From contig NZ_JAEQBW010000001.1 in the NCBI RefSeq assembly GCF_016679925.1, forward strand, positions 248,001 through 312,000: 64,000 nucleotides of DNA, written 5' to 3'. Within the stretch, counting starts at the first letter, position 1. Each line of letters begins with the position of its first letter. Below the pieces are notes generated by a model that saw nothing but the letters and a program-made list of their open reading frames with translations, was not told the DNA's origin and ran no database searches. This DNA is from Marivirga aurantiaca. Its GTDB lineage: Bacteria; Bacteroidota; Bacteroidia; Cytophagales; Cyclobacteriaceae. The translations under genes were made by a program, and so were the position numbers. This document shows, in pieces, positions 1-64,000 of this stretch.

Positions 1-679
1 CAGAAAGCCACCAATGTTTGACTCCTTTGCCTCCAGTATCTGCATGATTATTAGTGTTATGCATTAATTCAAGCAATACGCGTTGTAATCCTTTGCAAGT
101 GCGTTTTTTACCCCAAATAGTTTCACTTACCTCTTCCATTACAACTAATCCTAATTCAGAATTGACCTCTTTATTTGCTCTTGTAAATATTTGATTTGGT
201 TTACCTACGTTATATTCGAGTTTGTTTCCTACAGGTCTATTTAAATATTTAAAGAAATCAGAATCGATTAAAAGTTTTTTTAGGTCTGGATTCTCAGGAA
301 ATGAGCCATTAAAATCAATATTTCTAGATTTAAATGTAAACATAACTGAAACTAAAATTGAGATAGCCGAATAATCTAATTCCTCAATTAAAGAAAGGTC
401 AACAAATACTTTCTTTCTATTTTGATATTGTCGTTCTAGTTTGTGAATGAATTTGATTGTTTCTTCAGGATATTTAATGAACGAAAATTTGTTTGGTGCA
501 GAAATTTTTATGTACCTTTTTAATAAATCCTCTTTTTTAAGTTGCTCTACACTTTTACCTTGTTTGTCTCTTAATTTTTTTTTCTTCTTTTCTTTACTAA
601 CGAGTTTTCTTTTATGAGACTTTACAGCTCGCCTTTTGTTAGCTTTTTTATATTCTGACGTACTGTAATACTTTTTCAT
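1..679 (-). CDS. STAS/HATPase-domain protein, cut by the window edge
   Basis: The gene runs on the minus strand from ATG at 677-679 off the left edge, so at least 226 codons are visible. The first ~45 residues are very rich in Lys/Arg. Residues ~60-130 look like a STAS fold (VFVDLSLIEELDYSAISIL). From ~175 the protein resembles the start of a GHKL ATPase, with the N-box-like stretch ELMHNTNNHADT. STAS plus HATPase suggests a partner-switch or sensor protein. It lies 93 bp downstream of the Shedu gene on the same strand and may be its neighbour in an operon or cassette series. The domain calls rest on motif reading only; the C-terminus is not visible. Confidence 0.7.
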   Translation of the reverse strand, partial: MKKYYSTSEYKKANKRRAVKSHKRKLVSKEKKKKKLRDKQGKSVEQLKKEDLLKRYIKISAPNKFSFIKYPEETIKFIHKLERQYQNRKKVFVDLSLIEELDYSAISILVSVMFTFKSRNIDFNGSFPENPDLKKLLIDSDFFKYLNRPVGNKLEYNVGKPNQIFTRANKEVNSELGLVVMEEVSETIWGKKRTCKGLQRVLLELMHNTNNHADTGGKGVKHWWLS

Positions 680-723
680 TTTTCGTAATACATGTTTTCT
701 TAAATGTAATCATTTTCAAATTT

Positions 724-757
724 AGCACTAACTGCCCAATGACCTATATTTAGTGTT
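724..757. repeat. Inverted repeat between the two left-edge genes
   Basis: AGCACTAA at 724-731 pairs with TTAGTGTT at 750-757 (7 of 8) around an 18-nt centre. It sits just after the Shedu stop codon and before the next gene on the minus strand. The position and the terminal core-like CACTAA arms recall attC-type junctions of gene cassettes, but it could be a weak terminator hairpin. Confidence 0.4.
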
Positions 758-772
758 GTGTGTAGTTTTCAC

Positions 773-2137
773 TTACTCTTTCGCTAATTCTAATCTAGTT
801 CTAGCATGTTCTAATAGTTCCGAATAATTAAGAATTTTAATGTTTTTGTACGAGCCTTTTATTTCTCTAAAAGCTCTCAATCCATTTTCATTGTAGTCTG
901 CTTTTTTTAGCTTCTTTTTTGTCTCTGCGGATAACTTGTTGTAGTCTTTGGTTAGTGTTTCCCAAGAACCTATAAGGATTAATGCTGTTGGTCTAATCGT
1001 TTCAATAAAGGTTGTTCCTCCAACTAGGTCATTTACATATTCCCTTATTTTCTTCCCATCAATTTTGTATTCTTCATCATTATCCTTCGTGACAGCAGTT
1101 ATATATCGTTCTGCTTGAGCTACAGCAATTGACAGACTTTTTGACGGGTAAAATTTTCCTCTACTGCTATCATAATCTAAGATTGTTTCATCTGTTCTTT
1201 TTAATTCAACAACTTCAATATCACCTAAATGAGTAATCAAAATCAGGTCGAATTGTGACCTTGATTGTGAGTCCGTAGTTAGCACGTATTTATCTGTGTT
1301 CAATAAAGCTGGAACTCCAAAAAGAGTGAATTGTCCATAATCACTTAATATCCTTTCTATTAAATGTTCAGGACCTGTTATACTTGCTTTGCTATACCCA
1401 AATTCGTCACTTCCAAATTGCTTCGCCTTAGATGCATTTAAGTCCGTATCCTCTAATAATTTTTCAATTGTTTCTATCAGCCATTTAACTTGTTTGTTTA
1501 CCTGCTTCTCAATTATAACTTGATTGGTATCTCCTGAATCAAGGTTGTTGGATAATAAAATTAAATCCGCTTTAGTAAGTTCCCCACTTGCAATCATTTC
1601 TTGCAATAAGAGGGAGTAATTTCTTGTGACATCAGCGACATCCACATTTAGGTTATAATCAGACTTTAAGAAAGGGGCAATGCGACTTGTGAATCTTGCT
1701 TTGCGATCTTTCCCTTCTTCCTTATCAATTTTTAAAATAGTGTCGTATAACTCTTTTGTTATAGATATTGATTTCCCAGCTACTTTACTTTCAGTTGCTC
1801 CAATGGTAATTGAATCAAAAAGTGTGGAGCTAACATTTCTGAAAAGGTCAACAATTTTTCTTGCACCAAAAGGTGGGTTTATTGGATTAGAACCCAAAAG
1901 ATTTAAGTTGTCGTGATTTAAAGGAATTCTTACTATAAAATATTCTTCAATCAAGTCTTCTATTTTACTAGGGTAATATCTACACTTCGTGTATTTGATT
2001 AGTTTAGAAGAATATTCAAGTAGGATTTTATTTCTAACCTTAATTTTTTTGTTTTCTTCTTTAACTTCTGGCTCAGAAGTCAGCTTATTCAGTTTTGTCT
2101 GAAGTTTCTCTAAAGGTGACTTTTTATATCGAGCCAT
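773..2137 (-). CDS. sduA: Shedu-family anti-phage nuclease (DUF4263)
   Basis: This 454-residue protein ends in a DUF4263-type PD-(D/E)XK nuclease domain. Around residue 295 is QFDLIL and around 311-313 is the ELK of VVELKRTDE, giving the D...ExK triad. It is followed by RGKFYPSKSLSIAVAQAERYI, the helix typical of Shedu proteins, and by a C-terminal strand PTALILIGSWE. Known Shedu proteins are single-gene anti-phage systems that nick or cut DNA. The N-terminal ~250 residues are variable in the family and probably sense the trigger. ATG at 2135-2137 is the only good start. It stands alone in an accessory region, flanked by inverted repeats. The family call is fairly sure; activity is inferred. 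Confidence 0.85.
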   Translation of the reverse strand: MARYKKSPLEKLQTKLNKLTSEPEVKEENKKIKVRNKILLEYSSKLIKYTKCRYYPSKIEDLIEEYFIVRIPLNHDNLNLLGSNPINPPFGARKIVDLFRNVSSTLFDSITIGATESKVAGKSISITKELYDTILKIDKEEGKDRKARFTSRIAPFLKSDYNLNVDVADVTRNYSLLLQEMIASGELTKADLILLSNNLDSGDTNQVIIEKQVNKQVKWLIETIEKLLEDTDLNASKAKQFGSDEFGYSKASITGPEHLIERILSDYGQFTLFGVPALLNTDKYVLTTDSQSRSQFDLILITHLGDIEVVELKRTDETILDYDSSRGKFYPSKSLSIAVAQAERYITAVTKDNDEEYKIDGKKIREYVNDLVGGTTFIETIRPTALILIGSWETLTKDYNKLSAETKKKLKKADYNENGLRAFREIKGSYKNIKILNYSELLEHARTRLELAKE

Positions 2138-2187
2138 AATTCATTATTTAATTCAGATTAACTTTTTTTTAAAGTACTGCAAGTCAA

Positions 2188-2298
2188 TTATTTAATTTTT
2201 ATTAATTCTTTCAATTTCTCTGCCATCCCTTTAGCACGCGGAGTCAATGCCTTTGCTATAGGAGGACTTAAGGCAAACAATAACACAAAAGTTGTCAT
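2188..2298 (-). CDS. Possible 36-residue membrane peptide or gene remnant
   Basis: An open frame of 36 codons starts at ATG 2296-2298 and ends at TAA 2188-2190. It has a hydrophobic stretch (FVLLFALSPPIAKAL) followed by a lysine-rich amphipathic tail ending KLKELIKIK. The frame stays open some codons upstream of the ATG, so it may be the tail of a decayed larger gene. It is upstream of the Shedu gene on the same strand. No family is recognised. Confidence 0.3.
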   Translation of the reverse strand: MTTFVLLFALSPPIAKALTPRAKGMAEKLKELIKIK

Positions 2299-2319
2299 TA
2301 TATCCGCTATATTTTTAAT

Positions 2320-2380
2320 TAACCGACATCAAACGAGTGTAAACGCTTACTGTCATTTATACACAGCTTTATGCCGGTTA
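2320..2380. repeat. Second inverted repeat, attC-like size
   Basis: TAACCGAC at 2320-2327 pairs with GCCGGTTA at 2373-2380 (7 of 8), with partly pairing sequence between. It lies upstream of the small 36-codon frame. With the 724-757 repeat it frames the Shedu gene. No integrase gene is in the window, so an integron origin is only a suggestion. Confidence 0.35.
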
Positions 2381-2534
2381 CTGTATTCAAAGTGATGAAC
2401 ATAAACCATTACTTTATCTAATCCTAATAGCTCATCGAATAGCATAGCAAAATACCACATGTAGGTAGTGCTTCTTACACTAAAATGATGGAAAGTGTCA
2501 AAAAAAACAATTTCCCCTCACAACTAAACAATGT

Positions 2535-2700
2535 CTTCTTACAGTCGTGCAAGGCCTTCTTACACTCGTGCAAAGCCTTCTCACAGTCATGCAAGAGCAT
2601 ATTACACTCGTGCAAGGGCATCTTACAGCCATGCAAGGTCTTCTTACAGTCATGCAAGACCTTCTTGCAGTCATGCAAAGCCATCTTACACTCGTGCAAA
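2535..2700. repeat. 21-bp tandem repeat, eight units, open in several frames
   Basis: Eight imperfect 21-bp units of the type CTTCTTACAGTCRTGCAAGRC lie head to tail. Because 21 is a multiple of three, whole frames stay open. The minus strand (TTG start at 2714, stop near 2475) gives a 79-residue protein of heptads LH(D/E)CKKx with L and C at coiled-coil spacing. The plus strand gives F-L-Q-S-C-K-A and S-Y-S-H-A-R-P heptads. There is no clear start signal on either side. L, H and C stay constant in the minus frame, but one plus frame is nearly as conserved. It is either a small coiled-coil protein gene or a non-coding minisatellite. Confidence 0.75.
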
Positions 2701-2851
2701 TCCTTTTTTATCAACTAAATGCTATTGCTTTTGTAAGAAAATCAATTCACTAACATTGAGTGCTAATTGGCATCTAAATGTCTGACATTGAGTGAAGCAC
2801 TGCGCTAGTTTTAGCTGTAAGGTTCAATCTTAATTCTTGATTAGCTAATTC

Positions 2852-2981
2852 AGTAAAAGCCAATGTCTGACATTGGTAACAGAAACTAATAAAGTTCCCA
2901 GACAATCTCAAATGGAGGGATGCGGGAGGCTTACGCTAGCTTATCCATATCCCTGATCAGGATTTTTCTTCTATCAAAATT
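2852..2981 (-). pseudogene. Detached 3' end of a crp/fnr gene (130-bp duplication)
   Basis: This segment matches 3726-3855 with 6 differences in 130 bp. The shared part contains the last 16 codons of the Crp/Fnr gene (NFDRRKILIRDMDKLA and stop) and ~80 bp beyond. All coding differences are silent: GAC/GAT, TTG/CTA and GCA/GCG. Nothing of the rest of the gene is present upstream, so this is a remnant. A diverged but selected source, such as a relative's gene end carried in by integration, fits better than simple local copying. Confidence 0.8.
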
Positions 2982-3176
2982 TCACTAACAATTGAGTGCT
3001 ATTAGTGGCGAGCCTCAACAATACTTTATTGTCAGCGTGCAGGCCACGCAATCTTTTTCCGGATTAATGGAGGTTTCAAAATACCCACTCAAGCTCGGGA
3101 TGAGCTTCTTCTTAATAGGGTTGGGTTTTGCCTCAGGCCAGCTCCGTAGGAGCGACATGCTCTCAATATTGAAAAT

Positions 3177-3202
3177 CCGTAGAGTCCTGCGGAACTCTAC
3201 GG
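3177..3202. repeat. CCGTAGAGT hairpin repeat, copy 1
   Basis: CCGTAGAGT at 3177-3185 pairs perfectly with ACTCTACGG at 3194-3202. A further half arm ACTCTACGGA follows at 3211-3220. The whole block ATTGAAAATCCGTAGAGTCC onward recurs at 3693-3718, and a lone half arm CTCTACGGAT occurs at 63721-63730, so it is a dispersed element. Confidence 0.7.
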
Positions 3203-3692
3203 ATAGGTGAACTCTACGGATAGGTGAATAGACGAGCGAGTGTTTCATCGGTCGGTACGGCTATAAGCCGTCAGACCGTTAGTTTCCATTCTTTCTAAAT
3301 CGTTGGCTGAGGTTTCTATATCTGTAGCTTGTTATTGAGGCTTTAAGCAACCTCCGGTACTGACCTGTGGTCTGACCTAACGATTTGCTCGCTGCCATCA
3401 CCGGTCAGTCTTCCACATTTTCCTTGAGGAGGATTAGCCTTGATCTAAAAAATAAAAGTATATGATTTCGAATATACATCCCAGCTCCAGAGGAGCTTCA
3501 TCTTAATAGGGCTGGTTTTCGCATCGGACTAACTCCAGAGGAGCGACATACTGCTCGCTCGTGAAGACACAAGTCGAGGGCGGGGAGAGAATGTTGGCCA
3601 TCATCGGGCGGTTAGATGGATCAATAATTCTCGAGAGTGGTATTTGAAGCGTTACAGAAAGCCCGAGTCAAAGACTCTCAATTATTGAAAAT

Positions 3693-3718
3693 CCGTAGAG
3701 TCCTGCGGAACTCTACGG
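3693..3718. repeat. CCGTAGAGT hairpin repeat, copy 2
   Basis: Same perfect 9-bp stem as copy 1 (3693-3701 with 3710-3718), also preceded by ATTGAAAAT and followed by GGATAGGTGA. It abuts the 130-bp direct repeat that begins at 3726. Confidence 0.7.
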
Positions 3719-3725
3719 ATAGGTG

Positions 3726-3855
3726 AGTAAAAGCCAATGTCTGACATTGGTAACAGAAACGAATAAAGATCCCAGACAATCTCAAATGGAGGGATGCGGG
3801 AGGCTTATGCCAACTTATCCATATCCCTGATCAGGATTTTTCTTCTGTCAAAATT
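3726..3855. repeat. Right copy of the 130-bp direct repeat
   Basis: This is the copy joined to the intact Crp/Fnr gene; its partner is 2852-2981 (124 of 130 identical). Both copies contain the perfect palindrome CCAATGTCTGACATTGG downstream of the gene. Confidence 0.8.
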
Positions 3856-4485
3856 AATGAGGTTTTTATCTCTTAGCTCATTCAGCACAGTAGTGACTGT
3901 TTGGCGTGAAGTCCCTGTGAGCGAAGCTATATCTTTATGGGTCAAATAGCTGGGTATCATCGTTTCATAACCTACTTTTTGTCCCTTTTCTTCAGCCTGA
4001 TCCCTCAGGAAATCCACAATTCTGGTGCGGGCATCTTTAAAAACCAACGATTCGAGTCTGCGTTCTACTTTGCGCAAGCGTAAGCCAATAATTTTAAGCA
4101 ACTTAAAACTCAGAGGTTTATTGTTGGCCATGAGCTCGTTCATATCATCCAAACTCATTATGCATACAGTAGTATTATTGTCCATTGATTGTGCAAAGTC
4201 CGATCTTTTATCTTCACCTGCCAATGCCATTTCTCCAAATAATTCCCCTTTTCCTAATATGGCTTTCACTATTTCCTTTCCGTCATCTGTATAGGAGCCA
4301 ATTTTTACTCTCCCTTCGGCTATCATATAAATATGCTGGGAATTTTCTTCAGGGAAGTAAATGAATTGATCTTTCTTAAATAAATTAGGAATGTGTTTTT
4401 CATCCATTCCTTTTACCTTATGTGGGCATAAAACATTGAACAAGTCCACATTTTCAAAGTACCAAAGATTAGATGTTTCAGACAT
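3805..4485 (-). CDS. Crp/Fnr-family transcriptional regulator
   Basis: The 226-residue protein has a cyclic-nucleotide-binding-like beta-roll at residues ~30-125 (GRVKIGSYTDDGKEIVKAILGKGELFGEMAL), a long dimer helix, and a winged helix with recognition helix SLTGTSRQTVTTVLNELRD near 195-212. No FNR-type cysteine cluster is seen at the N-terminus. Members sense cAMP, redox or other signals; the ligand here is unknown. It is divergent from hemJ and the SCO/cytochrome c genes, which suggests, without proving, a role in respiration or haem control. Its 3' end is duplicated at 2852-2981. Confidence 0.9.
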   Translation of the reverse strand: MSETSNLWYFENVDLFNVLCPHKVKGMDEKHIPNLFKKDQFIYFPEENSQHIYMIAEGRVKIGSYTDDGKEIVKAILGKGELFGEMALAGEDKRSDFAQSMDNNTTVCIMSLDDMNELMANNKPLSFKLLKIIGLRLRKVERRLESLVFKDARTRIVDFLRDQAEEKGQKVGYETMIPSYLTHKDIASLTGTSRQTVTTVLNELRDKNLINFDRRKILIRDMDKLA

Positions 4486-4589
4486 AAAAAGCTAATTATT
4501 AAAATAATGACCAATATACTATAAAACGATTTAAACTTTTCAGTTTTTCATCTATCTATGTTTTACTGATAGAATTAATTCTTATTTAT

Positions 4590-4597
4590 TACTTTTG
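4590..4597 (+). promoter_or_regulatory. Candidate -7 box for hemJ
   Basis: TACTTTTG matches the Bacteroidota TAnnTTTG element. It lies 106 bp upstream of the hemJ ATG. No clear TTG element is seen 19-20 bp before it. Confidence 0.4.
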
Positions 4598-4703
4598 CGA
4601 AGCTTCATTTTATTGAGAGGGGAAGCAAACTACAATTATACTATTTTAAATAGATCCTACTTGAGAAAGGCTATTGTTGAACGATTGACATTTTAACTTT
4701 ATA

Positions 4704-5252
4704 ATGTATCTATATCTAAAATCGCTGCATATTATTTTTATAGTTACCTGGTTTGCGGGGCTTTTTTATATTGTGCGATTGTTTATCTATCAAACAGAAG
4801 CACTGCAAAAAACGGAACCTGAGAAATCAATTTTACATAAGCAGCTAAGTAAAATGTCCCGATTGTTATGGTATGTCATTACCTGGCCATCCGCCATTAT
4901 TACCCTGGTGTTGGCAACCTCTTTATTGGTATTGCAACCCGACTGGCTTAAAATGCCTTTTATGCATATCAAGCTGTCGTTTGTGTTTTTGCTGTATTTA
5001 TATCATTTTTCTTGTCATTATATTTTTAAAAAATTACAGAATGCCGAACTAAAATATACTTCCACGCAATTACGTATTTGGAACGAGGTAGCTACACTCT
5101 TTTTAGTGGCAATAGTATTCCTTATTGTGTTGAAAAATCAAGTGAACTGGATTTGGGGTACCTTAGGCTTTATTGCATTTGGAGTGCTCCTAATGGTAGC
5201 TGTTAAAATTTATAAAGCTATTCGGGAAGGTAACTCTAAAAGGAAAGCATAA
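4704..5252 (+). CDS. hemJ: HemJ-type protoporphyrinogen IX oxidase
   Basis: The 182-residue integral membrane protein begins MYLYLKSLHIIFIVTWFAGLFY, the signature of the HemJ family with the conserved histidine at position 9. It has about four to five hydrophobic helices (residues ~5-25, 52-75, 83-105, 124-145, 148-168). HemJ oxidises protoporphyrinogen IX to protoporphyrin IX late in haem synthesis, in the inner membrane. Length agrees with Bacteroidota members. It precedes a SCO protein and a cytochrome c gene, consistent with a haem/respiration theme. Confidence 0.85.
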   Translation: MYLYLKSLHIIFIVTWFAGLFYIVRLFIYQTEALQKTEPEKSILHKQLSKMSRLLWYVITWPSAIITLVLATSLLVLQPDWLKMPFMHIKLSFVFLLYLYHFSCHYIFKKLQNAELKYTSTQLRIWNEVATLFLVAIVFLIVLKNQVNWIWGTLGFIAFGVLLMVAVKIYKAIREGNSKRKA

Positions 5253-5346
5253 TTCGGATTGAAATTGAGTAGGTAAATTTTATAAATCATTAATTCATGA
5301 AATGAGCATGATTGAGAAACATCAATTGAGGATGAATGTCAATTTC

Positions 5347-5379
5347 GCGAATTCTCCCGAAGGGATCCCTTTGGGACAT
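5347..5379. repeat. Interspersed repeat upstream of the SCO gene
   Basis: The 33 bp beginning GCGAATTCTCCCGAAGGGAT recur at 54979-55011 with two differences. Around both copies are further shared words (CATGAAATGAG, TTGAGGATGAAT, CCCGGCTA-type palindromes). Both lie in the leader of a gene on the plus strand. Confidence 0.7.
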
Positions 5380-5428
5380 AGCCTGCCCCGGCTAATCGGG
5401 GTGGTAACATAAAAACGAATTTAAACAT

Positions 5429-6115
5429 ATGAAATTAATAAAAAGCATTATATTTTTAAGCATTGCCAGCTTTTTGCTGTTAGCATGTGGCAATTCCAAC
5501 GAATCTAAAAAGACAAAAGCAGAAGAGGAATTTCCGATATTAGGAAGGAAGCAATTTGTTGAACGTCAGGTGAATGGTAAAACTGTTACCGATACACTTG
5601 ATCATACTGTTCCTGATTTCAGATTGGTTAATCAGGACAGTGTTTGGGTTACTCCGGAAACTTTTTCAGGGAAAGTCTATATCGCTGATTTCTTTTTTAC
5701 TTCCTGCCCCACTATTTGTCCAACAATGAAAAAAGAAATGCTCCGGGTTTATGAAGCCTACAAGGACAATGATGAGGTAGCTATTATTTCCCATACTATT
5801 GATCCGGAATATGACACAGTTGCATTGTTAAAGGATTTTGCAGAAAGACTGGATGTAGAAGCTCCTAAATGGCATTTTGTAACAGGTGAGAAAGAGGAGA
5901 TTTACGAATTAGGACAGAAAGGCTATATGGTTACAGCCCTCGAAGATGAAAATGAGGAAGGTGGATTTATACACAGTGGGGCGTTTATCCTGGTGGATAA
6001 GGAGCGAAAAATCAGAGGTGTTTATGACGGAACTCAATCTTCTGATGTAGATCAGTTAATAAAGGATATTCAAAGACTTTTGGCTACTTATGATGCACCA
6101 ACCACTGGTATTTAG
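5429..6115 (+). CDS. SCO1/SenC-family copper chaperone lipoprotein
   Basis: A lipoprotein leader (FLLLACGNS, Cys at ~20) is followed by a thioredoxin-like SCO domain. The copper/thiol motif FFFTSCPTICPTMKKEM gives CxxxC near residues 92-96, and the partner histidine lies in IHSGAFILVD near 180. SCO proteins deliver copper to the CuA site of cytochrome oxidase or act as thiol oxidoreductases outside the inner membrane. The gene overlaps the next one by 26 bp, so the two are probably made from one message. Confidence 0.92.
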   Translation: MKLIKSIIFLSIASFLLLACGNSNESKKTKAEEEFPILGRKQFVERQVNGKTVTDTLDHTVPDFRLVNQDSVWVTPETFSGKVYIADFFFTSCPTICPTMKKEMLRVYEAYKDNDEVAIISHTIDPEYDTVALLKDFAERLDVEAPKWHFVTGEKEEIYELGQKGYMVTALEDENEEGGFIHSGAFILVDKERKIRGVYDGTQSSDVDQLIKDIQRLLATYDAPTTGI

Positions 6116-6557
6116 GCTCCTGTTAATATTTATTGTTTTAATATTGAATGCCTGTGGCACTTCTACAGAGTTTGATAACCAGGCAACAGAAGGCTATTCC
6201 AATGCTGAAAAGCAGAAATTTGCCAAATACATGATTCAAGGCAAAAGCTTGTATACTACCTATTGCAGCAATTGCCATCAGACTGATGGGGAAGGTTTGG
6301 GTAAATTATATCCCCCATTGGCTCAATCAGATTATATGTTGGCCGATAAAGAGAGAACAATCTGTCTCATTAAAAAAGGGTTAACGGGAGAAATTGAAGT
6401 AAATGGTATTAGTTATGAACAAGCAATGCCCGGATTGAAGAATTTGTCAAACCTGGAAATAGCTGAGATTACTACTTATGTCTATAATTCATGGGGTCAT
6501 GAAACAGGTTTTGTCAGGGTGGAAGAGGTTGAGAAAGCACTTAGAAATTGTGAATAA
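6090..6557 (+). CDS. Mono-haem c-type cytochrome, lipoprotein
   Basis: The leader ends LILNACGTS, a lipobox. The haem motif CSNCH is at residues ~59-63 in TYCSNCHQTDGEG, and the distal methionine is probably in QAMPGLKNLSNLEIAEITTYV. The 155-residue size fits a small class I cytochrome c domain. It overlaps the end of the SCO gene (ATGATG at 6090), a strong sign of coupling. It probably carries electrons near a copper oxidase whose maturation needs SCO; no oxidase gene is in the window. Confidence 0.9.
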   Translation: MMHQPLVFRLLLIFIVLILNACGTSTEFDNQATEGYSNAEKQKFAKYMIQGKSLYTTYCSNCHQTDGEGLGKLYPPLAQSDYMLADKERTICLIKKGLTGEIEVNGISYEQAMPGLKNLSNLEIAEITTYVYNSWGHETGFVRVEEVEKALRNCE

Positions 6558-7129
6558 GTAGCGTACTCTTAATAAATACTCCAATGTTTGAAAACCAAAT
6601 AAACTCCAGAATACGGGACAAGTTTTGCTCGAGAAAGCGGGTGGGAGGACAAAAGAGATAACTTGAACCTAATCAGCAATTTCTTACTTTAGCGTTTGAA
6701 CTCATCCCGATCCCGATTACTCGGGACCACCCTTCTCTTCCCAAAAGAGAAGGGAATATTGACTTCAGCCTTTTTTGAATAAAGAATCTTTGTGCTTCTA
6801 ACAAATATTAAGGGGAGTGTTAATTTATACGAGATTTCTCCCCTCTTTCCTTGGGAGAGAGGGGACAGATTTGTCGAAGACGAATCAGGGGTGAGTTCTG
6901 AAAAAGGTGGATTGGCAACTAGCCAACAGAGCTAGTTATATAGTAGATAAAAGATTAAAAATAATTTTGTTTAATAATGCTTGAAACTTAAGTGAAACCT
7001 CAATGTTCAATGAATTCCTGTTTTTTGGAGGTTTAGTACTTAGATTTAAATTTTATAACCATTAATAAAGGCAAGGATACTCAGTTTATTGGTAAAATTC
7101 ATTTTTCAAGAGTGCCCTAAGTAGGGTTT
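6558..7129. other. Gene-free stretch with degenerate intergenic repeats
   Basis: No gene is seen in these 572 bp. Palindromic C/G-rich blocks lie near 6710-6765 (CCCGATTACTCGGG, then CTTCTCTTCCCAAAAGAGAA) and near 6838-6900 (CTCCCCTCTTTCC...GAGAGGGGACAG). Similar words recur at 17108-17155 and 45966-46000, so they are remnants of dispersed repeats. Confidence 0.55.
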
Positions 7130-7555
7130 TCACTCAGCTTTTTCCTGGTTCAAATAAGTTTTTGCTTCGGTAATGGAGCTCATCATTAACTGTTTCACCA
7201 TTTGAATGGCTACTTTCTCATTTTTCAAGTACTCAATTTTTTCTTCATCAGTCATGTTTTCCATGCTGGCATTATAGTTCCTCATCCAGTTCATCATCTC
7301 TTCATCAGCCTCGTCAAGGTGCAGTATATGGTTATGGATTGCAGTCATTTCTTCTGTTTGAGATGAATCCAATACACTTTCCCTTTCCTTCAATGCTTTT
7401 TTTAGTTGCATAATCTCGTCCATTTTTGGCATTACTTCATCATGGATTCTTATTACTTCTTCCTTGAGGGAATTGACTTCTTTTTCCGAATCGGTACATG
7501 AAATGAAAGCTGTGGAAATAAGACACAAAAACATTAATTGATATAGTTTGACCAT
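7130..7555 (-). CDS. Small lipoprotein with coiled coil
   Basis: The 141-residue protein has a lipobox leader (STAFISCTDSEKE) and is then almost wholly charged helix: EVNSLKEEVIRIHDEVMPKMDEI and a second helix rich in Met and Glu. It resembles the poorly characterised Bacteroidota lipoproteins often labelled viral A-type inclusion-like. It is probably on the periplasmic face of a membrane. Function unknown. Confidence 0.75.
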   Translation of the reverse strand: MVKLYQLMFLCLISTAFISCTDSEKEVNSLKEEVIRIHDEVMPKMDEIMQLKKALKERESVLDSSQTEEMTAIHNHILHLDEADEEMMNWMRNYNASMENMTDEEKIEYLKNEKVAIQMVKQLMMSSITEAKTYLNQEKAE

Positions 7556-7655
7556 TTGAAGAAGTATTTAAGGTTTTAATGGCATTAAGGTAATAATTAT
7601 TTTTTTTAATTATAATGAGTTGAATAATATTATTTTGTTATTGATTTTTAGACAT

Positions 7656-7686
7656 TAAAAAAGCCCGGAGAATTAGTACCGGGCTT
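7656..7686 (-). terminator. Intrinsic terminator of recA
   Basis: Read on the minus strand, AAGCCCGG and CCGGGCTT pair around an ~11-nt loop and are followed by TTTTTT. It begins about 25 bp after the recA stop codon. Confidence 0.85.
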
Positions 7687-7710
7687 CTATTTCTATCATT
7701 AAGAGAGTGC

Positions 7711-8754
7711 TTATTTTTTAACAGCTTCTTTCTTTACTTTTTCTTTTTCAGCAGGTGAATCACCACTAATGATTTTCCTGATCTTGGTTTCCAGTTCTTC
7801 CATCAATTCAGGATTGTCTAAGATTAATGTTTTTACAGCATCTCTGCCTTGGCCTAATTTATTGTCCATATAAGAGAACCATGAACCTGCTTTTTTGATT
7901 ACATCAAGTTCTACGCCTAAGTCAATAATTTCACCAACTTTGGAAATACCTTGTCCGTACATGATGTCAAACTCTACTACCTTAAAAGGTGGGGCTACTT
8001 TATTTTTCACCACTTTCACTTTCACTCTGTTACCTGTGATATTATCCGGCCCTTCTTTGATACTACCAATTCTTCGAATATCTAATCTGACAGAAGCATA
8101 GAATTTTAAGGCATTACCACCAGTGGTGGTTTCCGGATTACCGAACATCACACCAATTTTTTCCCTTAGCTGATTAATAAAAATGCAGGAACAACCTGTT
8201 TTGCTAATAGCTCCAGTTAATTTTCTAAGCGCCTGTGACATTAGTCTGGCTTGTAATCCCATTTTGCTGTCACCCATTTCCCCCTCCAGTTCACCACGAG
8301 GCACCAGGGCAGCTACTGAATCTATTACTACTACATCAAGCGCGCCAGATCTAATCAAATGTTCAGCAATTTCCAAAGCCTGTTCACCATTGTCAGGCTG
8401 CGAGATCAAGAGGTTTTCAATATCTATTCCCAGTTTCTCTGCATAGGATTTATCAAAAGCATGTTCGGCATCTATAAAGGCGGCCATCCCACCCTTTTTT
8501 TGTGCTTCAGCAATGCAATGCATGGCTAAAGTTGTCTTTCCGGAAGATTCCGGGCCATAAATTTCAATTACTCTTCCGCGCGGTATACCACCTACCCCTA
8601 AGGCAATGTCCAAACCCAATGAGCCGGTAGGAATAGCAGGGATGTCAATTACTTTCTCATCACTGAGCCTCATCACAGAACCTTTTCCGTATGTTTTATC
8701 TAATTTATCAATCGTAAGCTGTAAAGCTTTTAATTTTTCGTTTTTTTCGCTCAT
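7711..8754 (-). CDS. recA: Recombinase RecA
   Basis: The 347-residue protein is full-length RecA. Walker A is GPESSGKTT near residues 66-74, Walker B is DVVVIDSV near 140, and the DNA-binding loops contain [21 protein letters not shown] and [23 protein letters not shown]. The C-terminus is lysine/glutamate-rich. It drives strand exchange and SOS self-cleavage. The gene is alone, transcribed away from 8858, with its own terminator. A TAAATTCG with an upstream TTG in the shared 103-bp gap may be its promoter. Confidence 0.98.
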
Positions 8755-8808
8755 AATATTTTATCTGTAGACCTAATTTGTAAATTGCCGAATCGAATTT
8801 AGCAGTAT

Positions 8809-8838
8809 TTGTGGCAATTGCCAAATGCTTTATATTTG
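8809..8838 (+). promoter_or_regulatory. Promoter of the 8858 gene
   Basis: TTG at 8809-8811, 19 bp, then TATATTTG at 8831-8838: a full match to the Bacteroidota TTG/TAnnTTTG pattern. The expected start lies ~10 bp before the ATG. GGCAATTGCC, a perfect palindrome, sits between the elements. Confidence 0.6.
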
Positions 8839-8857
8839 CTTTTTAATTTAGCCATCA

Positions 8858-9985
8858 ATGCACGTTAAAAAATCAATTATTTTAGGAGTATTTATTTTTT
8901 TAATTCCTTCTTTAAGGCTGTTCGCTCAGCTGGACAATACAGGCTTGGAACAGCCCATCGTAAAAGATACTACTCCCGAAACACCATTTAGCTTCACTTT
9001 GCGTGCTTTGGCATTCAATAAAAATAATGAATATTTCAACAAAATAGTAGAGGGATATACACTTTTTGGTTATAGGGTAACACCTGCTATCGGTTGGCAA
9101 CTGCATGAACAGGTAAAAGTGGAAGGAGGAATGTTTTTACAAAAGGATTTTGGCAACAATAAACTTACCTACGCAATTCCATACTTTTCCATTTTATATG
9201 ATTGGAATGATAGCCAGTTGTTGCTCGGCAATATCAACGGTTCTATTCACCACAGGCAGATTGAGCCACTGGAAGATTTTGAAAGACTGATGTATGATGT
9301 GCCGGAAAGTGGCATTCAATACAAATTTAATCGCCCTAAACTATTTTTGGATGCCTGGGTAAATTGGGAACGAATGATTTATAACAATTCACCTTTTGAG
9401 GAACAACTTTCCGGAGGGCTGGTGAGTATTTATGAATTATATAATATGGAAAGAAAAGCCTTTAAATTACATTACCAATTTAAAGGCTATCATAAAGCAG
9501 GACAGATTGATACCATTACTACAGATCCATTGATTATTAGATATAATAATTCTTTTGGAATGTCATTTGATGAAAAGTGGCAGCATCCTTTTTTTCATGG
9601 ATACGAATTGGAAGGACATTTCCTACATTTTTTCGATGATTCAAAAGCGTTTGAATTACCTTACAAACAAGGTTATGGTTACTATTTAAATGGAATGATT
9701 GAAACCAAAATAGGGGATTTTATGCTGAGTTATTGGTATGGCGACCATTTTCATTCCTACAAAGGAGGAAGGATTTATCAATCTTTCACTACCAACAACG
9801 GCTCCAGGAGGTTTGAGGATGTGAGGCAATTACTTATACTACGCGTGATGAATGAATTCAATATTGGGAAATCATCCACGTTATTATTGAGGTTTGAACC
9901 TTATTGGGATATAGAAAACCGTCAATTTGAATTCTCTCACGCCATTTATTTTAATATTTTCAAGACTATTCCTATCACAAAATAA
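8858..9985 (+). CDS. Probable outer-membrane barrel protein, function unknown
   Basis: A Sec signal peptide (IILGVFIFLIPSLRLFAQ) precedes 355 residues rich in aromatic residues and alternating strands (VKVEGGMFLQKDFGNNKLTYAIPYFSILYDW...), ending in ...SHAIYFNIFKT. This looks like a beta-barrel or an exported beta-rich protein. The name is structural only. It is followed nine bp later by the peptidase gene, so both are probably one operon. Confidence 0.65.
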   Translation: MHVKKSIILGVFIFLIPSLRLFAQLDNTGLEQPIVKDTTPETPFSFTLRALAFNKNNEYFNKIVEGYTLFGYRVTPAIGWQLHEQVKVEGGMFLQKDFGNNKLTYAIPYFSILYDWNDSQLLLGNINGSIHHRQIEPLEDFERLMYDVPESGIQYKFNRPKLFLDAWVNWERMIYNNSPFEEQLSGGLVSIYELYNMERKAFKLHYQFKGYHKAGQIDTITTDPLIIRYNNSFGMSFDEKWQHPFFHGYELEGHFLHFFDDSKAFELPYKQGYGYYLNGMIETKIGDFMLSYWYGDHFHSYKGGRIYQSFTTNNGSRRFEDVRQLLILRVMNEFNIGKSSTLLLRFEPYWDIENRQFEFSHAIYFNIFKTIPITK

Positions 9986-9993
9986 GAAGGTTG

Positions 9994-11028
9994 ATGAAGA
10001 CGAAGTTTAGATATATTTTGGGCATTTTTCTTTTAATCATGACCTTAGTAATAATAGCTAAATGGGATTTAATAGCTTATGGGTTGATGCAGGCTAAAGG
10101 GCAGTGGAAAGTGATCAATGAAGCTGAACCATTAAACTTTTACCTGAATGACAAAGCTGTTCCTGATTCAGTTAAATATAAGATTCACTTAGTAAATGAT
10201 ATAAAAAACTATGCTAAACAATACCTGGAAATGCCTGTTGAGGGTCAATATGATAAAATGTTTGATCAGAAGGGGAAGGATATTCTTTGGGTAATTACAG
10301 CTTCCCTACCTTATAAGCTTGAAAGCTATCATTGGGAATTTCCTTTTCTGGGTAAGGTGGAGTATAAAGGGTTCTTTGATGAAGCAAAAGCCCTTCATTT
10401 AAAAAAAGAGTTACAAGCCAAAGGTTATGATGTAAGGATGAGACCAGTTTCCGCATGGTCTACATTAGGCTGGTTAAACGATCCTTTATTAAGTAAGGTG
10501 CTGGAAAGCCCTGAAGGGAGGTTAGCAGAACTCATTATACATGAACTTACACATGATGTGGTTTATATAAAGGATAGTGTGGACTTCAATGAAAATCTGG
10601 CCACCTTTATTGGCAGAAAAGGTGCGGAAGGATTTTTACAACATCATTTCCCTAATGATAGTAGTTATCTGTTAAAGTACAAAAAGAGATCAGCCGATAA
10701 ACTATTATTGGATAATTTTGTAAGGGATTGGCTACCCAAATTCAGAAAAATTTATCAGGAGATTAAACATGTACCTACTGTTCAAAAGGAGCAACTCAAA
10801 TATGAAATATTTGAAAAATTCAAGAATGACTTAAAACAAATTAATTTTTCCAATCCCAACTATGCTACATCGATTGTAAATAATAATGAGCTCAATAATG
10901 CTCATTTATTATCCTATAAAAGGTACACTGGCACCCAGGCGGTATTGGAGATCGAATTTGAAGAGAAGCATCATTCCGACCTTAAAACCATGCTTAATTA
11001 TTATAAAAACAACTTTAAATCACTTTAA
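9994..11028 (+). CDS. Putative secreted aminopeptidase (PF10023 type)
   Basis: One N-terminal membrane helix (YILGIFLLIMTLVIIAKWDL) anchors a domain with the zinc motif HELTH near residue 184 and the downstream ENLATFIGRKGAEGFL, as in the DUF2265/PF10023 putative aminopeptidases. The third ligand is probably the Glu of FNENLATF. ATG 9994 is preferred over the TTG at 9991 because the AAGAAGG just before leaves no spacing for the TTG. The active site faces outward. Substrate unknown. Confidence 0.8.
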   Translation: MKTKFRYILGIFLLIMTLVIIAKWDLIAYGLMQAKGQWKVINEAEPLNFYLNDKAVPDSVKYKIHLVNDIKNYAKQYLEMPVEGQYDKMFDQKGKDILWVITASLPYKLESYHWEFPFLGKVEYKGFFDEAKALHLKKELQAKGYDVRMRPVSAWSTLGWLNDPLLSKVLESPEGRLAELIIHELTHDVVYIKDSVDFNENLATFIGRKGAEGFLQHHFPNDSSYLLKYKKRSADKLLLDNFVRDWLPKFRKIYQEIKHVPTVQKEQLKYEIFEKFKNDLKQINFSNPNYATSIVNNNELNNAHLLSYKRYTGTQAVLEIEFEEKHHSDLKTMLNYYKNNFKSL

Positions 11029-11138
11029 GCTTGTTGTTAAAATATTTCCTTCATATTAATAAATTGTTAATAAGGAATTTATGGCTTAAATTATAAATAT
11101 TTTTAGCGAGTTTTATGCTAACAAAACTGAAGATAACT

Positions 11139-11828
11139 ATGGGAAACAAGCAGAATCTGAAAGTGCTTGTCGTGGATGATGAAGCTGATATTCTGGAACT
11201 ACTGGAATATAACCTTCAAAAAGAAGGTTATGAAGTGAAAACAGCAAATGACGGCAGAAAAGGAGTTGAAATAGCCAGGGATTTTCAGCCACAATTAGTG
11301 CTTCTGGACATTATGATGCCTAATCAGGACGGAGTGGAAACTTGTCGTCAATTACGTGACTTGCCTGAAACGGCCAATTCTTTTATTATTTTCCTTACAG
11401 CTCGTTCTGAGGAATATTCTGAAGTAGCTGCTTTTGAAAATGGTGCGGATGATTATATTACCAAGCCCATTAAGCCACGAGCCTTAATGAGTCGCATCAA
11501 TGCTTTTTTCAGAAGAGATGTGAAAAAGAAAAAGGACAACAATAAAATTTCGGTTGGCAGCCTTACCATTGACAGAACTAGTTACACCGTGACCATAGAT
11601 GGAAAGCAGATCACATTGCCCAAAAAAGAGTTTGAACTTTTGTTTTTTCTTGCCCAGAATCCTAATAAGGTATTCAATAGGGATGATTTGTTGCAAAATA
11701 TCTGGGGATCAGATGTATATGTTTTAGCCCGTACGGTGGATGTGCATGTGAGAAAAGTAAGGGAGAAAGTTGGGGAAGGTTATATTACTACGGTGAAAGG
11801 AGTTGGCTATAAATTCGATTTGCTTTAA
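11139..11828 (+). CDS. OmpR/PhoB-family response regulator
   Basis: The receiver domain starts LKVLVVDDEADILELL; the phospho-acceptor is in VLLDIMMPNQDG (Asp ~53 from this start) and the lysine switch in DDYITKPIKPRAL. The C-terminal winged helix ends VDVHVRKVREKVGEGYITTVKGVGYKF, typical of PhoB/OmpR. An in-frame ATG at 11115 would add eight residues; the later ATG gives the usual length. It pairs with the histidine kinase that follows 111 bp later, as in PhoB-PhoR of Bacteroidota. Confidence 0.92.
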   Translation: MGNKQNLKVLVVDDEADILELLEYNLQKEGYEVKTANDGRKGVEIARDFQPQLVLLDIMMPNQDGVETCRQLRDLPETANSFIIFLTARSEEYSEVAAFENGADDYITKPIKPRALMSRINAFFRRDVKKKKDNNKISVGSLTIDRTSYTVTIDGKQITLPKKEFELLFFLAQNPNKVFNRDDLLQNIWGSDVYVLARTVDVHVRKVREKVGEGYITTVKGVGYKFDLL

Positions 11829-11939
11829 TTATATTTGCACTCAAAGTTTGGCTGGTAATATTTTGTTCAGTTCCGAAAACACTTTTCCGGGTACTGATAA
11901 CTTGCCATTACTAATCGACCTTAGGTTCATATAAGTATT

Positions 11940-13022
11940 ATGTTTTTTAATTCAAGGGGCGTTTCCGTATTACTGGCACTGTCGATTTCCATCGTCACAA
12001 CTGCTTTTTTGAGCTTGTTGGAAAATATCTCCGATGTTGCCCTTTTGCTTACTTTTATCCTTTCAGGTACTAGTTCTTATTTGTTGATTTCAATTGTTTT
12101 GGAATTTATCTTCTTTAAGGAAATCAATAGGATCTATGATGTGTTCAACAAGTTGGGCGAGAAGGACTATTCGTTTGTGGAGGAACTGGAAGAGAAAAAG
12201 ACATTGAATCCCCTGAAAAAAATCAATCAGGAGATATTTTCCTATGCCGCCATAAAACAGCAGGAAATAGAAGAACTTAAAAGAATGGCCGCTTACAGAA
12301 GGGAATTCCTGGCGGATGTCTCGCATGAATTAAAAACCCCTATCTTTGCAGCTCAGGGATTTGTGTATACTTTGCTTGATGGCGCAGTGAAAGACAAAGC
12401 AGTGAGGGGGAAGTTCTTGAAAAAGGCAGCTAAAAGCCTTGATGGCTTGGAAATGCTGGTGAATGATTTGCTTACCCTCTCTCATATTGAGGCAGGAGAA
12501 ATCAAAATGCATTTTGAATCATTTAGCCTGATGGATTTAATGCAGGATGTTTTCGAGCAGTTTGAAGGAAAGGCAGATAAGAAAAGCATCGATTTACAAT
12601 TTGATAAAACCTATGAGGATGAAATTAAAGTATATGCTGACTATCACAGGATTTATCAGGTAATGTTGAATTTGATTTCCAATGCTATCAAGTACTCCGA
12701 GGAAAATACCAAAGTAGTTGTAGGTTTTGAAATCAGGAGCAATGAAGTAGAGGTTTCGGTACGCGATCATGGTACTGGCATTTCACCCGATCATATTAAA
12801 AGAATATTTGAAAGGTTTTATAGAATTGACAAAAGCAGATCTAAAGATAGGGGAGGTACAGGTTTAGGTTTGGCAATTGTAAAACATATCATTGAAGCCC
12901 ATGGCTCATCCGTTTCAGTGACGAGTTCATTGGGAAAAGGCTCTACATTTAGTTTTAAACTTCCAAGGAAGATGCAAGGAAAAAACAAACCACTACCATC
13001 CGTTAGTAAGCCTTTAGCGTAA
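11940..13022 (+). CDS. Membrane sensor histidine kinase (PhoR-like)
   Basis: Two hydrophobic helices near residues 5-25 and 32-58 precede a short linker and the kinase core. The H-box is FLADVSHELKTPIFAAQGF (His ~129). The N box is QVMLNLISNAIKYSEENTK, G1 is VRDHGTGISPDHIKRIFERFYR, and G2 is RGGTGLGLAIVKHII. There is hardly any periplasmic sensor region, as in PhoR. It presumably phosphorylates the regulator encoded just upstream. The signal (phosphate?) is inferred from family likeness only. Confidence 0.92.
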   Translation: MFFNSRGVSVLLALSISIVTTAFLSLLENISDVALLLTFILSGTSSYLLISIVLEFIFFKEINRIYDVFNKLGEKDYSFVEELEEKKTLNPLKKINQEIFSYAAIKQQEIEELKRMAAYRREFLADVSHELKTPIFAAQGFVYTLLDGAVKDKAVRGKFLKKAAKSLDGLEMLVNDLLTLSHIEAGEIKMHFESFSLMDLMQDVFEQFEGKADKKSIDLQFDKTYEDEIKVYADYHRIYQVMLNLISNAIKYSEENTKVVVGFEIRSNEVEVSVRDHGTGISPDHIKRIFERFYRIDKSRSKDRGGTGLGLAIVKHIIEAHGSSVSVTSSLGKGSTFSFKLPRKMQGKNKPLPSVSKPLA

Positions 13023-13051
13023 GTGTTAATAAAAAGGAATTCAATAACAAC

Positions 13052-13768
13052 ATGTACATTAATACATTAAAAAGCCTGATTCTGGATGAATCAGAAGATT
13101 ACATTTTCATTAATAAACCACCGTTCTTTTCCACCCTATCCGATAGGTACGATTCGATTACCATATTATCGCTTACAAAAGAATATTGTTCTGATGCTCA
13201 AATTTGCCACAGACTGGATAAAGAGACATCCGGGATATTATTAATTGCCAAAAATCCTGAGGCTTACAGAAATGCAGCTATACAGTTTGAGAAAAGGAAG
13301 ATTACCAAAAAATACCACGCTATTGCTGATGGAATCCATGATTTTAAGGAAGAAATAGTTGATTTGCCATTACACCTTACTTCATCGGGCTTTGTAAAAG
13401 TTTCTCATAAAAAGGGTAAAACAGCGAAGACTATTTTTAACACAGTGGAAGCATATAAAAAGCACACTTTGGTAGAATGCTTGCCCGAATCCGGCAGAAT
13501 GCATCAAATAAGAGTGCATTTAGCTGCTTTAAAAGCCTCTATTTCAGGCGATGAAGCCTATGGAGGAAAGCCACTGATGCTTTCCGAATTCAAGAAAAAA
13601 TACCACACCAGCAAAGATGAGGAAGAGCAACCTATCATGAAGCGTTTTGCACTACATGCCTTGCAGTTGGGATTGACAGACCTTTCGGGAAATTTTATTG
13701 TTCGGGATGCTCCTTACCCTAAAGACTTTGCAGTGGCGGTGAAGCAACTGGAGAAAAACAAAAGTTAG
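13052..13768 (+). CDS. RluA-family RNA pseudouridine synthase
   Basis: The 238-residue protein has the catalytic block CHRLDKETSGILLIAKN (Asp ~54) and the C-terminal ESGRMHQIRVHLAALKASISGDEAYGG. There is no N-terminal S4 domain, so it is a short RluA-type enzyme for rRNA or tRNA. It starts 29 bp after the kinase gene and may share its message. The exact target uridine cannot be told. Confidence 0.9.
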   Translation: MYINTLKSLILDESEDYIFINKPPFFSTLSDRYDSITILSLTKEYCSDAQICHRLDKETSGILLIAKNPEAYRNAAIQFEKRKITKKYHAIADGIHDFKEEIVDLPLHLTSSGFVKVSHKKGKTAKTIFNTVEAYKKHTLVECLPESGRMHQIRVHLAALKASISGDEAYGGKPLMLSEFKKKYHTSKDEEEQPIMKRFALHALQLGLTDLSGNFIVRDAPYPKDFAVAVKQLEKNKS

Positions 13769-13900
13769 GAAGCAGAATTTAAGAAGGTGAAGCTTTTATT
13801 TTATGGACCCATAAGATAATCAGCAATTGTCCTTTGTTTTTAATGAGGTGGGAGCAGAGAGCTTCAATCGGGAGCTCGTGAGTTTGAATTGTTGATATTT

Positions 13901-13925
13901 AACACTCTTTTTTCTAAAGAGTGTT
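13901..13925. terminator. Perfect hairpin between rluA-type gene and rplM
   Basis: AACACTCTTT (13901-13910) and AAAGAGTGTT (13916-13925) form a perfect 10-bp stem with a 5-nt loop. It may end transcription from the left, but there is no T tract beyond the stem, and its right arm overlaps the TTG of the rplM promoter, so it could also be an operator. Confidence 0.5.
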
Positions 13926-13954
13926 GCATTTAAATTATTAAGAATCTATCTTTG
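13924..13954 (+). promoter_or_regulatory. Promoter of the rplM-rpsI-rpsB genes
   Basis: TTG at 13924-13926, 20 bp, and TATCTTTG at 13947-13954 match the Bacteroidota housekeeping promoter fully. Transcription would start near 13960 and leave a leader of about 90 nt before the GTG at 14051. Confidence 0.7.
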
Positions 13955-14050
13955 TGTCCCATTTAGAGGGAAGTATGCCTTGTTGAATATTGCATGCAGT
14001 TCTAAATGGCTTATTTACAAGAAGTTAAGAACAATCAAAAAGAAAAAATA

Positions 14051-14494
14051 GTGGATACGCTTAGTTACAAAACCATCTCGGCAAATAACGCTACTGTAAA
14101 CAAAGACTGGATTGTAGTAGATGCAGCTGGAAAAGTTTTAGGTAGATTTGCAAGTGATGTAGCAAAATTAATCCGAGGAAAACATAAGCCCGGCTATACT
14201 CCTAATGTAGATTGCGGGGATAATGTGATTATCATCAATGCTGATAAGATCATTTTGACCGGTAAGAAATGGGATGACCGTGTTTACCAAAGATATACAG
14301 GCTATCCGGGTGGACAGCGTGATACGACTCCTCGTCAGTTGAAAGCAAAATCTTCTACTTTATTGGTAGAAAGATCTGTAAGAGGTATGTTACCTAAAAA
14401 CAGATTAGGTAGGGAATTATTCAGAAACCTTTATGTATATGAAGGCGCTGAGCACCAACACGAAGCACAAAAACCAACAATTAAAGAAATCTAA
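14051..14494 (+). CDS. rplM: 50S ribosomal protein L13
   Basis: The protein reads VDTLSYKTISANNATVNKDW, then VVDAAGKVLGRFAS and KHKPGYTPNVDCGDNVIIINA, all L13 hallmarks, and ends with the usual YEGAEHQHEAQKP tail. I chose GTG 14051, which gives the family's usual 147 residues beginning at DTLSYKT; an ATG at 14006 would add 15 unrelated residues. First gene of the rplM-rpsI-rpsB run; L13 binds early to 23S rRNA. Confidence 0.95.
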   Translation: MDTLSYKTISANNATVNKDWIVVDAAGKVLGRFASDVAKLIRGKHKPGYTPNVDCGDNVIIINADKIILTGKKWDDRVYQRYTGYPGGQRDTTPRQLKAKSSTLLVERSVRGMLPKNRLGRELFRNLYVYEGAEHQHEAQKPTIKEI

Positions 14495-14505
14495 AAATAT
14501 AATAG

Positions 14506-14892
14506 ATGGAAGTTATAAATACCATTGGTAGAAGAAAAACATCTGTTGCTCGTTTGTTTTTACAGGCAGGCAAAGGAAATATCACAGTCAACACTAAAGA
14601 CTTCAAAGTTTATTTCCCTACTGAAATTTTACAAGCAATTGTACAACAACCTTTAGTAACATCTGGAACTGAAGGAACTTTTGATTTAAAAATCAATGTA
14701 GATGGTGGTGGTACTGCCGGACAAGCTGAAGCTATTCGTTTGGCTATCTCTCGCGCTTTGTGTGAGGTTGATCCTGAAAACCGACCTGCCTTGAAAAAAG
14801 AAGGATTCCTTACAAGAGATCCAAGAATGGTGGAACGTAAGAAATACGGTAGAAGAAAAGCGAGGAAGAAATTCCAGTTTAGTAAACGTTAA
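14506..14892 (+). CDS. rpsI: 30S ribosomal protein S9
   Basis: The 128-residue S9 begins MEVINTIGRRKTSVARLFL and ends RKKYGRRKARKKFQFSKR, the basic tail that reaches the P-site tRNA. GGGTAGQAEAIRLAISRALC is the conserved core. It follows rplM by 11 bp, the universal rplM-rpsI pair. Confidence 0.98.
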   Translation: MEVINTIGRRKTSVARLFLQAGKGNITVNTKDFKVYFPTEILQAIVQQPLVTSGTEGTFDLKINVDGGGTAGQAEAIRLAISRALCEVDPENRPALKKEGFLTRDPRMVERKKYGRRKARKKFQFSKR

Positions 14893-14922
14893 TCAATATA
14901 TATCTTTTAAATATAAATTTCT

Positions 14923-15699
14923 ATGGCAAAGCTGGAGTATAAAGACTTACTGGAGGCTGGTGTGCATTTCGGACACTTAACAAGAAAATGGGATCCAAAA
15001 ATGGCCCCATACATTTTCATGGAGCGTAATGGCATCCATATTATTGACCTGAACAAAACCCTCGCTGCATTGGATGAGGCTTGTCATGCCATCAAACAGC
15101 ATGTGAGATCAGGTAAAAAGGTAATGTTTGTAGCCACTAAAAAACAAGCACAGGATATCGTGCAGGAAGAGGCTAAAAGATTGAATATGCCTTATGTGAC
15201 TGACAGATGGTTAGGCGGAATGATGACTAACTTCGCTACTATTCGTAAGTCATTGAAAAAATTGTCTGGTATTGATAAGCTTATGAAAGAAGAAGCATAT
15301 CTTAACCTGGCAAAAAGGGAGCGTTTAATGATTCAGCGTGAGCGTGAAAAATTAGAGCGTATCCTTGGTGGTATTACTGAGTTAAATCGTTTACCATCAG
15401 CATTATTTGTTGTGGATATTAAAAGAGAGCACATTGCTATCAAAGAAGCGCAAAAATTGAACATACCTGTTTTTGCAATGGTGGATACCAATTCTGATCC
15501 TACACAAGTTGATTATCCTATTCCAGCCAATGATGATGCATGGAAATCTATCAGCATTATCTTGAAAACTTTCGGTAAAGCAATTGAAGAAGGTTTGATG
15601 GAAAGAAAAGCGGAGAAAGACGATGCTAAAATGAAACAAGCAGAAGATGAGAAGAAGGCAGTAGACACTAAAGAGGAGTCCAAAGCATCTGCTGAATAA
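14923..15699 (+). CDS. rpsB: 30S ribosomal protein S2
   Basis: The 258-residue S2 begins with the conserved EAGVHFGHLTRKWDPKM and contains FVATKKQAQDIVQEEA and DRWLGGMMTNFATIRKS. The last ~35 residues are a charged Lys/Glu tail common in Bacteroidota S2. It follows rpsI by 30 bp and is followed by a terminator, then tsf. Confidence 0.98.
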   Translation: MAKLEYKDLLEAGVHFGHLTRKWDPKMAPYIFMERNGIHIIDLNKTLAALDEACHAIKQHVRSGKKVMFVATKKQAQDIVQEEAKRLNMPYVTDRWLGGMMTNFATIRKSLKKLSGIDKLMKEEAYLNLAKRERLMIQREREKLERILGGITELNRLPSALFVVDIKREHIAIKEAQKLNIPVFAMVDTNSDPTQVDYPIPANDDAWKSISIILKTFGKAIEEGLMERKAEKDDAKMKQAEDEKKAVDTKEESKASAE

Positions 15700-15732
15700 T
15701 TATCTCATAATTTTTAATATTGAGTATAATAA

Positions 15733-15773
15733 AAATTGAACATTGGGCTAGCTTCGATGTTCAATTTTTTTTT
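15733..15773 (+). terminator. Intrinsic terminator after rpsB
   Basis: AAATTGAACAT (15733-15743) pairs with ATGTTCAATTT (15756-15766) and runs into a tract of T. It separates rpsB from tsf, so tsf may be partly uncoupled or may rely on read-through. Confidence 0.85.
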
Positions 15774-15832
15774 ACACACAACCTTTTCAAGAGTATTTAA
15801 TCAAAATATTTAACCATTAAAATTTATCAAGC

Positions 15833-16663
15833 ATGGCTATTACAGCACAAGAAGTAAATAAGCTTAGAAAAATGACAGGTGCCGGAATGATGGACTGTAA
15901 AAAGGCACTTGTTGAAGCCGATGGTGACTTCGACAAAGCAATTGAGAACCTTAGAAAAAAAGGACAAAAACTATCTGAGAAGAGAGCCGATAGAGAAACT
16001 ACTGAAGGAACTATCTTTATCAAAACCAACGCAGACGAAACTGAAGCGTTCCTGATCTCTCTTACTTGCGAAACAGATTTCGTAGCTAAGAATGAAGATT
16101 TCCAGAAAATGGGAAATACTATCATTAATTTAGTAACTGAACATAAACCTGCTGATTTGGATGCTTTAAAAGCATTGCCATTGGACGGACTTACTGTTCA
16201 GGAAAAATTAGTTGAGTTGATTGGTAAAATAGGTGAGAAATTAGAGATCAGCGATTATGAAAAAATCTCTGGAGAAAAAGTGGTTTCTTATGTACATGCA
16301 GGGAGCAAACTAGGTGTATTAGTAGCCTTGAAAAACACTGGTTCTTCTGATGCAAATGCTGTGGGCCGTGATGTTGCTATGCAAATTGCTGCTATGAATC
16401 CTGTAGCTTTGGATAAAGATGGTGTTGATTCTTCCATCATTGAAAAAGAAATTGAAATAGGCAAGGAAACGGCTCGTCAGGAAGGTAAACCTGAAGAAAT
16501 GTTGGAAAAAATTGCTCAGGGTAAATTGAACAAATTCTTCAAAGAAAATACTTTATTGAGCCAGGCATTTGTTAAAGACAATAAGTTAACCATTGCGCAA
16601 TATCTTGATAGCGCCAACAAAGGTATGACAGTTTCTGAATTTAAAAGAGTAGCCATTGGTTAA
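15833..16663 (+). CDS. tsf: Elongation factor Ts
   Basis: The N-terminal UBA-like part has VNKLRKMTGAGMMDCKKALV and the core has TCETDFVAKNEDFQKMG, which carries the Asp-Phe finger that opens the EF-Tu nucleotide site. The 276-residue length is normal. rpsB-tsf order is widely conserved. It releases GDP from EF-Tu in the cytoplasm. Confidence 0.98.
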   Translation: MAITAQEVNKLRKMTGAGMMDCKKALVEADGDFDKAIENLRKKGQKLSEKRADRETTEGTIFIKTNADETEAFLISLTCETDFVAKNEDFQKMGNTIINLVTEHKPADLDALKALPLDGLTVQEKLVELIGKIGEKLEISDYEKISGEKVVSYVHAGSKLGVLVALKNTGSSDANAVGRDVAMQIAAMNPVALDKDGVDSSIIEKEIEIGKETARQEGKPEEMLEKIAQGKLNKFFKENTLLSQAFVKDNKLTIAQYLDSANKGMTVSEFKRVAIG

Positions 16664-16685
16664 TTTTTATTTATAATAGTTTGTT

Positions 16686-16711
16686 AAAGGCTCCAAATGG
16701 AGCCTTTTTTT
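16686..16711 (+). terminator. Intrinsic terminator of tsf
   Basis: AAAGGCTCC and GGAGCCTTT pair over a 4-nt loop (AAAT) and are followed by TTTT. Confidence 0.92.
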
Positions 16712-17252
16712 ATGCGTTTTGTTTTTCTCATTTAAAATTTATTCTTTGTTTAGCTTTATTGCTATTACTGGTCATTGCGAGCATGCTATTCCGTGCTAGC
16801 GGAATTCATGTGAAGCAATCTGTCGGCTATAGACAACATCCTTAGACTAGTCCAACGGAAACCCATTTAAAATTTAATAGTTAGGTGTGGGGCAGGCCAT
16901 AGTTGAGATCTCTCGCATTGGAAGCTCATTTCCATTCAGTTGCCTATGTTTTCAATTATCAGCTAAGTATCATCTTCGTTACCCTTCATAAGATTGCTTC
17001 AGCGCTTTATTGTTTATACTGGGCTATAGAATTTAGAGTAAGTGGCTTCGTAATAACCATTATAATAGTATCAGTTTTATTTTTATCAGTTTTAATTATA
17101 TCAGCATATATGCCCCACCCAATCCTCCCCGAAGGAGAGGGGATTCGCTCTCGGGAAACTATAATTTTTTAGGTCAAAAGATTGATTAAAATGATTGCAG
17201 TATTATAAAATCCAGCTAATGCCTTTAGATCCACAGTTCCGTACTGAAGCAA
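16712..17252. other. Gene-free stretch holding dispersed repeats
   Basis: At 16770-16824 is a GTCATTGCGAG...GAAGCAATCTGT block, a dispersed palindromic type seen in many genomes. At 17108-17155 is a CCCACCCAATCCTCCCCGAA...GGAGAGGGGATTCGC block like those at 6710-6900. An 89-codon open frame at 16903-17172 has no coding look. Confidence 0.55.
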
Positions 17253-17873
17253 TCACTTTACCCTCATGAGTTTCAACTTATCTTCAGGAATAGTTTTTAA
17301 ATCCTCTTCTGTATCTATGTCGGTAAGAACTTTTAGCTTTGAGTAGCTAATATTCAGTTGTTCAAAATCATTCAGGGTTTCAGCACTCACAGTTGCTGTA
17401 CTCCATTCCTTGTTTTCAAATACTCCAGGAATCAGTTGATTCATTCCCAATAGATAATATCCACCATCAGTACTGGGGCCAATTACAGCTTGCTTGTTTT
17501 CAAGCACTTTAAAGGCTTCATTAATTGTTTTGGTATCCAGTTCATAGCAGTCGCTCCCGATAATGCAGACAGACGTATAGCCAGCTTTAAAAGAGTTCTC
17601 AAATGCCTGGGACATCTTAATGCCCAACTCTCCTTTTATTTGTAAGTGTTTTGAAAAAACCTCATTGGGCCATAGGTCATTTTCATCAATAAAAGAGGAA
17701 TAATAGACTGCCTTTTGGGAATTGGCAGAAGTGGCCACTTCCTTTGTTCTCTCCAGCATTTGTTGGTAAAACTGTAAAGCTTTTTCATCTCCAATAGTGG
17801 CAGCCAGGCGCGTTTTGCATTTGCCCAATTCAGGATTCTTTACAAAAATAATGAGCAGTCTATTGTTATTCAT
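17253..17873 (-). CDS. DUF2064/TIGR04282-type glycosyltransferase
   Basis: The 206-residue protein starts NRLLIIFVKNPELGKCKTRLA, the signature of the TIGR04282 family of small nucleotidyl/glycosyl transferases, and contains GSDCYEL (DxD-like) and VIGPSTDGGYYLLGM. These A-type fold enzymes are often near other sugar transferases. Last gene of a five-gene operon; its start overlaps the rhodanese gene by 8 bp. Donor and acceptor are unknown. Confidence 0.85.
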   Translation of the reverse strand: MNNNRLLIIFVKNPELGKCKTRLAATIGDEKALQFYQQMLERTKEVATSANSQKAVYYSSFIDENDLWPNEVFSKHLQIKGELGIKMSQAFENSFKAGYTSVCIIGSDCYELDTKTINEAFKVLENKQAVIGPSTDGGYYLLGMNQLIPGVFENKEWSTATVSAETLNDFEQLNISYSKLKVLTDIDTEEDLKTIPEDKLKLMRVK

Positions 17874-18372
17874 AAACTTTTATGGCTTTATCTTCCTCCA
17901 ACCACTTCCCCCATTGCTTGTTATAGGTGTGTACACTATCGGTTTTTTCATTTTGCTGATTGATGACAGGCTTCCCTTCGTTTTTCCATTGGAAAATGCC
18001 TCCGTATAGGTTTTGCACATTCCTGAATCCTGCCTTCTGTAATTTTTCCCCTATGCGCTCACTGCGGTAGCCTACGGAACAATATACCACGATAGGTTGG
18101 CTTTTGTCTATTTCATTATACTTTGAAATATCGAATCTGGCGTAATCCTCAAATTCCGCACCTTCCAGGTGGCTAATGCTAAATTCCTTTGCTGACCTTG
18201 TGTCCAAAATTAACACCTTGCTCTGTTTTCTGAGCATATCCAATTCATGAGGGCTGATGGTGGGGACTGTGTTTTTATAAAGGGAGGAGAGTTTTTGTTC
18301 GTAACTCTGCTGTCCACAGGCCATGAGCGATTGTAAAAAAGAAAAAACCAGTATTTTCAAGAAAGTTTTCAT
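17866..18372 (-). CDS. Rhodanese-domain lipoprotein
   Basis: A lipobox leader (FLQSLMACGQQ) exports a single rhodanese domain with DTRSAKEFSISHLEGA and the active-site loop VVYCSVGYRSERIG (Cys ~98). It would move sulfur or act as a redox/phosphatase-like domain in the periplasm. Its start overlaps the end of the upstream gene by 4 bp (ATGA), so it is translated with the glycosyltransferase genes. Why a rhodanese sits here is not clear. Confidence 0.9.
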   Translation of the reverse strand: MKTFLKILVFSFLQSLMACGQQSYEQKLSSLYKNTVPTISPHELDMLRKQSKVLILDTRSAKEFSISHLEGAEFEDYARFDISKYNEIDKSQPIVVYCSVGYRSERIGEKLQKAGFRNVQNLYGGIFQWKNEGKPVINQQNEKTDSVHTYNKQWGKWLEEDKAIKVYE

Positions 18373-19673
18373 TTAGAATTAGGTGTAAATTTTGAACCTC
18401 TTCTGCCTATTATCTCAAATACGACAAAAGTAAATAACAGGATGTATTCCATAAGAGTGATCCATAGGTTTTCCTGAAATCCCGATTCCGTATATCCAAT
18501 ATAAGTGAAGAAAATCAGAAAAGTCCAGAGGATGGGGAATTTATAATGCGTTAACAGCCCGAAAGCCAACAAAGGCAGGCAATACCAGGGATGCAAAGTG
18601 GTTGCAAACAGGCAATATAAAAACCATGTCCACATAAACTTTTCAGCTATACTGACTGATTTCTTAACCATTATATTATAAACCAGTATACTTATGAAAC
18701 TCAAAATCCCCATCAATGGCCCCGTAGTTGCAATAATGTTATAATTTTTCCACCAATAGCCGAAAGCCCTTGACAAGTAGTAAATGCTACCGTTGAATTC
18801 GAAACTTTTAAAATACAAAGAGGAACTTTCTATCATGCCTTTGAAGCCATTTGAGAACAAAACAGGAGCTATACTAATAGCAAAAACCAATCCGGCTATC
18901 AGGCAATACTGAAACCATTTTTTGAAAGATAATTTTTTGAATACCGCAGCTAAAAGAATCACTGGTATTAGTTTGAAAGCGATGGCAAAGCCCATCCAAA
19001 TGGCACTTTTCTTCCATTTTCCTTTTTTATAGTGATAGCAGGCAAGTACTGCAAAGAAAATGATAAAGGCCTCAAAATGCAGGCTTCCTGTCAATTCCAG
19101 GATTACCAGGGGGTTGAGAGCGTACCAAATAACATTTTTGGCTGAATGGCCGAATTGTACTAAGGCTTTAGGTAAAATAATTAAAGTGCCAATTTCTGCT
19201 GCCAATACAAATAATCTGATAATGACAATGCTGAATGTGGTATTTTCTGCCAATGCAGCTATGTAAAAAAGTAATTGATTAATGGGTGGGTAGATGGAGT
19301 AATAAGCAGGTGAGTTAAGGCTGTTGAATAGTGAAGGGGAAAGATGCTGTAACTCTTGGTTAGTGGCTTCCGAAGGAAGAACAGTATAAGCATTCAATCC
19401 ATTTAACCACATTTTTCCGTCCCAGATAAATCGAAATACATCTTCGGATAAATTGGGTATTAAAAACAAAAGTAATAAACGAAATAGTAGAGCAAATCCT
19501 GTTATTTCAGCCAAACTGATTTTATCCCTGGTGGCGGCTAAGTACAGATAAAGACCAAAAAGTACTGTGAATTGAGAGAGTAGTAAAAATGAATCAGACC
19601 TGCCGGTAAAATAGGATATGCTTAAAAGTATAAGACCGAATAATGCGATTGCTATTTTTTGTGGCAACTTCAT
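18369..19673 (-). CDS. GT-C-type membrane mannosyltransferase (DUF2029-like)
   Basis: The 434-residue protein has about eleven to twelve hydrophobic helices. The loop after an early helix has RFIWDGKMWLNGLNAYTVLPSE, like the polyprenol-phosphomannose-dependent GT-C/GT87 enzymes where the acidic residue is catalytic. It would transfer a sugar from a lipid-linked donor on the outer face of the inner membrane. The DPM-like gene three places upstream in this operon could make that donor. Sugar identity is inferred. Confidence 0.75.
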   Translation of the reverse strand: MKLPQKIAIALFGLILLSISYFTGRSDSFLLLSQFTVLFGLYLYLAATRDKISLAEITGFALLFRLLLLFLIPNLSEDVFRFIWDGKMWLNGLNAYTVLPSEATNQELQHLSPSLFNSLNSPAYYSIYPPINQLLFYIAALAENTTFSIVIIRLFVLAAEIGTLIILPKALVQFGHSAKNVIWYALNPLVILELTGSLHFEAFIIFFAVLACYHYKKGKWKKSAIWMGFAIAFKLIPVILLAAVFKKLSFKKWFQYCLIAGLVFAISIAPVLFSNGFKGMIESSSLYFKSFEFNGSIYYLSRAFGYWWKNYNIIATTGPLMGILSFISILVYNIMVKKSVSIAEKFMWTWFLYCLFATTLHPWYCLPLLAFGLLTHYKFPILWTFLIFFTYIGYTESGFQENLWITLMEYILLFTFVVFEIIGRRGSKFTPNSK

Positions 19674-19679
19674 GAGTTA

Positions 19680-21155
19680 CTATTTCATACCTGGTTTCAC
19701 GGAATGAAAGAACACCATCATGAAACCCATCATAAGCATAAAATGGAAAATTATCAACCCGTAATCTTTTAGATGGAAACCCAGGAAAATACCAAAAGCA
19801 AAGTATACAGCCAGTAAAGCTTCCAGCATGCTAAGCCAGCTGAATTGGAGTTTAATGTATTTATTGGTTTTCCAGCTTTCTCCTTTTTGCGATAGATTGA
19901 ATTTCGGAGTGCGGATAAAATCTGATTTAAAGCCTAGTAAACCTTCTGCCACAGCCAATGCATTGTGTAATGACAAGCCCATGGAAACCGTGATGAAAAC
20001 GGGGAATGTGCGTATAAAATACCAGCCATGCTTTTCAGGTATGAGGTATTTATTGGCCACCCAATAGAAAATAGCTATTGAGAAAAAACCTACTAAAAAA
20101 ACACTTCCAATTTGGAATAAAACGAGTAATTCAGGATGGATACTTTTGATGTATAGCATCGGAATGCTCAATAGTGCTGTAATTAAAATAGCAATAAAAA
20201 TAGAACTATTGAAAAGATGAAAGAAGGCATGTATTTTATTAGAGAGACCAATGTTTGACCTCAATACTTTACCAAAGTTTTTTCGTGCTGTTTCCGCCCC
20301 GCCTTTGTTCCAACGGAACTGCTGGGATTTTATGGCAGGCATAATAATGGGTAGTTCAGCAGGTGATTCCACATCTTCTCGATACAAGAACTTCCAGCCT
20401 TTCAGTTGTGCTCTGTAGCTGAGATCCAGATCTTCTGTAAGTGTGTCAGCCGACCAGCCACCAGCATCAATAATAGTTTCCTTTCTCCAGACACCCGCTG
20501 TGCCATTAAAGTTGATAAAAGAGCCTGCATGGCTTCTGCCTACTTGTTCAATGGTAAAATGTGCATCCAATCCGAAAGCCTGCAATTTTGTGAGCAATGA
20601 GTAATCTTTATTCACATGTCCCCACCTTGTTTGTACCACACCAACACCTGGGTGTTGAAATTGTGGGATAGTGGTTTTAAGAAAGTTGGAATCCGGTAAG
20701 AAATCAGCGTCAAAAATAGCTATGAATTCAGCATCACTCGCCTCCATCCCATATTGCAAAGCTCCGGCTTTAAAACCTTTTCTGTCGGGCCTTCTTATGA
20801 GTTCAATGTTTACTCCTTTGGCTTTCCAGGAATTGATTTTTTCTGTTAAAATTTCTGTGGTATCATCAGTGGAATCATCTAAAACCTGGATTTGCAATAA
20901 ATCCGAGGGATAATCTAACTGGCACACTTTATCTACCAAGCCACTTACTACATAGCGCTCATTGTAAACCGGTAACTGTACACATACTTTTGGCCAGTTG
21001 TCCGGAATTTTTGCTTTGGGATCAATATGTTCATTTTTAGCCTGTTTTTTAGCGCGTAAATAGTGCCATGTTAGGTGTAGCTGTCCCAAACTAAAAAAGA
21101 ATATGAAGAGCAGGCTTATGCTGTAAACTGCTATGATAATCCACTCCCAATTCAT
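19680..21155 (-). CDS. Processive family 2 glycosyltransferase, membrane-bound
   Basis: The 491-residue protein has an N-terminal helix, a GT2 domain with VLDDSTDDTTEI, AIFDADFLPD and TEDLDLSYRAQLKGW, the QxxRW motif (QQFRWNKGG near residue 281), and four C-terminal helices. This is the cellulose-synthase/CslA-like layout, such as glucomannan or glycolipid synthases. It begins 2 bp after the stop of the upstream DPM-like gene. The product glycan cannot be named. Confidence 0.88.
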   Translation of the reverse strand: MNWEWIIIAVYSISLLFIFFFSLGQLHLTWHYLRAKKQAKNEHIDPKAKIPDNWPKVCVQLPVYNERYVVSGLVDKVCQLDYPSDLLQIQVLDDSTDDTTEILTEKINSWKAKGVNIELIRRPDRKGFKAGALQYGMEASDAEFIAIFDADFLPDSNFLKTTIPQFQHPGVGVVQTRWGHVNKDYSLLTKLQAFGLDAHFTIEQVGRSHAGSFINFNGTAGVWRKETIIDAGGWSADTLTEDLDLSYRAQLKGWKFLYREDVESPAELPIIMPAIKSQQFRWNKGGAETARKNFGKVLRSNIGLSNKIHAFFHLFNSSIFIAILITALLSIPMLYIKSIHPELLVLFQIGSVFLVGFFSIAIFYWVANKYLIPEKHGWYFIRTFPVFITVSMGLSLHNALAVAEGLLGFKSDFIRTPKFNLSQKGESWKTNKYIKLQFSWLSMLEALLAVYFAFGIFLGFHLKDYGLIIFHFMLMMGFMMVFFHSVKPGMK

Positions 21156-21157
21156 TA

Positions 21158-21850
21158 TTATAAATATTTAAAAATTGTATATAAAATCTTATAGCCTGCT
21201 GAAACAGCTCCTTTCACTGTCCCTGATACTTTGGACGTCCCTATTCTGTTCCTGTAATTTACAGGAACTTCGGTGCATACCAGCTTGTGTTTCGCAGCCT
21301 TTACCTGCATCTCTACTGTCCATCCATAGGTTTTGTCCACCATATTGATGGCAATTAACTGTTCATACTTAATAGCCCGAAATGGCCCCAGATCCGTAAA
21401 AGTATAATTGTAAAATAATTTTAGCAGTCGTGTTGCCAGCCAATTACCAAATATTTGCGGAAATGTCATGGAGCCATTGTCCCTATTTCCTAAAGCTCTT
21501 GAGCCAATGACCATATCAACATTATCTTCTATGATTGGTTTCACCAAAAGAGGCAGTTCCTCCGGATAATCTGAATAATCTGCATCAAGAAAAACAATAA
21601 TATCGGGCTTTTCGCTCATATTATTTACATATTCTATGCCCTTCAAACAGGCATTGCCATAACCTTTTGCAGGCTGATCAATTACTATCGCCCCCTCTTT
21701 TTCAGCAGAACGCCTGGTGTCATCCGTAGAAGCATTGTTCACCACAATGACATGATCCACCCATTCACTGGGAATGGCTTTTACCACAAGCCCTACGGCA
21801 TTTTCTTCATTAAATGCCGGGATAATTACTGAAATTTTTGGACGTTTCAT
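21158..21850 (-). CDS. Dolichol-phosphate-mannose-synthase-like GT2
   Basis: The 230-residue soluble protein begins RPKISVIIPAFNEENAVGLVVKAI and has FLDADYSDYPEEL for the metal site, plus GSRALGNRDNGSMTFPQIFGNWLATRLL. It likely loads a sugar from a nucleotide donor onto a polyprenyl phosphate at the inner membrane. First gene of the minus-strand operon of five that ends at 17253. Confidence 0.88.
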   Translation of the reverse strand: MKRPKISVIIPAFNEENAVGLVVKAIPSEWVDHVIVVNNASTDDTRRSAEKEGAIVIDQPAKGYGNACLKGIEYVNNMSEKPDIIVFLDADYSDYPEELPLLVKPIIEDNVDMVIGSRALGNRDNGSMTFPQIFGNWLATRLLKLFYNYTFTDLGPFRAIKYEQLIAINMVDKTYGWTVEMQVKAAKHKLVCTEVPVNYRNRIGTSKVSGTVKGAVSAGYKILYTIFKYL

Positions 21851-21936
21851 TTTCTTAAGACCGCAAAGGTACTAATTAGTGGATTTTATAATGTCTTAAT
21901 GTTGACAAATTATAGGAGATAGTAAAATGATAAAGG

Positions 21937-22074
21937 GAAATTACTACTTCCTTGAATGCTGATATCAAAGAGGGGATACATCTTGCACTTGCTGAAGAAG
22001 AAAATCCATGTAAAAACATTGATCCTGTAAAATTGACAGATAAAATGGCTTTTGCTGTCAATTTGGCTAGTTAG
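21937..22074 (+). pseudogene. Possible gene tail without a start
   Basis: A 45-codon frame bounded by TAA at 21931 and TAG at 22072 reads like real protein (SLNADIKEGIHLALAEEENP, then KLTDKMAFAVNLAS) but has no ATG near its beginning; only an internal TTG. It may be the 3' remnant of a lost gene. No family is recognised. Confidence 0.3.
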
Positions 22075-22134
22075 CACTTGTTTTTAATTTTGGAATGCGA
22101 TTTGCTTATTTAGAGATAAACAACGAAAGGCAAG

Positions 22135-22530
22135 ATGAATTTACTAAATAATAAATTGTTGCTAAGAAATTTATTATTTCAAGGTGACCAACTTAATACA
22201 TTGAGTGGCGGAGTAACACAAGTGACAATGGATGTGAAGAATCAGGAAAATGGTTCTCTTATTAATATACATGCGCCTGGTATTTCAGCAGAAAGTTTAA
22301 AAGTTATTTATGAAAAAAATGCACTGCATATTTATGCAACGCTCAATTATCAAAATAACGATAAAGCACCAGCTTTGATCCCGATTTTTTATCGCAAGCT
22401 GGATTTGCCAACCTTTGCTGATAACAATGCTATAGAAGCCCAGTACCATGAAAACAAACTGGAAGTTTTCGTGCCTATTGGAAGTAGCAATACAGGCAAT
22501 AAGAAAGAGATTGAAATTAAACAAATATAA
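22135..22530 (+). CDS. Hsp20/alpha-crystallin-like small chaperone
   Basis: The 131-residue protein holds an alpha-crystallin-like beta sandwich: INIHAPGISAESLKVIYEKN, IPIFYRKLDLPTFADNN and ENKLEVFVPI. The usual A-x-x-x-n-G-v-L-x-v/I motif is present as IEAQYHENKLEVFVP with the glycine missing. It is shorter than most Hsp20s and has a short C-terminal tail. A holdase role is inferred. Confidence 0.75.
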   Translation: MNLLNNKLLLRNLLFQGDQLNTLSGGVTQVTMDVKNQENGSLINIHAPGISAESLKVIYEKNALHIYATLNYQNNDKAPALIPIFYRKLDLPTFADNNAIEAQYHENKLEVFVPIGSSNTGNKKEIEIKQI

Positions 22531-22536
22531 ATTGCG

Positions 22537-22571
22537 CATGATTGGCGCCAGGGCTTCAAAGGTCAATCATG
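22537..22571 (+). other. Hairpin just after the Hsp20-like gene
   Basis: CATGATTG (22537-22544) pairs with CAATCATG (22564-22571). There is no T tract, so it may protect the message end or be a repeat. Confidence 0.4.
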
Positions 22572-22595
22572 TTGTTTTCTGCCCATGACTTTATG

Positions 22596-22633
22596 AAAAA
22601 TCACTCTTTGTTAAAATAAGGAGTGATTTTTTT
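22596..22633. terminator. Bidirectional intrinsic terminator
   Basis: AAAAATCACTC and GAGTGATTTTT pair around a 14-nt loop, with T tracts on both strands. It lies between convergent genes and can serve both. Confidence 0.8.
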
Positions 22634-22672
22634 ATTTGTTCAAAAGAGGATTAAAGTCATTTAAATATTATT

Positions 22673-22999
22673 TTAACGATCTTTTTCACCTTCCCATTTC
22701 ATTTTTTTTAAGAGCTTTCCCTGATCGTCATATCGGTATTGGTACTTTTCTTTACCCTCTTTAATGATAAAAGTATATACATAAACACCATTCTTTTTTT
22801 CTCTTGAGGAATGCTTCAAATTTTTTACAAGAATGGCTTCTTTCATGACAGAAGCCTTTACTTTGAGAGGGATATCTTCAATCTTTATTTCTTCAGAATT
22901 GGTTTTTTTATTAGTTGTATTGTTTACTACAGTTTGCGCAAGCGAAATACCTACTATAAATAAACTAGCTACTATGCTCAAAAAAACTTTTTTCATCAC
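22673..22999 (-). CDS. Small secreted PepSY-like protein
   Basis: A signal peptide (VFLSIVASLFIVGISLAQ) leads an ~85-residue domain with IPLKVKASVMKEA and GVYVYTFIIKEGKEKYQYRYDDQGKLLKKMKWE, the pattern of the PepSY-like (BLIP-fold) periplasmic proteins common in Bacteroidota. A role in metal or protease inhibition is only a guess. Confidence 0.7.
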   Translation of the reverse strand: MMKKVFLSIVASLFIVGISLAQTVVNNTTNKKTNSEEIKIEDIPLKVKASVMKEAILVKNLKHSSREKKNGVYVYTFIIKEGKEKYQYRYDDQGKLLKKMKWEGEKDR

Positions 23000-23176
23000 G
23001 CATAATTTAAGGTTGGATCACTTGATAAAAACGCTTTTATGATATCAATGGTTAGGCTGATAGTTCAATTTAATTAATTGCTCTGGTGGTGCTACACCTG
23101 TAGTATGACCAACTGTAACTTTTGTTACCAACTTTTCCATAAAATTTCTGTTCTTTGCAAGTAGCTAAAATTGAAA

Positions 23177-24043
23177 ATGCAATACTTCGAACTTTTTAAA
23201 ACCTCATTTACTGATTATGCCCGCTATGTGGGAAATGAAATTCTGCACCCGCATTGGGGCAACTATTTCTATTGGTTGATTGGGATCTCTGTTTTCTTTT
23301 TTGCCCTGGAGCTTCTTTTTCCCTGGAGAAAAAATCAGCCTAAAATCAGGAAAGACTTTTGGCTGGATGCCTTTTATATGTTTTTCAACTTTTTCCTGTT
23401 TTCATTGGTAGGCTATTATGCTTTCTCCAATGTGTTGGTTCATTTATTCAACGATTTTCTGGGATTATTTGGCTTAGAAAATATTGTAGCTTTCGAAATC
23501 CAATCCTGGCCTGTTTGGGCGCAGCTACTTACTTTATTTATTCTTCGGGATTTTATTCATTGGAATGTTCACAGGCTTCTGCATCGCGTGCCATGGCTTT
23601 GGGAGTTTCATAAAGTGCACCATTCTGTGGAGCAAATGGGATTTGCTGCACACCTGCGGTTTCACTGGATGGAAACAGTGGTCTACCGAACCATTGAATA
23701 TATTCCTTTGGCCATGATAGGTTTTGGTATTCAGGAATTTTTGTTGGTTCATTTATTTACACTTTCTGTCGGACACTTTAATCATTCTAATATCAGTGTA
23801 CCTCTTGGGCCACTAAAATATATTTTCAATAATCCACAGATGCACATCTGGCATCATGCCAAAAAGCTGCCTGTTAAAAACGGTGTCAACTATGGAATTA
23901 CCCTAAGCATTTGGGATTATATTTTTGGCACCCATTATATCCCTAAAGACGGCAGGGATGAACCATTAGGCTTTGAGAATTTGGAAGAATTCCCTCAAAC
24001 CTTGCCCAGGCAGTTATTATACGGGTTTAGGAGGAGGAAGTGA
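23177..24043 (+). CDS. Fatty acid hydroxylase/sterol desaturase family protein
   Basis: The 288-residue membrane enzyme shows the histidine clusters of the di-iron superfamily: HWNVHRLLH, HKVHH, and later HFNH and MHIWHH. About four hydrophobic helices surround them. It probably hydroxylates a lipid chain in the inner membrane. ATG 23177 is taken as start; TTG at 23171 would add two residues. Confidence 0.88.
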   Translation: MQYFELFKTSFTDYARYVGNEILHPHWGNYFYWLIGISVFFFALELLFPWRKNQPKIRKDFWLDAFYMFFNFFLFSLVGYYAFSNVLVHLFNDFLGLFGLENIVAFEIQSWPVWAQLLTLFILRDFIHWNVHRLLHRVPWLWEFHKVHHSVEQMGFAAHLRFHWMETVVYRTIEYIPLAMIGFGIQEFLLVHLFTLSVGHFNHSNISVPLGPLKYIFNNPQMHIWHHAKKLPVKNGVNYGITLSIWDYIFGTHYIPKDGRDEPLGFENLEEFPQTLPRQLLYGFRRRK

Positions 24044-24194
24044 TTTTATTTAAGCCTTAATAAGTCCACATCCCCGGAGCGTCAGCACGGGTCATATCTT
24101 TTTCAGCAGCTAAAATCCATTGTTTGTCGAAATAAATTAATATCTCAACATTTAATTATTATATTGATGAATTATTAATATAACCAAAGCCGGA

Positions 24195-25154
24195 ATGACT
24201 GCTCAACCTAAGCTCTTTAGATTATTAAAAATCATCAGTTTGCTTTCTTCCAAACAACGCTACACTATACAGAAGTTGGCGGTAATGATGGAATTGTCAG
24301 AAAGAAGTATGTACCGCTATCTTGAATTATTAGAAGAATCCGGATTTGTCATTGACAAGGATTTTTATGGTAATTATTTCATGCACCAAAATCTGGAGGC
24401 TAAAATTAACCCTGTTTTTACTGCCGATGAACTGGCATTCATGCGACAACTGGCAAGTCTGAATAAACATCCTTTAATGGACAGCATGTTGCAGAAGCTA
24501 TATGTAAGTTCTGAACTACCTCCTGTGAAAGAATTGATTGTAAAAGCCAGGTTAAGTCAACTGGTTGAGAAACTCAAAGTAAGCATAGCTGAAAAAAAAC
24601 AGGTGGTAATTAAGCATTATCATTCTGCGGAAAGCGGCCGGATAGGCGACCGACTGATTGAGCCTTTGTCCGTAGAAAATGATTTTTTTACCATATTGGC
24701 CTTTGATGTAAATGCCCGGCAAACGAAGTTTTTTAAGTTGGAAAGAATGGGTGATGTGATCGTGTTGGATCAGGCGTGGAAGTTTGAAGAGGAGCATGAA
24801 AACCTGGATAGGGACTTTTTTGGGATGTCCGGCACAGCTTCTGTCTGGATAAAACTTGAATTGAGTTTGCGCGCCTATAATTTAATGAGGGAAGAATTCC
24901 CTGCCACCATCGATTATTTAATTAAGGAGGACGAGAGTTACTTCTTTTATGGCCCCATTAGAGGATACGAGGGTATTGGCCGATTTATTTTAGGGCTGCC
25001 AGGCGAAGTGCGCCACATTAATAATAAAGGATTGATTGACTACCTGAACAATAAAATGGAGGCTTTCTTACACCCGCGAGCCTTTCAAAATTTTGCAGCA
25101 TTGGGAAAGCAGAAAGTGGATTTGGCAAACCAAATGGAAGTAGTAGGAAAATAG
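24195..25154 (+). CDS. HTH-WYL transcriptional regulator next to cas genes
   Basis: The 319-residue protein has an N-terminal helix-turn-helix (RYTIQKLAVMMELSERSMYRYLELL), a WYL-like core at ~100-190 and a WCX-like C-terminus. WYL proteins bind nucleic-acid ligands and often regulate CRISPR-cas or defence genes. It stands directly upstream of the first cas6 on the same strand, separated by a 194-bp promoter region with a palindrome (25282-25296). It is a strong candidate for the regulator of this cas operon. Confidence 0.82.
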   Translation: MTAQPKLFRLLKIISLLSSKQRYTIQKLAVMMELSERSMYRYLELLEESGFVIDKDFYGNYFMHQNLEAKINPVFTADELAFMRQLASLNKHPLMDSMLQKLYVSSELPPVKELIVKARLSQLVEKLKVSIAEKKQVVIKHYHSAESGRIGDRLIEPLSVENDFFTILAFDVNARQTKFFKLERMGDVIVLDQAWKFEEEHENLDRDFFGMSGTASVWIKLELSLRAYNLMREEFPATIDYLIKEDESYFFYGPIRGYEGIGRFILGLPGEVRHINNKGLIDYLNNKMEAFLHPRAFQNFAALGKQKVDLANQMEVVGK

Positions 25155-25281
25155 AATTGAGAGAAAGCGCAAAAGAATCTATATTTCTAATGAACGATTT
25201 TGGAGCTTTTGATGGATGAACCTGTTTCAGTCAAAGATTGGAGAGGCTATCATTAGAAAAAAAAGAGCTGATTTGAGTTTC

Positions 25282-25296
25282 TGACACAAGTTGTCA
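25282..25296. promoter_or_regulatory. Palindrome in the cas6 promoter region
   Basis: TGACACAAGTTGTCA is an inverted repeat (TGACA/TGTCA). A TAnnTTTG-like box, TACCTTGG, lies ~11 bp downstream. Half of it, CAAGTTGTC, recurs in the CRISPR leader at 35050-35058, where GACAAC pairs with it at 35091-35096. It may be an operator of the WYL protein. Confidence 0.4.
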
Positions 25297-25348
25297 AAAC
25301 AGGAATGTACCTTGGGCATTGAAAGAAAGAAAAACCATAAAATAATAT

Positions 25349-26137
25349 ATGATGAGGTTTAAAATTCATTTAGAGAGAATTAATGGAGATAAGTTCCTGC
25401 CGATCAATTATCAGTATGAATTGTCATCGGTGATTTATAAAATCATTCATACAGCTGACAGCGATTTTGCCCGCTTTTTGCATGATCAGGGATATATTAC
25501 CGGACAAAAAACCTTCAGACTTTTTACCTTTTCACATCTGGTATTAGATAAATCAAAAGTGATTCCCGAAGCTGGCAGACTAGAGCATGTGGGTAATAAA
25601 TCTTCATTTCAATTTAGCTGTTTGGTGGACAGGACCGCAGAAGAGTTCATCAAAGGCATTTTCATGAACCAGGAATTTACTTTGGGGGATAAGATTACTC
25701 AAGTAAGCTATACGGTTTCTCATATTGAAGCCCTGGAACCTCCGGTGTTTATGGAGAAGATGACTTACCGATGCCTATCGCCAATATTTATCAGAAACAA
25801 AAGGCCTGATGGCGGAGAGGATTATCTTCAACCAAAAGATGAAGATTACGCAAAGCTTGTGCTTTCAAATTTGGTTTCTAAAGCACAGGCGCTTGCTGTG
25901 GCAGGTACTTATGCAGACTTTTCTGAAGGTGAAACAGTTTTAAAATTGAATTCCATTGGCAAAATTTATAAAAAGGGTATTACCATTAAACAAAACACAC
26001 TGCAATCCTCTAAATTGATTGGCTATAGTTATGAATTTGAATTAACTGCTCCGGTAGAACTACAGGAAATTGGCTATTATGCGGGTTTTGGCAATTTAGG
26101 CAGTCAGGGATTTGGTTGTGTAGGGGTGAAAAACTGA
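25349..26137 (+). CDS. cas6: CRISPR endoribonuclease Cas6, first copy
   Basis: The 262-residue protein has two RAMP-like ferredoxin halves. The C-terminal glycine-rich loop is GYYAGFGNLGSQGFGCVGVK, the Cas6 signature, and the N-terminal half has the candidate catalytic histidine in IYKIIHTADSDFARF (His ~36). Cas6 cuts pre-crRNA within repeats, leaving an 8-nt handle (here ATTGAAAT). It differs greatly in sequence from the second Cas6 at 27125. Between the two lies a minus-strand insert. Confidence 0.92.
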   Translation: MMRFKIHLERINGDKFLPINYQYELSSVIYKIIHTADSDFARFLHDQGYITGQKTFRLFTFSHLVLDKSKVIPEAGRLEHVGNKSSFQFSCLVDRTAEEFIKGIFMNQEFTLGDKITQVSYTVSHIEALEPPVFMEKMTYRCLSPIFIRNKRPDGGEDYLQPKDEDYAKLVLSNLVSKAQALAVAGTYADFSEGETVLKLNSIGKIYKKGITIKQNTLQSSKLIGYSYEFELTAPVELQEIGYYAGFGNLGSQGFGCVGVKN

Positions 26138-26153
26138 TAGCTATGTTAAGCAA

Positions 26154-26339
26154 TTATTTTATATCGATGTGCTCACCATTTTTTGTTAAGCTTAGTTCTA
26201 CTTCTTTTGAAAGTTTACTTTTTAGTTTTTCAACTTCAGAAGCATATTTAGCATCAATACTTAATAACTTTTCTTTGCTAATATTATTATTAGGCAATTC
26301 TCTATCATCAAATATTTTTGGAGTGTTCCTTTCTTTCAT
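26154..26339 (-). CDS. 61-residue partner of the JAMM protein
   Basis: The short gene starts at ATG 26337-26339, inside the last 32 bp of the JAMM gene, so the two are translationally coupled. The protein is charged and helical (KLLSIDAKYASEVEKLKSKL). It ends 16 bp from the end of cas6, facing it. Size, coupling and helical makeup would suit an antitoxin or a binding partner. No family is recognised. Confidence 0.6.
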   Translation of the reverse strand: MKERNTPKIFDDRELPNNNISKEKLLSIDAKYASEVEKLKSKLSKEVELSLTKNGEHIDIK

Positions 26340-26838
26340 AGTCTATTTTGTAATAATCAAAAAAGAATATCCAAATATAGTGAAATATTATTGCTTCTTT
26401 ATCATTCACACCAATCTCAAATTGCGAAATCATTTTATCTACTACTTCATTAGCAATACTTTTAGATTTACTCAGCACAATATTAGTTGTTCTATCCTCA
26501 ATGTCAATTGGCCATATGCCAGGTCGTTTAATCGAATAACTAAAATCTTTAGTGATCACGTACATTTCTTTCACATTATGAAAAATTGCCATTCTAATAT
26601 CTTCAATAGAAAAGGTGTTGTTAGATGGGTGGTTATGGATCAATTGAGCGTCTTTAAACTCAAAAAGATATTGCGGAGGTATATTTATAAAATTCGATTC
26701 TCCAACAAATTTTCTGATTTGCCGACCGTCTTTCATTATATAAAGATGTTCGATAGGATGATATCGAAGTTTACTTATAGCTTCTTTAAGAGACTTTACT
26801 TTATCTCTTGGTACGGGAAAGTGATACTTTTCTTTCAT
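26308..26838 (-). CDS. JAMM/JAB-motif metalloprotein inside the cas operon
   Basis: The 176-residue protein carries a JAMM-type zinc site: AQLIHNHPSNNTFSIEDIR gives H68-N-H70-P, S77 and D80, with E30 of HPIEHLYIMKDG as the likely catalytic glutamate. This form of JAB domain is known from phage-related and toxin-associated proteins; others are deubiquitinase-like peptidases. It is transcribed against the cas genes. Only 20 bp separate its ATG from the T tract of the crRNA-like RNA, with no promoter of its own between, so its message probably comes by read-through from the promoter at 26966-26996. Peptidase activity and any toxic role are inferences. Confidence 0.8.
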   Translation of the reverse strand: MKEKYHFPVPRDKVKSLKEAISKLRYHPIEHLYIMKDGRQIRKFVGESNFINIPPQYLFEFKDAQLIHNHPSNNTFSIEDIRMAIFHNVKEMYVITKDFSYSIKRPGIWPIDIEDRTTNIVLSKSKSIANEVVDKMISQFEIGVNDKEAIIFHYIWIFFFDYYKIDYERKEHSKNI

Positions 26839-26858
26839 GAAATGCTCTGTATTGAAGT

Positions 26859-26888
26859 AAAAAAACCGGAGACTATAAAAATCTCCGG
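26859..26888 (-). terminator. Intrinsic terminator of the crRNA-like RNA
   Basis: On the minus strand CCGGAGA and TCTCCGG form a 7-bp stem over a 9-nt loop, followed by TTTTTTT (26865-26859). The JAMM gene starts 20 bp beyond. Confidence 0.85.
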
Positions 26889-26960
26889 GAAATCCATAAT
26901 GGTGCGATTAAGCTTCTTTTTAAGAATAAAGAGTTATTTTTCAATGCCGTCAATGGATTT
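26859..26960 (-). ncRNA. crRNA-like RNA (mini-CRISPR) aimed at its own promoter
   Basis: Read on the minus strand, the predicted ~100-nt RNA has a degenerate repeat at 26960-26938 ending in the handle ATTGAAAA (CRISPR handle: ATTGAAAT), then a 23-nt spacer-like part at 26937-26915. From 26912 down follows CTTAATCGCACCAT, identical to bases 3-16 of the array repeat; the next bases TATGGATTT keep the CCA-n3-TGG stem of the repeat and change only the loop. It ends at an intrinsic terminator. The spacer-like part begins ATAACTCTTTA and matches 27003-26981. This is the layout of CreA/CreR RNAs, which load Cascade for repression and not cleavage. Expression and loading are inferred. Confidence 0.82.
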
Positions 26961-26965
26961 CATAA

Positions 26966-26996
26966 CAAAGATATAATAAATTACTATAAGATTAAA
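26966..26996 (-). promoter_or_regulatory. Promoter of the crRNA-like RNA and JAMM genes
   Basis: On the minus strand TATCTTTG (26973-26966) matches TAnnTTTG exactly; TTTA (26996-26993) lies 19 bp upstream at the place of the TTTG -33 element. Start of transcription is expected near 26960. Confidence 0.7.
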
Positions 26997-27006
26997 GAGT
27001 TATTGG
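26981..27006 (-). promoter_or_regulatory. Protospacer-like target with CCA PAM
   Basis: Minus-strand bases 27006-27004 are CCA, a usual type I-B PAM. The next 23 bases match the spacer-like part of the RNA at positions 1-11, 13-17, 19 and 23. Mismatches at 12 and 18 fall on the every-sixth bases that Cascade flips out, and 20-22 also differ. The site covers the -33 element of the same promoter. Confidence 0.78.
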
Positions 27007-27124
27007 TATAGCTGATTTATTTATTAACTTGTAACCTTAATATAAACATGTGTAAAATAAATAACTCTATCAAAAAAACGGAAGGCTAGAAAACCATGCG
27101 GATTGAGGGAAAGAAAATAAGAAT

Positions 27125-27781
27125 ATGAGATTGATTTTAAAAATTTCGGCTAATAAAAGCGCAGTACCCTTTGACTACCAAAAATATCTGGTAGGAGCCT
27201 TTCATAAATGGCTTGGAAAGAATGAAGTACATGATGATGTTTCACTTTATTCATTGTCCTGGTTGCAGGGAGGTCAGAGGATTAAGGATGGATTAAATTT
27301 TAGAAATGGCGCAGAATGGGCGATTAGTACTTATGATGTGGGATTGCTTAAAAGGTTGATCCAAAACATTCAAGATGATCCGGAAATCAATTTTGGAATG
27401 AAAGTGGAAGGAGTAACTATTTGCCAGGAACCAAAATTTGAAGAAAAACACAGGTTTTTACTCTCCAGCCCAGTCTTTATTAAAAGACAAGAAGGAGAAA
27501 GAACAAAGTTTTATCTCTTTTCAGATAAAGAAAGTGGAGAGCTTATGACTTCTACTTTAAAGAATAAACTCAAAAAGGCAGGTCTTAATCAAGAAGGCTT
27601 AAAAGTATATTTTGATCCTAATTATCAGAACCCTAAAACAAAAATGATCACTTTTAATGGCATTGATTGTAGGGCAAGTATGTGCCCTGTCATTATAGAA
27701 GGAAGTCCGGAACAATTGGCATTTGCGTGGAATGTTGGAATTGGAAATTCAACGGGGATAGGATTTGGTGCTTTAAAATAG
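27125..27781 (+). CDS. cas6: CRISPR endoribonuclease Cas6, second copy
   Basis: The 218-residue protein ends with the Cas6/RAMP glycine-rich loop AWNVGIGNSTGIGFGALK and starts with a RAMP strand MRLILKISANKSAVPFDYQKYL. A candidate catalytic histidine is in LVGAFHKWLG (His ~28). It is shorter than, and little like, the first Cas6. One of the two may process array crRNA and the other serve a different role, such as the crRNA-like RNA. It begins the run toward cas5 and cas3. Confidence 0.88.
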   Translation: MRLILKISANKSAVPFDYQKYLVGAFHKWLGKNEVHDDVSLYSLSWLQGGQRIKDGLNFRNGAEWAISTYDVGLLKRLIQNIQDDPEINFGMKVEGVTICQEPKFEEKHRFLLSSPVFIKRQEGERTKFYLFSDKESGELMTSTLKNKLKKAGLNQEGLKVYFDPNYQNPKTKMITFNGIDCRASMCPVIIEGSPEQLAFAWNVGIGNSTGIGFGALK

Positions 27782-27791
27782 AAATTAACAG

Positions 27792-27820
27792 ACCCGTAAT
27801 GTTTTCAAAACCTTGCGGGT
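27792..27820. repeat. ACCCGCAAGGTTTT hairpin repeat, copy 1
   Basis: ACCCGTAATGTTTT pairs with AAAACCTTGCGGGT (two mismatches). The same element occurs at 33046, 34641 and 40409, all within the CRISPR locus. It lies between the second cas6 and cas5. Confidence 0.85.
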
Positions 27821-27836
27821 TTAAAACACAGATAAT

Positions 27837-28421
27837 ATGAACTATTATGTAGTTAAATATTCAGGGCCATTTGGTTTTATTAAACCATGGACGGCAGTAA
27901 GGGATAGTGAAACTTTCAGTCAGCAGTTTTTGACGCCCTCCATAGTAGAGGGTATTGAAAAGAAGTTGTTTCCTGAAACACTCGCGATTTCGGGTATTAC
28001 TAAAATTGCAGGGCATCGCATTTCTTATGATCAGGTATCCGGACAACAAGAAGTTATTCAAACCCGTGGTTGGAACTCTACAAAAAAAGGCAAGGAATTC
28101 CTTTTTGACCGTCCCAAGGCTATTTTAATTAGAGGAGTACTTCAAAACCCAATTCTTCACCTTGCATTTTTGAATAAAGAAGATGCAATAAATGCTGCAA
28201 AACAACATGTGTGCCTATGTCGAAATGAAGACTTGTTATTCCCTGAATTAGTTTCAGAGAGTACAAAAGAAGAGTTTGAAACAAATGATAAAAGATATGC
28301 CGGATTTGAGCTTGTATTTGAGAAAAATGAGAAATCTTTTTTAGTGGGTTATCATAGAGTAAGTAATGAACCTATGCATGGATGGATACGCGTAGTTGGA
28401 CAACCTGTAAATGCGTTATAA
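27837..28421 (+). CDS. cas5: Cas5-like Cascade subunit
   Basis: The 194-residue protein begins NYYVVKYSGPFGFIKPWTAV and continues with a QQFLTPSIVEGI segment, which parallels the first strand and glycine helix of Cas5 proteins (F-x-G-P-x-G-x-F ... P-x-P-S-x-x-x-G). Cas5 caps the 5' handle of crRNA in Cascade. Its stop codon abuts the cas3 ATG. Its place before cas3, not after cas7, is unusual for type I-B. The call rests on the N-terminal pattern and on every other core gene being accounted for. Confidence 0.72.
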   Translation: MNYYVVKYSGPFGFIKPWTAVRDSETFSQQFLTPSIVEGIEKKLFPETLAISGITKIAGHRISYDQVSGQQEVIQTRGWNSTKKGKEFLFDRPKAILIRGVLQNPILHLAFLNKEDAINAAKQHVCLCRNEDLLFPELVSESTKEEFETNDKRYAGFELVFEKNEKSFLVGYHRVSNEPMHGWIRVVGQPVNAL

Positions 28422-30569
28422 ATGAATAGACTACTAGCAAAATCAGCCCCTGAATGGACTTCACTAAAAAATCATTTGCTCCATGTTTCTTACGCAGCTA
28501 AGTCATTTGCTTCCTATCTGAACATGGATGAAGAATTAGCTTACAATGGTGCTATTCTTCACGATATAGGCAAGTCGCATACTGAATTTCAAAAAAGATT
28601 GACGTCTTCAAGCAGAAATTCGAAGGTATTGAGGCATGAAATAAGTTCTCTGCTATTTCTTTCTGTATTTCCAGTTGAGCAAAAATCTCAATTAATAGAA
28701 ATGGTTGCAGGGCATCATAAATCTATAAAGAATGATGCAGGTGATAAAGGATTGCTGGATTTGGAAGACGGCTATGATTATGAAGATTATCACATAGGTA
28801 AATGGAAAGAATGGAGTCCTGCTGCATTTGAACTTCTAAATGACTTAGGAATCAGTTGCGAGCCTTTTTCAGAAGATGTGGCAAGAGAAAACTTATCCAT
28901 TGCAGTAAATTATTGCCAGAAAAAATCTAAGGAAAGAGGCTATTCAGAATGGAGGGGTCTACTCATGGGCGCTGACCATTATGCATCAGCCTTGATTGAT
29001 GAAACACAAAATAAATTAGAAAAGGCTTTTAAAGTTCCTAATCTGACTTTCTTCAACCGAACGCATAAGCTATATCCTTTATCGTTAAAAGATACCAATT
29101 CTCCTAAAAAACACACTATTGTAGTTGCAAGTACCGGAGCGGGAAAAACAGACTTTCTGTTTAAAAGAACAAAAGGAAGAGTTTTTTACACACTTCCTTT
29201 TCAAGCTTCTATCAATGCAATGTTTAAGCGTCTTGCACAAGATTTAGAACCAACTAATCCTGATCTGGATATCCGTGTATTGCACTCGGCTTCAATGGTA
29301 GTTAAAAGGAAAGGAGCTGAGGAAGAAACTGCACTGCAATCACTTTTTGGTTCATCTATTAAAATTTTAACACCGCACCAGTTAGCTTCAATTGCCTTTG
29401 GAATGAGAGGGTTTGAAGCATTGATATTGGATTTAAAAGGCTGTGATATTATTCTGGATGAGATTCACACCTATACAGGTGTTTCACAGGCTATCGTATT
29501 AAAGTTGGTACAGATACTAAATCAACTGGATTGTGGCATCCATATCGGAACTGCCACTATGCCTACTGAATTATATGCCAAAATTTTGGAAGTGTTGGGG
29601 GATGATGTTTTAGAGATCAAGTTAAGTGATGAAGAGATGGATCAATTTGATCGACATGAAATTCATAAAATTAAATCATTCAATGATGCTACTGAACGAA
29701 TTGATCAGGCTATTGTAAAAAATGAAAAGACACTAATTGTATTTAATAGAGTAGCAAGAGCACAGGAAGCGTATTTGTCATTAAAAAATGAATATCCGGA
29801 TGTTCCTATTTTACTACTTCATAGTAGATTCAAACGTGGAGATCGCAATGAAAAGGAAAAAGTATTAATGGGGTTGGATGAGGAAGGAAAATCTCTTGAG
29901 GAATTCAATACCTCATCCAAAGCTTGTATAGTTGTGTCCACTCAAATTGTTGAAGTTAGTTTAGATATTAGCTTCGATTTAATGATTACTGAAACAGCAC
30001 CTATTGATGCACTTATTCAGAGGTTTGGCAGAGTAAACAGGAAAAGAACAGCCGCTACAATTGGTAAAACTAAGCCTGTTTATGTGATTCCGCCACCTGA
30101 GAATAAAAATGACGCTCTGCCTTACGATGTAGAGGTTTTAAAAAGATCATTTGAAATTTTGCCTGACAAACAAGTATTGAAGGAAAGGGAATTACAGACG
30201 AAAATCGATTATGTATTTCCTAGTATAGATTTTCTAAATATAGAAGAGCATGCTGTTTTTAAAGCAGATGGAAAGATTTCTATTGATCAGTTAACTCACA
30301 GAAGTAAATCAATACTTTTTGAATTGTTAGAAATTGATTCCGTTTCCTGCATTTGTGAAGGGGATTTAGATGAATATGAAAATTCCTATTTTGAGAGGAG
30401 GTTGGAATTAGAAATACCTATTAGATATTATGCTGTACGCAATTTGAATCAGGCACAAAAAGGGAATAAACCTTTTGTTATACCGGATAAAGCCTATGAG
30501 TACCATTCCGGTTTGGATGTGAGAAAGATTTCAGAGAATAATTTTGACGTAAACAATCAACTACTATGA
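28422..30569 (+). CDS. cas3: Cas3 helicase-nuclease
   Basis: The 715-residue protein joins an N-terminal HD nuclease (AILHDIGKSHTEF near residue 47, later VAGHHKS) to a superfamily 2 helicase with Walker A ASTGAGKTD near 240, DEIH near 345, SAT-like IGTATMP and the motif VI QRFGRVNRKR near 532. Cas3 is recruited by target-bound Cascade and degrades the displaced strand. It directly follows cas5 and overlaps cas8 by 4 bp (ATGA), so all three are one translation unit. Confidence 0.97.
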   Translation: MNRLLAKSAPEWTSLKNHLLHVSYAAKSFASYLNMDEELAYNGAILHDIGKSHTEFQKRLTSSSRNSKVLRHEISSLLFLSVFPVEQKSQLIEMVAGHHKSIKNDAGDKGLLDLEDGYDYEDYHIGKWKEWSPAAFELLNDLGISCEPFSEDVARENLSIAVNYCQKKSKERGYSEWRGLLMGADHYASALIDETQNKLEKAFKVPNLTFFNRTHKLYPLSLKDTNSPKKHTIVVASTGAGKTDFLFKRTKGRVFYTLPFQASINAMFKRLAQDLEPTNPDLDIRVLHSASMVVKRKGAEEETALQSLFGSSIKILTPHQLASIAFGMRGFEALILDLKGCDIILDEIHTYTGVSQAIVLKLVQILNQLDCGIHIGTATMPTELYAKILEVLGDDVLEIKLSDEEMDQFDRHEIHKIKSFNDATERIDQAIVKNEKTLIVFNRVARAQEAYLSLKNEYPDVPILLLHSRFKRGDRNEKEKVLMGLDEEGKSLEEFNTSSKACIVVSTQIVEVSLDISFDLMITETAPIDALIQRFGRVNRKRTAATIGKTKPVYVIPPPENKNDALPYDVEVLKRSFEILPDKQVLKERELQTKIDYVFPSIDFLNIEEHAVFKADGKISIDQLTHRSKSILFELLEIDSVSCICEGDLDEYENSYFERRLELEIPIRYYAVRNLNQAQKGNKPFVIPDKAYEYHSGLDVRKISENNFDVNNQLL

Positions 30570-31882
30570 TACCATCAGTAATTGGCAAGACCTTTTTGAA
30601 GACGTACAATGAGAAGTACAATAAACAATTTTCTCCAAAAGAATTCTTTGAGAAAGAATATTGGGAATTGTTCTATAACCATCCTAAATATCTCCAATGG
30701 GTAACAAACTCTCCTTTTGTTCAAATGAAGAAGGGACAAAAGCCTCATCTATTGACAGAAATTGACAGAAAGGAAAAATTGGAAAATTTATTTGAGAAGG
30801 CAGAGAATGAAATTCCTGATGCCAGCTTTGCTTTAGGATTTCCTGCGTCTGAATCCAAAGAATTTGCCAGCACATCAGGTTTGGTAAGTGAAGTGTTGAT
30901 TCCTGTGGATGAAGATGAAGTTTACCTATCATGGATTGGAAGCAGTTTGGGAATAGGTGTAGCAGGTGGATTTACCATCCTTTTTGATGACCCTGTCATT
31001 ACATTACAAACTTATGAAGGTTGGAAGGTTTATCGTAAGTATTTGAATGATCCTGTACTGGAAAAATTGAGAGGAAACCAGATTAATACATGGAATGGCC
31101 AATGGCTAACCTATTCACTCAACCCAGAGGATTATAGAGAAGATTTTGATTTTTCAACGCTTTATAATCACAAGATTTTTAAAGTGGATACATCCTTGAC
31201 GGAGGTAAATACAGTACAATGGTCTCGCCTATTTTTTAGTCTGTCACTCCAGTTTTCTCAAGAAGAGATGATGGGATATGTTTACGGGTTTGGACAAACC
31301 AATAAAACTATTGGCTTTATTCCTTTCCAATTCAAATCTGGAAATCAGATCAAAGATGTTTATAAGCAATTATTTGGTGGGATTTATTCCAACCCTAAAG
31401 ATTTTGAGAGCCTATTTGGTATGCACATCAAAAGAGCTTGTGAATTAGGTAGTATTGGATTGCAGGCATTAAGGCCCGATGGCCTTAAAAAATATATGAA
31501 GGAAGATAAAAATCTAACCTTTAAAAAAGAAGAAGACACAATAAATTATCAAGCATATAAAACCTGGTTAGTAGCTATGTTAACAAAAAACAAAGAAGAA
31601 ATCACAGATTATACTATGGATTTAGCTAAGATTATCCAAAAGTATAGAGCAGGCGGGACGAAATTGGATCGAAAAACCCTCATTGAAAAAGAACTATTTG
31701 CCTCTCCTTCCAAAAAGGGCTTTATAGAAGCACTTACGAAGATGATTAAAGATTTAGATGGTGGAGATCTCCTTAACATTAAACAGCTTAAAGATGAAGT
31801 ACATCTTATGACAAATGAAGAGTATGGATATTTCTGTACACTACTCAAATTTGACTATGCTTTTGTCGAACGACAAGCTTAA
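30566..31882 (+). CDS. cas8b: Cas8-like large subunit of Cascade
   Basis: The 438-residue protein has no motif I can name, but it sits between cas3 and cas7 where the large subunit belongs. Its ATG overlaps the cas3 stop. It is smaller than many Cas8b proteins, as in the Bacteroidota branch of I-B. The C-terminal third is helical, like the Cas8 C-terminal/small-subunit part. Cas8 reads the PAM and recruits Cas3. The name is from position. Confidence 0.75.
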   Translation: MIPSVIGKTFLKTYNEKYNKQFSPKEFFEKEYWELFYNHPKYLQWVTNSPFVQMKKGQKPHLLTEIDRKEKLENLFEKAENEIPDASFALGFPASESKEFASTSGLVSEVLIPVDEDEVYLSWIGSSLGIGVAGGFTILFDDPVITLQTYEGWKVYRKYLNDPVLEKLRGNQINTWNGQWLTYSLNPEDYREDFDFSTLYNHKIFKVDTSLTEVNTVQWSRLFFSLSLQFSQEEMMGYVYGFGQTNKTIGFIPFQFKSGNQIKDVYKQLFGGIYSNPKDFESLFGMHIKRACELGSIGLQALRPDGLKKYMKEDKNLTFKKEEDTINYQAYKTWLVAMLTKNKEEITDYTMDLAKIIQKYRAGGTKLDRKTLIEKELFASPSKKGFIEALTKMIKDLDGGDLLNIKQLKDEVHLMTNEEYGYFCTLLKFDYAFVERQA

Positions 31883-31943
31883 TATTCTTTCCAAGTATTC
31901 AAAGTAGAAATATTATCAACAAGAACATTTAAAAAATATTATT

Positions 31944-33023
31944 ATGAACACAATATATATAAGAACATTAAAAAGAGCGGAGCATACAGTTTTCAATGTA
32001 TCAGATGGACAAAAATATTATTATGATGCTCAATTTAATAAAAGAATACCTTTTTCCAGTGGTCAGCAAGTTAAAAGATCTTTAGTTGATACACTTTGTG
32101 AAGCCATTAACCAGACTCCATCTCCCACTACCTTTCTATTTGATGTTAACAAGCAGAAAGAGCTTACAGAAGGAGAAGTATATGGGACATGTGATCCTAC
32201 ATACGCTGATCAATTGTTCGGTGGGTGGATGAAGGCATCTAAAAAAGATAAATCTGGATTGGTCAAACAAGAAAGAACTTTAAAAAGAAGGAGTCCTTTA
32301 TCAATTTCAGCGATGAGGGCGTTACATCCACTTTTAGCAGGATTAGATAGTGAAAATGCTTCTTTTGATAGAAGTGATCGCCCGAATAATAAGGTAATAG
32401 TTCGAGACGAGAAAAATAATGAACTTAATGAAGAAGAAATAGTAACTCTACTGGAAGGAAAAGACAGAAGTCTTAGCCGAAAATGGATACCAAATAACAG
32501 CAGAGCAACAGGATTATTTGTATTTGATATTGCAATTGATTTAAGACGTCTTTTTACCGTCAGCACCAATCAGTTAGAGCCTGAAATGTCCGATGAGACT
32601 ATTGAAAAGCTAAAAGCAGAGGGTTGGATTGAATCGGAAAATGTGTTTGGTAAATGTCTGGTAGCACCGAAGGATTTGCGTGAAAAGTGGATTCCTGGTT
32701 TAGCTAAAGCGATCATAAACTGGAGAATTACCTCTAATCAATCGCGTACTTTTAGTTTGATGGATACTCTAGCTCTTTCCATAAGCGATAATGCTAATTT
32801 AATTGCAGGAAGTATACGTTCTAAACTTTCGGAAGAGGATTCAAGGAAAGCCGACCCTATTGTTGATGAAAGCATCAATGGGGTAGACACTTTTGTGACT
32901 CTTCAGGCTGGTGCATATATTCATACTAAAAGTGAGAAAGTTGATGCATTGGAGTCGGCAGAAAAAACGCTTGTAGCGCTAATGAAAGCATTCGACTACG
33001 AAAATCAACTAGAAAGAGAATGA
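31944..33023 (+). CDS. cas7: Cas7 backbone subunit of Cascade
   Basis: The 359-residue protein starts with a RAMP-like strand (NTIYIRTLKRAEHTVFNV). It has PFSSGQQVKRSLVD, where DevR/Csh2-type Cas7 proteins carry their crRNA-contacting loop, and the later RATGLFVFDIAIDLRRLF strand. Cas7 polymerises along the crRNA and makes the every-sixth-base kink. It follows cas8 by 61 bp and is followed by a hairpin repeat, then cas4. Confidence 0.88.
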   Translation: MNTIYIRTLKRAEHTVFNVSDGQKYYYDAQFNKRIPFSSGQQVKRSLVDTLCEAINQTPSPTTFLFDVNKQKELTEGEVYGTCDPTYADQLFGGWMKASKKDKSGLVKQERTLKRRSPLSISAMRALHPLLAGLDSENASFDRSDRPNNKVIVRDEKNNELNEEEIVTLLEGKDRSLSRKWIPNNSRATGLFVFDIAIDLRRLFTVSTNQLEPEMSDETIEKLKAEGWIESENVFGKCLVAPKDLREKWIPGLAKAIINWRITSNQSRTFSLMDTLALSISDNANLIAGSIRSKLSEEDSRKADPIVDESINGVDTFVTLQAGAYIHTKSEKVDALESAEKTLVALMKAFDYENQLERE

Positions 33024-33045
33024 AATTCATATGATTACCCCAAAA

Positions 33046-33074
33046 ACCCGCAAGGTTCCCAAAACCTTGCGGGT
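33046..33074. repeat. ACCCGCAAGGTTTT hairpin repeat, copy 2
   Basis: ACCCGCAAGGTT and AACCTTGCGGGT form a perfect 12-bp stem. It separates the effector genes (cas5-cas3-cas8-cas7) from the adaptation genes (cas4-cas1-cas2) and may end or lessen transcription. Confidence 0.9.
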
Positions 33075-33087
33075 TTAAAAGAAAAAA

Positions 33088-33600
33088 ATGCCCATCACTG
33101 GAACCCATATCGCCTACCTCCACACCTGCCATCGAAAGCTATGGCTTTTTGCTCATAGCATACAAATGGAGCATACTTCTCAGGTAGTGGCAGAAGGAAA
33201 ATTGATAGGTGAAACTTCTTATGCTGAAAGGGCTCAAAAATATACTGAACTAGCCATTGACGGCATTAAAATAGATTTTTACGATGCAAAAAATAAAGTA
33301 GTACATGAAGTAAAAAAATCCGACAAGGTGGAAAAAGCTCATATAGCACAGGTAAAGTATTACCTGTATATACTGGCTAAAAATGGGATGCCGCATGCTT
33401 CAGCTATAATTGAATATCCTAAAATGAGGCAAAAAGAAATTGTGGAATGGCAAGAGGAAGACCAATCGGAAGTAGAGGAATGGATAAAAGGCGTAGAAGA
33501 AATCATGCATCAAAACGAATGTCCACCATTAGTGAAATTAAAAATATGTAAAAAATGCAGCTATTATGATTTTTGCTATTCCGGTGAGCTAACGGAATAA
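33088..33600 (+). CDS. cas4: Cas4 iron-sulfur exonuclease
   Basis: The 170-residue protein has the four Cas4 cysteines: C14 in YLHTCHRKLWLF and C154, C157 and C163 in KICKKCSYYDFC, for a [4Fe-4S] cluster. Between them lie the PD-(D/E)XK residues GIKIDFYD and VVHEVKKSDK. Cas4 trims prespacers and selects PAM and orientation with Cas1-Cas2. It comes 23 bp before cas1. Confidence 0.96.
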   Translation: MPITGTHIAYLHTCHRKLWLFAHSIQMEHTSQVVAEGKLIGETSYAERAQKYTELAIDGIKIDFYDAKNKVVHEVKKSDKVEKAHIAQVKYYLYILAKNGMPHASAIIEYPKMRQKEIVEWQEEDQSEVEEWIKGVEEIMHQNECPPLVKLKICKKCSYYDFCYSGELTE

Positions 33601-33623
33601 GAAGTACACATAAAATTCTGTCA

Positions 33624-34628
33624 ATGAAGAAAACCTACTACTTATTTAACCCAGGTCGTTTGAGCCGCAAAGACAACACCTTAAAGTTCACGCCTGTTGA
33701 TGAAAATGGAAAGGAAGAAAAACCGAAATACATTCCAGTTGAAGGGGTATCTGATTTATATTGTTTTGGTTCCTTAGACACCAACAGTGCGATGTACAAT
33801 TTCTTGGGCAAACAAGGCATCAGCATCCACTTTTTTGATTATTATGAACATTACACCGGTAGTTTTCAGCCCAAGGAATATTTATTGGCAGGTAAAATGC
33901 AAATAGAGCAAACTTCCCATTATTTAGACACCTATAAGCGACAATTAATTGCCAAAAGATTTATAGAGGGCGCATCATTTAATATCACGAAAAACCTTAG
34001 GTATTATCTTAAAAGAGACCGAGAGGTAAATGATCATCTTGAACGTATTCTGGAATTTAGCCAGCAAATTGAAAATACTACCGAAATCCCTAACCTTATG
34101 GGAATAGAAGGTAATATCAGGCAGGTTTATTATGATTCTTTTAACATTATTGTTAAAGATCATGCTATGGAGGGAAGAAGTAAACAACCTCCAATGAATG
34201 AAATTAACGCACTTATTTCATTTGGAAATATGATGTGTTATACCTTGTGCCTGGACCAGATTTATCATACTCAGCTAAACCCCACCATCAGTTTTTTACA
34301 TGAGCCCGGCTACAGGCGCTACTCTTTGGCGCTGGATTTAGCAGAAATTTTTAAACCTATTTTAGTGGACAGAACAATTTTTCGTGTTCTAAATAAAAAG
34401 GAAGTACAATCAAAGGATTTTGATTTCCATGTGAATAAAGTAGTATTAAAGGAGTCGGGGAAGAAAGCTTTTATAAGGGCTTTTGAAGAGCGGCTGAATG
34501 AAACCATAAAACACAGAACGCTAAACAAGAGTGTAAGCTATAAGCATTTGGTAAAGTTGGAATGTTATAAATTGAGTAAGCACTTGTTAGGTATTGAAAC
34601 TTATAAACCTTTTAAAATTTGGTGGTAG
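33624..34628 (+). CDS. cas1: Cas1 integrase
   Basis: The 334-residue Cas1 of the I-B type has its metal ligands at E162 (NLMGIEGNIRQ), His in TISFLHEPGYRRYSL near 227 and Asp in LALDLAEIFKP near 240. Cas1 with Cas2 inserts prespacers at the leader end of the array. It is preceded by cas4 and followed by a hairpin repeat/terminator. Confidence 0.98.
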   Translation: MKKTYYLFNPGRLSRKDNTLKFTPVDENGKEEKPKYIPVEGVSDLYCFGSLDTNSAMYNFLGKQGISIHFFDYYEHYTGSFQPKEYLLAGKMQIEQTSHYLDTYKRQLIAKRFIEGASFNITKNLRYYLKRDREVNDHLERILEFSQQIENTTEIPNLMGIEGNIRQVYYDSFNIIVKDHAMEGRSKQPPMNEINALISFGNMMCYTLCLDQIYHTQLNPTISFLHEPGYRRYSLALDLAEIFKPILVDRTIFRVLNKKEVQSKDFDFHVNKVVLKESGKKAFIRAFEERLNETIKHRTLNKSVSYKHLVKLECYKLSKHLLGIETYKPFKIWW

Positions 34629-34640
34629 AGCAGTTTGTAA

Positions 34641-34674
34641 ACCCGCAAGGTTTCCAAAACCTTGCGGGTTTTTT
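34641..34674 (+). terminator. ACCCGCAAGGTTTT hairpin, copy 3, with T tract
   Basis: ACCCGCAAGGTTT pairs with AAACCTTGCGGGT except at one loop-side base, followed by TTTTTT. It is the same element as copies 1, 2 and 4, and here it has the full form of an intrinsic terminator, between cas1 and cas2. Confidence 0.75.
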
Positions 34675-34694
34675 AAGAGAATAATTTTGAAACT

Positions 34695-34958
34695 ATGTAT
34701 GTGATTTTAGTTTATGATATGGGAGAAAAGCGTGTAGCAAAAATGTTAAAGCTATGTAGAAAGTATTTGAATTGGATCCAGAACTCTGTTTTTGAAGGAG
34801 AAATTACAGAAGTAAAATTAAAAGAATTGCTAAGCCAGGCGAATATGTTTTTAAAACCTGAAAAAGATAGTATTATTATATTCAAGAGCAGGGAAGAGCG
34901 TTGGCTGGAAAAGGAGATAATAGGGAATGAGAAAAATAATCTAGACACCTTATTATAG
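34695..34958 (+). CDS. cas2: Cas2
   Basis: The 87-residue protein starts MYVILVYDMGEKRVAKMLKL with the conserved aspartate D8 after the first strand and has the ferredoxin layout ending in FKSREERWLEKEIIG. Cas2 dimers bridge two Cas1 dimers in spacer insertion. Last cas gene before the leader. Confidence 0.96.
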   Translation: MYVILVYDMGEKRVAKMLKLCRKYLNWIQNSVFEGEITEVKLKELLSQANMFLKPEKDSIIIFKSREERWLEKEIIGNEKNNLDTLL

Positions 34959-35170
34959 CCGTTTTAGTTGTCAGAGGAGAGGAATTCTCAGAAGATTTAT
35001 TTGACAAATCTCTATTTTTAAGTGAAACCTGCTTGTAGTGGGTTGAAATCAAGTTGTCGAAGCCCCGGCTAAAATCGCTTATTATAGGTAGACAACCTGA
35101 GCATCAGAAAAATTTAATTTGCTCATCGAATCTATTCAAAAAAAGCCTATTTTTGTGTAGGGCCTAACGG
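34959..35170 (+). promoter_or_regulatory. CRISPR leader with promoter
   Basis: This AT-rich 212-bp stretch holds no gene. TATTTTTG at 35148-35155 matches TAnnTTTG and would start pre-crRNA near 35162, just before the first repeat. Inside is an inverted repeat GTTGTC (35053-35058)/GACAAC (35091-35096); its CAAGTTGTC arm is shared with the palindrome upstream of the first cas6. The array's degenerate last repeat is at the far end, which fixes this side as the leader. Confidence 0.75.
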
Positions 35171-38100
35171 CTCTTAATCGCACCATACTGGAATTGAAAT
35201 AAAAAGGCGATTTAGTGACTATTGAATTAGCCTACCTCTTAATCGCACCATACTGGAATTGAAATTTGTTAAGATTAATCAGATAGGGAAGTAATGTGTC
35301 CTCTTAATCGCACCATACTGGAATTGAAATGGAGAAAAGTTACACTGGGCCGAAGAATAGTTTAGCTCTTAATCGCACCATACTGGAATTGAAATAAAAA
35401 TAAACCTTCCTCACCTAACGACTTAAGGCCTCTCTTAATCGCACCATACTGGAATTGAAATGACATTATAAAGGCATGTTTCGTGTCCGGCAAGATTCTC
35501 TTAATCGCACCATACTGGAATTGAAATTGCCTAAAGCAATATATACCACTACTGAAATAATCCTCTTAATCGCACCATACTGGAATTGAAATATGAGGCA
35601 ATTCAGGAAGCAAGAAGAGATTACGCATCTCTTAATCGCACCATACTGGAATTGAAATTTAAGCAGGACATTAATAACCTGAAGACGGCTTTTTCTCTTA
35701 ATCGCACCATACTGGAATTGAAATAGAGTACGCAGAAGATCAGGTAGATCACTTAATTACTCTTAATCGCACCATACTGGAATTGAAATGATGGACGTAT
35801 TGAGGATATAGATTTAAATGTAGACTCTTAATCGCACCATACTGGAATTGAAATCGGCAGGCGTTAAGATTGCTAAGATTGCAAACAACTCTTAATCGCA
35901 CCATACTGGAATTGAAATCTGACACATTAACAAAGATCTTTGTATGGATGGTACTCTTAATCGCACCATACTGGAATTGAAATCACAACGATCACTACAA
36001 CGATTACAAACACTGTACTCTTAATCGCACCATACTGGAATTGAAATGATGTAACACCTTCATATTTTTGAATTAAAAACACTCTCTTAATCGCACCATA
36101 CTGGAATTGAAATCTATTTGTTTCAATTGATCTTCATTGAATTTGTATTCTCTTAATCGCACCATACTGGAATTGAAATGTCTGTCCCGGAAAGCGGAGG
36201 GGGTGAAATGGACGCTCTTAATCGCACCATACTGGAATTGAAATGATGCTGTATTTGTGTCAGAATTAACCTCTCGCGTCTCTTAATCGCACCATACTGG
36301 AATTGAAATATGAGTAAAATGTTAAAAGATTTCGAGCAGTCTTTCTCTTAATCGCACCATACTGGAATTGAAATTAAGTAAATTCAAATGATTTATCTTG
36401 TGATCTTAACTCTTAATCGCACCATACTGGAATTGAAATAGGTTTAACATTCGAGTAAGCTTTTCTTCTTTCGTCTCTTAATCGCACCATACTGGAATTG
36501 AAATTTATTTAAGTGTTTGCCTCGGGTGAGGTTGTGAAACTCTTAATCGCACCATACTGGAATTGAAATGAGTGATGAGGAAGCAATTAAAATTGGATAT
36601 GAAACTCTTAATCGCACCATACTGGAATTGAAATTTAAATGGTTATAACTGTCAATTGGCTGGTTGGTTGCTCTTAATCGCACCATACTGGAATTGAAAT
36701 CGGTACAATAAAATTACATTGTCCGAAATACTGGACTCTTAATCGCACCATACTGGAATTGAAATAAACAGGCGCCCAGTTTTCAATCATCTTACTAGGC
36801 CCTCTTAATCGCACCATACTGGAATTGAAATTAATTTTGGAAACACTTCATTTGATCGATTGATAAACTCTTAATCGCACCATACTGGAATTGAAATTTG
36901 ATTTAAAATCAAGAAGTTTTATCGTAGAGGTTCTCTTAATCGCACCATACTGGAATTGAAATTTTGCTTATTGACGAATGCAGAAATACAATCATCTTCT
37001 CTTAATCGCACCATACTGGAATTGAAATGAAACAAACCTTTCGTGGTTAGGGGTGTGGATTTTGCTCTTAATCGCACCATACTGGAATTGAAATCAACCT
37101 GATTAAATTTATTCCTATGCTCAAAGTAGCCTCTTAATCGCACCATACTGGAATTGAAATGGGGTATCATCAATAAACATTTTAGATGAAAATAAACTCT
37201 TAATCGCACCATACTGGAATTGAAATGTGTAGGTCAAAATCAAAGAAATGTAGGTAATTATGCTCTTAATCGCACCATACTGGAATTGAAATTACGCAAT
37301 TGCATCAAATGTTTCTAATTGCTTATCGCTCTTAATCGCACCATACTGGAATTGAAATTAATATACTACAAATAAAAGCCTTGCATACATCAACCTCTTA
37401 ATCGCACCATACTGGAATTGAAATAGAAAAAAGAAGTTAAAGGGAATACTTTCGACAATGCTCTTAATCGCACCATACTGGAATTGAAATATAGTTATAA
37501 GACAACCTATTTCCGGTAACTTCTGCTCTTAATCGCACCATACTGGAATTGAAATTATGGATTTACACCTTAAAGGTATTTGGAATAAGTCTCTTAATCG
37601 CACCATACTGGAATTGAAATTCGGCTAAAGAGTGAGGTAAATCATCTTCAAGATCCTCTTAATCGCACCATACTGGAATTGAAATACCCCTATTTACTTG
37701 CTCTTCTACGCTTAGACTATTCTCTTAATCGCACCATACTGGAATTGAAATTGGTTTAACATTCGAGTAAGCTTTTCTTCTTTCGTTCTCTTAATCGCAC
37801 CATACTGGAATTGAAATAGGTATGGTTTTAATTTTAGCTACGGTGATCCGGAACTCTTAATCGCACCATACTGGAATTGAAATCAGCAGACACATACGGA
37901 ATTAAAACGAACAAAGACTCTCTTAATCGCACCATACTGGAATTGAAATGGGAATATAGAGATAATGAGGTTTTTTTTATTGAAACTCTTAATCGCACCA
38001 TACTGGAATTGAAATTTGTTTTTTGAATGCTGTCTTTTAGATTCCGTAAACTCTTAATCGCACCATACTGGAATTGAAATATGTAGCCAACCAAACAGGC

Positions 38101-40370
38101 CGTACTCCTTCGCAACTCTTAATCGCACCATACTGGAATTGAAATATTTGTAAGGCTTCAATTCTGCAATTTTGGCCTTACTCTTAATCGCACCATACTG
38201 GAATTGAAATAAGTTACCAGTAAGGCTATTTTTAATATGAATTACACTCTTAATCGCACCATACTGGAATTGAAATCTGCCTTCCTGGTGTTAATATCGT
38301 AACTGCTATCCGCTCTTAATCGCACCATACTGGAATTGAAATAAGCTTTTGTTTGTCTCGTTAATTTGCTTAGGGGCACTCTTAATCGCACCATACTGGA
38401 ATTGAAATGCGTGAGTACTTTAACAACCCGGTGATTGAAGGTAACTCTTAATCGCACCATACTGGAATTGAAATCTGATTTGACAGGGTAATACAAGTGC
38501 ATTGATAAGGCTCTTAATCGCACCATACTGGAATTGAAATATGCCTGTCAGGTCTACCACAACAATAAAGCCGGTACTCTTAATCGCACCATACTGGAAT
38601 TGAAATTGGTTTGAAATGGGCGGTTCGTCCGGTTTTCGGTACTCTTAATCGCACCATACTGGAATTGAAATCTCTCAGTCTCGTATACTCTTACGATAGG
38701 TGTGGTACTCTTAATCGCACCATACTGGAATTGAAATCTGCTGAGAGGAAAGAACCGGCAGGCCTTCCTAATCTCTTAATCGCACCATACTGGAATTGAA
38801 ATACTTAGAAGCGCGCATGGCTGAATCATTTGACGTAGCTCTTAATCGCACCATACTGGAATTGAAATTGTATAAGAAAAGAAGTAAACCCGGTCTTCCA
38901 CCCACTCTTAATCGCACCATACTGGAATTGAAATGTGTTTTGGAAAAAACAGACCCTGTAATTATGGACGCTCTTAATCGCACCATACTGGAATTGAAAT
39001 AATCGTACACCCTTTGTTTCTTTTCTTCCAGGGAACTCTTAATCGCACCATACTGGAATTGAAATAAGACAATGCTTTTTCAAAGTTTGCAAAAACTCAT
39101 TCTCTTAATCGCACCATACTGGAATTGAAATATTTTGTATAAGTGATGGAAAGCATGATCTCTGTTCTCTTAATCGCACCATACTGGAATTGAAATTCGT
39201 TTCATCTATTTCAAGGGGAATGCACAGGATACTCTTAATCGCACCATACTGGAATTGAAATTTAACGATGAGGGCAGCGGTGTCAATCAAAGTGGTCTCT
39301 TAATCGCACCATACTGGAATTGAAATCTGAAAATCATCAACTCTACTTTCAGTAGTATTATCTCTTAATCGCACCATACTGGAATTGAAATATATAACCT
39401 GCACCAGTAATTAAGATACTTCCCACTCTTAATCGCACCATACTGGAATTGAAATATGACTTTACGGGATATTCCTATGGGGGCCACTTTCCTCTTAATC
39501 GCACCATACTGGAATTGAAATGTGACGAATATCCAGTAGCAGCGGAATGTCAAGCCACTCTTAATCGCACCATACTGGAATTGAAATTCTTTAAATCCTT
39601 TATCATAAGCATTATCCACATCCTCTTAATCGCACCATACTGGAATTGAAATTTATTATTCCAGAGTTAATAGATTTATCCTCATTTCTCTTAATCGCAC
39701 CATACTGGAATTGAAATCTTGATGGAACAACTACAGCTAAATTTGGTACTTCTCTTAATCGCACCATACTGGAATTGAAATCACGGTGGTAAGGCTTCAT
39801 AGCCAATGAATCTACCCTCTTAATCGCACCATACTGGAATTGAAATAGATTTGGAAAAGTCAAGATGTACCCTAAAAAGGTACTCTTAATCGCACCATAC
39901 TGGAATTGAAATGTGGTTTACGCCTACCGAAACATATTAGCAGCTGACTCTTAATCGCACCATACTGGAATTGAAATTTAAGGACTTTAAAAGGGATGAA
40001 AACGGGAATATCCTCTTAATCGCACCATACTGGAATTGAAATTACATTCCACTCATCAGGATTAAAATACCTGAAAAACTCTTAATCGCACCATACTGGA
40101 ATTGAAATAAGGAAGCAGAAAAACTTAAGCCAATACTCAATAACTCTTAATCGCACCATACTGGAATTGAAATCAATCTGGCCATTGCGCACAAGGAAAT
40201 ATTGCACAACTCTTAATCGCACCATACTGGAATTGAAATTGAGCAAGGTGAGAAGGAGATATAATGACTATCAATCTCTTAATCGCACCATACTGGAATT
40301 GAAATCTAACTAAAAGAAGGCCCTGCAGTTGCGGGGCTTTCTCTTAATCGCACCATACTGGAATTGAATC
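35171..40370 (+). CRISPR. CRISPR array, 80 repeats and 79 spacers
   Basis: The 30-bp repeat starts CTCTTAATCGCACCATACTG and ends GAATTGAAAT. I counted 80 starts from 35171 to 40341, 64-66 bp apart, so spacers are 34-36 bp. All repeats look identical except the last, which ends GAATTGAATC, marking the trailer end. The repeat has a weak CCA-n3-TGG stem, and Cas6 cleavage should leave ATTGAAAT as handle. Spacers 20 (36440-36474) and 40 (37752-37787) share 34 bases. The size and uniform repeats point to an active system. Confidence 0.99.
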
Positions 40371-40408
40371 ATCACTCACTCCTTAAATAATAAAACCTAC
40401 TATTTAGA

Positions 40409-40437
40409 ACCCACAAGGTTTCTAAAACCTTGCGGGT
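40409..40437. repeat. ACCCGCAAGGTTTT hairpin repeat, copy 4
   Basis: ACCCACAAGGTTTCTAAAAC then CTTGCGGGT: the same stem with one mismatch. It lies just beyond the CRISPR array and before the next gene, so the four copies bracket the parts of the locus. Confidence 0.85.
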
Positions 40438-40469
40438 TTGTTTAACTTTACCCTCTCAACAACATATCC

Positions 40470-41522
40470 ATGATCAACTTCTATCCCGGCCCATCCAAAC
40501 TCTATCCTGAAATAGGTACTTATTTACAGGAGGCTTTTCAATCCGGTATTTTGGAAATGAACCATCGATCTGAAGCTTTCATGGAGCTTTATGCAAGCAC
40601 CAAAAATTTACTGAAAGAAAAATTGAACATTCCGGAAGATTATGAAATTGTGCTGGTTTCTTCTGCTACAGAATGTTGGGAAATTATTTCCCAGTCCTTT
40701 GTAGAGAAAGCAAGCGTACATTTATTCAATGGAGCTTTCGGAGAGAAATGGTTTGACTATGCTAAAAAAATTCATTCGGCCTCATCGGCTGTATGTTTTG
40801 AAGCTCATGAACTGCCTGTAATGCAGGAAATGCCAAAAGCAGAGTTGTTGGCACTAACACATAATGAAACTTCTAATGGAACCGCTCTGCCAGACAGCTT
40901 TCAGGTGCAATTAAGGAAAGAGTTTTCCCACAGTTTAATTGCCTATGATGCCACGTCTTCTATGGCAGGCTATAATTTGCAATGGAAAAATGGAGATATC
41001 TGGTTTGCTTCAGTGCAAAAATGCTTTGGGTTACCGCCTGGTTTGGCGATTATGGTAGTGAGTCCGGAAGCTGTGGATAGGGCAGCATTCATTAAAGATG
41101 ATCGCTATTACAATTCCTTTAATTACATTTTAGGAAATGCCCGGAAAAACCAAACTCATCATACACCCAATATTAGTAATATATACTTACTCAAAAGTAC
41201 ATTAAGACAGAGAGCAGATATTGAAAATATCCATCAGGATTTAATGGAGCGAAAACTTCATTTTTTTGAAGAAATGAAACAGTTTCCTCAATTGCAGAAT
41301 TATATTTTATCATCTGATCAGCAATCTGATACTGTTTTTTGTCTGCGGGCTGAAGAACCTGCTATTGTAAAGCTGAAAAATGCTACCAAGGAAAATGGTA
41401 TACTCCTTGGCAATGGTTACGGTAGCTTAAAAAACACCACCTTCAGAATTGCTAATTTTCCTGCTTTATTACAGGCAGATTTTGACCGTTTACTCCTGTT
41501 TTTTGCTCATTTTTTTAAATAA
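40470..41522 (+). CDS. serC: SerC-like phosphoserine aminotransferase
   Basis: The 350-residue class V aminotransferase begins INFYPGPSKLYPEI and has GILEMNHRSEAF, THNETSNGTALP and the PLP-binding lysine in WFASVQKCFGLPPG (Lys ~191). SerC makes phosphoserine from 3-phosphohydroxypyruvate in serine synthesis. It is slightly shorter than the usual 360 residues. No serA is nearby, so other class V substrates cannot be excluded. Confidence 0.85.
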   Translation: MINFYPGPSKLYPEIGTYLQEAFQSGILEMNHRSEAFMELYASTKNLLKEKLNIPEDYEIVLVSSATECWEIISQSFVEKASVHLFNGAFGEKWFDYAKKIHSASSAVCFEAHELPVMQEMPKAELLALTHNETSNGTALPDSFQVQLRKEFSHSLIAYDATSSMAGYNLQWKNGDIWFASVQKCFGLPPGLAIMVVSPEAVDRAAFIKDDRYYNSFNYILGNARKNQTHHTPNISNIYLLKSTLRQRADIENIHQDLMERKLHFFEEMKQFPQLQNYILSSDQQSDTVFCLRAEEPAIVKLKNATKENGILLGNGYGSLKNTTFRIANFPALLQADFDRLLLFFAHFFK

Positions 41523-41546
41523 CATTAATATATCAATCCGTTATTG

Positions 41547-41554
41547 TACCTTTG
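41547..41554 (+). promoter_or_regulatory. Candidate -7 box for marC-rnhA
   Basis: TACCTTTG matches TAnnTTTG, 16 bp before the marC ATG. The -33 region is weak (TTA). Confidence 0.45.
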
Positions 41555-41570
41555 CGCGAAATTTAAGTAA

Positions 41571-42134
41571 ATGCTCAATTTTAAAGAAATTATTTCTGTC
41601 TCGCTGATCCTGTTTTCAGTGATTGATATTTTAGGTTCAGTGCCCATTGTAATTGATTTGCGTAAGAAATTAGGCCATATTCAATCGGGTAAAGCTACCA
41701 TTGTGGCTGGTGTAATTATGATAGGTTTTCTCTTCTTAGGAGAATCTATTTTAAAGTTATTTGGTATCGATATTGGCTCTTTTGCTATTGCCGGTGCTAT
41801 TGTAATGTTCCTTATTGGCCTGGAAATGGTTTTGGGAGTTACGCTCTTTAAACATGAAGAAACCACAGCTTCAAGTGCTTCCATCATGCCAATTGCCTTT
41901 CCTTTAATAGCCGGTGCGGGTACCATGACAACCCTTATCTCCTTAAGGGCTGAATATTCTCAAATCAACATTATAGTAGGAGTGGCATTGAACCTGGTTC
42001 TGGTATTCATCGTATTGAAAACCTGCGGCTGGCTGGAGCGGAAAATTGGCCAGGCAGGATTTAGTATATTGCGAAAAGTATTTGGGATTATTTTATTGGC
42101 CATCTCAATCAAACTCTTTAAAAACTTCTTTTAA
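41571..42134 (+). CDS. MarC-family membrane protein
   Basis: The 187-residue protein has six hydrophobic helices and the family start SVSLILFSVIDILGSVPIVIDL with PIAFPLIAGAGTMTTLISL in the middle. MarC proteins are inner-membrane proteins of unsure transport role. Its TAA overlaps the rnhA ATG by one base. Confidence 0.9.
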   Translation: MLNFKEIISVSLILFSVIDILGSVPIVIDLRKKLGHIQSGKATIVAGVIMIGFLFLGESILKLFGIDIGSFAIAGAIVMFLIGLEMVLGVTLFKHEETTASSASIMPIAFPLIAGAGTMTTLISLRAEYSQINIIVGVALNLVLVFIVLKTCGWLERKIGQAGFSILRKVFGIILLAISIKLFKNFF

Positions 42135-42604
42135 TGATTACAATCTACACAGACGGATCAGCTTTGGGCAACCCGGGACCCGGGGGCTATGGTATAGTGA
42201 TGCGTTTTGGAGAAAAGAAAAAGGAAATTTCTGCAGGTTACAGGAATACCACCAATAACAGAATGGAGTTGATGGCTGTTATAGTGGCTCTTGAAAGTTT
42301 AAAAACAAATAAATATCCGGTACATATCTACAGTGATTCTAAATATGTAATTGATTCTATTTCCAAAGGCTGGTTAGCCAACTGGGTAAAGAAGGGATTC
42401 AAGGGGAAGAAGAATGTAGATTTGTGGAAAAAATACCTCCAGGTTTCCAAACCTTATCAAATAGTTTTTCATTGGGTAAAAGGTCATGCCGGTAACCCTG
42501 ACAACGAAAGATGTGATCGATTGGCAGTTGAAAAAGCTGAAAATGGACCTCATTTAATAGATGAACCATTCGAGAGTAATCAATCTTCATCTAACCTTTT
42601 GTAG
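42134..42604 (+). CDS. rnhA: Ribonuclease HI
   Basis: The 156-residue protein starts MITIYTDGSALGNPGPGGYG (Asp7), with NRMELMAVIVAL (Glu ~46), YSDSKYVID (Asp ~68) and HAGNPDNERCDRLA (His, Asp ~131), the whole DEDD set with its helper histidine. It removes RNA from RNA-DNA hybrids. It is coupled to marC by a 1-bp stop/start overlap. Confidence 0.97.
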   Translation: MITIYTDGSALGNPGPGGYGIVMRFGEKKKEISAGYRNTTNNRMELMAVIVALESLKTNKYPVHIYSDSKYVIDSISKGWLANWVKKGFKGKKNVDLWKKYLQVSKPYQIVFHWVKGHAGNPDNERCDRLAVEKAENGPHLIDEPFESNQSSSNLL

Positions 42605-42675
42605 TGCTTATCGTATTCATAAAGCAATTCGTCTGCTTTGGCAGGGAGGGATTTTTTTAACTAAAACAATTTGAT

Positions 42676-43155
42676 ATGAACATGAAAAAGTGCGTAATTT
42701 TTATTGGCTTATTGGGACTATTGTTCACAACTAAGGCGTATTCACAGGATTACACAAGATCCATTGGTTTAAGGGGGGGCTATCCTACTGCACTAACGGG
42801 TAAATTTTTCACTAGCCAAAATGTGGCTTTAGAAGGTATGCTTACCGGCTATCGGGGCGGGTTTGAATTTACAGGACTATACGAAATGCATAAAAATGCC
42901 TTTGATGTTCCTTATTTAAATTGGTATTATGGCCCGGGCTTTCATATTGGAGCTTTTGATGACAGATATGATAACTATTACTACAATAATAGGGGAGATG
43001 GATTTGTAGTAGGGTTTGATTTTATTTTAGGCCTGGAATATACTTTAACAGATATTCCTTTTGTTATTGGTATCGATTTTAAACCGGGTCTGGATATTGT
43101 TCCTAATTTCAGAGGTAATTTTGGAGCAGGTGTTTCACTGAGATTCTATTTTTAA
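42676..43155 (+). CDS. Small outer-membrane beta-barrel protein
   Basis: A signal peptide (VIFIGLLGLLFTTKAYSQ) leads ~135 residues of alternating strands with GLRGGYPTALTGKFF and a C-terminal NFGAGVSLRFYF ending in aromatic F, typical of eight-stranded Bacteroidota barrels. Function unknown. It precedes a bidirectional terminator. Confidence 0.78.
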   Translation: MNMKKCVIFIGLLGLLFTTKAYSQDYTRSIGLRGGYPTALTGKFFTSQNVALEGMLTGYRGGFEFTGLYEMHKNAFDVPYLNWYYGPGFHIGAFDDRYDNYYYNNRGDGFVVGFDFILGLEYTLTDIPFVIGIDFKPGLDIVPNFRGNFGAGVSLRFYF

Positions 43156-43180
43156 AAAATTAAATTAATTGATTACAGAT

Positions 43181-43210
43181 AAAAAAAGGCGCTTGTAAGC
43201 GCCTTTTTTT
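43181..43210. terminator. Bidirectional intrinsic terminator
   Basis: AAAAAAAGGCGCTT and AAGCGCCTTTTTTT form a perfect stem with a 2-nt centre and T tracts on both strands, between two convergent genes. Confidence 0.93.
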
Positions 43211-43238
43211 ATACCTGATTTTGTAGGGGATTTAACTA

Positions 43239-43967
43239 TCATTCCAACCTATCAAGCAGCTTCCTGGCTTCAGCATACTTTGCTTCTTCTTTTGGAATGG
43301 TTTTTAATATTTCTGCGGATTCCTGATACTTCTCCTGTTTTAATCTACTGAGTGCTTTGTACCACACTGCTTCATATTGATAAACAGATGTGCTATTGCT
43401 AATTTCATCTAAAATTTCCTCTGCTTTCAGGTAATTTTCTGTTTCAATCAGAGAAATAGCCCGGTATAGTTTCAATTCATGATTGTTATCATCATCCTCC
43501 AGTATTTCTTCAAAATACTTTTCCGCTTCCTGGTACTTTCCTGCATTAAATGCTTCTTCTGCTTTGAACAGTAATTCATTTTCAGCTCCTCTTTCTGTCA
43601 GGCTAATAGCCTGATAGTTGGCAAACTCCTGATAACCTGGTCGTGAAAATTGTTGAAAAAAGTAAAGTCCAACAAACAATAAAATGCAGGCTGCAGCTGC
43701 CACTTTCCACCACAAGGAACGATTGTTTGAGGAGTTGTTCTTATTGAAATAGTTCTCTGATATATTTTTTAAATTTCCTTTAAAGGATATCAATTCATCT
43801 TCATTTTTATATTTATTTTCAAGAAAACCGGAAGTCTCTTTATATAACTCAAATGCATGTGAAAACTCAGGATCAGCTTTAAGCCTCAGCTCAAAAGCTT
43901 TCAATTCCTCGTGAGACAAGTTCCCCGAGAGGTAATCCTCAAATAAAATGTAATCAGCATCTTTCAT
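43239..43967 (-). CDS. TPR membrane protein, likely anti-sigma partner
   Basis: The 242-residue protein has an N-terminal helical part like an anti-sigma zinc-less domain (DYILFEDYLSGNLSHEELKAFE), one membrane helix (WKVAAAACILLFVGLYFF near 90-108) and outward TPR repeats (AEEAFNAGKYQEAEKYFEEIL). It starts 4 bp after the sigma factor gene, the usual pairing. It probably holds the sigma factor at the membrane; this is inferred from layout. Confidence 0.78.
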   Translation of the reverse strand: MKDADYILFEDYLSGNLSHEELKAFELRLKADPEFSHAFELYKETSGFLENKYKNEDELISFKGNLKNISENYFNKNNSSNNRSLWWKVAAAACILLFVGLYFFQQFSRPGYQEFANYQAISLTERGAENELLFKAEEAFNAGKYQEAEKYFEEILEDDDNNHELKLYRAISLIETENYLKAEEILDEISNSTSVYQYEAVWYKALSRLKQEKYQESAEILKTIPKEEAKYAEARKLLDRLE

Positions 43968-43971
43968 CAGT

Positions 43972-44553
43972 TTATGGTTTTATTCGGTTATACATAGGCG
44001 ACTCCTTGATCATTTTTGTAAGGTTCCCAATACATAATGATTTCTTCTTTCGGGCATAGGCATAGCTCACGTTTAATTTTTGAGCAACCTCTTCCATTGA
44101 TTTTGTTTGAAAAGCTGTTTTAAGTAAGTCTTTACAAGCTTTGCCTAATTTTTCAAACATCTGATTAAAAAGTTGCTCCTGCTCCTCAAATAATTCAGTT
44201 GCCTGGGCTTCCTCAGAAGTTTTGTCATCTATAGATGTGGTCTCTTCATTAATTGTTACCACTGTTCCACTACTTTTCTTTAATTCATTTAGCCATTTTC
44301 TCTTGCACAGCAGGAAAAAATAGGCATCAAAAGGACAGCTTAGTACTAAATTTTTATGCTGGGCTTGCTTAAAAATGATGATGAGTACTTCTTGAATAAC
44401 ATCCTGTGCAGCATCCCTGTCTCCGTTATTCTGACAAATATAATTGATCACCTTGGGAGCGAAATCTTCATATATGGAGCGAATAATAAATGAATTGTTT
44501 GCCAACAATCCTTCAATATAACGCTGATCCGGATGGGTATCTTTTTTAGTCAT
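43972..44553 (-). CDS. ECF-type RNA polymerase sigma factor
   Basis: From ATG 44551-44553 the 193-residue protein has region 2 (QNNGDRDAAQDVIQEVLIII) and region 4 (TKSMEEVAQKLNVSYAYARK) of an ECF sigma factor. An upstream ATG at 44640 would add 29 hydrophobic residues that do not fit the family. It is divergent from the lipoprotein at 44655 and pairs with the TPR protein after it. Confidence 0.88.
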   Translation of the reverse strand: MTKKDTHPDQRYIEGLLANNSFIIRSIYEDFAPKVINYICQNNGDRDAAQDVIQEVLIIIFKQAQHKNLVLSCPFDAYFFLLCKRKWLNELKKSSGTVVTINEETTSIDDKTSEEAQATELFEEQEQLFNQMFEKLGKACKDLLKTAFQTKSMEEVAQKLNVSYAYARKKKSLCIGNLTKMIKESPMYNRIKP

Positions 44554-44654
44554 TAAATAAACTTTCCCTACAAAAGTAAAAAAAAGATTGAGAATAGGGG
44601 TAACAAAAATAAAAGCCATTGATATAGGGGAGTAAAACAAAAAATATAAAAATC

Positions 44655-45662
44655 ATGAAAAATCTAAAACACTTATTTCAATGGATAATTTTGGCATGCA
44701 TAACTACTATGATGGCTTGCAACAATGAGGATGATGGTACTGCTGTAATTCCGGATGACCCCACCATAGAGGCACCTTCCAAAGAGGATTTCAGCATTAT
44801 GAGAGAAGATGCGCTTAATGGCATCAGGCAATCAGCCAGCTTTAATGCGGGGGAAGGGATTAGCTTTACTTCCGAAAATGGTGTGGTATTAAACATTAAT
44901 GCCGATTGTCTTACTTTGGATGACGATAATGTTACCGGAGAGGTTGAGCTGGAGTTTATTGAACTTTTTGACAGGGGCACTATGCTCTCCACTAATAAAC
45001 CTACTATGGGCATTACTCCTGAGGGCGGCCGGTCACTTTTGATTTCAGGAGGAGAGTTCTACATCAACGCTACCCAAAATGGACAATCATTGGAATTGTC
45101 TTGCGGAAATATGCAATTGATAGTTCCAGCTGATCTTAGCGGGGGTGCAGATCAGGAGATGACTTTATGGAGTGGCATAATTGACGATGATGGAAATTTA
45201 GCCTGGGAAGAAGATAAATTTGAGGACAACCCTGATGGTGTTGGTGGTGACAGGCTTTTTGTTGAAGGGGATCAATATTTTGCTTTTGTTGGGGATTTTG
45301 GCTGGACCAATGTGGATAGATTCCACAGTGATCCAAGACCTAAAACCACTGTTCAGGTAGAAGTTCCTGAGGGATACGATGCAGAAAATAGTGCTGTTTA
45401 TTTATCATATGATGGCGAAGGGAATGCATTGGCACAATTGGACACTTACGATCTTAATACGGGTATCTTTTCAGAGCATTATGGTATGATTCCGATTGGA
45501 TTGGAGATGCATATAATTTTCATCACGGAAGAAGATGGTCAATGGAAGTATGCCATCAAAGGAGTGGTAGTGGAAGAGGATGATATTTACACCTTTACTT
45601 TGGATGAAACCACTACCGGTTCCGAACAAGATCTTAACAATGCAATTAATGCATTGCCTTAA
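44655..45662 (+). CDS. Large lipoprotein, function unknown
   Basis: A lipobox leader (ITTMMACNNEDDG) precedes a 310-residue beta-rich domain. VVLNINADCLTLDDDNVTGEVELEFIEL resembles the ZU5-like or adhesin beta folds, and FGWTNVDRFHSD matches a GW(I/T)N-DRF motif common in Bacteroidota surface lipoproteins. Divergent from the sigma factor gene, so it may be one of its targets. No function is known. Confidence 0.75.
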   Translation: MKNLKHLFQWIILACITTMMACNNEDDGTAVIPDDPTIEAPSKEDFSIMREDALNGIRQSASFNAGEGISFTSENGVVLNINADCLTLDDDNVTGEVELEFIELFDRGTMLSTNKPTMGITPEGGRSLLISGGEFYINATQNGQSLELSCGNMQLIVPADLSGGADQEMTLWSGIIDDDGNLAWEEDKFEDNPDGVGGDRLFVEGDQYFAFVGDFGWTNVDRFHSDPRPKTTVQVEVPEGYDAENSAVYLSYDGEGNALAQLDTYDLNTGIFSEHYGMIPIGLEMHIIFITEEDGQWKYAIKGVVVEEDDIYTFTLDETTTGSEQDLNNAINALP

Positions 45663-45675
45663 TTAGACCAACAGG

Positions 45676-45708
45676 AAGCCCTGCCTATTTTTATAGCAGG
45701 GCTTTTTT
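45676..45708 (+). terminator. Intrinsic terminator
   Basis: AAGCCCTGC and GCAGGGCTT pair around a 10-nt loop, followed by TTTT, just after the lipoprotein gene. Confidence 0.9.
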
Positions 45709-45759
45709 ATCCTTTTTCTGAAAGATTTTATTTAAGCACAATAATTTAATACAAGTCCC

Positions 45760-45963
45760 ATGGAAAGATTAAAGTTGATTCTAATTCTTTTGTTATTTAT
45801 GTCTGCGGTACTTTTGGAATGCGATAAAATAAAAGCAAGACATGAATTTGTTTTGACTGATTCTCTGGAGTTTTCAAATACTTATGCAAACATAGATGAT
45901 GGTAAAGCAGATAGCTTAAAAATAGAGCCTGAATTTCCTCAATCGGGAAGTAAATGGTATTAA
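45760..45963 (+). CDS. 67-residue exported peptide
   Basis: A hydrophobic leader (LILILLLFMSAVLLEC) with a possible lipobox Cys precedes ~45 polar residues. No family is recognised. A ~110-bp gene-free stretch follows, then the PKD gene. Confidence 0.5.
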   Translation: MERLKLILILLLFMSAVLLECDKIKARHEFVLTDSLEFSNTYANIDDGKADSLKIEPEFPQSGSKWY

Positions 45964-46151
45964 CAATCTTCCTTCTCCCATCAGAGAAGGACAAAAGGTT
46001 GAGGTTTGAATAAAATCTTAACTTATAGCATTAACCGGGAAATGATCGGATAGTGGATGTGAAAATATAGATTTACAATAATTACATCAGTATTCAATTG
46101 CGATAGCATAAAAAAATTACCATTTTTACTTTTTATAATAATAAGATTTCT

Positions 46152-48122
46152 ATGAAAACGCTTCTTTCTCTTCTGATATTTTTTTTCTTAACCTGTCATA
46201 TTATTGTAGCTCAAAGTTCTCAAAATACAGATACACTAAGAGTAGCTACTTTTCAATATGATTTGATGGGAAATGAAATTAGCCTGACACCTGAAACCCC
46301 ACCTTTGCAACCCATTGCGGGTGCTCCAAAAGGTTTTTATACCTACTATTGGGAGTTTGGAGATGGTGCTTACAGCAAAGAAGAAAAACCGGTTCACACT
46401 TATAGAAAAAAAGGAACCTATGAGGTGAAGCTTTGGGCTACCAATAACTATGATGCAGGAAAACCGCCAGCTACCCGCCCTCAGCAGGTTAAGGTGAAGA
46501 AAATCACCAACGAAACACTTGAATCTGCTTCCATGACTGAGGATTTTATACTTCAGAAAAACAGGGAGCCTATTCCTAATGAGGAGTTGGTGTTAATATT
46601 GAGCTATAAAAATTCTAAAAATTATCTAACGAATGGTAAAATCTACCTCTTTTTTAACGAGAAAAAGTATAAAGCCAACAATTTTGAGTTGAGTGATATG
46701 CGCTTGCACCATGGGGAAAATCTGGTTACAGAAGAAGCTGTTGCTGCAATTAATGGAATCAATCCCTACGGAACATTTTTGGCTTCTGCCCAAGAGGATT
46801 TATTTATTGCTCATTCCTTGCCGGGCGATTCCACTGAAAAAGTGAATCTTCCACTTACGTTGGAAGAATCCAGGGCCAGGTATAAAGACTGGCGAATTTT
46901 AAACTTTGATCAATTAATGCCGGGGGAAGAGCGCAATATCTTTTTTACCCTTCGTGCTACTCCTGAAATGTTGAAAGACACCAGTGCTATCATTAGCGTG
47001 CGGGGCATATATGTTCCTGATGGTAAATATGACAATCATAAAGTAAAGGATATGGAAATGGAAATAGTTACTTCCCATGATCCCAATAAAATGTCGACTA
47101 GTGCTAATTTTATAAATTTTAGAACTGTCAGGAATAAAAAATTCAAATACAAAATTAAGTTTCAGAATAATGGCGAAGGCCCGGCCAATACCATCCGACT
47201 AGAAACAGAGGTTCCGACCATGTTCAATAAAAACACGATTGAAGTGACGGATATGTACCCGGAATGTCCTATATGTCCTAAAGATGAAATAGTGAGCTAT
47301 AGTTGCATTGATACTACATTCACAAATGAGAAAGCAATTTTTACTTTTAAAAACATCTACCTGCCAGGTAGCAGACAAGAAAATGTACAGGAATATGATT
47401 CTACCAAAGGCTTTGTAGCATATAACATTCAACTGAACGATAAAATTGAAAAGCGGAAGACAAAGACTAAAACAGCCATCTATTTTGATAAAAATGAGCC
47501 GATTATTACCAATTATGCCACCACAAGATTTTTGCCCGGGATTTCTATTGGTGCTAAAGTGGGATTTATGAATGTATCGGCACGTAATGACTACCAGGAA
47601 TTTTTCTTCGGGGCCACCATTTCCCCATATAAATCCTACAGAGGCTATCTTCAGGCGGAACTACTATTTTCTACCAATTCCTACACAGAATCCAGGCAAT
47701 ATACAGAGACAACAGATGTAGATGATGTGTTTACCGATTCATATGATTATGATGAATTCAGTGAGTTTAACAATACCTCCATTTACCTTATTCCGGCATC
47801 TTACCGTTACAATTTAAATAAGTTTTTGGCATTGGGAGCCGGCATGCAATTTAGGTGGGATCTCGTAAGCAGGCAAACTATTGAAACAAGTGGTGAATAT
47901 ACAGAAGTCATTAGATCTGAGAATTTTGAAAGAAGAGATGAATCAAGAGACACATTCACAACGGATGAAGTAAGGAGTAGCTTCAGTAACCTGCAAACCG
48001 GGGCTTTTATTGACCTTAGTGCAGGACTTGTAAGGATTGGCCCCAGCATAGGAATGCGTTATGTACATCATTTTTCAACTCCCAATAAGCAATTACAATT
48101 CTATGCCATCTGGAAATTTTAA
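46152..48122 (+). CDS. PKD-domain outer-membrane protein
   Basis: The 656-residue protein has a signal peptide (LIFFFLTCHIIVAQ), a PKD domain with YYWEFGDGAYSKEEKPVHTY at ~68-88, then a DUF11-like part (SHDPNKMSTSANF, KFKYKIKFQNNGEGPANTIRL) and a C-terminal ~180-residue stretch that looks like a barrel. It starts the pair with the TPR-CHAT gene 19 bp later. It is probably a surface protein with an adhesive or carrier function. Confidence 0.78.
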   Translation: MKTLLSLLIFFFLTCHIIVAQSSQNTDTLRVATFQYDLMGNEISLTPETPPLQPIAGAPKGFYTYYWEFGDGAYSKEEKPVHTYRKKGTYEVKLWATNNYDAGKPPATRPQQVKVKKITNETLESASMTEDFILQKNREPIPNEELVLILSYKNSKNYLTNGKIYLFFNEKKYKANNFELSDMRLHHGENLVTEEAVAAINGINPYGTFLASAQEDLFIAHSLPGDSTEKVNLPLTLEESRARYKDWRILNFDQLMPGEERNIFFTLRATPEMLKDTSAIISVRGIYVPDGKYDNHKVKDMEMEIVTSHDPNKMSTSANFINFRTVRNKKFKYKIKFQNNGEGPANTIRLETEVPTMFNKNTIEVTDMYPECPICPKDEIVSYSCIDTTFTNEKAIFTFKNIYLPGSRQENVQEYDSTKGFVAYNIQLNDKIEKRKTKTKTAIYFDKNEPIITNYATTRFLPGISIGAKVGFMNVSARNDYQEFFFGATISPYKSYRGYLQAELLFSTNSYTESRQYTETTDVDDVFTDSYDYDEFSEFNNTSIYLIPASYRYNLNKFLALGAGMQFRWDLVSRQTIETSGEYTEVIRSENFERRDESRDTFTTDEVRSSFSNLQTGAFIDLSAGLVRIGPSIGMRYVHHFSTPNKQLQFYAIWKF

Positions 48123-48141
48123 AAATAGATGATTCTGATAA

Positions 48142-50727
48142 ATGACTATGATTAGATCATTCTTCATTTTCTTGTTCTTAACAACAAGCATGGGGGCTTT
48201 TTCCCAAAGTCTCACTGATTCTATTTATAATGACCTGGATACTTTTATTGCCAATAAACCCAATGAAAACTCATTGCATGCTTTAGGTGAAAGAGCACTT
48301 CATTATACAAGTAGGGTGGAAGAAAAAGAAGAAAAACTTGCCTTGGTTATTTTACAATGCAATTTGGCCTACTATCATAAATCATTTGACCATCATACGG
48401 AGGCCATCAATTTATATGAAAATGCCTACAGGAATTACTCAGGAAATCAATTAATCGGTTATGATATCATTGAATACTGCTTAAAGCCCTTGGGAAATCT
48501 TTACACCATTCGGGGGGATTTTACTAATGCTGAAAACACCATTAAACAATATATTTTTATGGCCGGCAAGCAAGGTGACGAGCCACAAAAAATAGCAGGT
48601 ATAATTAATCTTTCAGTAGTATACCATAATACTGGAAATTATGATTTGGCCATTAAAATACTGAAAGAGGCCATTAAAAATCCCGAGATAGGCACAGAGC
48701 AAAAGAATTTGTTGGAGAATAATCTTACCGCTAATTTGATAGCTCTCCATAAAATAGAGGAGGCACAAAAGACATTGAGTCTTGGTCAGGAAGAAAACAA
48801 TTCTGTTGAAGATTATAAAAATGCGGCTCAAATGGCTTTCAGAGAGCAGGATTTTGATCAGGCATTGCATTATCTGGAAAAAGCTGGAAGCAAGCTTATC
48901 AAAAGCCCTGATTTCACAGCACGCCAAATAGCTAAAATTTACGTTGAGCAATCTGATGTGTACCTGGCTTCGGAGCAATTTCAGAAAGCCGATTCAATCT
49001 TGCGTGCTGCTTTAGCTATTTTAATTCCAGTTTTTGATGGTAAGAAAGGGCCTGTTGAGGAGGAACTTTATCCTGAAAATACTTTGCTTGACATTTTCGA
49101 TGGTTTAGCCTATTTAGCAACAGATTGGCAAGAAGCTTTAAAATATTACGATTTAAGTTTTTACGTATCTCATTTACTTCAGCAGCCAATAAATACTCAG
49201 GAAGCCAGGATTATCAATCAAAGGGAGAATAGAAAAAGAAGTGAAAAATGCATTGAATTATTGTATCAGCATTACCAAATCACGGGAGAAACAGAGATAT
49301 TAAAAAAGGCATTTGATTATGCCGAGAGTAGCAAAGCGGTGGTCTTGAAAGAAGCCTTGAACAGGAAATCCCTTCTAAAACAATATCCGAAGGACTCTTT
49401 ACTCATTGCAGAAAAAGAACTTGCCTCTAAACAAGAAACTACTATAGACTTATTAGTACGAAGTCAGTTGACAAATTCCTCAGAAGAAACCATTCAAGCA
49501 ATTATTACTGAGCTAAACAGAATTAATTTTTCACTCAAAAAGGTGAGAAGAAGTATTTCGCAAAAATATACAGAGGATAAAATCCCGCGTTTTACAATTG
49601 AACAAATACAGGAAAAATTGAAAAATGAAAAGGCCGGAATGTCCTTCTACTTTTATGGACAAGATGCTATTTACCAGTTTATAATAACAGAAAGTTTGGC
49701 AGATCTGAAGCAAATCCCATTTGACAATGATTTGAAAATATCTATTCAGAACTTCATTGCTTTTTTTGATACACCTTCGGCCATTAATAATAATATCAAT
49801 TCCTATAAAACAACTGCTTTTGAATTATACCGGAAACTTCAATTAGATCAATTGAATGAGGTGGAGAATTTGCTTATTATTCCTGATGGCGTCTTAGGGT
49901 TCATCCCTTTTGAAGCGCTTCTCACACATAAAACACGGACGAATATTTATAAAGAAATGCCATTCTTAATGAAACATTCAAAAATGTTCTACAATACTTC
50001 AGCTGCTTTTTATATGAATGCACAGGTCAGGGAGAAAGGTGAAAAGGTATTGGGGATTTTCCCTGTTTTTGAGGGGAGAAAAAGAATGTTAAAGTATTCT
50101 CTGGATGAAGCCGAATTGATGAGAGCTAATCCTAAAGCGCAGATTTTTGTAAGAGAAGAAGCAACAAAAGCCAATTTTTTAAAACAGCTTGGGCAAAATG
50201 ATATATTGCATTTATCCACACATGCCAGTGGAGGCAATTTTGTTGTGCCGGCCAATATAGAGTTTATCGATGATGTAATGTTGGTTCATGAGTTGTATGG
50301 GTTGTCTATCGATCCCTATTTGGTGGTGCTGAGTGCTTGCGAAACTGGAGTTGGTAAGCTTCAGAAAGGGGAAGGAGCAATGAGTATTGCCCGCGCTTTT
50401 CAATATGCCGGAGTCCAAAATTTATTATTCTCTTTATGGCAGGTGAATGATTACTCTACAGCCCGGCTGATGCAGGAATTTTATCAAAGTTACGATAAAA
50501 CCCACTCGGCCTTTGTGGCTAATCAGCAATCCAAGTGGCATTATTTGGAAAATGAGGAAATTAGCAACCCAAAGAAATCACCTTATTATTGGAGTGCTTT
50601 TGTTTACTATGGAGTGCCTGAAACTGTTGAGTCGGGAAATGGATATTTTTACATCATAATCATCTCCACTCTATTGAGTATTTTAATAATAGCGATAGCT
50701 CTGAAGTATAAAAAGCCCAAGGGATAG
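48142..50727 (+). CDS. TPR-CHAT protein with signal peptide and C-terminal anchor
   Basis: The 861-residue protein has a signal peptide (FLFLTTSMGAFSQ), many TPR helices over ~30-420, and a C-terminal CHAT peptidase-like domain. The likely catalytic His is in DILHLSTHASGG (near 697) and Cys in VVLSACETGVG (near 734), followed by GEGAMSIARAFQYAGVQNLL. A last membrane helix (YFYIIIISTLLSILIIAIAL) anchors it. CHAT domains are caspase-like; here it appears exported. It is in an operon with the PKD protein. Confidence 0.9.
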   Translation: MTMIRSFFIFLFLTTSMGAFSQSLTDSIYNDLDTFIANKPNENSLHALGERALHYTSRVEEKEEKLALVILQCNLAYYHKSFDHHTEAINLYENAYRNYSGNQLIGYDIIEYCLKPLGNLYTIRGDFTNAENTIKQYIFMAGKQGDEPQKIAGIINLSVVYHNTGNYDLAIKILKEAIKNPEIGTEQKNLLENNLTANLIALHKIEEAQKTLSLGQEENNSVEDYKNAAQMAFREQDFDQALHYLEKAGSKLIKSPDFTARQIAKIYVEQSDVYLASEQFQKADSILRAALAILIPVFDGKKGPVEEELYPENTLLDIFDGLAYLATDWQEALKYYDLSFYVSHLLQQPINTQEARIINQRENRKRSEKCIELLYQHYQITGETEILKKAFDYAESSKAVVLKEALNRKSLLKQYPKDSLLIAEKELASKQETTIDLLVRSQLTNSSEETIQAIITELNRINFSLKKVRRSISQKYTEDKIPRFTIEQIQEKLKNEKAGMSFYFYGQDAIYQFIITESLADLKQIPFDNDLKISIQNFIAFFDTPSAINNNINSYKTTAFELYRKLQLDQLNEVENLLIIPDGVLGFIPFEALLTHKTRTNIYKEMPFLMKHSKMFYNTSAAFYMNAQVREKGEKVLGIFPVFEGRKRMLKYSLDEAELMRANPKAQIFVREEATKANFLKQLGQNDILHLSTHASGGNFVVPANIEFIDDVMLVHELYGLSIDPYLVVLSACETGVGKLQKGEGAMSIARAFQYAGVQNLLFSLWQVNDYSTARLMQEFYQSYDKTHSAFVANQQSKWHYLENEEISNPKKSPYYWSAFVYYGVPETVESGNGYFYIIIISTLLSILIIAIALKYKKPKG

Positions 50728-50862
50728 ATTTAATAAGAACGGTAACAGCTTTTATCATTGGAAGAAAAACATTGAAGTATAGCCCTTCTTCCAGGAAAAA
50801 CTATTGGTCAGAATAATTTAAAGAGCAATATTTGTCCTGCCCTTAACCAGTGTGTAATCCCA

Positions 50863-51570
50863 ATGTCTATTTTCCAATTCAAACAATTTACCTTAACTCA
50901 ATCTGATAGCGCAGCAAAGCTCACCACAGATGCAACAATTTTTGGTGCCTGGATGCCAGTTGAAGCCAATGTGCAAAATGCTTTGGAAATAGGGGCTGGT
51001 ACTGGAGTACTTTCATTAATGCTCGCTCAACGGTTTCCTTTTGAAATAGAAGCAGTAGAAATAGATGAAAAAGCTTTCCTGGAAGCAAAAAGGAATTTCC
51101 TGAATTCACCATGGAGTAACAGACTAACAGTTGTTCATCAGGATTTTAAAAGGTTTAATTCTAACAAAAAGTATGATTTAATTTTCTCTAATCCCCCATT
51201 TTTTACCAAAAATCTGCAATCACCTAAAAACGCAGAAAAAAACACGGCTTATCATACCAATCAGCTTCCTCTTCAGGCATTGTCCGATGGTATTAATGAG
51301 CACTTAACGAAGGATGGAACAGCCTATATTATGCTTCCCACATATGAGATGGGGCAGTTTGAAAAATTAATGAAGCAACATGGATTATTAGTGACCCGAT
51401 CTGCTACCATCCATCATAACCATCAAAAAGCTGCCTTAAGAATAATTCATGCTTTTTCCCGATCAGAAAAAAAGGATGATGAAATAAAAAAGCTGTACGT
51501 AAGGGATGAAAATTCTCATTTCCATCCCGATTACATACAGCTTTTAAAGCCATTTCTCACTATTTTCTAG
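50863..51570 (+). CDS. trmN6: tRNA1(Val) adenine-37 N6-methyltransferase
   Basis: The 235-residue protein starts FQFKQFTLTQSDSAAKLTTD, like TrmN6/YfiC, with SAM-binding LEIGAGTGVLSLMLAQR and the catalytic NPPF (SNPPFFTKNLQ). It methylates A37 in tRNA-Val. It is alone, convergent with the next gene. Confidence 0.9.
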   Translation: MSIFQFKQFTLTQSDSAAKLTTDATIFGAWMPVEANVQNALEIGAGTGVLSLMLAQRFPFEIEAVEIDEKAFLEAKRNFLNSPWSNRLTVVHQDFKRFNSNKKYDLIFSNPPFFTKNLQSPKNAEKNTAYHTNQLPLQALSDGINEHLTKDGTAYIMLPTYEMGQFEKLMKQHGLLVTRSATIHHNHQKAALRIIHAFSRSEKKDDEIKKLYVRDENSHFHPDYIQLLKPFLTIF

Positions 51571-51583
51571 ATAAGAAGCATTC

Positions 51584-52912
51584 TTAAGAATGTGTTTCGT
51601 TGATAGAAACGCCATGGTGTACCAATTCCTTCAAAATGGGTTCATATAACTCTTTCACGATGGGAATATGTACTCCTCTAAGTTTGATATTTCCATTTAA
51701 AATGTTTTTAACAGCAATCCCAATAGGTAAACCTACTGTTTTGGCCATTGCAGTTTCATGTTCATTTTCACCATATGAAACAATGGATGAGTCTATATAG
51801 TGCTTTTTCCCATCTAACAAATACTCAAACTGATGTTGCATCACTATCATGTCCTTATCACCTTCTTCAAGGCTTAATTTTTTCTCACATATTGCCTGAA
51901 GCACTTGTGCAGGAGATCCTTTTTTAAGAGGTAATTCGGTTTCATCGAAAATTCCCAGCCATTTTAATTTCTCGAAAGTCTCGGAATTTCTTTGAATGCC
52001 TACATATTCACAAAGTTTGTCTTCAATGGATTGCGTTTCTTCATATTTCAGGAATGCATTAACAAAATCACGATTGGTCATGCTCTCCAATCCCTCAATT
52101 TCATAAGTGTCATCGGTAATACCTATTTGTACAAATACATTCCAGGCTTCTGAAAAGCCTACTTTACGCAAAGTTCCTCTCAATAATGTAGGTATTTTCT
52201 CCAATCCGTAAATTTTCCTATAGGAAAGTGAATCGCGGTTGGGGTAACCTTCAAAATCGCCCAATCCATTTACGTGTATTTGATCCAGTCTGGTGAACAA
52301 TCTGTGATAGGGAATATATTTATATCTTCCATTTCTGATGAACTTAGCAGCTCCCTGTCCTGCCAGAATAACATTTCTGGGATTCCATGTAAATTTGTAA
52401 TGCCATGGATTGTTATCACTTTCAGGGGCTATCAATCCGCCTGTATAAGATTTAAATGAGGTCAATTCCCCGCCTTTTTCTTTTATTTCATCAATAACAG
52501 CCATGGCGGTCATGTGGTCTATTCCAGGATCAAGACCACATTCCATCAAAATCAAAGTATTTTTACTTTTGGCAATATCTGAAAGTCCGTTTATTTCAGG
52601 ATTGTTATAAGAGGCAGTTACTAAATGTTTGCCTAAGTCCACACATATTTCTGCTACTTTAAAATGTAGAAAGGCAGGAAGCATGGATATTACCAAATCA
52701 GCATTTTCTATTTCTTCTCTCGACTGAATTTTATTCAATATATCGAATTGGATAGTTGAGAAAGAAGGGTGCCCCGCTGCTTTTTCATTGGCCAGGCTCA
52801 CATCAAAATCTCCTAATCTAATTTTCCAATTTTCTTTTTCAGCCTTGTCTTTCAGATAATTGATAAGTGAGGTAGCGGATCTTCCGGCCCCTAGTAATAG
52901 TATGTTTTGCAT
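51584..52912 (-). CDS. Saccharopine dehydrogenase-family protein
   Basis: The 442-residue protein has an N-terminal Rossmann fold (NILLLGAGRSATSLINYL) and the conserved LMECGLDPGIDHMTAM and GGLIAPESDNNPWHYKFTWNP blocks of glutamate-forming saccharopine reductases. It would act in lysine breakdown or a related step. Ordered as a single gene; its actual substrate is not certain. Confidence 0.88.
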   Translation of the reverse strand: MQNILLLGAGRSATSLINYLKDKAEKENWKIRLGDFDVSLANEKAAGHPSFSTIQFDILNKIQSREEIENADLVISMLPAFLHFKVAEICVDLGKHLVTASYNNPEINGLSDIAKSKNTLILMECGLDPGIDHMTAMAVIDEIKEKGGELTSFKSYTGGLIAPESDNNPWHYKFTWNPRNVILAGQGAAKFIRNGRYKYIPYHRLFTRLDQIHVNGLGDFEGYPNRDSLSYRKIYGLEKIPTLLRGTLRKVGFSEAWNVFVQIGITDDTYEIEGLESMTNRDFVNAFLKYEETQSIEDKLCEYVGIQRNSETFEKLKWLGIFDETELPLKKGSPAQVLQAICEKKLSLEEGDKDMIVMQHQFEYLLDGKKHYIDSSIVSYGENEHETAMAKTVGLPIGIAVKNILNGNIKLRGVHIPIVKELYEPILKELVHHGVSINETHS

Positions 52913-53345
52913 CGTTTTTTATTTTTAATGACGCAAAGTTATCAATCTGTATTCCCCAAAAAACTATCGGGATATTTTATTAGTCGAAAAATGACAAATT
53001 GACTGCTTTTTCTAAATTCCCCAATGTATTATTGCAGTAGTTTAATTTATTAATCTTATTATTAACTGATATATTGGAATAGGATAATTTTTATGTGAAA
53101 AAATATCTCATATTTAATACTAAGCAAGAAGGGCGAGAAATGATTTTTTATTTGTAATATCCGTGATTATCATACATAAAACCTGTTAATTCTATTTTTT
53201 TTTGTAATTAACAGCTTGAAGTAAGTTTGATTTAAAATAGAAAATGGATAAGGAATGATTCTTCAATCATTTTTCAAACCAGATATTATATAAAATATTG
53301 AATAGTGGAAAATATTATTAACAACGAACTGATACAAAATCCCCT
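52913..53345. other. AT-rich gap without features
   Basis: No gene, repeat or clear promoter was seen in these 433 bp. They probably hold the promoters of both divergent flanking genes. Confidence 0.5.
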
Positions 53346-54176
53346 ATGGACAGACAGGATATAGAAATATCAGACTTAAGGCGCATTACGGAATTAGTGA
53401 AAGAGCAGTATCGATATGATTTCACTAATTATGCTATGTCGTCTTTTAGAAGAAGAATTCTCCGGATAATGGAGCTTTATAAGTTTGGGTCGGCAGATTT
53501 ACTCATTAAAAGATTAAAAGATGATAAATCTTTTTTTGATGAGTTTATTTCTGAAATCACAGTGAATGTTACTGAAATGTTCAGGGATCCTTCCTTTTGG
53601 AGGGAACTCCGTGATAATGTAATTCCTAATATCTTACTCAATCATAACACAATTAGTATTTGGCATGCGGGATGTTCTTCGGGGGAAGAGGTTTTTTCAA
53701 TGGCTATCCTTTTAAAGGAAATGGGCATTTTGAACAAGGCTAAAATCATAGCTACCGACATTGATAAAGTAATACTTGATAAAGCGAAGCTTGGACATTA
53801 TTCCATGAAAAATATGGAATTGAATGAAAAGAACTATATCCGGTTTGAAGGAAAAGGAAGCTTTAAGGATTATTTTACAGAGCAGAATGGTAAGGCCGTA
53901 ATGGATAAAACACTCATTGATAATGTTTCATTCCGTGAACATGATTTGGTGCAGGGCGTGGTCTTCAATAAGTTCGACTTGATATTATGCAGGAATGTAA
54001 TGATATATTTTAATCAGAATTTACAAAATGAAGTATTAAAGAAACATCATGAAAGTTTATTCAAATATGGCTATTTAGTAATAGGGTCTAAAGAATCGCT
54101 GATTTGGTGTGAGATTGCCAATAAATTCATTGTAGTAAACAATGAAGAGAAAGTTTACAAAAAAATTAAAGACTAA
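53346..54176 (+). CDS. cheR: CheR-type protein-glutamate methyltransferase
   Basis: The 276-residue protein has the CheR N-terminal helical domain (LRRITELVKEQYRYDFTNYA, RRRILRIM) and SAM domain with ISIWHAGCSSGEEVFSMAIL and DLILCRNVMIYFNQN. CheR methylates chemoreceptors; outside chemotaxis it can modify sensor kinases. CheB follows 22 bp later. No chemotaxis receptor is near, so it may act on the sensors of this cluster. Confidence 0.92.
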   Translation: MDRQDIEISDLRRITELVKEQYRYDFTNYAMSSFRRRILRIMELYKFGSADLLIKRLKDDKSFFDEFISEITVNVTEMFRDPSFWRELRDNVIPNILLNHNTISIWHAGCSSGEEVFSMAILLKEMGILNKAKIIATDIDKVILDKAKLGHYSMKNMELNEKNYIRFEGKGSFKDYFTEQNGKAVMDKTLIDNVSFREHDLVQGVVFNKFDLILCRNVMIYFNQNLQNEVLKKHHESLFKYGYLVIGSKESLIWCEIANKFIVVNNEEKVYKKIKD

Positions 54177-54198
54177 CTAATCAGCAAAAAGATACTAA

Positions 54199-54795
54199 AT
54201 GAGTCGATTTAATCTCGATAATAAGTATAAGGCTATAGTAATAGGCGGTTCTGCCGGGAGTTTCCAGGGCATTACCCAAATATTATCTGCCCTGCCTGCT
54301 GATTTCAGCTTGCCTATCATCTTGTGCCTGCACAGGTTGAAACATGTGCGAAATGGATTTGTGGAGGCTTTATCAATAAAGAGTATTAAACCGGTAGTAG
54401 AACCTTATGATAAGGAAGGAATCAAAAAGGGCAAAGTATACCTGGCTCCTGCCAATTACCATTTATGCATTGAATTGGGTAATACTTTTTCACTTTCAAC
54501 AGAAGAAATGTACAATAATTCAAGGCCTTCAATTGATATAACGCTGGATACTGCAGCTTATACTTTTAAAGACAAGTTAATCGGTATTTTACTTTCAGGA
54601 GCGAACAGGGACGGAGCACTTGGAATGAAAAGAATAAAAGACAGGGGAGGGTTGACTATTATCCAGGATCCTGAAGAGTGTATGATTGATACCATGCCTA
54701 ATGCGGCAAAGAATCTTACGGAAATCGATTATACTTTGAAGGTTAAAGAGATAATACAGTTTTTGGTCGAATTGGATAAATTATATTTCAAATGA
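54199..54795 (+). CDS. cheB: CheB-type methylesterase without receiver domain
   Basis: The 198-residue protein is the CheB catalytic domain only: GGSAGSFQGI (Ser ~16), CLHRLKHVRNGF (His ~43) and LLSGANRDGALGM (Asp ~137) form the catalytic triad. The regulator's receiver domain is missing, so its activity is not set by phosphorylation in cis. It pairs with CheR just upstream. Confidence 0.92.
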   Translation: MSRFNLDNKYKAIVIGGSAGSFQGITQILSALPADFSLPIILCLHRLKHVRNGFVEALSIKSIKPVVEPYDKEGIKKGKVYLAPANYHLCIELGNTFSLSTEEMYNNSRPSIDITLDTAAYTFKDKLIGILLSGANRDGALGMKRIKDRGGLTIIQDPEECMIDTMPNAAKNLTEIDYTLKVKEIIQFLVELDKLYFK

Positions 54796-55138
54796 TTTTT
54801 GGATAAATTCATTGGAGGTGATAAATTATATATATTTGATCGGATTTATATTTTTAGTAACAAATGATGATAACTAAAAAACAAAATTATAACACATGAT
54901 ATGAGCATAAATATTCGAGGGCGAATCCCGATAGCCCGGTAGCTATCGGGGGGACCAAACGCCAGATGAATATTTATAGCGAATTCTCCTGAAGGGATCC
55001 CTTTGGGGCATGTGACAACTTAAAAAAACAATTATATACACATGAAATGAGAATAAATTTTAGAATCCATACCATACCAACTGAGGATGAATAAAATTTA
55101 TTGAATTCCATGTGGCCTTAAAAAATAAACTTATACAC
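54796..55138. other. Gap with interspersed repeat and palindromes
   Basis: No gene is seen. It holds a CCCGATAGCCCGGTAGCTAT palindrome near 54926, the 33-bp repeat at 54979-55011 and three TA(T/C)ACACATGA words. Confidence 0.5.
54979..55011. repeat. Interspersed repeat, copy 2
   Basis: Matches 5347-5379 at 31 of 33 positions. It lies 128 bp before the GAF protein's ATG. Confidence 0.7.
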
Positions 55139-55972
55139 ATGAAAGCAGTTTATAAAAATTTAGCGCTTATTCTATCTTTAATATTCACTTTGAGTATTAT
55201 TGGTTTAGCGTACTATCTTTATATCTTTCCTGAACGAATTGCCAATCAGACAAGCCTTATCAGCTTAATGGATGTCTCTGAGCTAAAGCCAGTCCTCACG
55301 GAATTATACCTGTTCTGCGGTGCATCTTTGGCCCTGGGCTTTACAGCTATTTTATTCCTCATCTTTGCTAAGAATAGTGAGAATGATAGCAATATAGTAT
55401 ATATTGAAAAATTTAAGGACAAAAAGAAAGACAAAGGAAATGGGGCGAATTCCGAAGATAATGAATCAATTGTAGACGATGAGTTAGTAGATATAAGCAA
55501 AGCGATTGGGCAGGAAAAAGATGTTAAAAAACAAGCCGAACTATTATTGTCATTACTTGCAAAAAAACTAGAAGCTAGTCAGGGAGCTATTTATAAAGCA
55601 GGCAAAGAAGAGAAGAAAAATATTATCTCATTATTTGCTTCATATGCTTTTGTATTGCCCGAAAGCCAGACGATCTCCTATGAATTTGGAGAGGGCTTGG
55701 CAGGTCAAGTAGCAAAAGAAAAGAAATTGATTAATATTTCAGATGTGCCAAAAGGCTATATTAATATTCTTTCAGGATTAGGAGAGGCAAAACCCTCTTA
55801 CTTGATCATTTGTCCCATCATGAAAGACAGCCAGTTACTAGGCGTAGCGGAAATAGCTTCATTTAAGAAATTTTCAACACATGATGAAAAACTGGTGGAA
55901 AGTGCAGTGCATCTATTGGCCGGAAGCCTCATCAAAAAAGATACAGATAAGTCAGATAAAACTAAATCATAA
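55139..55972 (+). CDS. Membrane GAF-domain protein
   Basis: From ATG 55139 the 277-residue protein has two membrane helices (NLALILSLIFTLSIIGLAYY; LYLFCGASLALGFTAILFLIF), a charged linker and a GAF domain (ELLLSLLAKKLEASQGAIYKA ... LGVAEIASFKKFSTHDEK). GTG 55112 would add nine residues and is less likely. The GAF domain closely resembles that of the next protein, 18 bp downstream, so both may sense the same signal. Confidence 0.82.
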   Translation: MKAVYKNLALILSLIFTLSIIGLAYYLYIFPERIANQTSLISLMDVSELKPVLTELYLFCGASLALGFTAILFLIFAKNSENDSNIVYIEKFKDKKKDKGNGANSEDNESIVDDELVDISKAIGQEKDVKKQAELLLSLLAKKLEASQGAIYKAGKEEKKNIISLFASYAFVLPESQTISYEFGEGLAGQVAKEKKLINISDVPKGYINILSGLGEAKPSYLIICPIMKDSQLLGVAEIASFKKFSTHDEKLVESAVHLLAGSLIKKDTDKSDKTKS

Positions 55973-55990
55973 GGGTAGAAAAAAACGCAC

Positions 55991-58900
55991 ATGTTCAAGA
56001 ATATTAAAATAGGAACGAAAATAACAGCTGTTTTACTCTTCGTAGTACTGCTGAGTATTATCATAGTCAGTTTCATTACTTACAATATGAATAGGCAATC
56101 TATTGAGAAACTGAATTTTGAAAAGCTGATGGTGAGATCCACTTTAAAAGCAGATAATATCAACTCATATTTTGAGAGTATAGAAGCCAATTCGAATCAC
56201 ATTTCCGAGCTCCTCATTATTCAATCAGGAGTGCGTAAATTGCAAGCTGAAGAAGATACAACAGTTAATCAGGATAGTCTGAAAGCTGCAGTGCTTTTTG
56301 AGATGGAAGGTCAATTAAGAAAGTTTATTGACAACTATCCTATTCATTCTATTTTGATCACCAATCTCTCGGGAGAGATAATTTTCAATACAACTTCCAA
56401 TGGTGATTTCGCAGTGGGGGACAATTTAGAAGATTTGCAACCTGAATTTTATGCAACAGCCTTACATAACAGCACTTTCAGCAAAGTGATTACAACTGAA
56501 TCCGATAAATTAATTTTATTTGGGAGGCCTCTTATTGATGATTATAACTCTCCGGCAGGAGTGTTGACAATAGTTAAGGACATGTCGCCCGTTTTGGAAA
56601 TCGCCAATAGTAGAAGCAATGATTTCGAAACCTCTGAAAGCATACTAACCTATCAGGATGAGAAGAAGGCTTATTATGTGAATAGCTTGAGATTTGTACC
56701 GGATAGTATAGCACCCAAATCAGTTGATATGGAGTCTGATATAGGGACTTCCGTTCAAAATGCGGCCAAAGGGAAAGTAGGCTTTGCCAAAGATATTGAC
56801 TACACCGGAACACCTGTTTTAGCTGCCTGGACCAATATTCCTGCTTTGGGATGGGGATTGGTAAGTACTGTAAGGGAAAGCGAAATACAACAGCAATTTA
56901 CAGAATTACTGAAGAAATTTATTTATACAGGACTGATCCTGCTTTTCTTTACATTTATTATTTCCCTCATATTTTCCAAAGTATTGATTAGCCCTATTTT
57001 ATCATTAAAGGAAACACTGAAGCTGTTAGGTAAAGGGATTTTGCCTAATAATGTACCAAAGAATTCTGAAGATGAGGTAGGGGAAATGGCTGTAATATTA
57101 GACAATTTTGTAAGTTCTTTGAAAGGTACTGCAAATTTTGCCAAGCAGATAGGAGAAGGGGATTTTCAGGCTGATTTCAAACCAATCTCTGAGGAAGATA
57201 CTTTAGGAAACTCACTTATTAACATGCGTGACTCTATTCAGGAAGCTGAAAAACGAGACAAGGAAAGAAATTGGATTGTTACAGGTGTAGCTGAAATTGG
57301 CGAAATTTTAAGGATCAATGATGACTTAGAGCAGCTTGGAGATCAGATTCTTGGCTATGTGACTAAAAAAATTGATGCTATTCAAGGAGCTTTCTATGTA
57401 CTGAATGATGATGATCAGGACGACTACTTTATCGAAATGAAGTCGAGCTATGCCTATAATAAAAAGAAGCACTTAAAAGCCAGGTTTAAATTTGCTGAAG
57501 GCCTTGTTGGTCAATCAGCTATAGAACAGGATACTTTGTTGAGAACAGAAATCCCGGAGGATTATGTGAGCATTACTTCCGGTTTGCTGGGAGATAAGAG
57601 GCCAAATTCTATCTTAATAGTTCCCCTCATTACCAATGAAAAAGTATACGGAGTATTGGAATTTGCCGGATTCGAAAAATTTAATCCTAGCCAGGTGAAA
57701 TTCGTGGAGGAAATAAGCCTGATTATTGCAAGAACTGTTTTCAACATCAAGGTAAATGAGCGTACGAGGAAACTTCTGGCGGAATCACAAACAATGAGTC
57801 AGGAACTGCAGGAGCAACAAGAAGTATTGCGACAAAATGCAGAGGAAATGGAAGCTACTCAGGAAGAGTTGAAGCGCACTAACCAACGATTGGAAGATCA
57901 GATTGAAGAAGTAAACAGAACGCAGAAACGAATGCAGTTACTTCTTGAAAATGCCTCCGAGGTAATTACTATTTATGAAAAAGATGGTATGGTACGCTAT
58001 ATCTCACCATCTGTTGAGAAGATTTTGGGTTATAGGCAGGAAGATCTTATCGATACCAATGACATTGATAAAGTGCATCAGGATTCGCGTGATGAAGTGC
58101 GCAGATTATTTGTTCAGCTAGTGGAGAACCCTGGAGAATCCATCACCACACAACACCAATATGCCAACAGCGAGGGTGAATATGTATGGGTGGAGGTTAC
58201 CGGATCCAATCAGTTAGAAGATCCGGCCATACAGGGTATTATCTTTAATACCAGGGATATCACTGAAAGACGCAGAGCAGAGCAGGAAGAAAGAATGCGA
58301 AGCAAAATGCAAGCACTTTCGGAAAACTCTCCTGATTTAATTACCAGGATTGATAGTGAGGGTAAGTTCTTCTACGTTAACCCAATGATAGAAAGCTATA
58401 CCGGCAAAAGGCCTGATGAGGTTATTCAATTGGAATTGAACAATTCCGGAATTGAACCGAAAATCATAGAAGAGTGGAATAAGCTATTGACCTATGTGAA
58501 AGACAATAACTCTAAAATCACGGAAGAAATGAATTTCCCATCCTCTATGGGAGATAGGGTAATGCAGGTAAACGCTATTCCTGAATATGATGAGGAAATG
58601 AATCTGGAGTCGGTTTTAATGGTATCACATGACATTACGGAAAGGAAAGCCATTGAACTTGAGATCGCGAGCAAAAACAAAAAGATCACCGAGAGTATTA
58701 ATTATGCAAAAAGGATTCAAGGTTCCATATTGCCTAACAATGAGGTAATCAGACAAAAGCTGCCGGATTCCTTTATCCTGTACAAGGCCAAGGATGTGGT
58801 AAGTGGTGATTTCCCATGGTATATTGAAGTGGATGATGTTATTTACATCGCTGCAGTGGATTGTACAGGACACGGTGTGCCAGGGGCTTTGATTTCATTG

Positions 58901-59440
58901 ATAGGTTACTTCTTGCTTAACGATATTGTACGTTCTCAAAAAGTTAGTGATCCGGGTATTATTCTTGATAAATTAGATGCTGGCGTTACAGCTACTTTAA
59001 GGCAGGACAGGGATGATTCAACCACAAAAGATGGTATGGATATAGCATTCTGTAAAATAGATAAAAAAGCAGGTACTATTGAGTACTCTGGTGCGCACAG
59101 ACCTTTGTATTATTTGAATGCCAATGGAGAATTGGATGAAATCAAAGGAAATAAATTCCCAATTGGTGGAGGTATTTACAGAAACCAAACCAACTTTGAA
59201 AATCATAAAGTGAAATATAAAAGTGGAGATTCTGTATTTTTCTGTTCAGATGGATTCCCTGATCAATTTGGAGGTCCGGAAAACAGAAAATTTGGTCCAA
59301 AAAGGCTGAGAGAGCTAATAGTCGACAATCAAAGCAAATCTATGGACGAACTGCATCAGGTGTTTGACGAGGCATGGGAAAACTGGAAGTCGGACTACAA
59401 ACAAACTGACGATGTACTATTAATTGGGATTAGATTTTAA
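55991..59440 (+). CDS. Multi-sensor PP2C phosphatase (SiaA-like)
   Basis: The 1149-residue protein has, in order: membrane helix ~12-32, Cache-like outer domain ~40-305, helix ~310-332, HAMP ~335-385, GAF ~430-575, coiled coil ~590-655, PAS ~655-770, PAS ~775-895 and a SpoIIE-type PP2C phosphatase ~930-1149 (DVVSGDFPWYIEVDDVIYIAAVDCTGHGVPGAL; DDVLLIGIRF). It is the SiaA counterpart of the SiaB and SiaC genes that follow. It would dephosphorylate SiaC on an outside signal. Confidence 0.9.
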   Translation: MFKNIKIGTKITAVLLFVVLLSIIIVSFITYNMNRQSIEKLNFEKLMVRSTLKADNINSYFESIEANSNHISELLIIQSGVRKLQAEEDTTVNQDSLKAAVLFEMEGQLRKFIDNYPIHSILITNLSGEIIFNTTSNGDFAVGDNLEDLQPEFYATALHNSTFSKVITTESDKLILFGRPLIDDYNSPAGVLTIVKDMSPVLEIANSRSNDFETSESILTYQDEKKAYYVNSLRFVPDSIAPKSVDMESDIGTSVQNAAKGKVGFAKDIDYTGTPVLAAWTNIPALGWGLVSTVRESEIQQQFTELLKKFIYTGLILLFFTFIISLIFSKVLISPILSLKETLKLLGKGILPNNVPKNSEDEVGEMAVILDNFVSSLKGTANFAKQIGEGDFQADFKPISEEDTLGNSLINMRDSIQEAEKRDKERNWIVTGVAEIGEILRINDDLEQLGDQILGYVTKKIDAIQGAFYVLNDDDQDDYFIEMKSSYAYNKKKHLKARFKFAEGLVGQSAIEQDTLLRTEIPEDYVSITSGLLGDKRPNSILIVPLITNEKVYGVLEFAGFEKFNPSQVKFVEEISLIIARTVFNIKVNERTRKLLAESQTMSQELQEQQEVLRQNAEEMEATQEELKRTNQRLEDQIEEVNRTQKRMQLLLENASEVITIYEKDGMVRYISPSVEKILGYRQEDLIDTNDIDKVHQDSRDEVRRLFVQLVENPGESITTQHQYANSEGEYVWVEVTGSNQLEDPAIQGIIFNTRDITERRRAEQEERMRSKMQALSENSPDLITRIDSEGKFFYVNPMIESYTGKRPDEVIQLELNNSGIEPKIIEEWNKLLTYVKDNNSKITEEMNFPSSMGDRVMQVNAIPEYDEEMNLESVLMVSHDITERKAIELEIASKNKKITESINYAKRIQGSILPNNEVIRQKLPDSFILYKAKDVVSGDFPWYIEVDDVIYIAAVDCTGHGVPGALISLIGYFLLNDIVRSQKVSDPGIILDKLDAGVTATLRQDRDDSTTKDGMDIAFCKIDKKAGTIEYSGAHRPLYYLNANGELDEIKGNKFPIGGGIYRNQTNFENHKVKYKSGDSVFFCSDGFPDQFGGPENRKFGPKRLRELIVDNQSKSMDELHQVFDEAWENWKSDYKQTDDVLLIGIRF

Positions 59441-59534
59441 CAGGGAAAAGTTAAATTATAAATAAAATTATTTAATTTGAAGCTAAATTTGGAGATTATC
59501 CGGTTTTAATGAAAAGCATATTAACCTAAAAAGC

Positions 59535-60077
59535 ATGAAGTATATATATGATCTGCATAAGACCATGTTGTCCAGAAACCTGATTTTGGTTTATGAAGGA
59601 GAATTCACACAAGAGATTACCAAATCCGTTTTGGCCATGGCTGAGAGGAATATGGATTCTATGGGTGAAGAATCAAGCATCAAAAGGAAGGTTTTTAATG
59701 TAATGGTAGAATGTTTGCAAAATATTGTGAAACATTCAGATGATTTCAATCCTCTTTCTGCAAAAAGAAATGCAGCCATTTTTATCATTGGCAAAGAAGA
59801 TGATCGCTATGTGGTAACTAGCGGCAACCCTGTGGACACAGATGCTGCCAATTCACTGAAAATAAGAATAGATGAAATCAATGGATTGGATAAAGAAGGT
59901 TTGAAAAAAATGTATAAGGACATTATTAAAACCAACCACTTGTCCAATAAAGGTGGCGCAGGTCTGGGATTTGTTGATATGGCAAGAAAATCAGGTCAGA
60001 AACTTGAATATGATTTTGAAGACATGGGAGAAGGATTTCATTTCTTTTCCATCACTACTACTATACTCCGATTTTGA
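59535..60077 (+). CDS. siaB: SiaB-family protein kinase
   Basis: The 180-residue protein is a GHKL-like SiaB/DUF6272 kinase: VFNVMVECLQNIVKHSDD (N box), later NKGGAGLGFVDMARKSG (G2-like). SiaB phosphorylates SiaC in Pseudomonas. It stands between the PP2C phosphatase and siaC, the known partner-switch trio. Confidence 0.88.
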   Translation: MKYIYDLHKTMLSRNLILVYEGEFTQEITKSVLAMAERNMDSMGEESSIKRKVFNVMVECLQNIVKHSDDFNPLSAKRNAAIFIIGKEDDRYVVTSGNPVDTDAANSLKIRIDEINGLDKEGLKKMYKDIIKTNHLSNKGGAGLGFVDMARKSGQKLEYDFEDMGEGFHFFSITTTILRF

Positions 60078-60112
60078 GTAATTATCTTAACGTTTAAATT
60101 TTATTAAAGAAT

Positions 60113-60475
60113 ATGGAAATCATAAACTTAGAAGGAACAGAAGACACACCAAAAATATTATTGGATAAAGGAAATGGTATTTTCGAAATTTCCGGAAGGT
60201 CACTACCTGAGGATTCAGCAGAATTTTATCAACCAATATTGGATTGGATAAATGCTTACGGAGAAGATCCTAACCCGGAAACCTCATTTGTTTTTAAACT
60301 AGAATATTTTAATACTGCTTCCTCTAAATTAATACTTGATGTTTTGTCTGCATTAGAAGAGATAGATAATGTTACCATTAACTGGTACTTTCACGAAGAC
60401 GATGAAGATATGGAAGAAGCAGGAGAAGAGTTTTCAGAATTGGTAGAAATACCTTTCGAATTTAATACGTACTGA
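60113..60475 (+). CDS. siaC: SiaC-family regulatory phosphoprotein
   Basis: The 120-residue DUF1987 protein has FEISGRSLPEDSAEFYQPIL and FKLEYFNTASSKLILDVL, with the phospho-site probably the Thr/Ser of NTASSK. In Pseudomonas SiaC activates the cyclase SiaD when unphosphorylated. No diguanylate cyclase is in this cluster; the following ABC transporter could be the local target. Confidence 0.9.
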   Translation: MEIINLEGTEDTPKILLDKGNGIFEISGRSLPEDSAEFYQPILDWINAYGEDPNPETSFVFKLEYFNTASSKLILDVLSALEEIDNVTINWYFHEDDEDMEEAGEEFSELVEIPFEFNTY

Positions 60476-60496
60476 TGTAATCTTCATATATTCTGG

Positions 60497-60519
60497 TAGG
60501 CCATTGTTTTCATGGCCTA
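60497..60519 (+). terminator. Hairpin after siaC
   Basis: TAGGCCAT (60497-60504) and ATGGCCTA (60512-60519) form a perfect 8-bp stem; the downstream TTACATTTGTTTTT is only partly T-rich. It may weaken transcription into the ABC gene. Confidence 0.55.
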
Positions 60520-60615
60520 TTACATTTGTTTTTACAACAGACAGCGTACAATTGAAATAGCTTAAGCAAATTTCTGAAGCCATTTCATAAAAAATTTAAC
60601 TAACAGTTTTTTTCT

Positions 60616-63600
60616 ATGAGTGAAGAAATACTCAAAGCTTTAACCCAACTTTTCGCAATCATCACTAAGCAAGATGGTGGTGTTACTGAAAAAGAAAGAA
60701 ATTTCGTTATCAGTTTCTTCCAACAAGAACTTGACCAGGATTCAATAAAAGAATACCTGGAGCTTTATGATCAGTTTGCGGGCTATGGCGAGGATATAGA
60801 TAAAGAGGAGGAAGATGAAGAAGGAGGTAAAACGAAGAAGAAGAAATTAACTTCTGTTCGTGACTCAGTTCGTACGCTTGCTATTTGCAAAAAAATCAAT
60901 AAAACTCTTACTCAAAAGCAGAAAGTAGTTGTATTGATAAAACTGTTGGAGCTGGTTTCTTCAGACAATAATTTTACCCCTCAGCGGATGGAAATTATTG
61001 ATACCGTTTCCACAGTTTTTAATATCATTAAAAACGAATTCAAGCTGATTGAGAGTTTTGTAATCAAGCAAAATTCAACTGAACTCAAAGAATTTGAGGA
61101 AATTCTGGCTGTTAGTGATGAAACCTCTATTGAACAAACTCTACACGTGCATGCCGATATAAAAGGAGAAATTCTGTTTATGTCGGTAAATAGCGTGGAC
61201 ATGTATTTTGTGAAATATACCGGGGGTGAGGAGATTAATTTGAATGGGTTCATTATGAAGCCTTTTCAGGTTTATTTATTCTCTCATGGTAGCACCATTA
61301 AAACCCCAAAAGGTGCCGCACTTTATTATTCTGACTTGATCAGACAGTTTTTGTCCGAGGAAGAAATAGTGAAGTTATCCTTCAATGCCGAAAATATTTA
61401 TTTTAAGTTTCCAAATGGTGAAACGGGTTTGCGTAACGTAAATATATTTGAAGGCCCTGGTCAACTGGTCGGAATAATGGGAGCATCCGGTGCCGGGAAA
61501 ACTACCTTATTAAATGTATTGGCAGGAATAGAAAAGCCATCGGAGGGCAAAATTCTTATTAATGGCTACGATTTAAATGCCGATCATGACGAACTACAGG
61601 GCATCATTGGCTATGTGGCGCAGGATGATTTATTAATTGAAGAATTAACAGTATACCAGAATCTTTATTATAATGCAAAGCTATGTTTTGCCCATTTAAA
61701 TGAAGATGAAATCCACAAGCGGGTGATGGATACACTGGAAAGCCTGGGGCTTGATCAGCGTAAAGACTTGAAAGTGGGAAGTGTTTTGGATAAAACCATT
61801 TCCGGGGGGCAAAGAAAAAGACTTAATATAGCACTGGAACTTATAAGGGAACCGGCTGTTATGTTTGTTGATGAACCAACTTCCGGCCTCTCATCAAGAG
61901 ATTCAGAGAATGTAATTGATTTATTAAAAGAACTTACCCTTAAAGGGAAGCTAATATTTGTAGTAATCCACCAGCCCTCTTCTGACATCTACAAGATGTT
62001 TGATAAAATGGTGATTATGGACACAGGGGGCTATCAGATATTCTACGGGCACCCCGTGGAGGCAGTCACATATTTTAAGAAAACGACTAACCAGGTAGAC
62101 GCGGAAAGAGGTGTATGTCCTACCTGTGCAAACGTAAACCCTGAGCAAATATTTAATATAGTTGAAGCCAAAGTAGTAGATGAATACGGACAGCTTACCA
62201 GCAAAAGAAAAGTAAACCCAACCCAATGGAGAGAATTCTTCATGGAGAATTTCCAGCTTTCCAGGGTGGAAGATGTGAAGGAAGAGCCCCACTCTACCTT
62301 AAAGATACCCAATCGATTGAAACAATCAGTGATCTTTACAGTAAGGGATACTCTTTCCAAAATCAGCAATAAACAATACCTATTCATCAATTTACTTGAA
62401 GCCCCATTACTGGCTTTATTATTAGCATTCATTATCAAGTATAGAAGTGCACCAGGTGGAGAAGAGTATGTGTTCAGGTTCAATGAAAACCTTCCGGCTT
62501 TTCTGTTGATGAGTATTATTGTAGCCCTTTTTATGGGACTTACTGTGAGTGCTGAGGAGATTATACGAGATAGGAAAATACTGAAAAGAGAATCATTTCT
62601 TAACCTAAGCTGGAATAGTTATTTGCAGTCTAAACTGCTCATACTATTTACCCTGTCAGCCATTCAAACATTAACCTATGTGATAATAGGTGTATTGGTA
62701 TTGGAAATCAAAGGGATGACATTTAGCATTTGGGCTGTATTGTTTTCTACCTCCTGCTTTGCTAACGTTTTAGGATTAAATGTTAGCTCTGCTTTTAAAT
62801 CAGCAGTAACTGTTTACATACTTATTCCATTGTTGCTTATCCCTCAAATGATTTTGAGTGGCTTATTATTTAGTTTTGATAAACTGAACGACTTTGTAAG
62901 TACTAAAGGGAAAGTGCCCATTGTGGCGGATTTAATGGTTTCACGTTGGGCTTATGAGGCGATGACTGTCGATATTTTTAAGAACAACGACTATCAGGCA
63001 CCTTTTTATGAAATTGAAGCAGTGGAGAAAATGGCTGATTTCAAATCCTCATTTAAAACAAAAAAAATAAGGGAAAAGCTTCGCTATGTAGAAAACAATC
63101 TGGATTCTAAACAAGAAAAAGATATCCAATCAGTGGACAATGCATTGCTAATAATCCGAAATTCAATTGAAAATGAAGAATTCAAAGGAAATCTTGAAGG
63201 GCAGGACATTGCAACTTTACTGAAAAGAGAGAATTTTAATGCTGAAACTATCCAAAAGATTGATACTTATGTAAATCTATTACGCGATCATTATCTCAAT
63301 GAATTTAACTTAGCCATTAAAAAGAAAGAGACTCTGCAGTACTTTTTGGAAAACAACAAAGAGTATGATTTTAACCTGAATGAAGTGAAGAATGAATATT
63401 TTAACGAAAGTTTGTCTGATTTGGTACGAAATGTAACTGTTGCAGATCGGGTGATAGAATTTAAAGGAGAATTGGTTCAACAAATTGATCCTGTATTTCA
63501 TAAACCTGTAAAGCCTGATAACCCACTTAATTACAGGACACATTTCTTTGCACCTGAAAAATACTTTGCCGGATTGTATGTAGATACTTTCTATTTTAAT

Positions 63601-63711
63601 ATTATTGTGATTTGGTTTATGTCATTATTGCTTTATATTACATTGTATTTTGAGCTATTCGGCAAAATGTTGGCCTATTTTAGTAGGTTTAGCTTTAAAA
63701 AGAAAGCTTAA
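60616..63711 (+). CDS. TerB-ABC-ABC2 fusion transporter (ABCG-like)
   Basis: The 1031-residue protein starts with a TerB-like helical domain (~1-145: KQDGGVTEKERNFVISFF, SSDNNFTPQRMEIIDTV) and a beta region ~165-255 of unclear fold. The ABC domain at ~255-500 has GIMGASGAGKTTLLNVLAG, the signature ISGGQRKRLNIALEL and FVDEPTSGLSSRD. The half-transporter membrane domain follows with about six helices and a long outside loop near 795-1000. The order ATPase-membrane is ABCG-like. It exports or modifies an unknown substrate; it follows siaC by 140 bp. Confidence 0.87.
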   Translation: MSEEILKALTQLFAIITKQDGGVTEKERNFVISFFQQELDQDSIKEYLELYDQFAGYGEDIDKEEEDEEGGKTKKKKLTSVRDSVRTLAICKKINKTLTQKQKVVVLIKLLELVSSDNNFTPQRMEIIDTVSTVFNIIKNEFKLIESFVIKQNSTELKEFEEILAVSDETSIEQTLHVHADIKGEILFMSVNSVDMYFVKYTGGEEINLNGFIMKPFQVYLFSHGSTIKTPKGAALYYSDLIRQFLSEEEIVKLSFNAENIYFKFPNGETGLRNVNIFEGPGQLVGIMGASGAGKTTLLNVLAGIEKPSEGKILINGYDLNADHDELQGIIGYVAQDDLLIEELTVYQNLYYNAKLCFAHLNEDEIHKRVMDTLESLGLDQRKDLKVGSVLDKTISGGQRKRLNIALELIREPAVMFVDEPTSGLSSRDSENVIDLLKELTLKGKLIFVVIHQPSSDIYKMFDKMVIMDTGGYQIFYGHPVEAVTYFKKTTNQVDAERGVCPTCANVNPEQIFNIVEAKVVDEYGQLTSKRKVNPTQWREFFMENFQLSRVEDVKEEPHSTLKIPNRLKQSVIFTVRDTLSKISNKQYLFINLLEAPLLALLLAFIIKYRSAPGGEEYVFRFNENLPAFLLMSIIVALFMGLTVSAEEIIRDRKILKRESFLNLSWNSYLQSKLLILFTLSAIQTLTYVIIGVLVLEIKGMTFSIWAVLFSTSCFANVLGLNVSSAFKSAVTVYILIPLLLIPQMILSGLLFSFDKLNDFVSTKGKVPIVADLMVSRWAYEAMTVDIFKNNDYQAPFYEIEAVEKMADFKSSFKTKKIREKLRYVENNLDSKQEKDIQSVDNALLIIRNSIENEEFKGNLEGQDIATLLKRENFNAETIQKIDTYVNLLRDHYLNEFNLAIKKKETLQYFLENNKEYDFNLNEVKNEYFNESLSDLVRNVTVADRVIEFKGELVQQIDPVFHKPVKPDNPLNYRTHFFAPEKYFAGLYVDTFYFNIIVIWFMSLLLYITLYFELFGKMLAYFSRFSFKKKA

Positions 63712-63821
63712 TATTACATGCTCTACGGATAAAAAAAAGAGATGTTAATATTGAGCTTATAATTTTTTAAGATAAAAGCTGTAGTTTTAGAAATAATATA
63801 CTGAATTAAAAATTTGATAAT

Positions 63822-63851
63822 TTGTAAAAAGTAAGGGAATTTCTATTTTTG
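63822..63851 (+). promoter_or_regulatory. Promoter of the right-edge gene
   Basis: TTG at 63822-63824, 19 bp, then TATTTTTG at 63844-63851: full match to the Bacteroidota pattern. Its start near 63858 puts the ATG at 63854 outside the message, so 63872 is the start. Confidence 0.65.
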
Positions 63852-63871
63852 TTATGGTAAAAATAAGTTTT

Positions 63872-64000
63872 ATGAAAAACACACTCATTGGGTTCATTGG
63901 AATTATCTTCCTGTTTGCCTGTGATTCGAAGAAAAAACCTTCGGCTGATGAAATTTCCGGAGTCTTGGATTCAGTTAAAATTGAGGAACCTGCTATTTCT
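63872..64000 (+). CDS. Lipoprotein, cut by the window edge
   Basis: From ATG 63872 the visible 43 residues are a lipoprotein leader (LIGFIGIIFLFACDSKKK, Cys 17) and an acidic linker with DEISGVLDSVKIEE. The rest is beyond the window. No function can be told. Confidence 0.75.
   Translation, partial: MKNTLIGFIGIIFLFACDSKKKPSADEISGVLDSVKIEEPAIS

What the first reader, a model, noticed from the sequence alone, without database searches (positions are those of the whole stretch)
26859..27006. A crRNA-like RNA inside the cas operon whose guide matches its own promoter
Seen: on the minus strand a TAnnTTTG promoter (26966-26973) is followed by a degenerate repeat ending ATTGAAAA, a 23-nt guide-like part, then CTTAATCGCACCAT (identical to repeat bases 3-16) with the repeat's CCA-n3-TGG stem kept, and an intrinsic terminator. 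The guide matches 27003-26981: bases 1-11, 13-17 and 19 agree. The only mismatches in the first 19 are 12 and 18, the every-sixth bases Cascade does not read. The flanking PAM is CCA. Known: CreA and CreR RNAs of type I systems guide Cascade to repress a toxin or cas promoter with such short matches. Inferred: here Cascade shuts the promoter that makes the RNA and the JAMM pair.
Basis: partly seen in the sequence, partly recalled or inferred. Interest (0 to 1): 0.96.

Follow-up and report, generated by a model that had tools for sequence, protein, structure and literature searches.

The report
Self-silencing guide RNA guarding exchangeable genes
In a group of environmental bacteria, a small CRISPR-like guide RNA sits at the front of a gene pair inside the CRISPR locus and carries a short match to the promoter that makes it, so the cell's own CRISPR complex very probably keeps that gene pair off for as long as the complex works.

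Summary
The minus-strand RNA (handle, 25-nt guide, repeat-derived 3' part, terminator) and its CCA-flanked target at 27003-26985 exist as described. I found the same arrangement in 12 other type I-B-like cas loci (13 in all), mostly with different guides. Each guide matches its own locus (9.6 of 10 seed bases; 3.4 against other loci's targets). Guide bases 6 and 12 are unmatched in 10 of 13 each, while bases 13-17, not used in selection, match at 50 of 65 (p=3e-6): the footprint of Cascade reading. In 11 loci the RNA is the leader of a cargo pair: a JAMM-fold protein (6), an unrelated 91-95-aa protein (4) or a DUF6934 protein (1), each with a small partner. In 8 of 10 leaders scanned, a terminator stem ends 24-31 nt before the cargo start codon, leaving no room for a second promoter. 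One JAMM locus has the RNA behind the cargo; one locus has no cargo and targets its cas promoter. Best reading: a CreA-type guard RNA that with Cascade represses its own promoter and so silences a protein effector, a new variant of CreTA/CrePA/CreR. Transcription, repression and toxicity are inferred.

The parts
27004..27006 (-). PAM-like CCA 5' of the target
   Evidence: over 13 loci CCA in 9, TCA in 3, CCG in 1
26984..27003 (-). target (protospacer), identical to guide bases 1-11, 13-17, 19; covers the expected -33 region of the RNA promoter
26966..26973 (-). TATCTTTG, Bacteroidota-type -7 box (TAnnTTTG, consensus recalled) of the RNA/cargo promoter
   Evidence: exact box 21-31 nt before the handle in 7 of 11 leader-type loci, one-off in 4
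26953..26961 (-). 5' arm GAAATCCAT of the long-range closing stem
26938..26945 (-). crRNA 5' handle ATTGAAAA
26913..26937 (-). 25-nt guide
26889..26912 (-). repeat-derived 3' part CTTAATCGCACC + ATTATGGATTTC; its last 9 nt (26897-26889) are the 3' arm of the closing stem
26859..26888 (-). intrinsic terminator between RNA and cargo
26308..26838 (-). cargo 1: JAMM-fold protein, 176 aa, HNHP...S..D motif
26154..26339 (-). cargo 2: 61-aa partner with FDDR.LP motif, overlaps cargo 1
25349..26137 (+). cas6 (first copy)
27125..27781 (+). cas6 (second copy), divergent from the RNA
27837..28421 (+). cas5b
28422..30569 (+). cas3 (HD + helicase)
30566..31882 (+). cas8b
31944..33023 (+). cas7b
35171..40370 (+). 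CRISPR array, 80 repeats of 30 nt, 79 spacers of 34-36 nt

Best explanation
The RNA is a CreA-type guard RNA fused to the front of the gene pair it guards. One TAnnTTTG promoter makes the RNA; most transcripts stop at the terminator, a few read on into the JAMM gene and its partner. Cas6 frees or trims the RNA, Cas5/Cas7/Cas8 load it, and the RNA-Cascade complex binds the CCA-flanked target over the -33 region of that promoter. The short match (seed plus a few more bases, skipping bases 6, 12 and 18) gives binding without cutting, so the promoter silences itself in proportion to working Cascade. The cargo is most likely a growth-arresting or defence effector. Shown: sequence layout, guide-target identity in 13 loci, Cascade-like mismatch spacing, the promoter-RNA-cargo order in 11 loci, three unrelated cargo pairs behind the same kind of RNA. 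Inferred: transcription, Cascade loading, repression, and the cargo's harmful or defensive action.
For: Guide and target agree in 13 of 13 loci while sequences differ: own seed match 9.62 of 10, other loci's targets 3.44 of 10. Each locus has exactly one [CT]C-flanked site with at least 9 of 10 seed bases within 1 kb; shuffled guides do so in 12 to 72 of 2000 trials per locus. Bases 6 and 12 match in 3 of 13 each, bases 13-17 in 50 of 65, Fisher p=3e-6. The window and G500 guides differ within their first 16 bases only at 6 and 12 (rows) although their cargos are unrelated. In Xanthocytophaga, comparing the CC-flanked sites of the JAMM promoter stretch with the 20-kb locus gave one non-self 10-of-10 match, in an RNA with handle and repeat half behind the gene pair. 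Among 45 distinct pattern places, 8 pass the same self-target rule: 7 are the modules described here, 1 (L048, at -978) is not counted. Exact TAnnTTTG box toward the cargo in 7 of 11 leaders, toward the cas gene in 0 of 11. Terminator stem ends 24-31 nt before the start codon in 8 of 10 leaders scanned. Type I-B Cas8b and Cas7b in the window and in the 3 other loci tested. CreA repressing its own creTA promoter through a seed match at 1-5 and 7-11 is shown in haloarchaea (PMC8501985, passages).
Against: No RNA or expression data. PAM not checked independently: the array gave no phage match, and the allowed PAM was widened to TC after two loci showed TCA. In Emticicia, G704 and G887 the target is about 100 nt upstream of the handle, beside a cas gene start. 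G367 has no cargo and targets its cas promoter. Emticicia and G571 lack a terminator by the rule; G887 was not scanned by it and shows none by eye. One-off -7 boxes also face the cas gene in 9 of 10 loci, so only exact boxes speak for direction. The target word with CCA is single in the genome, but so is the reversed control. JAMM and 91-95-aa cargos have no significant family (best Pfam/NCBIfam/PADLOC/PHROGs E-values 0.0093 or weaker); DUF6934 is of unknown function. Toxicity rests on analogy.
Confidence: 0.8

Rival explanations
1. CreR-type cas autoregulation: the RNA-Cascade complex mainly tunes the cas operon (roadblock or promoter block toward the divergent cas genes), and the gene pair is a passenger.
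For: The target lies between the divergent RNA and cas genes; in Emticicia, G704 and G887 it is close to the cas start codon; G367 has the same kind of RNA with its target at the cas6-cas5 promoter and no cargo.
Against: No exact TAnnTTTG box in the cas direction in 11 leader loci, against 7 exact in the RNA direction; cargo spacing is fixed where a terminator exists; in Xanthocytophaga the target sits at the JAMM promoter and the RNA behind the pair.
Confidence: 0.15
2. The leader is read after transcription: Cas6 binding or cutting of the repeat halves and the closing stem controls terminator read-through or mRNA stability of the cargo; the guide match is secondary.
For: Closing stem in 9 of 13 loci; own arms pair better than other loci's arms (permutation p 0.0001 for 10 leader loci); terminator in 8 of 10 leaders scanned.
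Against: Does not explain the guide-target covariation or the unmatched bases 6 and 12.
Confidence: 0.08
3. Repeated operator: the duplicated AATAACTCT words are binding sites for a DNA-binding protein such as the neighbouring WYL regulator; CRISPR likeness is coincidence.
For: A third partial copy (ATAACTCTATC) lies near 27060 on the + strand; a WYL-type regulator gene lies at 24195-25154.
Against: The word changes from locus to locus, starts after an 8-nt handle in one copy and after a PAM-like triplet in the other, and mismatches gather at bases 6 and 12.
Confidence: 0.02
4. Dead remnant of a mini-array with a chance self-match.
For: Degenerate repeats; PAM not independently known.
Against: Guide-target match, -7 box and RNA-cargo order kept in 11 leader loci of several families.
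Confidence: 0.02

Closest known systems
CreTA (CreA guide RNA + CreT toxic RNA), type I-B haloarchaea and others
   Same: crRNA-like RNA with degenerate repeats, seed match at 1-5 and 7-11 with bases 6 and 12 free, PAM beside target, lies at the cas locus, represses its own operon promoter (PMC8501985 passages; PMC9458426 abstract and section 13)
   Different: The guarded product is a protein pair, not a small RNA; in 11 of 13 loci the RNA is at the front of the operon, usually with a terminator before the cargo; matches often reach base 16-17; most RNAs keep little more than the handle end of repeat 1 and form a long-range closing stem
CrePA (CreA + CreP protein toxin)
   Same: crRNA-like RNA silences a protein gene through Cascade (review PMC12737573, passages)
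   Different: CreP is described there as typically a KilA-N protein acting on FtsZ; here the cargo is a JAMM-fold, a 91-95-aa or a DUF6934 protein, each with a small partner. I could not read the primary paper, so its RNA and promoter layout are unknown to me
CreR (cas-regulating crRNA-like RNA)
   Same: crRNA-like RNA with its target at a promoter in the cas locus (review PMC12737573, passages); G367 fits it directly
   Different: In 12 of 13 loci a gene pair is attached to the RNA or to the target promoter
JAB1/MPN (JAMM) metalloproteases: P. furiosus JAMM1, AF2198
   Same: Fold: the top four structure matches are these (three of them P. furiosus JAMM1); HNHP...S..D residues invariant in six sequences
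   Different: Weak Foldseek E-values (0.015-0.056), no sequence-family hit, extra C-terminal helices, small partner gene

Membership tests
CreA guard RNA (as in CreTA/CrePA) | crRNA-like RNA flanked by degenerate repeats of the resident CRISPR | tested here: met
   handle end and TTAAT-type half kept; resident array read for window, Anditalea, Xanthocytophaga and G643 only
CreA guard RNA (as in CreTA/CrePA) | seed pairing (1-5, 7-11) to a PAM-flanked site at the promoter of the guarded gene | tested here: met
   qualified for Emticicia, G704 and G887 (target about 100 nt upstream of the handle)
CreA guard RNA (as in CreTA/CrePA) | Cascade-dependent repression | not testable with these tools
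   needs RNA and reporter data
CreTA | guarded product is a toxic small RNA | tested here: not met
   cargo is a conserved protein-coding pair
CrePA | guarded product is a protein toxin | tested here: inconclusive
   protein-coding yes; toxicity not tested; no KilA-N or known toxin family found
CreR | target is the promoter of cas genes, no attached cargo | tested here: not met
   window: target lies at the RNA/cargo promoter and cargo is present; met only in G367
JAMM/MPN protease | MPN fold and metal-binding HxH...D with upstream Glu | tested here: met
   model pLDDT 93.3, top four PDB matches JAMM with weak E-values, E30, H68, H70, S77, D80 invariant in six sequences; motif assignment recalled; enzyme activity not tested

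The most novel reading that the evidence does not exclude
A cargo-exchangeable Cascade-integrity sensor: a guide RNA that is the 5' leader of an effector mRNA silences its own promoter through Cascade, and bacteria have swapped unrelated effector pairs (JAMM-fold protein; 91-95-aa protein; DUF6934 protein) behind it. In most loci the RNA is also a split repeat, with the handle half of one repeat at its 5' end and the other half at its 3' end, joined by a locus-specific stem, so that one rearranged repeat suffices instead of two.
Probability: 0.65. Interest if true: 0.9.

Novelty: new variant of a known kind. Interest (0 to 1): 0.84.

Why it matters
It shows CreA-style guarding in Bacteroidota with protein effectors, including a JAMM-fold protein, and with cargo exchange behind a kept RNA. 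That makes it directly testable whether cells use Cascade as a sensor of their own CRISPR health. It gives a set of natural guide-target pairs in which evolution left bases 6 and 12 free, and it offers a search rule (handle, short gap, repeat half, matched PAM-flanked site) for finding further hidden effectors in cas loci.

Tried and rejected
DNA search with the RNA region alone found nothing useful in relatives (own plus one 26-nt match among 98 genomes). Array against phage records: no match, so no independent PAM. Rfam: nothing up to E=1 in 25300-28000. Pfam, NCBIfam, PADLOC and PHROGs gave only weak hits (best E 0.0093) for the JAMM protein and the 91-95-aa protein. A BrnT-like identity of the 91-aa protein was my guess by eye and is not supported. 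Of the JAMM searches, the four weak matches (L017-L020) and L033 and L036 were not inspected; L029-L032, L034, L035 and L037-L040 show no cas genes in the stretch read.

Pattern search: 28 places and 18 (window in both), 45 distinct. Eight pass the self-target rule: window, L044, L047, L052, L061, L064, L077, which carry the module, and L048 (9 of 10, CCC, 978 nt away), which I did not count and did not inspect further. The other 37 were set aside as arrays with short spacers or as hits without a self-target, judged from their flanks. L061 was missed in my first pass because I then allowed only CC PAMs, and was recovered on recheck. L042 and L056 had 10-of-10 matches only on the opposite strand and with a shifted guide start; L070 had 9 of 10 without the PAM. 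Reversed-pattern controls hit 4 of 341 and 4 of 296 genomes. An exact cas-direction -7 box at the target was looked for and not seen, one-off boxes were.

The closing stem is not universal: G704, G765 and G367 lack it, and Xanthocytophaga has an 8-bp pairing at another place. Arm shuffles reach the stem length in 0, 17, 10, 1, 19, 28, 3 and 82 of 1000 for window, Anditalea, Indibacter, Emticicia, G643, G571, G500 and G029, and in 32 of 1000 for G887. On folding energy alone the window RNA is unremarkable (z -0.92).

Full report
What is there. On the minus strand between two cas6 genes of a complete type I-B cas locus (cas8b, cas7b, cas5b; cas6 twice, cas3; array of 80 repeats) lie, in order: CCA and a 20-bp target (27006-26984), a TATCTTTG box (26973-26966), a 5' arm GAAATCCAT, the handle ATTGAAAA, a 25-nt guide, a repeat-derived half CTTAATCGCACCATTATGGATTTC, an intrinsic terminator, and, 27 nt after the terminator stem, a gene pair. 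The guide agrees with the target at 1-11, 13-17 and 19. The guide's own copy is preceded by AAA, not by a PAM. CCA plus the seed occurs once in the 5.0-Mb genome; the reversed control pattern also occurs once.

Relatives. It matched 4 of 98, 5 of 395, 5 of 295 and 11 of 390 genomes in four overlapping samples, own genome included, some of these weak or outside cas loci. All 7 loci that I found to be cas-linked, window included, carry a crRNA-like RNA with a matched, PAM-flanked site. In Xanthocytophaga no RNA lay upstream; comparing the CC-flanked sites of the JAMM promoter stretch with the 20-kb locus gave one non-self match, in an RNA with handle and repeat half behind the gene pair, which is the classical toxin-then-CreA order.

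Cargo-blind search. The pattern ATTGAAA-N12..33-TTAATYGYACC, which skips arrays with 34-36-nt spacers, hit 24 of 341 genomes of the order (reversed control 4 of 341) and 17 of 296 of the phylum (control 4 of 296). In 45 distinct places, 8 have a [CT]C-flanked self-target within 1 kb: the window, six further modules, and L048, which I do not count. Four modules (G571, G500, G029, G765) carry a 91-95-aa protein with a roughly 55-60-aa partner. One (G887, locus L061) carries a DUF6934 protein (Pfam PF22028, E 8e-48) with a 60-aa partner, between a cas8-like gene and cas6; I overlooked it at first and found it when rechecking. Two loci (G571, G029) still hold the FDDR-type small partner of the JAMM gene downstream without the JAMM gene, as if the cargo had been exchanged. 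G500 shares the window's guide seed and target but has the other cargo; within the first 16 guide bases the two differ only at 6 and 12 (rows). G367 has a fuller two-repeat RNA just upstream of cas6-cas5 and a target at that promoter, without cargo.

Statistics. Over the 13 loci, with the guide fixed by the handle alone, each locus has exactly one site within 1 kb with at least 9 of 10 seed bases and a [CT]C PAM; shuffled guides reach that in 12 to 72 of 2000 trials per locus. TC was allowed after seeing TCA in G029 and G765; G887 then also showed TCA. Matches by position, of 13: 1-5 all; 6, 3; 7, 13; 8, 12; 9, 12; 10, 13; 11, 10; 12, 3; 13-17, 10, 11, 10, 11, 8; 18 and 19, 7 each; 20, 4. Bases 6, 12 and 13-20 played no part in the rule. 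Bases 13-17 against 6 and 12: 50 of 65 against 6 of 26, p=3e-6 (12 loci without G887: 47 of 60 against 6 of 24, p=9e-6). A repeated operator would not spare just these positions; in haloarchaeal CreA bases 6 and 12 do not pair (PMC8501985 passages). The loci are related to different degrees, so they are not fully independent; window and G500 share a guide.

Promoter and operon geometry. In the 11 loci where the RNA is a leader, an exact TAnnTTTG box lies 21-31 nt before the handle in 7 and a one-off box in 4. No exact box faces the cas gene in any of the 11, though one-off boxes do in 9 of the 10 examined for them. In 8 of 11 the target starts 48-60 nt before the handle and so covers the expected -33 region; in Emticicia, G704 and G887 it starts 99-101 nt before it, near the cas start codon. 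A terminator is present by rule in 8 of 10 leaders scanned, and its stem ends 24-31 nt before the cargo start codon, which leaves no room for another promoter there. In those loci the cargo must come from read-through of the RNA's promoter or from further upstream. Transcription itself was not observed.

The RNA's shape. In 9 of 13 loci the segment before the handle pairs over 6-9 bp with the segment after the 3' repeat half, with different letters in different loci (GAAATCCAT/ATGGATTTC, GAAATCT/AGATTTC, CTTCCCAGG/CCTGGGAAG, AGAATCC/GGATTCT, CTTCAAC/GTTGAAG and others). Own arms pair better than exchanged arms (6.8 against 5.0 bp in 10 leader loci, permutation p 0.0001), although the single-locus tests are modest and some exchanged arms pair as well (6 of 132 cross pairs reach 7 bp or more). 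Folding energies are only mildly below shuffles (z -0.9 to -2.6 in four RNAs). The reading that this is one repeat with its halves placed at the two ends is mine; the paper on repeat degeneration reports no conserved hairpin in haloarchaeal CreA repeats (PMC9458426 section 13).

The cargo. The first window protein models as a confident fold (pLDDT 93.3) whose four best PDB matches are JAMM/MPN proteins, with weak E-values (0.015-0.056, none at 0.001 or better); E30, H68, H70, S77 and D80 are invariant in six sequences. The pair also occurs without cas genes in view (L037 and L039 in one genome, and L015, which looks like the same locus as L037). That it is toxic or defensive follows only from its regulation and from the analogy with CreT and CreP.

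What is known and what is not. CreTA, CreR and CrePA are established; I read passages of PMC8501985, the outline, abstract and section 13 of PMC9458426, and passages of the review PMC12737573; a term search in PMC10097628 found none of five terms. The primary CrePA and CreR papers were not among the rows listed. Searches of the held open-access library for JAMM with CreA, CRISPR and toxin-antitoxin terms, for CreTA with Bacteroidota and for degenerate mini-arrays at cas operons showed no paper on this arrangement among the rows listed (20 of 22, 8 of 14, 10 of 27, 5 of 5 and 10 of 19); I judged by titles and abstract starts. I therefore call it a new variant of the CreA-guard kind, not a new kind.

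Noticed in passing
L090 / L077 (G367:C63:1613-1658): CreR-like RNA with two fuller repeats whose seed (CCA-flanked, mismatches at 6 and 12) matches the promoter of its cas6-cas5 operon, in another class of the phylum.
   Followed up: partly
L061 (G887:C1:4607028-4607068): Third cargo type behind the RNA: DUF6934 protein plus 60-aa partner, TCA beside the target, closing stem CTTCAAC/GTTGAAG.
   Followed up: partly
L044, L052 (G571, G029): FDDR-type small gene left behind downstream of a different cargo pair, without its JAMM partner: a trace of cargo exchange.
   Followed up: partly
L087-L089: The same RNA module sits beside Cas8b proteins that match three different PADLOC models (with the window), and PAM-like bases differ: TCA in the two loci of one model (G029, G765), CCA in the others tested.
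   Followed up: partly
L062 (G730:C8), around 1501 of the reverse strand: A single spacer between two near-complete repeats just after cas7/cas5-like genes; no self-target found by the rule; array end or another guard RNA, unresolved.
   Followed up: no
L037, L039, L015: JAMM plus FDDR-type small gene as a stand-alone pair with no cas genes in view, more than one copy in genome G777.
   Followed up: no
window 24195-25154; L089 11000-11917: A WYL-type regulator gene stands beside the first cas6 in the window; a similar-looking gene stands beside cas6 in G765.
   Followed up: no
window 27060-27075 (+): A third partial copy of the guide word (ATAACTCTATC) between target and cas6b, without CC PAM.
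   Followed up: no
window 33044-33076, 34639-34671, 27790-27822: Intergenic 33-nt near-palindromic repeats (AAACCCGCAAGGTT..CCTTGCGGGTTT) between cas genes.
   Followed up: no
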